From Lachnospiraceae bacterium (GTDB taxonomy: Bacteria; Bacillota; Clostridia; Lachnospirales; Lachnospiraceae): 37,820 bases of DNA. The position numbers and the translations under genes were made by a program. This document shows, piece after piece, positions 1 to 37,820 of this stretch. The DNA is taken from assembly GCA_017936785.1 (NCBI GenBank), contig JAGBEV010000017.1, positions 1 through 37,820 of the forward strand. Direction: 5' to 3'. The stretch's first letter is position 1, and every line of letters starts with the position of its first letter. Under the pieces are notes generated by a model, which was given only the letters and a program-made list of their open reading frames with translations, was not told the DNA's origin and did no database searches.

Positions 1-447
1 AGTGGGCTCATTGATGATCCGTCGCACATTTAGCCCTGCAATCCGCCCGGCATCTCTGGTCGCCTGCCTCTGTGCATCATTGAAATACGCCGGAACTGTA
101 ATAACTGCATCTTTCACATCCTCTCCCAGATAATTTGCCGCATCTCTTTTTAATTTCCTCAAAATCATTGCCGAAATTTCCTGTGGAGAATATTTCTTTC
201 TGTCTATAGGAATCCGGACATCCTGTCCCATCTTTCTCTTTACAGAGAAAATTGTTCGTTCTGTATTTACAGCGGCCTGTCTTTTAGCGGCTTCTCCTAC
301 TAACCGCTCTCCCTGCTCTGTAAATGCCACCACAGAGGGAGTTGTCCGGATGCCTTCTGCATTGGCAATCACTACCGGCTCTCCTCCCTCCATCACTGCC
401 ACACAGCTATTGGTGGTCCCCAAATCAATTCCAATCACTTTACTCAT
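1..447 (-). CDS. dnaK: DnaK-type Hsp70 chaperone, N-terminal part only
   Basis: The minus strand reads from an ATG at 445-447 without a stop to the window edge, giving the first 149 residues of an Hsp70 chaperone; the family is about 600 residues. The protein opens with the ATPase phosphate-binding segment [11 protein letters not shown] and later shows the signature [17 protein letters not shown]. DnaK uses ATP to hold and release unfolded proteins with DnaJ and GrpE. Here the upstream neighbour is a Spo0A-family gene, not grpE, and no CIRCE heat-shock operator is visible before the start. It may therefore be a second, stand-alone Hsp70 rather than the hrcA-grpE-dnaK-dnaJ copy. The middle of the fragment (residues about 72-100) is more basic than I expect for a main DnaK. 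Family assignment is firm; paralogue status is inference. Confidence 0.93.
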
Positions 448-473
448 ATCTATGTTCCTCACTTAATCATACT

Positions 474-513
474 AAAAGAGGTCAAAGAAATAACAGATAT
501 TCCTTTGACCTCT
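474..513 (-). terminator. Hairpin between spo0A-like gene and dnaK
   Basis: An 11-bp perfect inverted repeat (AGAGGTCAAAG at 477-487, CTTTGACCTCT at 503-513) with a 15-nt loop is followed on the minus strand by TTTTAG. It fits a Rho-independent terminator for the Spo0A-family gene ending at 573. It lies only 27 nt before the dnaK start, so it would sit in the dnaK leader if dnaK is read from further upstream. Confidence 0.6.
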
Positions 514-572
514 CTATTGTAGCTAAGATAGGACAAAAAGTGTATAAAAAAACTATGAAAAAGTCTGAAAAA

Positions 573-1457
573 TCAAGAAACTACTTTTGTCCTGTATTCT
601 AAACGAAGCTTGTCTGTCAGTAATGCCATAAATTCAGAATTAGTTGGCTTTCCTTTTCCTGCACATATGGTATTTCCAAACACTTCCTCTAATGTTTCCA
701 AATTTCCTCTGCGCCATGCCACCTCTATGGCATGTCTTATTGTACGTTCCACACTACTGGATGTCGTCTTGTATTTCTTTGCAATGGCGGGATATAAATA
801 TTTTGTAATATAATGCAACATATTTCTGTCATAGAATGACATGATAATCCCTTCCCTTATGTATTGATAGCCCTTGATATGAGCTGGTATTCCTATTTCA
901 AGTAGTATATTCGTTACATCCATTTCCAGATCTCCGGAGTAACTGTATCCATTTCTCATTCCTGTTGCGTTTACCGTTAACAACTCGTCTTTTTGCATTT
1001 GCTGCTTATTTAATCGGAGTACTTCTCTGGACTTGTCCATCGCTGCATTTTGTTCTTCTGCTTTCTGCATTATCTCACGTCGCTCTGCCATCTGTTTCAT
1101 ACGCTTGATCAACATACGGTTAGAAATCGGCTTCATCATATAATAATCTGCACCATATCGTAATGCCTCCTCCACCAGATTTGACATACGAAGTGCCGTT
1201 TCTATAATAATTACAGGTTTTGCTTTTGTATTTCGACAGCTGATTTCTTCTAAGATACCAATACCGTCAATTCCTGGCAATATCATATCCAAAACAACAA
1301 TATCAGGCTTTTTCTTCTGAATCGCATCTAACGCTTTTCTTCCATCCCCAGTAGCAAGAATCACATCAATACCCATATCTTCCATGGCTTTCGCTTTGCT
1401 CTCCCTATCCTGTACATTATTGTCTGCGATAATAACCCGTAATTGCGACTCCTCCAT
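573..1457 (-). CDS. spo0A: Spo0A-family response regulator, divergent
   Basis: Spo0A is the phosphorelay-controlled master regulator of sporulation entry. This 294-residue protein has an N-terminal receiver (D12, phospho-acceptor D57, T87, K109) and a full Spo0A C-terminal DNA-binding domain from about residue 178; the recognition helix is around [14 protein letters not shown]. The start at 1457 is preceded by GGAGG at good spacing; longer in-frame starts have no such site. Oddities: the acidic pocket reads ADNN where Spo0A normally has two adjacent acids, the linker of about 50 residues is long, and the helix has S and T where canonical Spo0A has R and A (SRVERAIRH). The usual neighbour spoIVB is absent; orphan two-component genes lie upstream. 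It is either the organism's only Spo0A or, more likely, a paralogue. Family certain, role less so. Confidence 0.85.
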
Positions 1458-1610
1458 AAAAAATCCTCCATTCTGCCACACCAAATTGCAACATTCAATT
1501 TTCTTTGACAAACTTAATATACACATGTCTGTCACATTGTTATGGAAAATTTTATGAATTCATCTGTATTTAAAAGGGAATTAAAATGGAATTTGCGAAA
1601 AATCTTGTTT

Positions 1611-2402
1611 TTATTGTATATATCTGTCTAAAAGTGCTGTCCTGTTTTCGGACCAGCTGTAATCTAATAGGTATTCTCCAATGTACTGTTCTTTTACACT
1701 CTGATTTCCCTCCAGCATTTCATACAGGTCACAGTCAAACGTCTCTGTGTCGACTCTTCTGCTTCCTCGTGAGACAACCAGCATTTCCTCTGCTCCATAA
1801 GACCGGAGTTCTGCCTGTAATGTCTTAACTATCTTACTGCAAAGATTCTGCGTGGACTCATCATTTAATCTGTCCTCCCACAATACATTGATGATCTGTT
1901 CTGTTGTGACAATTCCGCCACGGCGGTCAATCAGAAGTGCCAAAAGTTCCTTTGCTTTTGCACTTTTAAACATAATTGGCTTTTCATCTACAAACACATC
2001 GAAATATCCAAAAGTTCTTGCATAAATCCTCTTCTTTTTTCGTCTCGACAACAAACGGGCGGTTTCTACCGCATACCTCAATTCTTCCTCAGAATATGGT
2101 TTTGTCAGATAAGCTGCTGCATGAAGTTTCAACGCATCCATCGCATATTTTTCATAGCCTGTAATATAAATAAGCATGATATCCGGATTCTTCTTGCGCA
2201 ATTCATGCCCCAGAAGGATTCCATCCATCTCCGTCATCTGGATGTCCAGGATAGCCAAATCTACTGTATGCTTGTCTGCATAACGCAGTGCCTCTGTAGC
2301 ACTCTGGAACATCCCTTCTATCTCTAATTCCTTGATATTCTCTGCTTCATACATAAACACCTTTATTGCCACAATTTCATCATCAACGATAATTGTTTTC
2401 AT
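1611..2402 (-). CDS. Response regulator, receiver plus SARP-type winged helix
   Basis: The 263-residue protein has an N-terminal receiver with acidic D7/D8, phospho-acceptor D53, T81 and K101. A winged-helix DNA-binding domain follows (about residues 125-220), then the start of a BTAD-like helical segment (YIGEYLLDYSW), a layout seen in SARP-type regulators of Clostridia. It should act as a DNA-binding transcription factor controlled by phosphorylation. Its start overlaps the stop of the upstream kinase by one base (TGATG), so the two are translationally coupled and probably a cognate pair. The BTAD region is cut very short compared with full SARP activators, as is usual for this receiver-linked form. 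Target genes cannot be read from the sequence. Confidence 0.85.
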   Translation of the reverse strand: MKTIIVDDEIVAIKVFMYEAENIKELEIEGMFQSATEALRYADKHTVDLAILDIQMTEMDGILLGHELRKKNPDIMLIYITGYEKYAMDALKLHAAAYLTKPYSEEELRYAVETARLLSRRKKKRIYARTFGYFDVFVDEKPIMFKSAKAKELLALLIDRRGGIVTTEQIINVLWEDRLNDESTQNLCSKIVKTLQAELRSYGAEEMLVVSRGSRRVDTETFDCDLYEMLEGNQSVKEQYIGEYLLDYSWSENRTALLDRYIQ

Positions 2403-3064
2403 CAGTCCGTTCTTCCTCCTCCGGCAACCTTACCATATTCACGGTTTCTGGCATTCTCCACAGGAATCGCAATTTGGAACTTAATCTCCTTCTCTGGCTC
2501 ATTTTCCAGCTTCAAGGTTCCATTCATCAGCTTTTCCAGACGAATCCTGATATGATCAATCAGTTCCTGATCCGGATGGTACTTCATTTCCTCTTCCTCC
2601 TCCGAAATGGTACTGCTAAGAACAATCTCTATTACATACTTTTCTTCCTCACAAAAGCTTCTGATAATCACCTTTCCACCTTCTTCGGCCTTGCACAGCC
2701 CATTCTGAATGACGTTTTCTACCAATGGCTGCACACTCAACGGTGGAATAAAAAAGTCTTCCTCCTGCAGATCATACTCGACCTGTACCTTAGCAAATCT
2801 TGCCATTTCAATGCTGCCATATGCCTTTACCTGCTCCATTTCATTGCGGAAAGGAACAGCCTCTCCGTTTTCCATGGCATTGAGATTATAACGAAGATAC
2901 TTTGAAAACTCATCAATCAGATGACATGCCTGACGACGGTCTATGATGGTAGCACATTTTATCGTATTTAGAGCATTAAAAATAAAATGTTGGTTTAATT
3001 GACCTGCCTGCAATTCTTCCTGCATACTTTTTAACTCCTGTAAATCTTTTTCCTGGTATCCCAT
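2402..3064 (-). CDS. Soluble LytS-like sensor histidine kinase, degenerate ATP site
   Basis: The 220-residue protein carries the His_kinase box of the LytS/YehU type (LNQHFIFNALNTIK, phospho-acceptor H26) and an N-box (QPLVENVIQNG, around residues 112-122). There is no membrane segment or sensor domain before the kinase core. The region where the G1 box (D-x-G-x-G) should follow reads instead as Ser/Thr and a run of glutamates (about residues 150-160), so nucleotide binding may be weak or lost. Upstream is a receiver-only protein, 41 nt away; downstream the SARP-type response regulator overlaps by one base. It may work as a kinase, phosphatase or scaffold within this cluster; the activity is unknown. 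Confidence 0.82.
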   Translation of the reverse strand: MGYQEKDLQELKSMQEELQAGQLNQHFIFNALNTIKCATIIDRRQACHLIDEFSKYLRYNLNAMENGEAVPFRNEMEQVKAYGSIEMARFAKVQVEYDLQEEDFFIPPLSVQPLVENVIQNGLCKAEEGGKVIIRSFCEEEKYVIEIVLSSTISEEEEEMKYHPDQELIDHIRIRLEKLMNGTLKLENEPEKEIKFQIAIPVENARNREYGKVAGGGRTD

Positions 3065-3105
3065 AGTTTCTCTCCATTCTCATAATTTAACATCCTACTA
3101 GTGTC

Positions 3106-3534
3106 TTATTTATTGATTTCCTGATGAATAACCTGAAACAATTCTCTGTAGTTAATCGGCTTCATAATATATCCATTCATACCCGCTCTCCGTACCTGCT
3201 CCATTCTCCGGGGCATTAAATCAGCAGAAACAGCATAAATACCGACCTCCCTACTATCTCTCCTTCCAGACTGACGGATTTGATGCGCTGCATGATACCC
3301 GTCCAGTTCCATCATATGGACATCCAGAAAGATTGCCGTATACTCCTCTTCTTCAGATTGCAGGTATCTCGTGACGGCTTCTTCGCCACTTTCCACAGTA
3401 TCTACTGCCAGCCCCTTTTCTGACAGCAAGATCTTTATCGCCTCACGGCATAATCTGTCATCATCGGCAAACAATATCCGTTCTCCCTGAAACTCCTCCA
3501 CTCCATCCATTTGGTCTTCCAATATAAACTTCAT
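3106..3534 (-). CDS. Receiver-only response regulator
   Basis: The 142-residue protein is a single CheY-like receiver with D24-D26, phospho-acceptor D71 in the context IFLDVHMMELDG, S103 and K125 (IMKP). There is no output domain. The first 17 residues are an acidic lead-in. Its ATG follows the LysR stop directly (TAAATG) and the kinase gene begins 41 nt downstream, so it belongs to the LysR-receiver-kinase-regulator operon. The sequence is closest in style to receivers attached to hybrid kinases, so it may pass phosphate to or from the neighbouring kinase; that is inference. Confidence 0.85.
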   Translation of the reverse strand: MKFILEDQMDGVEEFQGERILFADDDRLCREAIKILLSEKGLAVDTVESGEEAVTRYLQSEEEEYTAIFLDVHMMELDGYHAAHQIRQSGRRDSREVGIYAVSADLMPRRMEQVRRAGMNGYIMKPINYRELFQVIHQEINK

Positions 3535-4452
3535 TTACAGCTCCTCAACAACTTTTCTTACTTCCTCCAGAAACATATTTTCATACTGGCTCAACTGGTA
3601 CCCCTTCGGATAAATATATAAGTCCTTCATCACTCTGCGGTAATCAGCACAGGGTTTCTGAAACAAATGATACCTTTCCAGAATTTTTTGAGGAATCGGA
3701 GACACCCACATAAAAGTATTTTTTTCATCTGCAAGCAGATCAAATTGGCTCCCTCTTTCATATACATAAATGCATCGTTCCACATTCCTATCCAGGCTTG
3801 GGGTAATGTCATTATGTACCAGAGAAGGAATTACGGTATCCCCATGTAAAATCTCGATGCACTTTTCCAAATCTTCATACAATACCGTCTCCTTTTCTGA
3901 CAGTGGATTGTCCTTCGACATAATAAATACATACTCAAATTCCAACAACGGCTCATAAGTCAGTCCCTCTAATTGTAGCATAGATAGAAAATATTTCTCA
4001 TATCGTACATCATAGCGGATAATCCCACTGGTATATTTCTGTTCCACAATATCGTTGATCGTATCAAGGGAATTTGTCTCATTAAAGTAAATTTCCATTT
4101 TCCTGCCATCATCGATCCGGTGCATAAATCTGGTAAAACCATGTGTGATATAGCTGGCTCTTGGAGCTGCCACACTTAATTCCACTCTGTTTTCCACCGG
4201 CATCTGACTGAACCTCTCCAGACTTTCCAGCTGCTTCATCACCTGGTGAGCCTCATTTAGAAATTCTTTTCCCTTTTTCGTTGGAACCATTCCTTTGTTT
4301 TTTCGTAAAAACAATTTAAATCCTATTTTCTGCTCTAAATCCTTAATCATCTTACTTAGATTAGGCTGGCTGACTGAGAGTCTTTTTGCAGCGTTCGTTA
4401 CCGAGCCACATTTTTCTACTTCCAGTGCGTATTTTAGACTTGTTAAATTCAA
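3535..4452 (-). CDS. LysR-family transcriptional regulator (TTG start)
   Basis: The N-terminal winged helix is plain (LTSLKYALEVEKCGSVTNAA through LSVSQPNLSKMIKDLEQKIG), followed by a substrate-binding-like effector domain, 305 residues in all. I place the start at a TTG at 4450-4452 because AGGAGGAGG lies just upstream and the LysR domain begins there; the longer reading from 4512 adds 20 residues unlike the family and has no ribosome site. It is the first gene of a cluster with a receiver protein, a kinase and a SARP-type regulator. It is divergent from asnS, with a 207-nt spacer carrying two Spo0A-box-like sites. The ligand is unknown. Confidence 0.88.
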   Translation of the reverse strand: MNLTSLKYALEVEKCGSVTNAAKRLSVSQPNLSKMIKDLEQKIGFKLFLRKNKGMVPTKKGKEFLNEAHQVMKQLESLERFSQMPVENRVELSVAAPRASYITHGFTRFMHRIDDGRKMEIYFNETNSLDTINDIVEQKYTSGIIRYDVRYEKYFLSMLQLEGLTYEPLLEFEYVFIMSKDNPLSEKETVLYEDLEKCIEILHGDTVIPSLVHNDITPSLDRNVERCIYVYERGSQFDLLADEKNTFMWVSPIPQKILERYHLFQKPCADYRRVMKDLYIYPKGYQLSQYENMFLEEVRKVVEEL

Positions 4453-4538
4453 AAAACCTCCTCCTAGTAACCCTGTTTTAACAATCTTATCGCCTGCTGT
4501 TTGGCTTGTCAACCAATGTTTTGCATGATTTTTGCCTA

Positions 4539-4565
4539 TTCGACACTATTAGACACTCTTCGACC
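4539..4565 (-). promoter_or_regulatory. Tandem Spo0A-box-like sites
   Basis: TTCGACA at 4539-4545 is the exact complement of the Spo0A box TGTCGAA. A second near match, TTCGACC, lies at 4559-4565, about two helical turns away. Both are in the spacer between the LysR-led cluster and asnS, about 90-110 nt upstream of the LysR start. The match is seen directly; binding is inferred from the known consensus and the nearby Spo0A-family gene. Confidence 0.5.
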
Positions 4566-4592
4566 GAAATTCTTTTTCTTTTCAACCTTTAC

Positions 4593-4623
4593 TTGACTAT
4601 CTCCCAAAAATAGGAAATACTAT
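4593..4623 (+). promoter_or_regulatory. Putative asnS promoter
   Basis: TTGACT at 4593-4598 is a good -35. The -10 may be AATACT (4616-4621, spacing 17) or TACTAT (4618-4623, spacing 19). It leads to the asnS ATG at 4660 with GAAAGGA upstream. No T-box is visible in this short leader. Confidence 0.5.
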
Positions 4624-4659
4624 ATATGATATAAAATTACAGAAAGGATATTATTTCTT

Positions 4660-6051
4660 ATGGAACTGATTCATTTAAAACAAATCTTTAAAAATCCCCA
4701 GGAGTATCTTGAAAAAGACTTGACAGTCTGTGGCTGGATTCGCAGCATCCGTGATTCCAAAGCATTTGGATTTATCGTGATAAACGATGGTACTTTCTTT
4801 GAACCGCTGCAGATAGTATATAATGACACCTTGGAAAATATATCAGATATCCGAAAACTCAATGTAGGGGCTGCTCTGATCGTTACCGGCAAATTAGTCG
4901 CGACTCCTCAGGCAAAACAACCCTTTGAAATCCAGGCATCTCAAATTGAAATTGAAGGGGCTTCTACACCAGATTATCCACTTCAAAAGAAACGGCACAG
5001 CTTCGAATATCTTCGTACTATTTCTCACCTGAGACCACGTACCAATACCTTTCAGGCTGTTTTCCGTGTCCGCTCCCTGATTGCATACGCCATTCATCAG
5101 TTTTTCCAGGAGCGTGATTTCGTCTATGTGCATACTCCGCTCATCACTGCCAATGACTGTGAAGGTGCTGGTGAGATGTTCCGTGTAACTACTCTGGATA
5201 TGGAAAATCCTCCTAAAAATCCAGATGGTTCCATTGACTATACCAAGGATTTCTTTAATAAAGAGACAAGTCTTACTGTAAGTGGCCAGTTAAACGGAGA
5301 GACCTATGCTATGGCATTTCGTAATATCTATACCTTCGGTCCTACCTTCCGTGCAGAAAATTCCAACACCACCCGTCATGCAGCGGAATTCTGGATGATC
5401 GAGCCGGAAATTGCTTTTGCTGATCTGGAAGATGATATGATGCTGGCAGAAAGCATGATGAAATATATCATCCATTTTGTACTGGAACATGCACCAGAAG
5501 AAATGAATTTCTTCAACAGCTTTGTGGATAAAGGATTACTGGACCGTCTCCACAATGTGGTGGATTCCGACTTCGCTCATATCACCTATACTGAGGCCAT
5601 AGATCTTTTGAAAAAACACAATGATAAATTCACCTACAAGGTGGAATGGGGATGTGACCTTCAGACAGAGCACGAACGCTACCTGACAGAAGAAATCTTC
5701 AAGCGTCCAGTCTTTGTGACAGACTATCCAAAGGAAATCAAAGCTTTCTATATGAAACTGAATGAGGACGGAAAAACAGTTGCCGCTATGGACTGCCTGG
5801 TTCCTGGAATTGGAGAGATCATCGGCGGAAGCCAGCGTGAAGAAAACTATGATGTCCTTGTCAGCCGTATGAAGGAGCTTGGAATGAACACAGACAGTTA
5901 TGATTTTTATCTGGATCTGCGCAAATATGGTACAGCACGTCATGCCGGCTTTGGTCTTGGCTTTGAACGTTGTGTCATGTATCTGACAGGAATGGCAAAC
6001 ATCCGCGATGTCCTTCCATTCCCACGTACCGTTGGAAACTGCGATTTATAA
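4660..6051 (+). CDS. asnS: Asparaginyl-tRNA synthetase
   Basis: This cytoplasmic class IIb enzyme charges tRNA-Asn with asparagine using ATP. The 463-residue protein has the N-terminal OB-fold anticodon-binding domain (about residues 15-105; [17 protein letters not shown]) and a class II catalytic core. Motif 2 is [20 protein letters not shown] and motif 3 is [16 protein letters not shown] near the end; length is normal. The N-terminal core [15 protein letters not shown] and the final [10 protein letters not shown] are typical of AsnS rather than AspRS. It is one of very few plus-strand genes, read alone from its own promoter and closed by a strong hairpin at 6098-6135. Confidence 0.97.
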
Positions 6052-6097
6052 ATTCCGTTTCCCATAATTATCATTTCCAGCTTTAGCTCTATGGCGC

Positions 6098-6135
6098 AAA
6101 AAAAAGTCAGATAATATAATTGTCTGACTTTTTTT
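6098..6135. terminator. Bidirectional Rho-independent terminator
   Basis: AGTCAGA (6105-6111) pairs with TCTGACT (6123-6129), extended by an A-tract on the left (6098-6104) and a T-tract on the right (6130-6135). It serves asnS on the plus strand and the glycosyltransferase (ending at 6170) on the minus strand. Confidence 0.88.
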
Positions 6136-6169
6136 ATTGTTCTGTTAAAATCTGCCATCCTCTTTTTTG

Positions 6170-7126
6170 TCATACTGTTTCCTTTGTATATAATATACTC
6201 TCAATAATATATCTTGGACGCTGCTTCACTTCCATATAAATTTTTCCTACATACTCCCCGATCACACCCAGTGCCAGCAGCTGAAGTCCTCCAATCCCCC
6301 AGACAGAAACAACAATGGTTGTCCACCCAGCCACGGTCTTTCCGTATATCCATACTGCAAAAAAATAGATAAGCATCAGCACACTGATAGAGAACAATAA
6401 CATTCCAAGAAAGGTGATCATACGGATTGGTTTTACACTGCAGGAGGTGATTCCATCAATGGCAAAAGCAAGCATCTTTTTTAATGGATATTTGGACTCT
6501 CCGGCAAAACGTTCCTGTCTCTCATAATAAACAACATCGGTCTCATATCCTATCATCGGTACCAGACCCCTGAGAAACAGATTGACTTCTTTAAACTGTG
6601 CCAACCCTTCCAGTGCTCTCTTACTCATCAAGCGGTAATCGGCATGGTCCTCCAATGTATCTGCACCCATCACTTTCATCAGCTTATAAAATGCATGGGC
6701 AGTTCCCCTTTTGAATATGGTATCTGTGGCTCTGGTTGAACGGACCCCATAGACAATTTCCTTTCCCTCTGCAAACTTATCAATAAATTGTTCAATTGCT
6801 CCCACGTCGTCCTGCAGGTCAGCATCCAGAGAAATAGCAGCATCCGCATAGTCCTTTGCCGTCATGAGTCCGGCAAGCAGAGCATTCTGATGTCCTCTGT
6901 TATGTGCCAGATTAATCCCTACAAAAATGGGATTTTCTTCATGAAGCTGGGAAATAATATTCCATGTAGTATCCTTGGAACCATCGTTAACAAAAGCAAT
7001 CCGGCTGGCTCCGGAAATTTTTCCCTTTTTCATCAGAGCCTCCATAATGCTTTTTAGCCGTTTTGATGTTTCCGGCAACACTTCCTGTTCATTATAACAG
7101 GGAATTACCAGCCAAATTGTCTTCAT
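6170..7126 (-). CDS. GT2 glycosyltransferase, GtrB/DPM-like, membrane-anchored
   Basis: The 318-residue protein starts with the GT-A fold opening VIPCYNEQEVLPETS and has the nucleotide-sugar motif SLDADLQDD (around residues 98-106), as in polyprenyl-phosphate glycosyltransferases such as GtrB and DPM1. Two membrane helices follow near residues 230-300, then a short basic tail with RPRYIIE. It should move a sugar from a nucleotide donor onto undecaprenyl phosphate at the inner face of the membrane, for cell-wall or surface-glycan decoration. The sugar is not readable. It lies 28 nt downstream of yqeY on the same strand, and an AGGAGAGG ribosome site precedes its ATG. Confidence 0.9.
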   Translation of the reverse strand: MKTIWLVIPCYNEQEVLPETSKRLKSIMEALMKKGKISGASRIAFVNDGSKDTTWNIISQLHEENPIFVGINLAHNRGHQNALLAGLMTAKDYADAAISLDADLQDDVGAIEQFIDKFAEGKEIVYGVRSTRATDTIFKRGTAHAFYKLMKVMGADTLEDHADYRLMSKRALEGLAQFKEVNLFLRGLVPMIGYETDVVYYERQERFAGESKYPLKKMLAFAIDGITSCSVKPIRMITFLGMLLFSISVLMLIYFFAVWIYGKTVAGWTTIVVSVWGIGGLQLLALGVIGEYVGKIYMEVKQRPRYIIESILYTKETV

Positions 7127-7154
7127 ATTCTTATACCTCTCCTGTAACCAGCAT

Positions 7155-7601
7155 TTATTTCATCATACTGCCCAAAACGGAATTGACCAGCTTACCATCT
7201 GCCTTTCCCTTTACTTTCGGCATCAAAATTTTCATAATCTTTCCCTTCTCCTGCGGTGTTGGCTCAACAATCTCCAACTCAGCCAGAACCTCTTCAATCA
7301 CTGTCTTAATCTCTGCTTCTTCCATCATCTTCGGCGCATATTCCTCCAATACCTTAATGGTAAATTTACACTCCTCAATGATGTCTGTACGGTCAGCGGG
7401 AGTCATTTCCAGAGTTTCTTTTGCCTGCTTGATCTGCTTTAAGATAACCTGGTTTTCCTCCTCCTCTGTTAAGTCTGCCCGTTTATCAATCTGTACATTC
7501 TTTAATCCTGTCAAAAGCATGGACAAAACATCCTTCCGCTGTTTATCATGCGCTTTCATTGCCTTAACCATTTCACCACGAATAAAATCAATCTTTGTCA
7601 T
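7155..7601 (-). CDS. yqeY: GatB/YqeY domain protein
   Basis: This 148-residue helical protein matches the YqeY family throughout: the opening IDFIRGEMVKAMKAHDKQRKDVLSM, and the C-terminal helical bundle shared with the tail of GatB/GatE (KGKIMKILMPKVKGKADG). GatB tails bind tRNA in the amidotransferase; free YqeY proteins are thought to bind tRNA but have no firm function. Length is normal. GGAGG precedes the ATG. It is followed at 28 nt by the glycosyltransferase, probably in one transcript. Confidence 0.92.
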   Translation of the reverse strand: MTKIDFIRGEMVKAMKAHDKQRKDVLSMLLTGLKNVQIDKRADLTEEEENQVILKQIKQAKETLEMTPADRTDIIEECKFTIKVLEEYAPKMMEEAEIKTVIEEVLAELEIVEPTPQEKGKIMKILMPKVKGKADGKLVNSVLGSMMK

Positions 7602-7631
7602 TTCAAACTATCCTCCATTCTTTCATAAAAC

Positions 7632-7659
7632 ATGCCTGTACGAAACAACGCACAGGCAT
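7632..7659 (-). terminator. Hairpin after the secreted protein gene
   Basis: An 8-bp perfect stem (ATGCCTGT at 7632-7639, ACAGGCAT at 7652-7659) with a 12-nt loop lies 24 nt beyond the stop of the secreted protein on the minus strand. The T-run after it (GTTTTATG) is short, so termination may be partial and allow read-through into yqeY. Confidence 0.5.
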
Positions 7660-7682
7660 AGATATTGTATCACAAATTGCAA

Positions 7683-8840
7683 TTATTTAACATACTTAAT
7701 GGAATAAGAACCGCTATAATCTGCATAACTCTTATTGATCTTGATATAATAAGTTCCCTTTTTCAGTTTCTTTTTAGAACTGATTCCACCGGTACCAGTC
7801 TTCATATAAATGGTATCTCCGATCAGAGTATAATTCTTGTTGGCAGGAATTACCTGTAATCTCAAAGAAGAAGTACCAGTACATTTAGCAGTATAGCTTA
7901 ACTTTAATTTTGCTTTTTTGGTCAGTTTGATCTTAAACCAGTCAGCCTTTGCAGTACCCTCAGATAATGCAACCATACCCTTCACTGTCTTCTTTTTCTT
8001 GAGAGTCTTTGCCTTGGCTTTGGAAGCACCACTCTGATCCTTTACCTTTGTTACAGTAGCCTTTAACTGATATGGAGAACTGCTGCTAGTTGCAACATAA
8101 TAAGTTCCCTTTTTCAGTGCATAAATTTCAAAGTACTGATTACCGGAATACATATATGGGTCATCCAGTGTGATCTTATTGCTGTCACAAAGATTCAGTG
8201 AAAGGTTACTTGCTGTACCATCATATGTAGAATAGGAATTACCAAACAAGGTAACTAAGCTGTCAGACTCCAGCACTAACTTGTGATAATTTGTCACTGT
8301 GCTGTCTCCAGTATAAATTGCCTGATACGTATCATTGATCGTTACCTCTGCACCTGAGTAAGCATATGCTCCAACTGCGATAACAGAACCGTTATCCGGC
8401 ACGCTCCATCTCCAGTTAAATTTCAGATAATAGGTTCCGGCTGCAGTAATGGTATATGACTTAGAAAGCGTCAGATAAGAAGAACTCAGAAAATCTGAAC
8501 TTCCTACCTTCATGGTACATGCCTGGTCACTGTACAAAGCCACATCCACACTGTCAGACAATCCTGTAGCTGCAGCTGCTAAAGTCAATACACCCTTATA
8601 ATCCATCTGGATTGGGATAAGCTTTGCTGTTGATTCAACGGTTGCGGAAGCATTGTCTCCCTTTCCTGGAAGGTTAACAGATACCGTAGCTGCTGTAGGC
8701 ACTGTTGCGTAATCTGTAACACGGGTAGGAACCAATACTCCTTCTGTTGTTGCTGCCTTTACAGATGCTCCTGCCAGTACACTGACTGCCATAGCACATA
8801 CCGTAACTACAGACACTACTGTTTTTTTTAACTTATTCAT
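7683..8840 (-). CDS. Secreted PPC-like beta-sandwich surface protein
   Basis: This 385-residue protein has a clear Sec signal peptide (basic MNKLKK, hydrophobic core to about residue 25, AxA-type site near GASVKA). The mature part is Ser/Thr/Tyr-rich with beta-sandwich units of the bacterial pre-peptidase C-terminal (PPC) type. Similar segments ending in GTYYLKFN, GTYYVATS and GTYYIKIN mark three repeats, at about residues 140, 245 and 365; a Lys-rich linker lies near residue 280. There is no LPxTG, S-layer homology or membrane anchor, so it is probably released or loosely wall-bound. The function is unknown; sugar or protein binding is a guess. It is a single-gene unit with a promoter at 8908-8936. 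Confidence 0.75.
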   Translation of the reverse strand: MNKLKKTVVSVVTVCAMAVSVLAGASVKAATTEGVLVPTRVTDYATVPTAATVSVNLPGKGDNASATVESTAKLIPIQMDYKGVLTLAAAATGLSDSVDVALYSDQACTMKVGSSDFLSSSYLTLSKSYTITAAGTYYLKFNWRWSVPDNGSVIAVGAYAYSGAEVTINDTYQAIYTGDSTVTNYHKLVLESDSLVTLFGNSYSTYDGTASNLSLNLCDSNKITLDDPYMYSGNQYFEIYALKKGTYYVATSSSSPYQLKATVTKVKDQSGASKAKAKTLKKKKTVKGMVALSEGTAKADWFKIKLTKKAKLKLSYTAKCTGTSSLRLQVIPANKNYTLIGDTIYMKTGTGGISSKKKLKKGTYYIKINKSYADYSGSYSIKYVK

Positions 8841-8907
8841 TCATATCCTCCTTCTGCATATTCATGCGTTTCAATTGAAGCTGTTATAATCCAGCTACAT
8901 TAAAACT

Positions 8908-8936
8908 ATATTATCAGATTTTTTTTCATTTGAAAA
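8908..8936 (-). promoter_or_regulatory. Promoter of the secreted protein gene
   Basis: On the minus strand TTTTCA (8931-8936) and TAATAT (8908-8913) are spaced by 17 nt, about 70 nt before the ATG. An AT-rich stretch lies upstream. Each box matches the sigma-A consensus at four of six positions. Confidence 0.45.
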
Positions 8937-8981
8937 TAGTTTTGTTAAAATTTTACTTTACCCATATCTGGAATGTACTGG

Positions 8982-9023
8982 AAAAAGAAAAAGCCGTAAG
9001 ACAGATCACTCTGTTTTACGACT
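8982..9023 (-). terminator. Terminator of tRNA-Gln
   Basis: On the minus strand an imperfect 14-bp stem (arms 9010-9023 and 8992-9005) is followed by TTTTTCTTTTTCC. It begins 9 nt after the 3' end of the tRNA and closes a single-tRNA transcript. Confidence 0.85.
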
Positions 9024-9031
9024 TTCTTTAG

Positions 9032-9103
9032 CTGGGCTACAAGGATTCGAACCTTGAAATGCTGGAGTCAGAGTCCAGTGCCTTACCGTTTGGCGATAGC
9101 CCA
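9032..9103 (-). tRNA. tRNA-Gln (anticodon CTG)
   Basis: A 72-nt cloverleaf reads from 9103 down to 9032. The acceptor stem is TGGGCTA/TAGCCCA, the D-arm carries AAACGGT, the anticodon stem CTGGA/TCCAG encloses the loop CTCTGAC (anticodon CTG), and the T-arm is CAAGG-TTCGAAT-CCTTG. The discriminator is G and no CCA is encoded. It reads CAG codons for glutamine. It stands alone with its own promoter and terminator. Confidence 0.96.
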
Positions 9104-9144
9104 GTATCATGCACCTGTGTTGTTTTCCCTCACAAGCCTTGCTT

Positions 9145-9173
9145 AGTATATAATACTTTTTTTCATTTTGCAA
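9145..9173 (-). promoter_or_regulatory. Promoter of tRNA-Gln
   Basis: TTGCAA (9168-9173) and TATACT (9145-9150) on the minus strand are 17 nt apart, ending about 40 nt before the tRNA 5' end. Both boxes are close to the sigma-A consensus. Confidence 0.8.
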
Positions 9174-9215
9174 GTACTTTTTTAAAATTTTTTCATTTTT
9201 TTCATCCCTGAAGGA

Positions 9216-9251
9216 AAAGCTCCTGTTTTTCTGCCGTTTTACAGGAGCTTT
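9216..9251 (-). terminator. Terminator of the znuCB-methyltransferase operon
   Basis: An 11-bp perfect stem (AAAGCTCCTGT 9216-9226, ACAGGAGCTTT 9241-9251) is followed by TTTTCC on the minus strand. It overlaps the last codons of the methyltransferase/MTHFR gene, whose stop is at 9239-9241. Confidence 0.88.
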
Positions 9252-11098
9252 AACTGCTTTACTATCTTTTCAATCAATGCAATCCGTTGGAATGGAGTGA
9301 TCAGATAGAATCCGTCTACATATGGTCCGATTTCTTTTGCAATGGCTGTAACGATTTTTACAGCCAAAGCCTCTCCCTCTTCCCTGTTTTTTCCTTCATA
9401 AAGCTGAATTATCTGCTGGTCTACATGGATACCTGCAATTTCATGCTCCATGAAACAGGCATTCTTATGGCTGACTACCGGCATCAGTCCCCCCAGCAGC
9501 TTGACAGGAAGTTCTTCCCTGGCACGTTTCAGGTTGTCCAGTCCTTCCCTTGACATAACCGGCTGGGTAAACAGTACATTGACTCCATTTTCTATTTTTT
9601 TCTTCGCATGATTGATCTGACTGTCAAAATTTACTGCATTGACATTTAACGCCCCACAGACCTGAAAAGGATTTCTGGTAAAGGTAGTCTCATTTAATGT
9701 ATTGATATGTCTTGCCAAAACAGCAGAATTATAACTAAATAATGTTTTTACCTCCTGACGCTGTGCAACCGGCACAGGATCACCAGTTACCGCCAGCACA
9801 TTATTGACTCCCTCCACATTTAGACCTAATAAAAGTGCCTTTGTAGCATTAATGTTCCTGTCACGGCAGGTCATATGCGGAATTGCCGTCAATTTTAATT
9901 CGCGGCTGACTTTACATGCCAGAATACTGCTGTCAATACGCGCCCGGGCAATGGGACAGTCTGCAATATCAATGGCGTCCACACCAGCCTGTTTGTAACG
10001 TGCCGCTCCCTCCATAAAATTTTCTATATCCGGTGTAACTGGAGGATCCAGCTCTACTACAATAACTTTCTCTCCTTGGTTTAACTTGGCAGCAAAATCA
10101 TTTTTCGGATTGCCCTGCGCCATTCTGGCACCACTTTGTTCCACATCAAAATCTGCTTTTTCCAGTGCTGCTTCCTCCCATGGAACGACTCCTGAAACGG
10201 GCTCCTGCTCCAAAAGCTGTGCAATCTTTCTGATATAAGATGGCTCTGTACCACAGCAGCCCCCCACAATCGCAACACCCTCCCTGGCAATTTCATGAAT
10301 CGTTTCTGCAAAGTAAATGGGATTGTCAGCATAAAGGGTACGGTTAGATACCATAGTAGGATATCCGGCATTCGGCATTACAGATACATATTTATAACAG
10401 TGTTCCAAATCCAGTTTTTGAATCAGCTCCAATAAATGCTTAGGACCTGATATACAATTAAAGCCAATGGCGTCAACGGATCTCATCTGCTGCAGCTGAT
10501 AAAACAGACTTCTGCCATAGCACCCTCCTCTGGTAAAGCCCTCAGGAGATACCCCAAAGGATATCAGCACGAAAGCATCCTCCGCCTTTTCTTTTATGTA
10601 TGAAGTAATCTGTTCCAGATTGTCAGGACTGTCAAAGGTCTCAAAAATAAAATGTCTTGCTCCACATTCCAGAAAAACATCCACCAGCTCCCGATATTCC
10701 TCAAAACCTTCTGAATCTTCCGAAATGCTGATCGGTCCGATATCAGCAAATACATAATGCTCCTCCAGAATATCCTTCTGACCGGATGCCTCCTTTGATC
10801 TATTTTCAAATGCCAGTGTTTCCTGATACGCCAGCTTCCATCCCTGAATAATGATTTCATAAATGGTTTCTTTCGGCAGCCCGAGACCAGCTTCATTTGC
10901 CCCAAACGTATTTGTCTTAATAGCTGTTGCTCCAGCCTCCAGATACTCCCGGTGAATCTTTTTGATCCAGTCCGGATGTGTAAGATTCAGAATTTCACAA
11001 CAATGATCTATAGAATCCGGATATCTTTTACTGACATAGGTACCCATCGCTCCATCAAATAACAACGGCTTTTTTTTCAAAAAATCCTGTATTTTCAT
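9239..11098 (-). CDS. yitJ: Bifunctional homocysteine S-methyltransferase / methylenetetrahydrofolate reductase
   Basis: The 619-residue fusion carries a zinc-dependent homocysteine methyltransferase (residues about 1-300) and a methylenetetrahydrofolate reductase TIM barrel (about 330-619), as in B. subtilis YitJ. Zinc ligands are visible as C215 (GFNCISG) and C281/C282 (VGGCCGTEP). The MTHFR part shows VELDPP and the flavin-site stretch VTGDPVP. Together they reduce methylene-THF and move a methyl group to homocysteine to make methionine; the methyl donor of the first domain is not certain. It lies 35 nt downstream of the zinc-type ABC permease with no promoter between, so it shares the znuC promoter at 12709-12737. 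No SAM or cobalamin riboswitch is visible upstream. Confidence 0.93.
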   Translation of the reverse strand: MKIQDFLKKKPLLFDGAMGTYVSKRYPDSIDHCCEILNLTHPDWIKKIHREYLEAGATAIKTNTFGANEAGLGLPKETIYEIIIQGWKLAYQETLAFENRSKEASGQKDILEEHYVFADIGPISISEDSEGFEEYRELVDVFLECGARHFIFETFDSPDNLEQITSYIKEKAEDAFVLISFGVSPEGFTRGGCYGRSLFYQLQQMRSVDAIGFNCISGPKHLLELIQKLDLEHCYKYVSVMPNAGYPTMVSNRTLYADNPIYFAETIHEIAREGVAIVGGCCGTEPSYIRKIAQLLEQEPVSGVVPWEEAALEKADFDVEQSGARMAQGNPKNDFAAKLNQGEKVIVVELDPPVTPDIENFMEGAARYKQAGVDAIDIADCPIARARIDSSILACKVSRELKLTAIPHMTCRDRNINATKALLLGLNVEGVNNVLAVTGDPVPVAQRQEVKTLFSYNSAVLARHINTLNETTFTRNPFQVCGALNVNAVNFDSQINHAKKKIENGVNVLFTQPVMSREGLDNLKRAREELPVKLLGGLMPVVSHKNACFMEHEIAGIHVDQQIIQLYEGKNREEGEALAVKIVTAIAKEIGPYVDGFYLITPFQRIALIEKIVKQLKLL

Positions 11099-11133
11099 GT
11101 ATTTACTCTCCGTTCTCCCGTATTACAATTTTT

Positions 11134-11955
11134 TTATTTTACCAGTTCCTTTGCCTTCTGTATAAGAAAGAAGATAAAAAAGGCTGCCAGATTCACAAGC
11201 ACTACACTGGCACCTGCCGGGGTTGAAAACAAGTAGGATGCCACCATTCCGATACAAAAACAGACAACGGCTAATATTCCAGAAGAAATCACTACGGCAC
11301 GAAAGCTCTTAAACAGCCGCATGGAAGTCAATGCCGGAAAAATCACCAGACTGGAAATCAGCATAGCCCCCATCATCTGCATTCCCAATACAATAGTAAC
11401 GGCTGTCAGAATGGCAATCATCGTGTTGAAAAAAGTTACTCTGACTCCGGTTGCCCTGGAAAAACTTTCATCAAATGTAACTGCAAAAATATTGTGATAA
11501 CAAAATATAAATAAAAGCAGTACAGCGACAGATAGAATCACACTCAGAATCACGTCTTCCTGCGTCATTGCCAGAATACTCCCAAACATATAACTACACA
11601 CATCTGTGGTCATTCCTGTTGTCAGTGCAGTTACCGATACACCAATCGCCAAAGCAGATGCAGACATAGCCGCTATCGCTGCATCACTCTTCATCACACC
11701 ATTCTCTGTCATCCGGAGCAAAAAGAACGCTGCCAGAACTACCACTGGAATAGACAGCTTTAATGGAGCCACACCGCATGCCACAGCAATGGACAATGCA
11801 CCATAGGATACATGAGACAGACCATCTCCGATCATGGAATACTGTTTCAGAACCAGGCTCACACCAAGCAACGCTGCACACAGCGATACAAGAATCCCTA
11901 CAATAAATGCTCTTATCATAAACGGATAAGATAACATTTGTAATAATATATCCAT
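11134..11955 (-). CDS. znuB: Metal ABC transporter permease, ZnuB family
   Basis: The 273-residue protein is almost entirely hydrophobic with about eight membrane helices, and matches the ABC-3 family of zinc, manganese and iron permeases (LVLKQYSMIGDGLSHVSYGA near residue 35 is the family's conserved patch). It forms the membrane channel for the ATPase encoded 15 nt upstream. No substrate-binding lipoprotein lies in the cluster, so the partner must be elsewhere. Zinc is favoured because the next gene is a zinc-dependent methyltransferase, but manganese cannot be excluded from the sequence. Confidence 0.88.
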   Translation of the reverse strand: MDILLQMLSYPFMIRAFIVGILVSLCAALLGVSLVLKQYSMIGDGLSHVSYGALSIAVACGVAPLKLSIPVVVLAAFFLLRMTENGVMKSDAAIAAMSASALAIGVSVTALTTGMTTDVCSYMFGSILAMTQEDVILSVILSVAVLLLFIFCYHNIFAVTFDESFSRATGVRVTFFNTMIAILTAVTIVLGMQMMGAMLISSLVIFPALTSMRLFKSFRAVVISSGILAVVCFCIGMVASYLFSTPAGASVVLVNLAAFFIFFLIQKAKELVK

Positions 11956-11970
11956 CTTTCGCCTCCATCT

Positions 11971-12672
11971 CTATTTTTTAAAAATAGCTGCATAATCAGA
12001 ATCCATATATTCCTCTACTGTTCCAAAAAAATAACCTCTGTCATTGATATGAAGCAGTTTGTCTGCGTACTTTACGGCATTTTGCAGGTCATGGGTGACC
12101 ATAACGATTGTCATCCCCTCCTGATTCAGCATTTCCAGATTTTTATACAATGTCTGCGCTGCCACAGGGTCCAATCCGGTTACCGGCTCATCCAGCACCA
12201 GTATCCTGTCCGCCGCACACAATGCCCTTGCCAGAAGAACTCTTTGCTGCTGACCACCGGAAAGCTCTCCATAACATCTTTTCTGTAACTCAAGAATTCC
12301 CAGCTTTTTCAGATTATTTTTTGCCTCTTTCTTCTCCTTTGCTGTATAAAAAGGTCTGAAATGCATATCACTTAAAAATCCGGACAACACCACCTCCATC
12401 ACACTGACCGGGAAATGCCGCTGTATCTGGGACTGCTGAGGGAGGTAACCGATTGCCCCCTTATTCAGTACCGGATTCACTTCAATCTTCCCACTGACCG
12501 GTTTGATCAGTCCCAGCAAGGATTTGATCAGGGTACTTTTTCCAGAACCATTCTCCCCCACTACACAGATATACTCTCCCTGCACAGCCTGAAAGTTAAA
12601 ATGTTCGATTATCGCTTTGTTTTCATAGCCAAGACCTGCGTCCTGACAGGAAATTAACCATTCTTTATTCAC
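11971..12672 (-). CDS. znuC: Metal ABC transporter ATP-binding protein, ZnuC family (GTG start)
   Basis: The 233-residue ATPase has Walker A GENGSGKST (near residue 40), Q-loop YLPQQS, signature LSGGQQQR, Walker B ILVLDEP and the switch histidine in MVTHD. It resembles ZnuC and the other ATPases of the metal-uptake family. It starts at a GTG (12670-12672) with AGGAGG 7 nt upstream. It heads a three-gene operon (ATPase, permease, homocysteine methyltransferase/MTHFR) under a near-consensus promoter. No Zur-type palindrome was found in the spacer. Confidence 0.88.
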   Translation of the reverse strand: MNKEWLISCQDAGLGYENKAIIEHFNFQAVQGEYICVVGENGSGKSTLIKSLLGLIKPVSGKIEVNPVLNKGAIGYLPQQSQIQRHFPVSVMEVVLSGFLSDMHFRPFYTAKEKKEAKNNLKKLGILELQKRCYGELSGGQQQRVLLARALCAADRILVLDEPVTGLDPVAAQTLYKNLEMLNQEGMTIVMVTHDLQNAVKYADKLLHINDRGYFFGTVEEYMDSDYAAIFKK

Positions 12673-12708
12673 TTGAGACCTCCTCAGACCAATTTGAAAA
12701 CTTTTTTC

Positions 12709-12737
12709 ATTTTACTGACAAGCCATGTTTTTGTCAA
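12709..12737 (-). promoter_or_regulatory. Strong sigma-A promoter of the znuCB operon
   Basis: On the minus strand a perfect TTGACA (12732-12737) and TAAAAT (12709-12714) are separated by 17 nt, ending 36 nt before the GTG start. The -35 overlaps a weaker plus-strand -35-like TTGTCA (12731-12736) paired with TACAAA (12753-12758), which could serve the divergent DUF3892 gene. Confidence 0.85.
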
Positions 12738-12840
12738 GTTTCTGATAGCTGATACAAAAATGGTAAAGCTCTGTCAAAAAGAATAATTCCTTTCTAACAT
12801 GAGATACTATTTCTATAGCCCAGTTAGAAAGGAGTTTTAT

Positions 12841-13155
12841 ATGAATCAAAAAGAAAGCCGATTTGCAGCAGCATTGGCAATGAGCGCGCTGGATGACATT
12901 CCTACGCCTTCCTCCAATGCCAAAAATATTGTAGCATTATTAAAAGAACATGGAACAGTCTCCGGTTATCAGCTCTCAGATGGCCGGACTGTATCCAAAG
13001 AAGAGGGAGTCGCCCTTGCCCGAAATGGAGAAATCGCCGGAGTAGGCATTGCCCACCGCAAGGGAACAGAATATCTAAAATCTCTTCCTGATGGCACGGA
13101 AGACAACAATCTCAGTCATCTTCCTACCATATCAGGAAAGTCATCCGAACGATAG
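12841..13155 (+). CDS. DUF3892 small protein
   Basis: The 104-residue protein contains a DUF3892-like core in its second half: YQLSDGRTVSKEEGVALARNG then IAGVGIA and a GTEYLKSLPDG end. I start it at 12841 because AGAAAGGAG precedes that ATG; the reading from 12799 adds 14 residues with no ribosome site. DUF3892 proteins are small, soluble and of unknown function. It is divergent from znuC and convergent with exoA, 23 nt apart. Confidence 0.75.
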   Translation: MNQKESRFAAALAMSALDDIPTPSSNAKNIVALLKEHGTVSGYQLSDGRTVSKEEGVALARNGEIAGVGIAHRKGTEYLKSLPDGTEDNNLSHLPTISGKSSER

Positions 13156-13178
13156 CTTTTGTTTGTGAGGGGCTGCAT

Positions 13179-13937
13179 TTACTGCCAATTAATGTCAAGT
13201 TCCACAGGACAATGGTCGGAGCCCATCACCTCCGTGTGAATTGCCGCCCCTTGCAGTTTATCTATCAGCGATGCAGAAGTCAGGAAATAATCAATACGCC
13301 AGCCTGCATTTTTTGCCCTGGCAGAAAAGCGGTAGGACCACCAGGAATAGATTCCTGTCTGTTCTGGATAAAAATACCGAAAAGTATCAATAAAACCTGA
13401 TTCCAGAAGCTGGGTAAATTTTTCTCTCTCCTGGTCAGAAAATCCTGCACTCTTATGATTTGTTTTAGGATTTTTTAAATCAATTTCCTGATGTGCCACA
13501 TTCATATCCCCGCAGACGATTACCGGCTTTGTCTCCTCCAATTTCTTCAAATAGTTCCGGAAAGCATCTTCCCACTCCATCCGGTATGGCAGCCGCGCCA
13601 GTTCGTTCTGTGAATTTGGAGTATACACCGTTACCATATAAAATTCTTCATATTCCAGTGTTATGACTCTTCCCTCCTGGTCATGCTCCTCGATTCCCAT
13701 TCCATACAAAACCTGTAACGGTTCTTTTTTTGTAAATACAGCAGTTCCGGAATATCCCTTTTTGACTGCATAATTCCAGTACTGAAAATACCCAGGCAAA
13801 TCCAGTTCGATCTGCCCATCCTGCAGTTTACTCTCCTGAATGCAGAAAATATCCGCATCCACTTCTTTAAAATAATCTAAAAACCCCTTATTTACACAGG
13901 CACGAAGCCCATTCACATTCCATGATACCAATTTCAT
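13179..13937 (-). CDS. exoA: Exodeoxyribonuclease III (AP endonuclease)
   Basis: This 252-residue protein is a full-length ExoIII/APE1-type nuclease of base-excision repair; it cuts DNA 5' to abasic sites and trims 3' ends. Visible family motifs are SWNVNGLRA at the start, the metal ligand E in CIQESKL (near residue 35), VYTPNS, CGDMNVAHQEIDL, RIDYFL and the terminal SDHCPVELDI with the catalytic D-H pair. It stands alone, with a TATGAT -10-like box upstream near 13977 but no clear -35. Another repair gene of the same pathway (nth) lies 13 kb away in the window. Confidence 0.96.
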   Translation of the reverse strand: MKLVSWNVNGLRACVNKGFLDYFKEVDADIFCIQESKLQDGQIELDLPGYFQYWNYAVKKGYSGTAVFTKKEPLQVLYGMGIEEHDQEGRVITLEYEEFYMVTVYTPNSQNELARLPYRMEWEDAFRNYLKKLEETKPVIVCGDMNVAHQEIDLKNPKTNHKSAGFSDQEREKFTQLLESGFIDTFRYFYPEQTGIYSWWSYRFSARAKNAGWRIDYFLTSASLIDKLQGAAIHTEVMGSDHCPVELDINWQ

Positions 13938-14026
13938 TTCCAGTCTTTTCCTTTCTTTTAATGTTTAATCATATATATCATACATGTTTTCTGCGAAAAA
14001 GACGATACTTTACCATACATTTCCAT

Positions 14027-14911
14027 TCATTTCCTGACAATCTGGCAGTAATGCTCCAGAACATGGTTATACAGCGTCCGTACTGCGGGAGCCATAAACT
14101 CTGGATTTAAGGTGGCAATGCCAATAATCCGGTAGGCATCCGGCTTTACGGGATAGCAGTCTACCTCATAAGGAATATCATTCATGACCATTTCCGGCAT
14201 GAGGCAGATTCCAAATCCGTTTGCCACCATGGCGATCGTGGACAGATCATCTACCACATGATAGTTTGACTGGACATTTAATGAATTTTCTTTCAAAAAA
14301 TTCTGAATATCTGCATCGGTACACTCCCTCTGTGTCACAAACTGATGATTTCTCATCTCGTCTATTTCCATATAAGCAGAGTCCTTTTGCTTCACGGTTC
14401 CTTTTGGCACCACGCATAAAAGCGGGTCTTTGTACAAAGGCTCAATCGGGATATCTGCCGCACTGGATACCGAAAGAAATCCCAGATCTACTACACCATT
14501 TTTTATCCAGTATGCCACATCATCATAGGTTCCCTGGAATACCTCAATACGAATCCCCGGATATTCTTTCTGAAAGGAATGCATGATATCCGGAAGCCAG
14601 TTGGTACATACGCTGGAAAAGCAGCCAATCTTCACCTTTCCCTGCTTTAATCCATTAAACTCTGCAATTGCCTGCTGCAGGCTTTCATCACTGTTTAATA
14701 CTGCATTGACATAGGGCAAAAGATGCTCTCCGTAATTAGTCAGTGTTACACCATTTTTACTGCGGTTCAATACAGAAAAACCAAGTTCCCCTTCCATAGA
14801 AGAAATCGCATGGCTGATGGCGGACGGGGTCAGCCCCAGAATATCTGCCGCCTTGCGGAAGCTCCCCTGATCTGCCACTGTTTTAAATACCTGATATGTA
14901 AGTAAAGTCAT
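14027..14911 (-). CDS. LysR-family regulator downstream of the por operon
   Basis: The 294-residue protein has a standard LysR winged helix (LTYQVFKTVADQGSFRKAA, then LTPSAISHAISSMEGELG) and an effector domain. The start at 14911 is preceded by GGGAGG; the longer reading to 14968 runs through a hairpin and is unlikely. It lies 65 nt beyond porB on the same strand, separated by a weak hairpin, so it could be co-transcribed with por and regulate it. LysR-type T-N11-A repeats occur upstream of the por promoter. The ligand is unknown. Confidence 0.87.
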   Translation of the reverse strand: MTLLTYQVFKTVADQGSFRKAADILGLTPSAISHAISSMEGELGFSVLNRSKNGVTLTNYGEHLLPYVNAVLNSDESLQQAIAEFNGLKQGKVKIGCFSSVCTNWLPDIMHSFQKEYPGIRIEVFQGTYDDVAYWIKNGVVDLGFLSVSSAADIPIEPLYKDPLLCVVPKGTVKQKDSAYMEIDEMRNHQFVTQRECTDADIQNFLKENSLNVQSNYHVVDDLSTIAMVANGFGICLMPEMVMNDIPYEVDCYPVKPDAYRIIGIATLNPEFMAPAVRTLYNHVLEHYCQIVRK

Positions 14912-14935
14912 CGCACCCTCCCTCTGTGAATACAA

Positions 14936-14966
14936 GAGCCGCAAAGATAGTATATCCCTGCGGCTC
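14936..14966 (-). terminator. Weak hairpin after porB
   Basis: An 8-bp perfect stem (GAGCCGCA 14936-14943, TGCGGCTC 14959-14966) lies 10 nt after the porB stop. On the minus strand only TTGTATT follows, so it is a poor terminator and may allow part of the transcripts to enter the LysR gene. Confidence 0.4.
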
Positions 14967-14976
14967 ACTTTTTATC

Positions 14977-15918
14977 TTATCTTGCACATTTATACTGCAA
15001 ATCTTCCCAGCGTCTGTCTACCTCAGCCTGGAACTGAGCAATCAGCTCTTCATTTCCCTTCTTAAATAGATGCTTGAAACGTCCCTGTTCTTTCAGGAAA
15101 TCTTCAATCGGAAGCTTTTTCTTTGGCTCATAGGATAAGCTCCATTTTCCATTCTCAACCTCAAACAATGGCCAATAGCAGGTTTCCACTGCCAGTTTAC
15201 AGATTTTCATAATCTCCGCTGTATCATATCTCCAGCCACGCGGACATGGGGTCATCACATTGAGGAAGCAGGCTCCCTCTGTATAGATAGCCTTCTCTGC
15301 CTTTCTGTGCAGGTCTTTGAAATCATTGGTAAAGGTCGTCTGTGCCACATAAGGAACATCGTGGTCAGCAATAATACTTGCCAAATCCTTTCTGTTCTGC
15401 ATTTTACCGGCAGACTGCTTACCAACTGGTGTTGTAGTGGTATCTGCATACATTGGTGTCGCAGAAGAACGCTGGATACCTGTATTCATATAGGCACCAT
15501 TGTCATAACAGACATATACCATATCATGACCACGCTCCATGGCACCAGACAGAGATTGAAAACCGATATCATAGGTACCACCGTCCCCGCCAAAGGTAAT
15601 AAATTTATAAGTCACATCCTCCGGTAATTTGCCGCGCTTTTTTAATGCCTTGTACGCTGTCTCCACTCCACTCAAAGTAGCTCCTGCATTCTCAAAGGCG
15701 TTGTGGATATAGCTGTCCTCCCACGCGGTATAAGGATACATAAAGGAAGATACCTCCAGACAACCGGTAGCATTTCCGATGACTGCCTGGTCTCCCTCAT
15801 GAAGGGCACGAAGCACCGCACGAACTGCAATGGTAGCACCGCAGCCGGCACACATACGATGACCAGGAGCAAGACGCTCCGGCTTATTCATCATGGTCTT
15901 TAAACTATAATCACTCAT
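14977..15918 (-). CDS. porB: Pyruvate:ferredoxin oxidoreductase, beta subunit
   Basis: The 313-residue subunit binds thiamine diphosphate (FGGDGGTYDIGFQSLSGA, the GDG motif near residue 110, and the later CYDNGAYMNTG) and a 4Fe-4S cluster (HRMCAGCGA near residue 20 plus later cysteines). With PorA, C and D it converts pyruvate, CoA and oxidised ferredoxin to acetyl-CoA, CO2 and reduced ferredoxin. The second ATG at 15918 is chosen because GGAGAG precedes it; the first ATG overlaps that site. It is the last gene of porC-D-A-B, 25 nt after porA. Related 2-oxoacid oxidoreductases are possible, but the fit to pyruvate synthase is good. Confidence 0.92.
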   Translation of the reverse strand: MSDYSLKTMMNKPERLAPGHRMCAGCGATIAVRAVLRALHEGDQAVIGNATGCLEVSSFMYPYTAWEDSYIHNAFENAGATLSGVETAYKALKKRGKLPEDVTYKFITFGGDGGTYDIGFQSLSGAMERGHDMVYVCYDNGAYMNTGIQRSSATPMYADTTTTPVGKQSAGKMQNRKDLASIIADHDVPYVAQTTFTNDFKDLHRKAEKAIYTEGACFLNVMTPCPRGWRYDTAEIMKICKLAVETCYWPLFEVENGKWSLSYEPKKKLPIEDFLKEQGRFKHLFKKGNEELIAQFQAEVDRRWEDLQYKCAR

Positions 15919-15943
15919 TTTTATTCTCTCCATTAATCGTAAT

Positions 15944-17125
15944 TTATCCGCGTAACCGAATATACTGATACTGCTCTACTTCTTTTCCGTTTTCTATCAT
16001 ATCCTCCAGCTCAGTAAAGACATCTACAGCATCTCCTACTGTAAAATCACGCCCTGCCAGGCCATAGATATAATTGACAGCCTCTATCATCACCTTATGG
16101 CGGAAAAGACCGGCAGTCACTTCACTGCCCAGCGGTCCACCATTTCCGTTATAGCTCTCACAGCGGTCCAGAATAGCTACCGCTTTACAGTTTTTCAAAG
16201 CATTTGCAATTTCTTCTGCCGGGAATGGGCGGAAGACACGAAGCTTTAACACACCAACTTTCTTTCCCTGCTCCCGCAGATCATCTACCGCCTGCTTGGC
16301 AGTTCCTGCTGCAGAACCCATGATCAGAATGATATAATCTGCATCCTGGGTTTTATATTCCTCAAAAAGACCGAATCCTCTTCCGGACAGCTCTTTAAAT
16401 TTCTGTGCCACCTCAAGAATGACTTCCTTGGAATTTTCCAAGGCAATTTCCTGGTTCTTTTTTGCCTCCATCGCATAATTGGAAACAGAATATGGACCAA
16501 CCGCAATAGGTTTGCCTGGATTTAACAGATACTCCTCCGGCTCATATTCACCGACAAAATCTTTAACCAGTTCATCCTCCAGCAGTTCGATATTCTCCAC
16601 TGCATGGCTGGTGATGAAGCCATCCTGACAGATCATGATCGGCAGATGAACACGGGCATCCTCTGCAATTGGATATGCCTGGATAAAATTGTCATATGCC
16701 TCCTGATTATTCTCAGCATAAATCTGAATCCAGCCAGTATCTCTTGCTCCCATACCATCAGAATGGTCACAGTTAATATTAATGGGACCGGAAAGAGTAC
16801 GGTTGACCAAGGTCAATGCAAGCGGAAGACGATTGGAAGCAGCCAGCAGGAGTTCTTCCCACATCAAGGCCAGTCCGGCCGAAGAAGTCGCTGTCAGACT
16901 TCTGGCACCTGCTGCTTGTGAACCAATGGCAGCACTCATAGAAGAATGCTCACTTTCTACCGGGATAAACTCGGTGTCGATTTCTCCATTTGCAATATAA
17001 TTAGAAACCATCTGTGGAATCTCTGTAGAAGGGGTAATCGGAAATGCAGGCATAACATCGGGATTTACCTGACGGATCGCATAAGCAACAGCCTCATTTC
17101 CTGACATACGTTCTTTAATTGCCAT
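15944..17125 (-). CDS. porA: Pyruvate:ferredoxin oxidoreductase, alpha subunit
   Basis: The 393-residue subunit carries the pyrimidine-binding domain of the thiamine enzyme (AFPITPSTEIPQMVSNYIA, then VESEHSSMSAAIGSQAAGAR) and the C-terminal transketolase-like domain (GVLKLRVFRPFPAEEI, ILDRCESYNGNGGPL). The substrate-facing T in PITPST and the E of VESEHS are kept. The start overlaps the porD stop by one base, giving translational coupling. It forms the catalytic pair with PorB. Confidence 0.93.
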   Translation of the reverse strand: MAIKERMSGNEAVAYAIRQVNPDVMPAFPITPSTEIPQMVSNYIANGEIDTEFIPVESEHSSMSAAIGSQAAGARSLTATSSAGLALMWEELLLAASNRLPLALTLVNRTLSGPININCDHSDGMGARDTGWIQIYAENNQEAYDNFIQAYPIAEDARVHLPIMICQDGFITSHAVENIELLEDELVKDFVGEYEPEEYLLNPGKPIAVGPYSVSNYAMEAKKNQEIALENSKEVILEVAQKFKELSGRGFGLFEEYKTQDADYIILIMGSAAGTAKQAVDDLREQGKKVGVLKLRVFRPFPAEEIANALKNCKAVAILDRCESYNGNGGPLGSEVTAGLFRHKVMIEAVNYIYGLAGRDFTVGDAVDVFTELEDMIENGKEVEQYQYIRLRG

Positions 17126-17430
17126 TATACATTTCCCTCCTTCATCTCAATTGCTCCAAAAGGACATACATTCGCACAGATGCCACAGCCCTTACAATGG
17201 TCAAAGTCAAAATCACTCCGCTTTCCATCCGCTACCGGGATACTTCCATCCGGACAGACCGGAGCACAAAGAAGGCATTGCTTGCATAAATCTTCATGAA
17301 ACACCGGTGTATTCGTTCTCCATTCTCCTGTGTTAAACAGCTTGGAGGTTCCGCCGGCAAATACCATCAATCCCTCAGTCAGATTCTGATGAGGTGTCTT
17401 TTCGTTTATTTTTGTTATATCTGTTCTCAT
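17125..17430 (-). CDS. porD: Pyruvate:ferredoxin oxidoreductase, delta (ferredoxin) subunit
   Basis: The 101-residue protein has two 4Fe-4S motifs, CKQCLLCAPVCP and CKGCGICANVCP (both in residues about 48-90), preceded by a WRTNTPVF stretch common in PorD. It carries electrons from the thiamine centre to external ferredoxin. It lies 43 nt after porC and overlaps porA by one base. Confidence 0.93.
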   Translation of the reverse strand: MRTDITKINEKTPHQNLTEGLMVFAGGTSKLFNTGEWRTNTPVFHEDLCKQCLLCAPVCPDGSIPVADGKRSDFDFDHCKGCGICANVCPFGAIEMKEGNV

Positions 17431-17473
17431 GATATGTAATCTCCAGTTAATCTTTTATTTCAAACTATATTTT

Positions 17474-18082
17474 CTAAGCAGAAAGTCCCATTTTATCCTC
17501 TTCCAATGCTTCCTCTGCCACATCAAAAGCACGCTCCAGAGCCTGCATGTTGCCATCAATAACCTCCGGTTTCTTGGCAAACTTATGCTCATAGGAAGCT
17601 CTCATTTCATGGATAAATTTCTCTCTTGGCATGATACCGCTGACTGCAACAGCAGCAGCAAGCATAGGGGAATTCGGGAAATTCTTGCCCAGTGTCTCTA
17701 CAGAAATCTTTCTTCCATCTACTGTATAGACACGTCCCTCATAGCCTCCCAGATGCTCCTCGATTTCTTCTTTCGACTTGGATGTATTGACAATGATAGC
17801 ACCCGTCTTCTTTAAACCTGCAGTGACATCAACAGAACCGAGCAATGTCTCATCAACAACCACAACATAATCCGGATGATATATATTGGAATGAACACGA
17901 ATCTTATCGGAGCTGATGCGGTTATATGCAGTAATCGGCGCACCCATACGCTCTGGACCATACTCCGGGAATCCCTGTACATTCTGTCCTGTTTTGAATG
18001 CTACATCTGCAAGTAATAATGCTGCTGTCTTTGCACCCTGGCCACCACGGCCATGCCATCTGATTTCAATTCCGTTTTTCAT
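17474..18082 (-). CDS. porC: Pyruvate:ferredoxin oxidoreductase, gamma subunit
   Basis: The 202-residue protein opens with the gamma-domain signature IEIRWHGRGGQGAKTAALLLA and keeps FPEYGPERMGAPI (near residue 40) and GKNFPNSPMLAA. It contributes to CoA binding and complex assembly. I start it at 18082, where GGAGAG precedes the ATG; the reading from 18115 adds 11 residues with no ribosome site. It is the first gene of porC-D-A-B. The four-subunit form is notable because many Lachnospiraceae use a single-chain enzyme. Confidence 0.93.
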   Translation of the reverse strand: MKNGIEIRWHGRGGQGAKTAALLLADVAFKTGQNVQGFPEYGPERMGAPITAYNRISSDKIRVHSNIYHPDYVVVVDETLLGSVDVTAGLKKTGAIIVNTSKSKEEIEEHLGGYEGRVYTVDGRKISVETLGKNFPNSPMLAAAVAVSGIMPREKFIHEMRASYEHKFAKKPEVIDGNMQALERAFDVAEEALEEDKMGLSA

Positions 18083-18179
18083 AATACTCTCCATTCCTGT
18101 ACATGATTTTTGCACAACACTAAAATAGGTACTGCTGAACTTTATTCACCTGTCGGTTTCGTTTTGTTCAACAATACCT

Positions 18180-18207
18180 ATTATATCTTCTAAATAAAAA
18201 TTGTAAA
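18180..18207 (-). promoter_or_regulatory. Promoter of the por operon
   Basis: On the minus strand TTTACA (18202-18207) and a perfect TATAAT (18180-18185) are 16 nt apart, about 100 nt before porC. Confidence 0.85.
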
Positions 18208-18215
18208 GAGAAAAT

Positions 18216-18253
18216 GTGTAAATATATTCACGTTAAAAGTGAATACATTTCAC
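18216..18253 (-). promoter_or_regulatory. Overlapping GTGAAT-type inverted repeats upstream of por
   Basis: Three interlocking repeats lie just upstream of the por -35: GTGTAAATATATTCAC (18216-18231), TATTCAC-N7-GTGAATA (18225-18245) and GTGAATACATTTCAC (18239-18253). The middle one holds a T-N11-A core as in LysR operators, while GTGAA/TTCAC arms recall Rex sites, though the spacing is one base off. Either the downstream LysR protein or a redox regulator could bind; the sequence does not decide. Confidence 0.55.
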
Positions 18254-18315
18254 TATATTATCATTTTCTTATTCTCTTTCTGCCATAGCTTTTTCTGACT
18301 CGTATTGGTACTGCT

Positions 18316-19482
18316 TTATACAGTTTTCTCCAATTCTTTTGCGAGAGCTTTCAGATTGTCAATATCTGCTTCTTTCACCGTAGAACGGATGGTAACAATA
18401 TTTTCCAGAACTGTCACGTCCTTCATGGACTCAAACTGCTCCTTCATCAGCTTGCCGGCAATCGGTGCCCAAGAACCATTTTCAATAATTCCTACCCTGC
18501 GCTTCTGATAAGCTTTTGCCTTCAGATGATGGATGAAATCAACCATCACCGGCATCACGCCGGCATCATAGGTCGGTGCTGCTACTACCAGACGGTCATA
18601 ACGGAAAGCATCTTCAATGCACTCTGCCATATCCTCTCTTGCCAGGTCAGCAATGGCAACCTTTTCTACTCCGTCTGCTTCCAGAATTTCTGCCAGCTTT
18701 TCTGCTGCCTGCTTTGTATTTCCATGAAGGGAAGAGTACGCAATAAACACACCCTTATCCTCTGGCTCATAACTGCTCCAGGTCTGATATTTTCCTATAT
18801 AATATTCCAGATTTTCGGAAAGAACCGGTCCATGCAGCGGACAGATGATCTGAATGTCCAGTGCTGCCGCCTTTTTCAATAGTGCCTGTACTGGCGCACC
18901 ATATTTACCTACTATATTAAAATAGTATCTTCTTGCTTCACAGGCCCAATCCTCCTCGGTATCCAATGCACCAAATTTACCGAAACCATCTGCCGAGAAA
19001 AGAATCTTATCGGTCTCTTCATAGGTTACCATAACCTCCGGCCAGTGTACCATCGGTGCCATCACAAAGTGCAGAGTGTGCTTTCCAAGAGATAGGGTAT
19101 CTCCCTCTGCCACAGTAACCTTCTTTTCCTCAATATTTACATCAAAGAAATTAGGAAGCATTCCGAACAGCTTTGCATTCGATACAATCTGAATCTCCGG
19201 ATAACGCTCCAACACTTCTGCAAGATTTGCAGAATGATCCGGCTCCAGATGGGAAATGATCAGATAATCCGGTTTCTTATCTCCCAATACTTCCTCCAGA
19301 TTGGCAAACCAGTCTTTTGCTGCTCTCCTGTCTACCATATCCATAATAGCAATTTTTTCATCCATAATGACATAGGAATTATAAGAAACACCATTTGGTA
19401 TTATGTATTGTCCTTCAAACAAATCCAAATCCCTGTCATCTGCACCTACATAGAAAACATCATTCGTCACATTGCTTTTCAT
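18316..19482 (-). CDS. fprA: Flavodiiron protein (A-type flavoprotein)
   Basis: The 388-residue protein has an N-terminal metallo-beta-lactamase-like diiron domain (ligands in HLEPDH, H78-E80-D82-H83, then HWPE, SADGFG and CPLHGP) and a C-terminal flavodoxin domain that binds FMN (AYSSLHGNTKQAA near residue 255). Such proteins reduce O2 or NO to water or N2O in the cytoplasm of anaerobes, with electrons from rubredoxin or similar. AGGAGG stands before the ATG at 19482. It is a single gene between por and the DUF4253 gene; the spacer of about 230 nt before por holds the por control region. Confidence 0.94.
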   Translation of the reverse strand: MKSNVTNDVFYVGADDRDLDLFEGQYIIPNGVSYNSYVIMDEKIAIMDMVDRRAAKDWFANLEEVLGDKKPDYLIISHLEPDHSANLAEVLERYPEIQIVSNAKLFGMLPNFFDVNIEEKKVTVAEGDTLSLGKHTLHFVMAPMVHWPEVMVTYEETDKILFSADGFGKFGALDTEEDWACEARRYYFNIVGKYGAPVQALLKKAAALDIQIICPLHGPVLSENLEYYIGKYQTWSSYEPEDKGVFIAYSSLHGNTKQAAEKLAEILEADGVEKVAIADLAREDMAECIEDAFRYDRLVVAAPTYDAGVMPVMVDFIHHLKAKAYQKRRVGIIENGSWAPIAGKLMKEQFESMKDVTVLENIVTIRSTVKEADIDNLKALAKELEKTV

Positions 19483-19524
19483 GAATTTATCCTCCTGTCT
19501 CATATTGCTTTCTTGCTAAGCCCG

Positions 19525-19533
19525 ATTATAACA
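19525..19533 (-). promoter_or_regulatory. Extended -10 promoter of fprA
   Basis: TGTTATAAT on the minus strand (TG-N-TATAAT) lies about 43 nt before the fprA ATG. No good -35 is seen, which is usual for extended -10 promoters. Confidence 0.6.
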
Positions 19534-19597
19534 TACCTTTCTGGTTAATGCTATCTTTTCCGGCAGGATTCCTAAGATTTTTTACATTATAGATGTA

Positions 19598-20374
19598 TTA
19601 ATCCCACCAGAAATACCAAACCTTAGAACGATTAAGACAATCCGCCACCTCGGCAATCGTTCCTGTAGCAGTTCCCTGGTCTACCCTGTCCGGACAAAAT
19701 GCATAGTGCTCTCTGGCAAGCTCCATAGCCTCTTCCAGATCGTTCAACGGTTTCCCTGCATAAAATTCCAGAGTATCATGGGATACCGCTGCAGGAACTG
19801 CACCATATTTTTCATACCAGTATTTTGCAACTTCCATCATCTCTGCTGCCTCCGGACATTCATTCCACCCGCCCATCGGCACCCAGGCAATCACTTCCCA
19901 AGGCGCTTCTGTTGGAACCTCAAACAGGATAACCTCTTTAATCCCCTCATATTCAAAAGATAGAAAGGAACTCAAAACAGCCAGTTCTTCCCCCTCCGTT
20001 TCTTCACCGATCAGTTCACTGAGCAGTAAATCATCTGTTCCTGCTTCTACAGCACCAGAACTGTCATCGATATATTCCTCAATATATTCCTCAAATCTCT
20101 CATCCAGAATATCCTTTCCTGTCCGGCATTTTTTCTGCAAAATACTTTCTTTTGTATATCCATCCTTTTTTCCATATTCCAACCACTCGGCAAGGGTATC
20201 ATCTGATACCACCAGAAGAGGAACAAAGCCTTCTCTCTTTCCCCGTTCCAGAGCTGCCAGATAGGCGTCATTTACTTCCTGCGCCGTATTTTCTCTGGTA
20301 AATACCTGATACGGACAATCTACACTCTGAATAATTGACTTAGTAATTTCACCATATCCATCCATTTTATACAT
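19598..20374 (-). CDS. DUF4253 domain protein
   Basis: This acidic 258-residue protein matches DUF4253 in its pattern: PLLVVSDDTLAEWLEYGKK near residue 55, AWVPMGGWNECP, then a WYEKYGAVPAAVSHDTLEFY segment and the terminal KVWYFWWD. DUF4253 has no known activity; it resembles immunity-type proteins only in being small, acidic and soluble. It begins 15 nt after the dCMP deaminase stop, so the two are probably one transcript. GGGAGG precedes its ATG. Confidence 0.75.
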   Translation of the reverse strand: MYKMDGYGEITKSIIQSVDCPYQVFTRENTAQEVNDAYLAALERGKREGFVPLLVVSDDTLAEWLEYGKKDGYTKESILQKKCRTGKDILDERFEEYIEEYIDDSSGAVEAGTDDLLLSELIGEETEGEELAVLSSFLSFEYEGIKEVILFEVPTEAPWEVIAWVPMGGWNECPEAAEMMEVAKYWYEKYGAVPAAVSHDTLEFYAGKPLNDLEEAMELAREHYAFCPDRVDQGTATGTIAEVADCLNRSKVWYFWWD

Positions 20375-20389
20375 CTGTTTCCTCCCTAT

Positions 20390-20878
20390 TTAATATCCAA
20401 AGGTCCCATCTAAAGAATCGTCCTGTTCAATCCACTCCTGTACGAATATCTCCCTGTACTCATTCTCCGTATCACGGATAATGACCTTTTCAATTCCCGC
20501 ATTAATGATCATCTTTTTGCACATAGAGCAGCTATTGGAATTTTTCACGTATTCCCCAGTAGCCACCTCCCGTCCGGAAAGATATAAGGTACTGCCGATC
20601 ATCTTTTCCCTCTCGGCACTGATAATGGCATTTGCCTCCGCATGAACACTGCGGCACAGTTCATAACGCTCTCCTCTGGGAATCTCCATTTTTTCCCGGA
20701 TACAATGTCCTAAATCACTGCAGTTTTTCCTTCCCCGTGGAGCACCTACATAACCAGTAGAAATCACCTCGTCATTTTTTACAATAACAGCACCGTAATG
20801 CCGGCGCAGACAGGTCCCCCGCTTAGATACCACATCTGCCAGATCTAAATAATAATTGATCTTATCTCGTCTAGCCAT
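20390..20878 (-). CDS. comEB: Deoxycytidylate (dCMP) deaminase
   Basis: The 162-residue zinc enzyme deaminates dCMP to dUMP, feeding thymidylate synthesis. Zinc ligands and the catalytic Glu are in VHAEANAI (H-x-E) and SCSMCKKM (C-x2-C); GYVGAPRG and GHCIREK are typical of the dCMP deaminase/ComEB branch. I start at 20878 (MARRDKINYYL), where the family normally begins; the reading from 20998 adds 40 residues unlike the family. The nearby promoter at 20946-20973 lies inside that longer reading and argues against it. Confidence 0.9.
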   Translation of the reverse strand: MARRDKINYYLDLADVVSKRGTCLRRHYGAVIVKNDEVISTGYVGAPRGRKNCSDLGHCIREKMEIPRGERYELCRSVHAEANAIISAEREKMIGSTLYLSGREVATGEYVKNSNSCSMCKKMIINAGIEKVIIRDTENEYREIFVQEWIEQDDSLDGTFGY

Positions 20879-20945
20879 TTCCCTAACCATCCTTTCTTTC
20901 ACATCACAGGCATCTTGTCCCGCATAAGCAGTCTCTGTTTTTACC

Positions 20946-20973
20946 ATTATAACCGCTATGGAAAAAAAGTCTA
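20946..20973 (-). promoter_or_regulatory. Promoter of the dCMP deaminase-DUF4253 unit
   Basis: On the minus strand TAGACT (20968-20973) and TATAAT (20946-20951) are separated by 16 nt, about 70 nt before the start at 20878. Confidence 0.6.
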
Positions 20974-21010
20974 CTTCTGAATGGTTTTCTATTATCAAAA
21001 TGTTTTTAAC

Positions 21011-21373
21011 TTATTTCGTTATGATGTCTGACACCCGAAAATCCAGAGACTCTATCGCTCGCTTTATCTCCTCCTGGTCCACAGGCCGGCTATACTCTAT
21101 CACTGCTCTGTTCTTTCGCAGGTTGACTTTGCAGACCACTCCTTCATATTTATTGATACGCCGTTCAATACTGTTTTTACAGTTATCACAATGCATTCCT
21201 TCTATCATGACCTCTATCTCTCCGATTTTGGGTGCATCCAGTTGTTTGGTTTCCTTCACAATATCTCCACCACCTCCACAACAGCTTCCCTGTCCACGGA
21301 CATGCTTTATCGTCGGTGAGATTGCCAGTATGATAATGATAATTAAAATTCCCAGTACAATATAAGTTCCCAT
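21011..21373 (-). CDS. Membrane-anchored heavy-metal-associated (HMA) domain protein
   Basis: The 120-residue protein begins with one membrane helix (residues about 4-22, mostly Ile/Leu), then a GSCCGGGG patch like that of FeoB-associated Cys-rich proteins, then an HMA ferredoxin-like fold with the metal-binding loop GMHCDNC (near residue 59). The tail ends in IESLDFRVSDI, the usual last HMA strand. It could pass a soft or transition metal to a membrane transporter on the cytoplasmic side. A promoter and a GTTAG-type operator precede it, shared in type with the DUF3793-flavodoxin genes, so it likely answers to the same metal signal. AAGGAAGGAG precedes the ATG. Confidence 0.8.
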   Translation of the reverse strand: MGTYIVLGILIIIIILAISPTIKHVRGQGSCCGGGGDIVKETKQLDAPKIGEIEVMIEGMHCDNCKNSIERRINKYEGVVCKVNLRKNRAVIEYSRPVDQEEIKRAIESLDFRVSDIITK

Positions 21374-21430
21374 TTATACCGCTCCTTCCTTTTATAACCA
21401 TGAGATTCCTGATTTACATAAATAGCAGAA

Positions 21431-21462
21431 CAACCAGAGTTAGCAACATCTAACTCTGGTTG
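21431..21462. promoter_or_regulatory. 13-bp inverted repeat holding operator site 1
   Basis: CAACCAGAGTTAG (21431-21443) and CTAACTCTGGTTG (21450-21462) pair perfectly around a 6-nt loop. The core GTTAGCAACATCTAAC (21439-21454) matches two sites before the DUF3793 gene. It lies just downstream of the -10 of the HMA gene, at about +4 to +19. No T-run follows, so it is an operator rather than a terminator. Confidence 0.65.
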
Positions 21463-21464
21463 TA

Positions 21465-21492
21465 ATCATACCATAAATTTAACATTTTTCAA
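21465..21492 (-). promoter_or_regulatory. Promoter of the HMA protein gene
   Basis: TTGAAA (21487-21492) and TATGAT (21465-21470) on the minus strand are 16 nt apart. The -35 overlaps the stop codon of the upstream DUF1275 gene. Confidence 0.7.
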
Positions 21493-22154
21493 GACTTTTC
21501 CCTGTCGATAAACATCATGAGAAAAGTTATCATTAAAAACACAGAACAAATTAAAATTGCCTGTTCTCCCAGCCACTTTATAGAAATATTCCCTATCACC
21601 GCTCCCAGCACAAAACACAAAATGACACCATAATACAACAGGCTCCTGCCAGCATAATCTTTCTCCCCGGTATTTATGAAATCACATAAATTCCGCGTAG
21701 CACTCCGAAGGTTGCCGATACACATGGTTGTTGCAATACCATTTCCGCGTATTTTACGAAAACTCTCCACCTGTATTCCGCAGGCAAGAGAGGTAAGACT
21801 ATTAGCAAGAAGATTCCTATCCTGCGGGAAAAAGCTCACTCCTGCCAAAATGAACGCCTCCAGCAGCACTGCTGTCTGTCTCCAGTGAAACCAGTTTTTT
21901 TCCTTTCCACGTATCCTTACCATATCAGCCAGAGCGATTCCCAGAGCAAATGCAAGCACTGGAAAAAAATAATGACCTGCCTGATGAAATTTCCCCTCAG
22001 ACAGATGGATACCAAACAACAGCATATTTCCTGTCTGCGCATTAGCAAATACATGGTCACGGCACAGGTAGGAATAGGCATCCATAAACCCACCTGCCAG
22101 GGCAAGTACAATTCCCAGTTCAATAGACTCCGACATCTGTTTGGAATGTTTCAT
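21489..22154 (-). CDS. DUF1275 (YoaK-type) membrane protein
   Basis: The 221-residue protein has about six membrane helices and the DUF1275 hallmarks AGGFMDAYSYL near residue 22, FANAQTGNMLLFGI near residue 36, and SLACGIQVESFRKIRGNGIATTMCIGNL in the middle. Function in the family is unknown; transport has been suggested. It follows DUF2325 by 73 nt on the same strand and precedes the HMA gene, so it may ride on the same metal-linked transcript. Confidence 0.88.
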   Translation of the reverse strand: MKHSKQMSESIELGIVLALAGGFMDAYSYLCRDHVFANAQTGNMLLFGIHLSEGKFHQAGHYFFPVLAFALGIALADMVRIRGKEKNWFHWRQTAVLLEAFILAGVSFFPQDRNLLANSLTSLACGIQVESFRKIRGNGIATTMCIGNLRSATRNLCDFINTGEKDYAGRSLLYYGVILCFVLGAVIGNISIKWLGEQAILICSVFLMITFLMMFIDREKS

Positions 22155-22227
22155 ATTTTATCACAGCTTTCTATTTAATGTCTTTCTCTATTTTAAGCAC
22201 TCCGTCTGCAATGTCAAGAGCGAAACA

Positions 22228-22509
22228 TTAGCTGCAGGCCTTCTCCAGAATCTCGTATAACGCATTCCCACTGCTGGTATGGCACCGTACGATATCCGCA
22301 TTACACTTTTCCGCCTCCGCAACAGCACAGCGTACCATCTTGTGGGATACCGTATTGGTAAATAAAATCAGCAGATCCGGAGAACCGATTTTGCTTTTCA
22401 GATTTGCTGACATCTGGGTAAAAATCTTCGCCTTACAACGGTATTCCTTACATATTTTCTTATATTGACAGACCATCCGGTCATGTCCTCCTACAATCAC
22501 TACACTCAC
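22228..22509 (-). CDS. DUF2325 small protein
   Basis: The 93-residue protein matches DUF2325: SVVIVGGHDRM at the start, a Cys-containing middle (KKICKEYRCKAKIFTQM) and a CNADIVRCHTSSGNAL end. The fold is probably Rossmann-like. Members often sit in ferrous-iron (feo) or flavodoxin gene clusters, which agrees with its neighbours here, but no activity is known. A 169-nt spacer with a structured repeat separates it from the flavodoxin gene upstream. Confidence 0.8.
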   Translation of the reverse strand: MSVVIVGGHDRMVCQYKKICKEYRCKAKIFTQMSANLKSKIGSPDLLILFTNTVSHKMVRCAVAEAEKCNADIVRCHTSSGNALYEILEKACS

Positions 22510-22568
22510 AATATTCCTCCTGTCCTTTTCTATTCCCTTTTCCCAGTTTTATAAAACAGCTCTGAACT

Positions 22569-22617
22569 GTAACGGCACAATCCTGTGACGTTTCCAGTCA
22601 TGCACTTGTACCGTTAC
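22569..22617. repeat. 49-nt structured inverted repeat between flavodoxin and DUF2325
   Basis: Arms GTAACGGCACAA (22569-22580) and TTGTACCGTTAC (22606-22617) pair with one mismatch and enclose an inner TGAC/GTCA stem. No T-run follows on either strand, so it is not a simple terminator. It may be an RNA processing or stability element in the transcript. Confidence 0.5.
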
Positions 22618-22678
22618 CCAGAACTATGCGAACCCCTGTGTCTTTTTTTGCAAGACTGCCCGGTTTTATTCGCCTATG

Positions 22679-23110
22679 TTAGATAGCTGCCAGCTGTTTG
22701 CCTAAACCATTGCATTCCGCCAATGCAGTATCATCCGGTGTTTCATTGCAGATCAATCCTTGTCCATTCAGCACGACCGCTCCTGCAGCGCTCATTCTGT
22801 CTTCCCAGTCACGCATCCATTGTCCATCACCCCAGCCGTAAGAGCCAAATAATGCAATGGTTTTCCCACCTGCAAAGCCTTCTACTTCCGTAACGAAAGG
22901 CTCCATCTCTGTTTCCTCCAACACTTCTGCTCCCATAGCGGGACAACCCAAAGCAAACGCATTTGCCTCCTTCAGCTCATCCATAGACGCATTTCCTACA
23001 TACACAACTTCCGCCTCTTTTCCAGCTTCTGTAATCCCCTGTCCAATGGCCTCTGCCATTGCCTGGGTGTTTCCTGACTGTGACCAGTAAACAACGTAAA
23101 TCTTATCCAT
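22679..23110 (-). CDS. Short-chain flavodoxin
   Basis: The 143-residue protein is a complete short-chain flavodoxin: FMN phosphate loop WSQSGNTQAMA (residues 9-19), then GCPAMGAE and FGSYGWGDG loops that hold the flavin ring, and the C-terminal NGQGLICNETPDD. Flavodoxins carry single electrons and often replace ferredoxin when iron is scarce. It lies 75 nt after the DUF3793 gene, downstream of the paired operators, so metal-responsive control is likely. GGAGAG precedes its ATG. Confidence 0.94.
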   Translation of the reverse strand: MDKIYVVYWSQSGNTQAMAEAIGQGITEAGKEAEVVYVGNASMDELKEANAFALGCPAMGAEVLEETEMEPFVTEVEGFAGGKTIALFGSYGWGDGQWMRDWEDRMSAAGAVVLNGQGLICNETPDDTALAECNGLGKQLAAI

Positions 23111-23185
23111 GAAACTCTCCTTTCTCAGTCACCTTTTTGACTTGACATCTTTTATTACTTATTCTTAATCTGATATTCTGCCGCA

Positions 23186-23800
23186 TCAAGAAATGCAGCC
23201 GTTTTGTATCAGAGAATAATTCTGAATAATCTCTACCAATCCCATTCCGCTGGAAAGCATCTGTATCAGCGTTTCCCGCGCATTTTCAAATTTCCGGAAC
23301 AAAACTACTTTTTCGGAAAGATTCTCATATACTTTCCAATAACCCGTATACAGACAATTCTCTCCCTCATTCTGTATAAATCCCCTTACATCCTCTATGG
23401 GATATCCCAAAAGCAGCCCCATTTCATGAGGGAATTCCTTGCCATCTTCCATATATCCCTGATAACGTACACGAAAATACGAAAGCACCTCTGATAAGGT
23501 AAGCTCCTGATATCCCATTTCCAGCAACAGCTGCTGTACTTTTTTTTCTGCCAGATAATCCTCCAGCTGCTGGCGGTTGTACAGCAAGACTGCTGTTTTT
23601 TTGCCGGTAACTGCTACAATATAATAGGAAATCCCTGTTCTTCTTAATATCTGTTTCACCTTGCCAGTATCCGTATTCTGAACCATCAATAAATTGGATA
23701 ACTTTAAACCGGCAATAAGGGGAGCACATTGAAATGCAATCTGCATTTCAATATCTTGTAAATCCATCCCTTGGACAAGTTCAAGCACATCCTGACTCAT
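23186..23800 (-). CDS. DUF3793 family protein
   Basis: The 204-residue soluble protein matches DUF3793: an N-terminal IAFQCAPLIAGLKLSNLL segment (near residue 23), a central LLYNRQQLEDYL, and HEMGLLLGYPIEDVRGFI (near residue 125) before CLYTGYWKVY. The family has no assigned activity but is often found with flavodoxin and iron-uptake genes in Clostridia. It is the first gene after a strong promoter whose -10 lies inside an operator, and it is followed by flavodoxin and DUF2325. AAAGGAG precedes its ATG. Confidence 0.85.
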   Translation of the reverse strand: MSQDVLELVQGMDLQDIEMQIAFQCAPLIAGLKLSNLLMVQNTDTGKVKQILRRTGISYYIVAVTGKKTAVLLYNRQQLEDYLAEKKVQQLLLEMGYQELTLSEVLSYFRVRYQGYMEDGKEFPHEMGLLLGYPIEDVRGFIQNEGENCLYTGYWKVYENLSEKVVLFRKFENARETLIQMLSSGMGLVEIIQNYSLIQNGCIS

Positions 23801-23815
23801 AGCTTCTCCTTTCGA

Positions 23816-23851
23816 GTTAGTTATATCTAACTTGTGTTAATAATATCTAAT
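23816..23851 (-). promoter_or_regulatory. Tandem GTTAG-type operators (sites 2 and 3)
   Basis: GTTAGTTATATCTAAC (23816-23831) and GTTAATAATATCTAAT (23836-23851) repeat with a 20-bp period, two helical turns. Site 3 covers the -10 and site 2 lies just downstream of the start point, as expected for a repressor. They share 11 of 16 positions with the site before the HMA gene. TTAG/CTAA arms recall DtxR-family sites, but the regulator is not in the window. Confidence 0.7.
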
Positions 23852-23868
23852 CCCTATCTTTCCGTCAA
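23840..23868 (-). promoter_or_regulatory. Promoter of the DUF3793-flavodoxin unit
   Basis: TTGACG (23863-23868) and TATTAT (23840-23845) on the minus strand are 17 nt apart, about 40 nt before the ATG. Confidence 0.85.
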
Positions 23869-23971
23869 TAGATTTATTGATCTGTTTTTATCATTTGTGC
23901 TTTTTTCTGTTTATATCCCGTAATTTACAAACTGTCTCTTTTTACCGTTTTTTCCTATTAAAACCGGAAAC

Positions 23972-24018
23972 AAAAAAGAAGCAAAAAATGAAAATATTAC
24001 ATTTTTTGCTTCTTTTTT
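23972..24018. terminator. Strong terminator after the P-type ATPase
   Basis: A perfect 19-bp stem (23972-23990 with 24000-24018, nine-base loop) ends in T-runs on both strands. It closes the ATPase operon on the minus strand, 22 nt after its stop. Confidence 0.92.
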
Positions 24019-24039
24019 TATCAGGATAAAATCCAATCA

Positions 24040-26121
24040 TCAATCTAACAGATTCTGCATGCTTTTTAAACTGATCATCAATGTGGAAGTGTTATGCAGC
24101 AAAGCAGAGGCTGCAGGCTGAATCAGCCCGCCAACACCTAACAGGATCAACCCTGTATTAAAACCCACGATTACGCGGTAATTTTTATGAATCCGTTTCA
24201 TCAGACCATTGCTGATCGCTTTCAGAGTAACAATTTCGTATAGATTATCTGCACCAATAGTCACATCAGCAATTTCTCTGGCAATTTCCGCACCGTCACT
24301 GATGGCAATCCCCACATCTGCTGCCGAAAGTGCCGGAGAATCATTGATTCCATCGCCGATCATTACTACTTTCCTTCCCTTGGATTTTTCCTTCTCAATA
24401 AATTCTGCTTTATCCGCTGGAAGAACCTCTGAATAGTACTCATCCACTCCTACTTTTTTCGCAATAGAGTGCGCAGTCCTCTCACTGTCCCCAGTCATCA
24501 TCACGACCTTTTTCATGCCTGCTTTTTTCAAAGAATTTACAACAGCTGCTGCTTCCTCACGCAACGGATCTTCAATGCAGATAACTGCTGCCAGAACATT
24601 TTCAATCGCAAGATACAGACAGGAATACTCTGAAGGCACTGCATGAAATTTTTCCTCTGTCCCTGGCGGCAGAACACATTTTTCATCTTCAAACACAAAA
24701 TGATAGCTGCCGATAACCGCTTTCTTATCTTCTATCTTTGTAGAGATTCCATGCGCAACAAGATACTCTACCCTGGAATGCTTTTCTTCATGGGCCAGAT
24801 TTTTTTCTTTTGCGGCATCTACCACTGCCTTTGCCATGGAATGTGGAAAATGCTCTTCCAGACATGCTGCGATCCGCAGTAATTCATCCGGTTCCTCTCC
24901 ATTAAAAGAAATCACATCTACCACAGCAGGCTGCGCCTTCGTCAGAGTACCCGTTTTGTCAAATACAATCGTATCTGCTTCTGCCATGGCTTCCAGATAT
25001 TTTCCGCCTTTTACAGTCACCTGATAAAGACTTGCTTCGCGAATCGCCGATAATACAGCAATTGGCATGGCAAGCTTTAATGCACAGGAAAAATCTACCA
25101 TCAATACCGATAATGCTTTTGTAACATTCCGCGTAAAGAGATAGGCCAGGCCAGAACCAGCCAGAGTGTATGGTACCAGCTTATCTGCCAGATGCGAGGC
25201 CCGTCCTTCTACAGAAGATTTCAGTTTCTCTGATTCCTCTATCATTGTTACAATCTTTTCAAATTTGCTGCTGCCTCCTGTTTCCATAACCTGGATGGTC
25301 AGTTCACCCTCTTCCAGAACAGTGCCTGCATATACATAGCCATCCACCGTTTTATGCACAGGAACAGATTCTCCTGTCAGAGATGCCTGGTTTACCATAG
25401 CATCTCCTCCAATGACCTTTCCGTCAAAAGGAATCATATTTCCCATATGTACAAGAACAGAATCTCCTGTCTGAATCCCAGATGCGGCTACAAGCACCTC
25501 CTGATCGTCCCGGACCAGCCATACCTTTTCAATATTCAGGGACATACTTCTTGCCAGATCACCGACAGACTTTTTATGAGTCCATTCCTCCAGCACCTCG
25601 CCAATCCCCAGAAGAAACATAACGGAACCTGCCGTATTAATATCCCCACGCAAAAGGGAAACACCAATGGCCACTCCATCCAATACCGGCACTTCAATTT
25701 TCCCTCTAAACAAGGTTTTTAAGCCATACCATATATATTTGACTGCCTTTATATATGCAATGCCGGCCTTCACCGGAAATGGTACGATCAGTTTATTTCC
25801 AACATGGAGCACAATCTTTCCCACCAGCTTTTCCCAGTACTGACTGTTTAACTCTCTTCCTGAATTCTGCAAAAAGCTTTCCGGCACCTGCCTCTTTGCC
25901 TCTTCCCACTGAAACTGCATCAAAACCTTTAAGAGTTCCTTCCGTTTTCCCACATAACAGATAGCTGCATCCTGTGTCTTTTCATATACCTTTACAGAAA
26001 CAATCTCTTTCTGGCTGCTTAAATAATATTGTAAAATATCTGCTTCCCGGCAAGTCATTTTATTCTGCCGGATATGAATACGGAGACGTCCTTTGATTTC
26101 ATGCTTTATGATAAAATTCAT
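24040..26121 (-). CDS. P1B-type metal ATPase with SCALK membrane motif (ferrosome-type candidate)
   Basis: The 693-residue pump has an HMA-like N-terminal fold without CxxC (GRLRIHI near residue 11), actuator LTGES (248-252), phosphorylation site DKTGT (D388), ATP-site loops around GDGINDSPAL, and membrane helices near 110-180, 315-360 and the C terminus. The metal-site helix reads DFSCALKLAMP (343-353) in place of CPC, CPH, SPC or TPC, so copper or zinc cannot be assumed. From memory, P1B-6 ATPases of ferrosome (fez) loci look like this; that is inference. It follows a DUF6110-like gene and a 26-residue membrane peptide. Substrate may be iron. Confidence 0.85.
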   Translation of the reverse strand: MNFIIKHEIKGRLRIHIRQNKMTCREADILQYYLSSQKEIVSVKVYEKTQDAAICYVGKRKELLKVLMQFQWEEAKRQVPESFLQNSGRELNSQYWEKLVGKIVLHVGNKLIVPFPVKAGIAYIKAVKYIWYGLKTLFRGKIEVPVLDGVAIGVSLLRGDINTAGSVMFLLGIGEVLEEWTHKKSVGDLARSMSLNIEKVWLVRDDQEVLVAASGIQTGDSVLVHMGNMIPFDGKVIGGDAMVNQASLTGESVPVHKTVDGYVYAGTVLEEGELTIQVMETGGSSKFEKIVTMIEESEKLKSSVEGRASHLADKLVPYTLAGSGLAYLFTRNVTKALSVLMVDFSCALKLAMPIAVLSAIREASLYQVTVKGGKYLEAMAEADTIVFDKTGTLTKAQPAVVDVISFNGEEPDELLRIAACLEEHFPHSMAKAVVDAAKEKNLAHEEKHSRVEYLVAHGISTKIEDKKAVIGSYHFVFEDEKCVLPPGTEEKFHAVPSEYSCLYLAIENVLAAVICIEDPLREEAAAVVNSLKKAGMKKVVMMTGDSERTAHSIAKKVGVDEYYSEVLPADKAEFIEKEKSKGRKVVMIGDGINDSPALSAADVGIAISDGAEIAREIADVTIGADNLYEIVTLKAISNGLMKRIHKNYRVIVGFNTGLILLGVGGLIQPAASALLHNTSTLMISLKSMQNLLD

Positions 26122-26143
26122 GATCAGCCCTTCCTTCGTTTCC

Positions 26144-26446
26144 CTATTCCTCTATCTCATTCTCAGAACCGACACTCTCTTCCTTTATGCTAAGTTCCTC
26201 TTCCCTCTGTGCCCTCTCTTCATTCATTTGCTGAGCTTCTGCATAAATATCCTCTGCATTTTCCTGAACCGTTGTTGCCGTCTTCATCACACAGTCCTTT
26301 GCCCGCAACACAGCTGCCGTGCAGCTGGTATATACCTTTTTGGCATCTTTGCTGGCAAGTACCTTGATTCCTGCTGTTCCAAATAAAACACCTGCTGCAA
26401 AAATACCTGTCTTCTTTACATCAACTTTTTTTAAAATATCTAACAT
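26144..26446 (-). CDS. DUF6110-like single-pass membrane protein (FezA-like candidate)
   Basis: The 100-residue protein has one hydrophobic segment (residues about 13-32, IFAAGVLFGTAGIKVLA) with small-residue spacing GVLFG that suits helix packing. A soluble helical stretch follows, then a very acidic tail (residues 70-100). The N-terminal pattern DVKKTGIFAAGVLFGTAG fits DUF6110 as I remember it. It lies 22 nt before the P-type ATPase and 21 nt after the small peptide gene. In ferrosome loci a small GxxxG/AxxxG-bearing membrane protein accompanies the ATPase; the match in role is inference. AGGAGG precedes its ATG. Confidence 0.65.
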   Translation of the reverse strand: MLDILKKVDVKKTGIFAAGVLFGTAGIKVLASKDAKKVYTSCTAAVLRAKDCVMKTATTVQENAEDIYAEAQQMNEERAQREEELSIKEESVGSENEIEE

Positions 26447-26467
26447 TTCTAATTTCCTCCTGTACTT

Positions 26468-26548
26468 TTATTTGTGTTTATAACCGGTATAAAATGCCAT
26501 GACCAGGCACACTACCATTCCCCACGCCCAAAACCTGTGATTTTTCAT
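26468..26548 (-). CDS. 26-residue membrane peptide
   Basis: An ATG at 26546-26548 with AAAGGAGG 8 nt upstream opens a 26-codon frame ending in TAA at 26468. The product begins MKNHRFWAWGMV, has one hydrophobic helix (residues about 6-22) and a basic end TGYKHK. It comes first in the operon with the DUF6110-like and ATPase genes. The strong ribosome site, basic flanks and operon position argue that it is real; it may be a DUF6219-type peptide, but that name is from memory. A role as a small partner of the ATPase is a guess. Confidence 0.72.
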   Translation of the reverse strand: MKNHRFWAWGMVVCLVMAFYTGYKHK

Positions 26549-26575
26549 CTGTTGTCCTCCTTTACATAATTTACA

Positions 26576-26604
26576 TTATACTATCGCATGCCAGGATTTC
26601 TACT
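26576..26604 (-). promoter_or_regulatory. Promoter of the ATPase operon
   Basis: On the minus strand a perfect TATAAT (about 26576-26581) lies 17 nt after TAGAAA, a weak -35. Tandem TTTACATAA/TTTACATTA repeats (26561-26579) overlap the start region. Confidence 0.5.
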
Positions 26605-26605
26605 G

Positions 26606-26650
26606 TTTTCACTTTATCGATATATTTTCTCAATTAGGACAAAGTGAAAA
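26606..26650. repeat. 10-bp inverted repeat upstream of the ATPase operon
   Basis: TTTTCACTTT (26606-26615) and AAAGTGAAAA (26641-26650) are perfect inverted repeats separated by 25 nt, just upstream of the -35. They could be half-sites of a regulator or only AT-rich chance. Confidence 0.4.
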
Positions 26651-26654
26651 AGCA

Positions 26655-26687
26655 ATACCCGACAGACTATTCTGTTCTGCCGGGTAT
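26655..26687 (-). terminator. Terminator of nth
   Basis: ATACCCG...CGGGTAT arms (26655-26661 and 26681-26687), extended by CAGA/TCTG with one mismatch, are followed by TGCTTTTTC on the minus strand, 70 nt after the nth stop. Confidence 0.75.
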
Positions 26688-26757
26688 CGCTCTGTACAGA
26701 TTTATGTCGCCAGACTTACCTCATACGGTTCACGATCAAATTCATGGAAACCGTTCC

Positions 26758-27393
26758 TTACAATATGTTTTTGGCACAGATATCTTGTAAACAGCATTTG
26801 TCACAATGTGGTTTTGTCCTTGCAGTACAGATATCCCTTCCATGGTATACCAGACGATGGCAGAAATCGCTTCCCTTTTCCGGAGGAACCAGTTTCCACA
26901 AGGCCATCTCCACTTTTTTGGGTTCCTTGATTCCATCTACCAGCCCCATACGATTGACTAAGCGGATACAATGGGTATCTGTGACAATGGCTGGTTTTCC
27001 AAACACATCCCCCATAATTAAATTGGCACTCTTTCTTCCTACACCAGGCAGCTTCAACAGTGCATCAAAGTCATCTGGTATCCTGCCATCATATTCATCC
27101 CGCAACATCTTCATACAGGCACTGATATCCCTTGCTTTGCTTCTGCCCAGTCCACAAGGTCTGACAATCTCCTCTATCTCATCGACATCCGCCTCCGCCA
27201 GTGAATTGATATCCGGATATTTTTCATACAAGCCTTGTACTACTATATTTACCCTGGCATCGGTGCACTGTGCCGCCAGGCGGACACTCACCAGTAACTT
27301 CCACGCCTGATTGTAGTCCAGCGTGCATCCTGCAACCGGATATTCTTTTTCTAACCGGTCCATGATCTCTATCGTTAACTCCTCTTTTGTCAC
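26758..27393 (-). CDS. nth: Endonuclease III (GTG start)
   Basis: The 211-residue glycosylase/AP lyase removes oxidised pyrimidines in base-excision repair. The helix-hairpin-helix is LPGVGRKSANL with the catalytic Lys, followed by the catalytic Asp in TDTHCIRL, and a C-terminal 4Fe-4S loop. The first two loop cysteines are seven residues apart, against six in E. coli Nth; I think this form is common in the group. I start at a GTG (27391-27393) because AAGGAG precedes it and the length then equals the family's. The longer reading to 27426 is unlikely. Confidence 0.93.
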   Translation of the reverse strand: MTKEELTIEIMDRLEKEYPVAGCTLDYNQAWKLLVSVRLAAQCTDARVNIVVQGLYEKYPDINSLAEADVDEIEEIVRPCGLGRSKARDISACMKMLRDEYDGRIPDDFDALLKLPGVGRKSANLIMGDVFGKPAIVTDTHCIRLVNRMGLVDGIKEPKKVEMALWKLVPPEKGSDFCHRLVYHGRDICTARTKPHCDKCCLQDICAKNIL

Positions 27394-27465
27394 GGTAAAT
27401 CTCCTTTCACATAACACATTTGGCAAATAAGTTTCGCAATGATCTATTCACATTTGAAATTTCAT

Positions 27466-28146
27466 CTAATCTGCAGCAGGATATTCAAAACATAACAGCC
27501 GGTATGGCGGCTCATCTTCTTCAATCTCAGGAAATCTTCCTACATTTTCGTAAAACCGGTTGTCCAGATTGTCATCGTTGCACATAGAAACTTCTCCAAT
27601 CAAAACATCTCCACTTTCCGGCATTACATCAAAATCGTGATACTGCCTTGGCCAGAGGGTCACACTCTCTCCCGGCCTGAGAACAATTCCTGTTCCAGCC
27701 GGTACATAATAGGACCTTCCATCTGAATTCACCAGCACATCTGACGTGTCCAGTTCCTCTTCCTGTGTTGCATTATACAGATGGATGATCAAATTTCCTC
27801 CTCCGCGATTGATGATATCTTCTGACTTGTTCCAATGAAAATGCATCGGAGAATGTTGTCCCTCTTTGAGCATCAACAGCTTTTCTGCATATACCTTTTT
27901 GTATTTTGGATTGTTCTGATTTCCGTTTCGCAAGGTTATCAGGGCAAATCCTATCTTTTCCCAATCACCCTGTCCATAATCTGTCACATCCCAGCCCAGC
28001 ATATTATCACGGATTTCATCATATTCGTGTCCTTTTGTTTTCCATTCCTCCGGTGTCCAGTGACAAAAAGGAGGAAGTGAAAAACCATTTTTCTGTGCCA
28101 GTTTTTCCATAGATTGAATGATTTTGTTTATTTCTGACCGTTTCAT
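27466..28146 (-). CDS. D-lyxose isomerase, cupin type
   Basis: The 226-residue protein matches the D-lyxose/D-mannose isomerase family over its length: LPPFCHWTPEEWK near residue 24, the metal-binding cupin core with HFHWNKSEDIINRGGG (near residue 102), and RPGESVTLWPRQYHDF (near residue 157) that brings the last histidine. It interconverts aldose D-lyxose with D-xylulose, or D-mannose with D-fructose. No transporter or kinase for these sugars lies nearby, so the physiological substrate is open. It is the last backbone-like gene before the accessory island. Confidence 0.9.
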   Translation of the reverse strand: MKRSEINKIIQSMEKLAQKNGFSLPPFCHWTPEEWKTKGHEYDEIRDNMLGWDVTDYGQGDWEKIGFALITLRNGNQNNPKYKKVYAEKLLMLKEGQHSPMHFHWNKSEDIINRGGGNLIIHLYNATQEEELDTSDVLVNSDGRSYYVPAGTGIVLRPGESVTLWPRQYHDFDVMPESGDVLIGEVSMCNDDNLDNRFYENVGRFPEIEEDEPPYRLLCFEYPAAD

Positions 28147-28433
28147 TGTCTGACCTCACTTTCTCTTAGTACAAATAACATCGATTCAAGAGTATCATAC
28201 CTCATATCATACCGTCAAATCATCTCATTACACGATACTGATATCTGATATTTTATCGTGGCACTATTATCAAATCAGAAAATAACAATTCCATGTTAGA
28301 GTCCGCCTAAAATATCAGAAACAATTTAATCTACTGTGAGATGATATCGATCATATTGCGCTTCCACCGCTATCTGATCGACAAATTTCACTAATTTTAC
28401 GCATTATAATATCTAAATGAAGGTTTGAAAAGT
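28147..28433. other. Intergenic with nested inverted repeats
   Basis: No gene is visible. CACGATA/TATCGTG arms (28231-28237, 28254-28260) lie inside a longer pair ATCATCTCA/TGAGATGAT (28219-28227, 28337-28345). A TATAAT at about 28405 could be the -10 of the following plus-strand gene. The spacer marks the left side of the accessory island. Confidence 0.4.
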
Positions 28434-29312
28434 ATGATTGGAATGAAATTGAAACAGTTAAGAAATCAAAAAGTTTTTTTAATGGAATATGTGGCAGAAA
28501 AATTAAATGTTTCTCGTCAAACTGTTGCCAAGCGGGAAAACGATGAAACTTTACCAGACATTTTAAATGCTAAAGCATTAACTGAATTATATGAAGTTTC
28601 TTTAGATTCAATTGTATTGAGTGATGATGAGGTCCCAAACGAAGCAAGAACTGGCAAGTATGTTTTCGGTATCATGAAAGTTGGTGAAAATGCTTACTAC
28701 AATTACCGAAAGAATCGAAAAGCTTCCTGCCAGAAGCAAAAACAAGATATTTTAGAACAAATCAAAAGCATTTATTATAACAATAACCGGATTCCCGGAC
28801 ACAGACCGATGAAGATTTTTCTGGAAAGAGGAGGGATTTCTTTAAGCAAAACAACCATCCATAAATACATGAATAAAGAAATGAATCTGCATGCAATCGT
28901 TATGAGAAAGAAACCTTCTTATGTACGAGAAGTAAAAAATAAATTATTTCCCAATCTCCTAAAGCAAAAATTCCAGGTGACAGCCCCAAACCTGGTATGG
29001 TTTACAGACTTTACTTATATACGGCTGGTCAATGGGAAAATGCGTTATAACTGCTCCATTATCGATTTATATGACCGCAGTATGATTGCGGCCTTAAATT
29101 CTGACTACATAAATACTGATCTGGCAATAGCAACGTTGGAGAAGGCTTTGGAGACAGAAAAGCCAGGAAAAGGACTGATTTATCCCAATCACTTTTCTTC
29201 CGCAGAAAGTCTGGATGAGGCAGTCAACAGATATGTATATGTGTGGTACAACCACATCTGCCCTCATTCCTATAATGGTAGGAAAACGCCATTTGAAGCA
29301 CGGTATGCATAA
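28434..29312 (+). pseudogene. In-frame fusion of an XRE-AbrB type regulator and an IS3 transposase (OrfB)
   Basis: One open frame of about 292 residues joins two unrelated pieces. Residues 1 to about 80 are an XRE helix-turn-helix (LNVSRQTVAKREND) and the first strand of what looks like an AbrB/SpoVT-type domain (TGKYVFGIMKVGE). From there it is IS3-family OrfB: the helical N-terminal region, then rve with the first catalytic Asp in VWFTDFTYI. The section with the second Asp and the Glu is missing; the frame jumps to the terminal WYNHICPHSYNGRKTPFEARYA. It cannot be an active transposase. Translation as a chimeric DNA-binding protein is possible. ATG 28434 has AAGG upstream. Confidence 0.75.
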
Positions 29313-29434
29313 GAAGTTTTCGATCAAAGTGTTACAAAAATGCATGACCACTACAAACCATTATTCTGTTTTACCCCGCCATACTATTTTTCCATGAGTA
29401 TGAATCATTCATCAAAGAAAAAGATTATTTGAAT

Positions 29435-30325
29435 TCAGTACGCTAATATTTCATATTCCTGTTCTGTAACTAATACTTGAATTTCCCATTGAGCAGATGG
29501 TTGACCATCCTCTGTATAAACAGTCCAACCATCACATTCATTAATATAAATTTCATCCGTCCCCATATTTATCATTGGCTCAATGGTAAATACCATTCCC
29601 GGAACCATTAACATTTCTGTTCCTTTCTTAGAAACATAGCTCACCCACGGTTCTTCATGAAACTGTAATCCAACTCCATGTCCACCAATTTCCCTAACCA
29701 CACTATATCCATTTTGCTTAGCAAAATCGTGGATTGCCTGTCCCATATCTCCTAAAAACCCCCATGGTCTTACTTGCTCCAATCCAATGTTAAGGCTCTC
29801 TTTTGTTACTTGAACAAGTCTCCTTTTTTCCGGTGAAACTTCCCCTATGCAGAACATACGAGATGAATCGGAAAAGTATCCTTTGTAGATAGTAGATACA
29901 TCTAAATTAATAATATCCCCTTCGCAAAGCACTACATTGGGAGATGGAATACCATGACATACTTGTTCATTAATTGATGTACATACACTTTTAGGAAATC
30001 CCTCATAATTCAATGTGGCCGGAATTGCATTATATCGCAAAGTTTGCTCATATACCCATCTATCAATTTGTTCCGTTGTAATACCGGCTCGAATGTTTTG
30101 ACTAATATAATCCAATATGGCAATATTAATTTTTCCACTTTCCCGAATTCCCTGAATCTGCTCCTGATTTTTTATAATTTCTCTGGGAGGTATAGTTGCT
30201 CCCTGGCACTTAAAACTTCCCAGTTTATCATCAAAACTATTATGGCATTTTTTATACTTCTTGCCACTTCCGCACCAACACAATTCATTTCTGCCTAACT
30301 TCTTTTTAAGTTCCGTGTACTTCAT
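29435..30325 (-). CDS. map: Methionine aminopeptidase type I with N-terminal SEC-C zinc motif
   Basis: The 296-residue enzyme trims initiator methionine from new proteins. It begins with a SEC-C zinc motif (CWCGSGKKYKKCH, residues 16-28), which may dock it to the ribosome, then the pita-bread fold. Metal and catalytic residues are seen in VCHGIPS, INLDVSTIYKGYFSD (two Asp), GGHGVGLQFHE, TIEPMI and the final WEIQVLV (Glu). Its ATG overlaps the stop of the upstream AraC-type gene by 4 nt (ATGA), so the two are coupled. This is a second, accessory-type Map rather than the ribosomal-cluster copy, by context. Confidence 0.93.
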   Translation of the reverse strand: MKYTELKKKLGRNELCWCGSGKKYKKCHNSFDDKLGSFKCQGATIPPREIIKNQEQIQGIRESGKINIAILDYISQNIRAGITTEQIDRWVYEQTLRYNAIPATLNYEGFPKSVCTSINEQVCHGIPSPNVVLCEGDIINLDVSTIYKGYFSDSSRMFCIGEVSPEKRRLVQVTKESLNIGLEQVRPWGFLGDMGQAIHDFAKQNGYSVVREIGGHGVGLQFHEEPWVSYVSKKGTEMLMVPGMVFTIEPMINMGTDEIYINECDGWTVYTEDGQPSAQWEIQVLVTEQEYEILAY

Positions 30326-30675
30326 TCAATCCGTCCCCTTTCCAAAGATGGGATATCGGGTTTAAGTCTATATTTATTCGGCGAACATCCATATACCTTT
30401 TTGAAAGCTCTCGTGAAGGCCCCATGTGATGAAAATCCATACTGCAAAGCAATCTCAATGATACGCATATCTGTTTTCGTAAGAGCTTCTGCAGCCAAAC
30501 TTAACTTGCGTCTGGCAATGTACTCTTTAAATGAAATCCCAACATATTCGTGAAATTTTGCAGAACAGTAAAACTCTGAATACCCAACATAGTCTGCCAT
30601 TTTAGTAAGAGTAGGATCCTCTTCAATATTTTCTTCAACCCAATCAAGCATATCTTCAATCGTTCTTACAGACAT
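30322..30675 (-). CDS. AraC-type helix-turn-helix protein, DNA-binding domain only
   Basis: The 117-residue protein is just an AraC double helix-turn-helix: IEDMLDWVEENIEED start, then ADYVGYSEFYCSAKFHEYVG, and IALQYGFSSHGAFTRAFKKVYG as the second helix-turn-helix. Many relatives continue into a GyrI-like effector domain, which is missing here; the stop is fused to the map start. I begin at 30675 where GAGGAG precedes the ATG; the reading from 30816 adds 47 residues without family likeness. It may regulate itself and map. Confidence 0.85.
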   Translation of the reverse strand: MSVRTIEDMLDWVEENIEEDPTLTKMADYVGYSEFYCSAKFHEYVGISFKEYIARRKLSLAAEALTKTDMRIIEIALQYGFSSHGAFTRAFKKVYGCSPNKYRLKPDIPSLERGRIE

Positions 30676-30782
30676 AATTTCACTCCTCGCATAGACTATT
30701 TTAAAAGATTTCCACATTATCTGCTTAACTTTACTTGCAATCTTCTTTATTTTATCACACTGTTCAGTAGCTAAAATCTCTT

Positions 30783-30930
30783 GTCTCACTCTACCAAAAT
30801 GGTAAATCCCAGTCACAGCTCTGTAAGGAATACGGCATATCCAAATCCGCCCTCTCCAAGTGGATAAAACAGTATTCCACTGTCCAGACTGATGATGGCG
30901 AAGTTCTTACAATTTCTGCTCTCATAAAAT
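30783..30930 (+). pseudogene. IS3-type OrfA fragment
   Basis: One plus-strand frame reads as the N-terminal helix-turn-helix of an IS3 OrfA: SLYQNGKSQSQLCKEYG followed by ISKSALSKWIKQYSTVQ and TDDGEV. After that it loses likeness. It has no start and no OrfB beside it. It overlaps the 5' side of the minus-strand AraC gene's longer reading. Confidence 0.7.
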
Positions 30931-30960
30931 ATTTGTACAAAAATGTGTCCACTCTCTTGA

Positions 30961-31089
30961 CTACAGTCCATCATCATTAGGTGTCAGCCCAAGAAATTCC
31001 AATACATGCGGGTCACAGATAACATCTTCTGGTTTCTTCGCTGGCTCTAATGTCTGTATTTCCTCTGCAACTTGGGATTTATTTATTCA
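30961..31089 (-). pseudogene. Fragment of a YhcG/DUF1016 PDDEXK nuclease
   Basis: A minus-strand frame without a start encodes about 42 residues ending in TAG. KPEDVICDPHVLEFLGLTP matches the conserved segment between the two halves of DUF1016 (YhcG) nucleases (DPYVLEFLGL). The rest is gone on both sides. Confidence 0.6.
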
Positions 31090-31101
31090 AACCTTATGTG
31101 T

Positions 31102-31126
31102 TTTCCCTTGTTTTTGCCCTTATAAG
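31102..31126. repeat. Direct repeat copy 1
   Basis: TTTCCCTTGTTTTTGCCCTT with TATAAG recurs with few changes at 32092, exactly 990 nt away. The two copies flank the ART-like gene at 31260-32054. Confidence 0.55.
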
Positions 31127-31259
31127 CCGAAACAAAGGATTTTCATTTTCCCGAATGCCAAACTGTTTTTTCGGCAGATAACAAATTCTCAGCATTTGAG
31201 AGCGAAATACACCCTTGCACATACCTACGGCCTGTACCACTGACTCCTATCCTGCAAGT

Positions 31260-32054
31260 TCATTGAAGTTGTGAAATGGATTGAAATTGCTTGTCAGCTC
31301 GCTCGGAAAAGATTTTCGGAGTGGATATTTGGCTTGCAAGTCCGATTGTTTCCCAAGTCGCAACCCAAATCAGATATGGTTTAAGCGGTAACATATCTTT
31401 TACTTTTAAATGGCAACCGTCCCGAATAAGCAATCCATCTTGGGCCATTCTTTTTGCGTCAAAATATAATCTTGCTCCAGTAAGATATTTTGCGTCTTGA
31501 TCCATTACAATGCTTCCTTGTTGTTTTGAATTCACAACAATTTCTCCAGTGACACCGCCACCAAACATTATGTAATCACTAAAGTCCATTGGATCACCAA
31601 GCCATGTTCCAATAGGCTGTTCTTCGGCAATGGCTTTTTCAGATTTGAGCATATTCCAACTCTTTAACATTCCGTCACGTTTAATCTGTTCCCAATTGTT
31701 CATCGGTGTGCTATGGATTAAAACAGAGGGTTCATTATCACGAAGAAGAGGCTCATTATATCTATGCCCCTTATAATGACTTTCTGCAGCTTTGAAATCT
31801 GCTTCGGACATTACTAAAAGGGCATTTTTCTCATTTACTTCGGAAAAGTCTATGAAATCACCAACTGCCATTTTCCAATTGTTGTATTGACTGCGGCTCA
31901 TCTTTATCGTATAAGCACCACCATCGCTGTTCCCGCACATTTGCTGATAATCAGGACTGTCAATAAGCATTAAGATTATCCACGAATTGTCATATGCCTG
32001 TCTTGTAATAGGATTTATGCTATTTTCAGACAATGTATCAAGTCGGTAAATCAT
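31260..32054 (-). CDS. Putative ADP-ribosyltransferase-fold protein
   Basis: The 264-residue soluble protein is not one I can name with certainty. Residues about 110-235 look like an ADP-ribosyltransferase or RNA 2'-phosphotransferase fold: VLIHSTPMNNWEQIKRDGML (H114) has the H-x-T/S, N, I and G-L spacing of that fold's first strand and helix, followed by glycine-rich FGGGVTGEIVV and LTGARLYFDAKRM. Residues 1-105 form a separate lead domain. Without structure comparison, transfer of ADP-ribose or a 2'-phosphate is only a hypothesis. AAAGGAGGTG precedes its ATG. It is separated by 217 nt from the gene upstream. Confidence 0.5.
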   Translation of the reverse strand: MIYRLDTLSENSINPITRQAYDNSWIILMLIDSPDYQQMCGNSDGGAYTIKMSRSQYNNWKMAVGDFIDFSEVNEKNALLVMSEADFKAAESHYKGHRYNEPLLRDNEPSVLIHSTPMNNWEQIKRDGMLKSWNMLKSEKAIAEEQPIGTWLGDPMDFSDYIMFGGGVTGEIVVNSKQQGSIVMDQDAKYLTGARLYFDAKRMAQDGLLIRDGCHLKVKDMLPLKPYLIWVATWETIGLASQISTPKIFSERADKQFQSISQLQ

Positions 32055-32091
32055 CTTACACCTCCTTTGTGAAAGTTATCATTGAATTTTG

Positions 32092-32117
32092 TTTCCCTTG
32101 TCTCTGCCCTTATGAAG
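32092..32117. repeat. Direct repeat copy 2
   Basis: TTTCCCTTGTCTCTGCCCTT with TATGAAG matches the copy at 31102 with two differences in the first 22 nt. It lies just upstream of the ART-like gene's ribosome site. Confidence 0.55.
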
Positions 32118-32271
32118 TGTGAGGACAATGGTAAAGTTGTGTGAAACCATATAAAAGGACAAGGTGAGCAAACTACGATAAATCCTTTGTTTTTAAGACT
32201 TTTGAAAGATTTTAATATCATCCTATAATGGATAGTAACAGACTAAGATTTTAACAGATCCAAATTAACAT

Positions 32272-32691
32272 TTATAGTATATGTGGTTGTGCTGTGTTGC
32301 TTGCGAGGCGCATGGCCGGTGGAGCTTCATGCGTGAACTCCACTTTATCATAGAAATTAAGCAAAAGTTGAGGTTTTTTCTTTTTGGGTTTTCTCTCCGG
32401 TAATTCCGGATACATCTCTTCCACCATTGCCTGCAACGAAACTCTATCATCCAAAATGGTTACTGGCAACATAGGTTTTGCACCTTCATATGGTGGTTCC
32501 GGCTCACTGTCCGGCATATATTTCTTACTTGCCTCTGTAATTTTTACAAGAAAACCCTTACCATAAATCCCACCAAATATCCGTTCTTTATAATAAAAAA
32601 TATATCCACCCATCATAGAAATATTTCGTATATCCCCCAAATCAGATAGTTGGTCCATTATGTAATCTGCAAGTTCTTTATTCTTTGACAT
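32272..32691 (-). CDS. TfoX/Sxy N-terminal domain protein
   Basis: The 139-residue protein matches the TfoX N-terminal domain: ISMMGGYIFYYKERIFGGIY near residue 23, GFLVKITEASKKYMPDSEPE and a MYPELPERKPKKKK end of the domain near residue 105. About 30 further residues with no family likeness follow, perhaps from a lost stop. Free TfoX_N proteins in Firmicutes have no proven role in competence. It is the last gene of the six-gene run, with its GAGGTAG ribosome site overlapping the VOC-DUF3795 stop. Confidence 0.85.
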   Translation of the reverse strand: MSKNKELADYIMDQLSDLGDIRNISMMGGYIFYYKERIFGGIYGKGFLVKITEASKKYMPDSEPEPPYEGAKPMLPVTILDDRVSLQAMVEEMYPELPERKPKKKKPQLLLNFYDKVEFTHEAPPAMRLASNTAQPHIL

Positions 32692-32699
32692 AACTACCT

Positions 32700-33449
32700 C
32701 TATTCCTTTTTCAATGCCTGTACTCTCATAGTTACATTTTCATTAAATTCTTCATCTGAAAACTTCGGATCTCTGGTATCAAACCATATCTCACAAGGCA
32801 CATCTCCACATTCTCCACAGTTTTGCATACATTTACTGTTTCTAACACAGTCATAAATCGGACAAGCTTTTCCTTCTGGTGCATGAAACACTTTTCCCTC
32901 ACACGAATTGCAACCATTACACATTTTGCCAAAGCAATAACACGCACTACAATCCGTACCGCAGACACTTATTAACTCTTTTTGATACTCTTCATACCAA
33001 CCCCTGACTACCTCAATCGGGTGTTGGACTAATTTCACTGTTTCCTCTATGGTTTTCCCTGCTTTAAACTGCCTACAGGCAACAGAATACATACTCTCCG
33101 AAACCTCAATCAAGTGTCCGTCCGGATCAAAGATGTGAATTCCTCTCTGGAGCCAAGAAAATGTTCTCGGTTCATGAAGCCTTTCCACTTGTGGATAAGA
33201 ATCCAACAATTGCATAAAAGCGTCAAAGTCTTCCGTTTCAAAATACAACTCCATGGTATTGGATTGAAATTTCATTGTAGCTGCATCAAAACCGGCTATA
33301 TGTTCCAATCCCTGCTGCAATGCCAATCCACATGTCAAAGTCTTATTTTTACCTAAATCCACAAGTACATCCTGATTAAATAAATCCTTATAAAATTGCA
33401 AGGATTTTTCCATATCTCTCACTGCTATTACGGTGGTACAGTATTTCAT
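32700..33449 (-). CDS. VOC (glyoxalase-like) domain fused to DUF3795
   Basis: The 249-residue fusion has a VOC fold in residues 1-125 (VIAVRDMEKSLQFYKDLF start, HIFDPDGHLIEVSE end), a helical linker, and a Cys-rich DUF3795 part from about residue 163 (CGTDCSACYCFGKMCNGC and later CMQNCGECGDVPCEIWF). VOC proteins bind metals and small ligands; DUF3795 probably binds metal through its many cysteines. The joint suggests a substrate-modifying or resistance role, not proven. It is 51 nt after AraC and 8 nt before TfoX, same strand. Confidence 0.85.
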   Translation of the reverse strand: MKYCTTVIAVRDMEKSLQFYKDLFNQDVLVDLGKNKTLTCGLALQQGLEHIAGFDAATMKFQSNTMELYFETEDFDAFMQLLDSYPQVERLHEPRTFSWLQRGIHIFDPDGHLIEVSESMYSVACRQFKAGKTIEETVKLVQHPIEVVRGWYEEYQKELISVCGTDCSACYCFGKMCNGCNSCEGKVFHAPEGKACPIYDCVRNSKCMQNCGECGDVPCEIWFDTRDPKFSDEEFNENVTMRVQALKKE

Positions 33450-33500
33450 AGTTCTTCGTCCTTTCCTGCTTGTCAGAATTTCAAAACTATTATACTAAAT

Positions 33501-34361
33501 TTATACGAATACATCTTGTATATTTCCGACATCCTTGAAAGCAGTGGTTCTCGCCTTATGTATATCCATAGAATGATATCTCTTGAATTCCCGTAATAAA
33601 TGAGATTGGTCTGTATATCCAAATTGGTGAACCATACTTAATACGTCAAAATCCGGCTCACACAAAATATCTCTCCACAAGAATTGATACCTTATCAAAT
33701 TGCTTAACTTTTTAGGCGTAATGCCAACGTACTCATGAAACAATCGCTCTAACTGTCTGGTACTTACAAAAGACTCCTTTGCTAAAGTTGTTATGTCCAA
33801 AGACCCCTTATATATCAAAACATTCTGTATCGTATCATTAACAACTGCATTTTCACGCACATTTGATAATCTTTTAAGTAATACTTGTTCTGTAAAAGAA
33901 GCTTTTTCCTGTAAAGTTCTCAGTTTTAACAATTTAGGACGAATAATCTTATCCAGCCATTCAAACCTTGAACCCACATCGAAGTATCCATTCATGGTAG
34001 ATTGCAAAGAATCATCGGCAAATGCATATGCACTCCACGCATAAAAACGAATAGCAAATGTTGATACCATATGTCCTATAGTTCCACTGCTATGTGCATG
34101 GAAACTGCAATCATTTACCCCACAGAATCCCCCGGTTATGGTATTGTCGGTGTAATCTATGTGGTATATAATATCTACACAGGTGTCTGGGATTACTAAT
34201 TCCGGTGCGTCATCATTTTCGATTTGTATAAGCGGATTTTCTGTTCCCCAATAGCACCTGATGTAGGATTGCAATTCTTTAGAAGGGGGAAATTCCGTAT
34301 AAAGGCTATTTCTTTTGAATGGAGTTGCCGTTAATGGACGATAAATAACATTGTATCTCAT
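33501..34361 (-). CDS. AraC-family regulator with DUF6597-like N-terminal domain
   Basis: The 286-residue protein has an N-terminal domain like DUF6597 (FPPSKELQSYIRCYWG near residue 25, then IPDTCVDIIYHI near residue 58) and a C-terminal AraC helix-turn-helix pair from about residue 185 (STRQLERLFHEYVGITPKKL, then VHQFGYTDQSHLLREFKRYH). It should activate or repress neighbouring genes in answer to a small ligand. It sits in the middle of a six-gene run, 24 nt after the AlkD-like gene, so it may regulate its own operon. Confidence 0.9.
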   Translation of the reverse strand: MRYNVIYRPLTATPFKRNSLYTEFPPSKELQSYIRCYWGTENPLIQIENDDAPELVIPDTCVDIIYHIDYTDNTITGGFCGVNDCSFHAHSSGTIGHMVSTFAIRFYAWSAYAFADDSLQSTMNGYFDVGSRFEWLDKIIRPKLLKLRTLQEKASFTEQVLLKRLSNVRENAVVNDTIQNVLIYKGSLDITTLAKESFVSTRQLERLFHEYVGITPKKLSNLIRYQFLWRDILCEPDFDVLSMVHQFGYTDQSHLLREFKRYHSMDIHKARTTAFKDVGNIQDVFV

Positions 34362-34385
34362 TCACATTCTCACTTCTTTCATCGG

Positions 34386-35096
34386 TTATTCTCTCCCCAT
34401 CTTGCTATTGGAAGAAATAAGCCTGCCTCTTCCTTCCACCTTAACAAGCGTTTCCAACTCTTTTAATGCATCCTTTGCAATCCACATCTTATTCTTGTTG
34501 CCACTTTCTTTCAATTCATAGGCTAAAAGGATTGCTTTTTCATTGTAAGTAAAATCCTTCTTTCCTATCTCTCGCAATGCCCATGAGATTGCCTTCCTAA
34601 CATGTTCATGTTCACTATCAGAATACTCTTGTATAATGCGCAAATAATCATCAAGCGCATCATTTGTAATTGCTTTACTATGTACCACAGAAGAAGCTAT
34701 TAGCGTAAATGCTGCTCTCTTCTTGTAAGTATGTGTACTTGTAATCCAATTAGAAATAAACTTATCATAACTCCTCAGCTTAATAATCAGATTTTTACAC
34801 AAGTGATCACACAAATCCCACGACTGTACATCACATATAAGTTTTTCTATCTCGTCATGTGATATCGTCTTTTTGTCAAAAACCAATACCGCCAATAGTT
34901 TTGCTTCATGATAACCGGAATTCCACAGCTCTCTTGCCAGTTCATTTGACTTTCCTACTTTCTTTGCTATTGCACGAACAACGGCTGTCGAAACACCTAT
35001 ACTATATTCTTCTGGAATACCCATTTTCACGACATTTGCTTTGTATTTTTCAGAAGCATTTGCTTTTAACTCTTCAATAATTTCATCACAAGTCAT
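34386..35096 (-). CDS. AlkD-like DNA alkylation repair protein
   Basis: The 236-residue all-helical protein has the HEAT-like repeats of AlkC/AlkD glycosylases: GVSTAVVRAIAKKVGKSNELA near residue 33, SGYHEAKLLAVLV near residue 64, SWDLCDHLC near residue 92 and the WALREIGKKD segment (near residue 175). The AlkD catalytic region includes WDLCD here. Such enzymes excise 3-alkyl and 7-alkyl purines. Its ATG overlaps the SRPBCC stop by 4 nt, and the ribosome site lies inside the upstream gene. Confidence 0.88.
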   Translation of the reverse strand: MTCDEIIEELKANASEKYKANVVKMGIPEEYSIGVSTAVVRAIAKKVGKSNELARELWNSGYHEAKLLAVLVFDKKTISHDEIEKLICDVQSWDLCDHLCKNLIIKLRSYDKFISNWITSTHTYKKRAAFTLIASSVVHSKAITNDALDDYLRIIQEYSDSEHEHVRKAISWALREIGKKDFTYNEKAILLAYELKESGNKNKMWIAKDALKELETLVKVEGRGRLISSNSKMGRE

Positions 35097-35497
35097 CTTT
35101 TTGCCTCCAATGCTTCCTTTAAATCCTGAATATATTTAGCCTGCTGTTTCTTTAAATACATTCCCACAAAAGGTTTCATAACCAATTTTTTAGCATTTAC
35201 ATCTTCTGTAAACTCAATAAATGTAATGCCGTCTTTATATGAAAATTTACCTATCCAATGCCCCTGCATATTGTCATTTTCCATATCGAATTCATAGTTC
35301 TTATATTCATCAAAAGCAGTAATTTTAAACTTTGTAACATAACCATCCTTCGTATGTTCCTCAAACTCTTTTTCAGGCACAGTCACCACAATTTTATCTA
35401 AGTCACTTCTCCAAGAATAGTTATCCAATGACGTAACTAATTCCCATACTTTTTCTATTTCACACTGAAATTCCGCTTTAATTGTTGATACTGCCAC
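35093..35497 (-). CDS. SRPBCC-family protein (GTG start)
   Basis: The 134-residue protein fits the START/Bet v 1-like (SRPBCC) ligand-binding fold: an opening strand AEFQCEIEKVWELVTSLDNYS, a central antiparallel sheet and a C-terminal long helix (KKQQAKYIQDLKEALEAK). It begins at a GTG with GGAGG upstream. The family binds hydrophobic ligands in a cavity; the ligand is unknown. It lies 18 nt after the HEPN gene and overlaps the AlkD-like gene by 4 nt. Confidence 0.85.
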   Translation of the reverse strand: MAVSTIKAEFQCEIEKVWELVTSLDNYSWRSDLDKIVVTVPEKEFEEHTKDGYVTKFKITAFDEYKNYEFDMENDNMQGHWIGKFSYKDGITFIEFTEDVNAKKLVMKPFVGMYLKKQQAKYIQDLKEALEAKR

Positions 35498-35515
35498 TGT
35501 TATCCTCCTTCCTCT

Positions 35516-36859
35516 TTAAAAAAATCTTCTTCCCATAATATCCTTAATTAATTCCGTTGATACTTTAATTCTTGTTAATGTACAACAATAAACTAATCCC
35601 ATCAACACAAACGCTGTATTCGCCACATCTTCATCTATCCCAGTGAATCCGTTATGAGTAATGTTATTTCTTGCTTTAACAAACATCTCTATTTTTTCTT
35701 GATCAATATCAATACTATACAAATTTAATAAAGGTTGCATCTTATCTTCATGCTGTTTCCACGCATTATATACCCTTTCTGCCAATGGCTGGTCCCAATG
35801 GGAAATATTTCCAAAAATATAGTCATATGCTTTTGAAGACAGTGGTTCCTTCCCATCACGATGTTCCTTTACATCTTTTTTCACTGTTTCTATGAGTACC
35901 TTCATATTAGCGCTTGATTCTAATCGCACCCCACCTAAATCTAACTCCATTTCTAAAGCTGAACATATATTTCTTATCTTACCCACATCCATAATTTTAG
36001 CATCTCTATCATCCTTCGGTGTAATAAATATAGGTAATCCTTTATGCTTTTTGTCTTGTTTAAGAATATTCATAATAATATCAATAAATGTATTATCATT
36101 AATATATGAAATTGGAATAATATTAACAAACTTCCTCAAAGACACCTCACTTTCGCTTTTCACATAACATTCAGCAAATTCTTCATTTACATTGTACGGA
36201 GTTTCCCTTAATAAAAAAATCTTCTCAAAAAATATGTTATTCCTAAATGTTAAGAACGAGCAAAAATCGCACACATATCCATACCAATCATAGAAAGTTT
36301 TATAGCCCTGCTGAATATCAAACAATATATCTAATATCGCATTCCCATTGGATAAAGAGTTGCCTTCCTCTATAGACATTCTTTGATTTATTTCAGAACC
36401 AAAATTCCAACTTATTGTTTCACTTCTTACATTAATTGAATAACTCTTTCTATCATTGTCTACACGATATGCCAATATTCCTTCCTTAGATTTCTCATAA
36501 TCTTCATGTAACGCATTACACGGGTATATAGTTCGAATAACACCATTTATAAATCTAATCCCCTTAAATGAAATTATGCTCTCTTTAGATATCCCCGCAA
36601 ATCTAGAGATTATATAATTCCATGTATTTAAGACCTTTGTCTCTTTAATTCTTATGCTTTCCTTAGCGTATATTGCAATCATTTTACCTTCATATGTTCT
36701 TCCCCAAATATACCCATTTTCATCAGCATCAAGAACAATTTCTTCCTTTGTATCTGCATTCATAAAAGTAAATTTAAAATTTTCACCATAAAAAGTAACA
36801 TTCCCTTTATCAGTTTTAATAATACCAGTTACAGTCATATCTTTAGCATTCATTATCAT
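35516..36859 (-). CDS. ApeA-like HEPN protein, candidate abortive-infection defence gene
   Basis: The 447-residue protein has an N-terminal beta-rich domain (residues about 5-190, TGIIKTDKGNVTFYGENFKF at the start) and a helical C-terminal HEPN domain with the ribonuclease motif RNNITH (R-x4-H) at about residue 405, in the context FVKARNNITHNGF. This layout matches ApeA, a HEPN anti-phage protein thought to cut RNA after infection. The ATG at 36859 is chosen because GAGGTGA lies 8 nt upstream; an in-frame GTG 12 nt earlier is inside that site. It heads a six-gene run of AT-rich genes. The name rests on layout and motif, not on a search. Confidence 0.65.
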   Translation of the reverse strand: MIMNAKDMTVTGIIKTDKGNVTFYGENFKFTFMNADTKEEIVLDADENGYIWGRTYEGKMIAIYAKESIRIKETKVLNTWNYIISRFAGISKESIISFKGIRFINGVIRTIYPCNALHEDYEKSKEGILAYRVDNDRKSYSINVRSETISWNFGSEINQRMSIEEGNSLSNGNAILDILFDIQQGYKTFYDWYGYVCDFCSFLTFRNNIFFEKIFLLRETPYNVNEEFAECYVKSESEVSLRKFVNIIPISYINDNTFIDIIMNILKQDKKHKGLPIFITPKDDRDAKIMDVGKIRNICSALEMELDLGGVRLESSANMKVLIETVKKDVKEHRDGKEPLSSKAYDYIFGNISHWDQPLAERVYNAWKQHEDKMQPLLNLYSIDIDQEKIEMFVKARNNITHNGFTGIDEDVANTAFVLMGLVYCCTLTRIKVSTELIKDIMGRRFF

Positions 36860-36900
36860 AAAATAAATCACCTCAACCTTTCATGTTTTCTCCTTCTGTA

Positions 36901-36975
36901 TCACCAAAATATGCACATCATAATATATTCTTCGTCATTTTCATCAACAATCTCGAAGCCAACATTTTTATAAGA
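36901..36975 (-). pseudogene. GNAT acetyltransferase C-terminal stump
   Basis: A minus-strand frame reads SYKNVGFEIVDENDEEYIMM then stops at 36901. This is the last strand-helix of a GNAT acetyltransferase (YxxxGFE, then a hydrophobic end). The rest is cut off where IS3 sequence begins. Confidence 0.6.
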
Positions 36976-37339
36976 GGTCATCTGATTTTCTGGCTTCCCT
37001 GTCCGCTTTCGTAATCCCGTTCGGCTTACGCCGAAGATGATGAATGATCCCGACCTCTTCCATGATCCGGTAAACAGTGCGTTCACTGGGAATAGACACA
37101 TATTCCGGCTGTTTCTGGTTCAATGCCTGGTACATGTGGATTCACCCATAGGTGTCATTGCATTCATCTTCCGAGAGTATCTCCAGCATGGCATCCGCTA
37201 GGGGCTGGTATTTCCGTGGACGGTCTTTCCTTGCTATATACTGGTAAAATCCCTGCCTGCTGACATGAGGGCACCTACAGTAAAAGGCGATGTCTCCTTT
37301 TAATTCGCCGTCATTCGTTTTTAAAGCAATAAACTTCAT
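36973..37339 (-). pseudogene. IS3-family transposase OrfB fragment with nonsense codon
   Basis: From about 37339 the frame reads as IS3 OrfB N-terminal sequence (MKFIALKTNDGELKG, CRCPHVSRQGFYQYIARKD). At 37142-37144 a TGA interrupts it after NDTYG, where relatives have Arg; a CGA-to-TGA change would explain this. The same frame then continues (MYQALNQKQPEYVSIPSER, RTVYRIMEEVG, KPNGITKADREARKSDD) to about 36973, where it joins the GNAT stump. All catalytic residues are lost. Confidence 0.8.
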
Positions 37340-37358
37340 TCTTTCGTTTTTGCTGGCT

Positions 37359-37673
37359 TCAGACGGCTCGCGGCAAAAAAGCACTGGCTTCCTCCAGAAA
37401 ATCATTTTCTTTTTTTGAACGGCGGATTTCCTTTTCCTGTTCCTTAACCTGTCGGCGAAGTTGGATGAGTTCCTCATTAAGAGTCATGGCGCTTTGCGGG
37501 GTCTGTGAACCAGCCCCAAGGTCAAGATTGCCAAGACGGTTGGCCCTCACCCAGCCATACATGGTGTTCTTGGGAATCCCCAGTTCTTTGGCAGCCTTCG
37601 CTTGTCCGATTTCTTTTGCGAGCTTCACTGCCTGTACTTTGTATTCGTGGTCATATTGTCTGTTTTCTGCCAT
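37359..37673 (-). CDS. IS3-family transposase OrfA
   Basis: The 104-residue protein has the IS3 OrfA helix-turn-helix (YDHEYKVQAVKLAKEIGQAK, then ELGIPKNTMYGWVRANRLG) and a C-terminal leucine-zipper-like coiled coil (LIQLRRQVKEQEKEIRRSKK). It would bind the element ends. It is intact, but its OrfB partner downstream is truncated, so the element is dead. A hairpin with a plus-strand T-run stands before its start. Confidence 0.88.
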   Translation of the reverse strand: MAENRQYDHEYKVQAVKLAKEIGQAKAAKELGIPKNTMYGWVRANRLGNLDLGAGSQTPQSAMTLNEELIQLRRQVKEQEKEIRRSKKENDFLEEASAFLPRAV

Positions 37674-37692
37674 TTTTGTTCACTCCTCGTAT

Positions 37693-37738
37693 AATAAGTT
37701 TGTAAGCATAAAACAGCTTACAGACTTATTCTTTTTTT
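37693..37738 (+). terminator. Hairpin at the IS3 left end
   Basis: AATAAGTTTGTAAGC (37693-37707) pairs with GCTTACAGACTTATT (37716-37730) with one mismatch; the plus strand continues CTTTTTTTGA. It can stop outside transcription from entering the element on that strand and could hide the OrfA start region in read-in transcripts. Confidence 0.6.
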
Positions 37739-37820
37739 GATTAGACAGAAGGATAATTCTAAACATCCTTTCCGAAGATTCTTCTTCAATCATGCTGGTT
37801 CATCCGTTCTCTGTCTATTG

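Follow-up and report, generated by a model that had tools for sequence, protein, structure and literature searches.

A repeated 16-base palindrome in the genome of a Lachnospiraceae bacterium is a real DNA switch, common in gut Clostridia, and it is best written GTTAG-N6-CTAAC. The protein that binds it is most likely a small repressor of the DtxR type, one dimer per palindrome, which would switch off iron-uptake and iron-sparing genes in plentiful iron. With high confidence, we regard GTTAG-N6-CTAAC as the operator of a short ferrous-iron-sensing DtxR repressor that controls, in Lachnospiraceae and certain other Clostridia, a regulon for iron starvation. The argument draws on computed sites, their conservation, preferred position and gene company, the link to DtxR, the predicted fold, and the conserved ligands.

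In the window (the whole stretch of 37,820 nucleotides analysed), the locus, read from right to left, is as follows (matrix scores are explained below):

23840..23868, minus strand: predicted DUF3793 promoter, TTGACG-17-TATTAT, with element positions relative to the operator that are the commonest in orthologues
23836..23851, minus strand: weak second operator, ATTAGATATTATTAAC, over the -10 box, exactly 20 bp upstream of the strong operator (matrix score 10.2)
23816..23831, minus strand: strong operator, GTTAGATATAACTAAC, spanning about +1 to +17 of the DUF3793 promoter (matrix score 23.7)
23186..23800, minus strand: DUF3793 protein gene (PF12672; 183.9 bits vs. a cut-off of 25.1)
22679..23110, minus strand: flavodoxin gene (PF00258)
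22228..22509, minus strand: DUF2325 gene (PF10087, profile match)
21489..22154, minus strand: DUF1275 protein gene (profile match)
21465..21492, minus strand: HMA promoter predicted from sequence, TTGAAA-16-TATGAT with TG before the -10 box
21430..21463, minus strand: perfect 14-bp stem with a 6-nt loop around the 21439 copy, 25 nt downstream of the stop codon of DUF1275 (fold z-scores -5.3 and -7.1)
21439..21454, minus strand: probable operator before the HMA gene, GTTAGATGTTGCTAAC (matrix score 19.8, together with promoter geometry)
21011..21373, minus strand: HMA-domain protein gene (profile match)

The three 16-mers at 21439, 23816, and 23836 agree in 11 of 16 columns, as the original prediction had said. 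Within the window alone, the evidence for them is weak. The consensus first proposed, GTTARNNAYATCTAAY, was derived from the three sites themselves and, with up to three mismatches, has 24 matches in the window vs. 23.3 expected in shuffles; it was dropped as a search pattern. When one mismatch is allowed, a search for the asymmetric pattern ATTAGATATNNNTAAC gives two forward and two reverse matches vs. four and three for the control. A weight matrix was trained on 54 distinct sites from orthologous loci other than that of the window (L031); the training scores have a median of 20.8 and a minimum of 9.3. In simulated windows, the mean number of matches per window is 0.17 at scores of at least 14 and 0.4 at scores of at least 10. 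The top single match in 60 such windows reaches 22.7, so that a lone high matrix score may be due to chance. The fourth match once proposed, at 26429 over the DUF6110 start, scores -2.7 and is not a site. The reality of the sites is decided by evidence from outside the window.

Upstream of DUF3793 genes, the conserved signal is not the proposed consensus but the symmetric GTTAG-N6-CTAAC. It is present in 53 of 104 distinct 150-nt regions (from 109 loci, with L138 and L139, which have truncated DUF3793 matches, dropped). In the same regions, 12 other spacings within the range 0–12 give no match, except in one region at N10, and 29 permuted half-sites give none. Conservation in orthologous promoters had been set as a test beforehand, and it holds for DUF3793. 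The looser RTTAG-N6-CTAAY is absent from the 350 nt upstream in 23 of the 109 DUF3793 loci, among them loci of Peptostreptococcus, Schwartzia, Selenomonas, and Anaerococcus. That the repeats are chance events in an AT-rich intergenic region would agree with the lack of enrichment of the loose consensus in the window, but strict conservation over many genera reduces this explanation to a negligible probability, and for the 23816 copy it is already refuted.

The company of the sites is that of iron-type genes, as had been suggested: for 87 of the 95 palindrome sites in DUF3793 loci (near-duplicate loci kept in), the start of an iron-type panel gene lies at most 300 nt away. Seven control palindromes have 0–2 sites each in DUF3793 loci, none of them near an iron-type panel gene. 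The palindrome also occurs upstream of feoA and feoB, a check that the original prediction had proposed, and upstream of short DtxR genes. In some relatives, an operator lies close upstream of the DUF2325 gene. For DUF3793 itself (alignment of 68 proteins from 103 ORFs listed), the predicted structure (pLDDT 94.9) has no confident solved relative, the best E-value being 0.018.

Operators overlap the start point or the -10 box in the 54 aligned promoters, which include the window's own locus (predicted elements only). The preferred position is at the predicted start point, downstream of both boxes, with a TTGACA-like box at -37 in 23/54 and a TATAAT-like box at -14 in 18/54. In the window, the strong copies start 14 and 16 nt after the starts of the -10 boxes, and these are also the two most frequent values among the aligned promoters. 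The claims that the weak copy covers the DUF3793 -10 box and that the strong copies lie at start points stand as predictions. The tandem with a 20-bp period is likewise recurrent: a weak second copy occurs exactly 20 bp upstream (offset -20) in 18 of the 54 promoters, the window's own included, vs. a mean of 0.19 and a maximum of 2 for the other 108 offsets. A second unit overlapping at 5 bp (offset +5 or -5) is found in 0/54.

The copy before the HMA gene was proposed as an equal partner of the DUF3793 copies, and this is not supported. A site is present in only three of 30 HMA 200-nt upstream regions, own included (the 30 best-matching loci, with gene starts estimated from partial alignments). 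Two of the orthologues, L191 and L194, have it 30–31 nt before the start; extending the range to 400 nt adds one more perfect site, at -201 in L177. In the window's genome, feoB is followed two genes later by an HMA paralogue. The 21439 copy is the apex of the 21430–21463 stem, a structure absent from the original prediction. From its sequence, the stem could possibly be the DUF1275 terminator or a 5′ mRNA hairpin. A less probable but serious reading makes the 21439 copy the tip of a DUF1275 intrinsic terminator, a chance match and no operator. In its favor, a terminator scan calls the stem terminator-like (14 bp, perfect, and 25 nt from the DUF1275 stop), the flank extension of 9 bp is unusual (0–4 bp at DUF3793 sites), and the site is rare before HMA genes. 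However, the tail after the stem, TCTGCTATTT, is interrupted, the matrix score of 19.8 is near the training median, a -35 and a -10 box are predicted at -38 and -16, the L191 and L194 orthologues have their site close to the start, and the site in L063 also has a 9-bp extension. The 21439 copy is probably an operator, and operator and terminator roles can coexist. The same 16-mer recurs exactly in a relative (G036:C12), there without the long stem.

Across genomes, the excess of motifs tracks the presence of a short DtxR protein, in both the family and the class samples (presence at E 1e-10; comparisons uncorrected for relatedness). Among 150 family genomes, the 139 with a short DtxR have 841 motif vs. 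233 control matches, and the 11 without have 20 vs. 26. In the class outside the family (143 of 148 genomes sampled, five family members being dropped), the counts are 283 vs. 175 in 87 genomes with DtxR and 34 vs. 103 in 56 without; in the latter the reversed-pattern control is above the motif and is therefore not neutral. One genome (G351) has 11 vs. 1 motifs, yet no DtxR at E 1e-10. The window's genome contains 17 perfect motifs, eight of them inside genes and one overlapping a stop codon. When the ends may be A/G and C/T and one mismatch is allowed, that genome gives 233 motif vs. 298 control matches, without enrichment.

Three genes in the window's genome are above the PF01325 cut-off, and in all three PF02742 is above its cut-off as well. 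All three adjoin a perfect site, and two are divergent from feoA-feoB. In general, the palindrome precedes short DtxR genes in 15 of 36 distinct regions (L200, with only 101 nt upstream, being left out), with none at other spacings of 0–12 and none for permuted half-sites. RTTAG-N6-CTAAY is absent from the 350 nt upstream in 20 of 37 DtxR loci (one with 101 nt only), so dtxR genes often, but not always, have a site upstream.

The short DtxR has 119 residues and two Pfam domains only; unlike in DtxR and IdeR, a third, SH3-like C-terminal domain is not found. Its AlphaFold model (pLDDT 92.3) matches MntR, IdeR, and DtxR in Foldseek (best E 1.9e-7; query TM 0.79–0.90 among the matches listed). 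The protein combines a predicted two-domain fold like that of MntR with a Cys ligand like that of DtxR. Cys100, Glu103, and His104, at the places of Cys102, Glu105, and His106 in the DtxR/IdeR site, are kept in 38/38 short DtxR proteins. At position 9, equivalent to Met10 of DtxR, 35 of the 38 have Asn, two Met, and one Asp; Asn differs from the residue of both DtxR (Met) and MntR (Asp). The MntR site (Asp8, Glu99, Glu102, His103) is not found, with Asp8 replaced by Asn in 35/38 and Glu99 by Cys in 38/38.

It is unlikely, though worth weighing, that the operator belongs to a manganese-sensing (MntR type) or multi-metal protein of the DtxR family, with a general divalent-metal response as regulon. 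By sequence and fold, the nearest solved structures are MntR; the 20-bp tandem resembles 18-bp MntR sites with 1 bp between them (PMC11275975, excerpt); in Porphyromonas gingivalis, an MntR with Asp, Cys, Glu, and His binds Mn2+ there (PMC4805248, excerpt); and one relative (L237) has a site at a ZIP-family transporter gene. On the other side, the targets include feoA, feoB, and the flavodoxin operon, the ligand aligned with Glu99 is always Cys, and the NCBIfam MntR equivalog models score far below cut-off (76.9 vs. 153 and 64.7 vs. 138 bits). Bacillus subtilis MntR is similar in length and fold to the short DtxR; its dimers bind adjacent sites with helix contacts 4–7 bp from the center, the position of TTAG here (PMC11275975, excerpt). 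It differs in Glu99, in the iron genes that are the targets here, and in the period (20 here vs. 19 bp). Its helix residues His35, Pro36, and Lys41 align with Lys36, Lys37, and Ile42 of the short DtxR; in the clade of 38, residue 36 is Lys in 32, residue 37 is Lys in 38, and residue 42 is Ile in 17, Val in 19, and Arg in two.

It is very improbable that the true repressor is a Fur-family protein, such as that of the C52 operon, whose gene lies between feoB and HMA. A Fur-domain gene does occur in a feo operon (L047:5501-5971, PF01475), and a Fur-like gene in L075 starts close to a site, though that site was flagged as lying within an ORF. But by inspection the palindrome is unlike the Fur boxes in the excerpted PMC545781, whose consensus of GATAAT-type inverted repeats it does not contain; its half-sites and dimer geometry agree with those of DtxR/MntR, sites lie beside dtxR genes, and the motif excess follows the presence of DtxR (DtxR presence alone was compared). 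In delta-proteobacteria, Fur-controlled feoAB and flavodoxin are similar targets of a predicted iron repressor (PMC545781, excerpt); the repressor family and operator there are unrelated.

The TTAG/CTAA arms had been called DtxR-like, rightly. The remark that their spacing differs from classic boxes is wrong, because the classic iron box also separates the quartets of each dimer by N6: the 19-bp box contains two overlapping TTAG-N6-CTAA units, one per dimer, with repeats 1+3 and 2+4 (PMC8464063, excerpt). The IdeR/DtxR box of Actinobacteria, TTAGGTTAGSCTAACCTAA, has the same quartets at the same N6 distance and is located over the start point or the -10 box (PMC10317159, excerpt). Unlike that box, the operator here is a single unit, and its conserved G and C are on the outer side of the quartets (GTTAG...CTAAC), not on the inner side (TTAGG...CCTAA). 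The closest parallel in spacing is the IdeR half site TTAGGNNNNCCTAA of Saccharopolyspora erythraea, bound by a single dimer and described as the first reported single-dimer IdeR–DNA complex (PMC8464063, excerpt). There it is a lesser target; here, in another phylum, such a site would be the usual operator of a gene set.

What follows is inferred as to the binding protein and its seating on DNA, the metal sensed, the direction in which control acts, and the cooperativity. The repressor would be a two-domain DtxR-family protein of about 120 residues. It would hold Fe2+ at a site containing Cys100, Glu103, and His104 and then bind as one dimer per palindrome, with the TTAG and CTAA quartets (4–7 bp from the center) occupying two adjacent major grooves. 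A dimer at about +1 to +17 would block RNA polymerase. The weaker copy 20 bp upstream, over the -10 box of the DUF3793 promoter, could take up another dimer, probably aided by the first. With falling iron, the repressor would be released, and DUF3793, flavodoxin (a stand-in for ferredoxin), and the Feo transporters would be made. In Roseburia intestinalis, mRNA of a feoB gene is up 3.8-fold in high iron and 1.8-fold in low iron (PMC4659462, excerpt); for a feoB under this operator, the rise in high iron would not be predicted by simple iron repression.

In the full-text literature, the palindrome strings were not found (most subscription papers and regulon databases were outside the scope, and an earlier prediction may exist), nor was a paper combining the DtxR family, Lachnospiraceae, an operator, and iron; DUF3793 is named only in an apparently unrelated fungal paper.

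On balance, we favor a wider proposal. The main iron regulon of Lachnospiraceae and scattered Clostridia would be run by a short two-domain DtxR with the shape of MntR and an iron-type Cys site, not by Fur or the classic 19-bp box. Its standard operator would be a stand-alone single-dimer GTTAG-N6-CTAAC, doubled at 20 bp over -10 and +1 in about a third of DUF3793 promoters, with DUF3793 a core member. Among the Lachnospiraceae are major producers of butyrate in the human gut, which live with swings in iron supply. With a defined operator and a candidate regulator, their iron regulon becomes searchable in any genome, and DUF3793, a family of unknown function, gains a testable role in iron starvation. 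The finding also bears on the question of whether repressors of the DtxR family naturally act through a single dimer at each site. Whether single-dimer half sites serve in other genomes is left open in the excerpted PMC10317159; if true, the single-dimer reading of the operator would answer that question for another phylum.

The 16-mers of the original prediction, verified in the sequence at their three positions, read as follows on the strand of the gene downstream:

21439, copy before the HMA gene, GTTAGATGTTGCTAAC
23816, copy in the DUF3793 promoter, GTTAGATATAACTAAC
23836, second copy in the DUF3793 promoter, ATTAGATATTATTAAC

The genes for DUF3793, flavodoxin, DUF2325, DUF1275 and the HMA protein follow in that order, all co-directional, from 23800 down to 21011. 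Within-window statistics by themselves would not suffice for an operator claim. In the genome containing the window (3.4 Mb), the palindrome GTTAG-N6-CTAAC has 17 matches versus one for the control, the same pattern read backwards. Judged from the surrounding ORFs, eight of the 17 are intergenic, eight lie within genes and one overlaps a stop codon. Those outside gene interiors are:

Two, between feoA and the divergent gene of a short (two-domain) DtxR-family protein
One, before a third DtxR gene (start taken at the inner ATG)
Two, in the window
One, upstream of an acyl-hydrolase-like gene that has an HMA gene behind it
One, upstream of ilvC (L015:1501)
One, before a gene without Pfam match
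One, before cbiC, of cobalamin synthesis, where it overlaps the stop codon that ends the preceding gene (L003:1501)

With A/G and C/T allowed at the ends (RTTAG-N6-CTAAY), extra second copies appear between feoA and feoB at both feo loci with a divergent DtxR gene (L048:7076 and L047:3075), and one further site precedes a third feoA–feoB pair. Relaxed ends with one mismatch give no enrichment there (233 versus 298 for the control), the signal being swamped.

A second palindrome, RTTAGC-N4-GCTAAY, occurs 10–61 times per genome in nine of nine genomes of the window's genus, versus 0–1 for its reversed pattern (for example at loci L002, L006, L007, L013 and L021–L030). In the window's own genome, 20 of 23 copies lie inside ORFs of >200 codons in the frame L-A-x-A-N, with a codon-pair expectation of ~0.4. 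The peptide L-A-x-A-N is barely enriched in relatives (4 versus 2.4), and one of 14 copies in the named relatives (635 kb) falls within an ORF >200 codons.

Alignment of orthologous DUF3793 upstream regions, proposed originally as a check, speaks for the operator: the perfect palindrome is kept in 53 of 104 distinct 150-nt regions, from family members and named genomes. Among these regions, 12 alternative spacings give no match except one at N10, 29 other orders of the same five half-site letters give none, and letter-shuffled regions give a mean of 0.015. At 109 DUF3793 loci, RTTAG-N6-CTAAY lies ≤60 nt from the start in 56, at 61–150 nt in seven and at 151–350 nt in 23, with none within 350 nt in the remaining 23; in several loci with a distant site, the site adjoins the DUF2325 start. 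When 54 promoters, the window's own included, are aligned on the operator, a TTGACA-like box (5/6 letters) stands at −37 in 23, and a TATAAT-like box at −14 in 18 and at −16 in 10, so that the palindrome is predicted to begin at about +1. The 20-bp period over the DUF3793 −10 recurs: a second copy (at least 8/10 half-site letters) sits at exactly −20 in 18 of the 54 promoters, the window among them, whereas 108 other offsets average 0.19 and reach two at most. The −10 box itself supplies part of this signal; the conserved ATTAG just upstream does not belong to the box. The contig of the window (G000:C60) belongs to a genome with a contamination rating of 8.77%, and a DUF3793 match (32% identity) occurs in one of eight other genus members; the cluster may thus be acquired or misplaced.

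The DUF3793 loci L058–L166 contain 95 perfect sites, of which 87 have the start of a gene from a 16-protein panel within 300 nt, a share inflated because the loci were picked for DUF3793; the contrast with seven control palindromes (0–2 sites each in the same loci, none near a panel gene) is unaffected. The genes are DUF3793 (63), DtxR (12), feoA (9 and 4, two types), DUF2325 (8), enolase (4), feoB (2), Fur (1) and DUF6110 (1), some sites being counted for two genes. Genes for enolase, a glycolytic enzyme, are preceded by the operator at L236:1022, L237:3538, L074, L094 and L095; in L236, the operator is followed by eno, DUF3793 and flavodoxin in turn. In Shuttleworthella satelles (L163:3337-4528), one operator separates divergent DUF3793 and DUF6110-like genes, the latter followed by a P-type-ATPase-like gene; the nearby DUF6110–ATPase pair of the window has no site.

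For the 21439 copy, the matrix score of 19.8 (training median 20.8) and the promoter geometry speak for the operator reading. Its 14-bp stem is exceptional, the palindrome being extended by 9 bp versus 0–4 bp at DUF3793 sites. In the proposed comparison of HMA orthologues, sites are rare: a perfect one lies no more than 200 nt upstream in three of the 30 best-matching loci, its own included. We consider this copy probably an operator. An iron link of the HMA protein is plausible, since a paralogue in the same genome lies two genes behind feoB and matches the FeoB-associated membrane protein family just below cut-off (26.8 bits versus 27). Several HMA orthologues (among them L170–L172, L178, L180 and L190) come after the end of a gene that, by eye, resembles a CsoR-type copper regulator, hinting that these copies may serve copper.

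The short DtxR is the candidate regulator. The palindrome precedes its gene in 15 of 36 distinct regions, with N6 spacing only. With presence set at E 1e-10 and genomes counted regardless of kinship, the 139 of 150 family genomes that have it hold 841 motifs versus 233 controls, and the 11 without it 20 versus 26. Elsewhere in the class, kinship again ignored, the counts are 283 versus 175 in 87 genomes with it and 34 versus 103 in 56 without, the latter showing that the backwards control is not neutral. One genome, G351, is an exception (11 versus one, no short DtxR at this threshold). The protein has 119 aa and both DtxR domains, no third domain, and a predicted fold like MntR, IdeR and DtxR. 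Glu12, His78, Cys100, Glu103 and His104 are invariant in 38 of 38 sequences, and Asn9 is kept in 35; Cys rather than Glu at the equivalent of Cys100 is the DtxR choice in ligand lists (PMC4805248, in excerpt).

According to an excerpt of PMC8464063, the classic iron box TTAGGTTAGSCTAACCTAA contains TTAG-N6-CTAA twice, 5 bp apart, with repeats 1 and 3 bound by one dimer and 2 and 4 by the other; a half site standing alone is bound by a single dimer. The spacing, held originally to be unlike classic boxes, is thus that of the unit within them; the DtxR/IdeR box is two overlapping units, whereas the operator here is a single one. The 54 aligned promoters show no further unit offset by 5 bp. At L237:907, a ZIP-family transporter gene is preceded by TTAGGTTAG-N6-CTAACCTAA, which has the arms of the classic box but a longer centre. 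In MntR–DNA complexes, as excerpted from PMC11275975, helix contacts fall 4–7 bp from the centre, as does TTAG here, and dimers occupy 18-bp sites 1 bp apart, whereas the second copy here is 20 bp away.

On this comparative evidence, the palindrome is a real operator of a putative DtxR-family repressor, with iron most likely the sensed metal; one published feoB measurement in Roseburia, in the part of PMC4659462 covering it, is at odds with simple repression. Of the operator called new-looking in the original prediction, the reality stands but the novelty narrows: the DtxR family is already known, and the variant features are a stand-alone single-dimer operator, with binding predicted, and a regulon that includes DUF3793.
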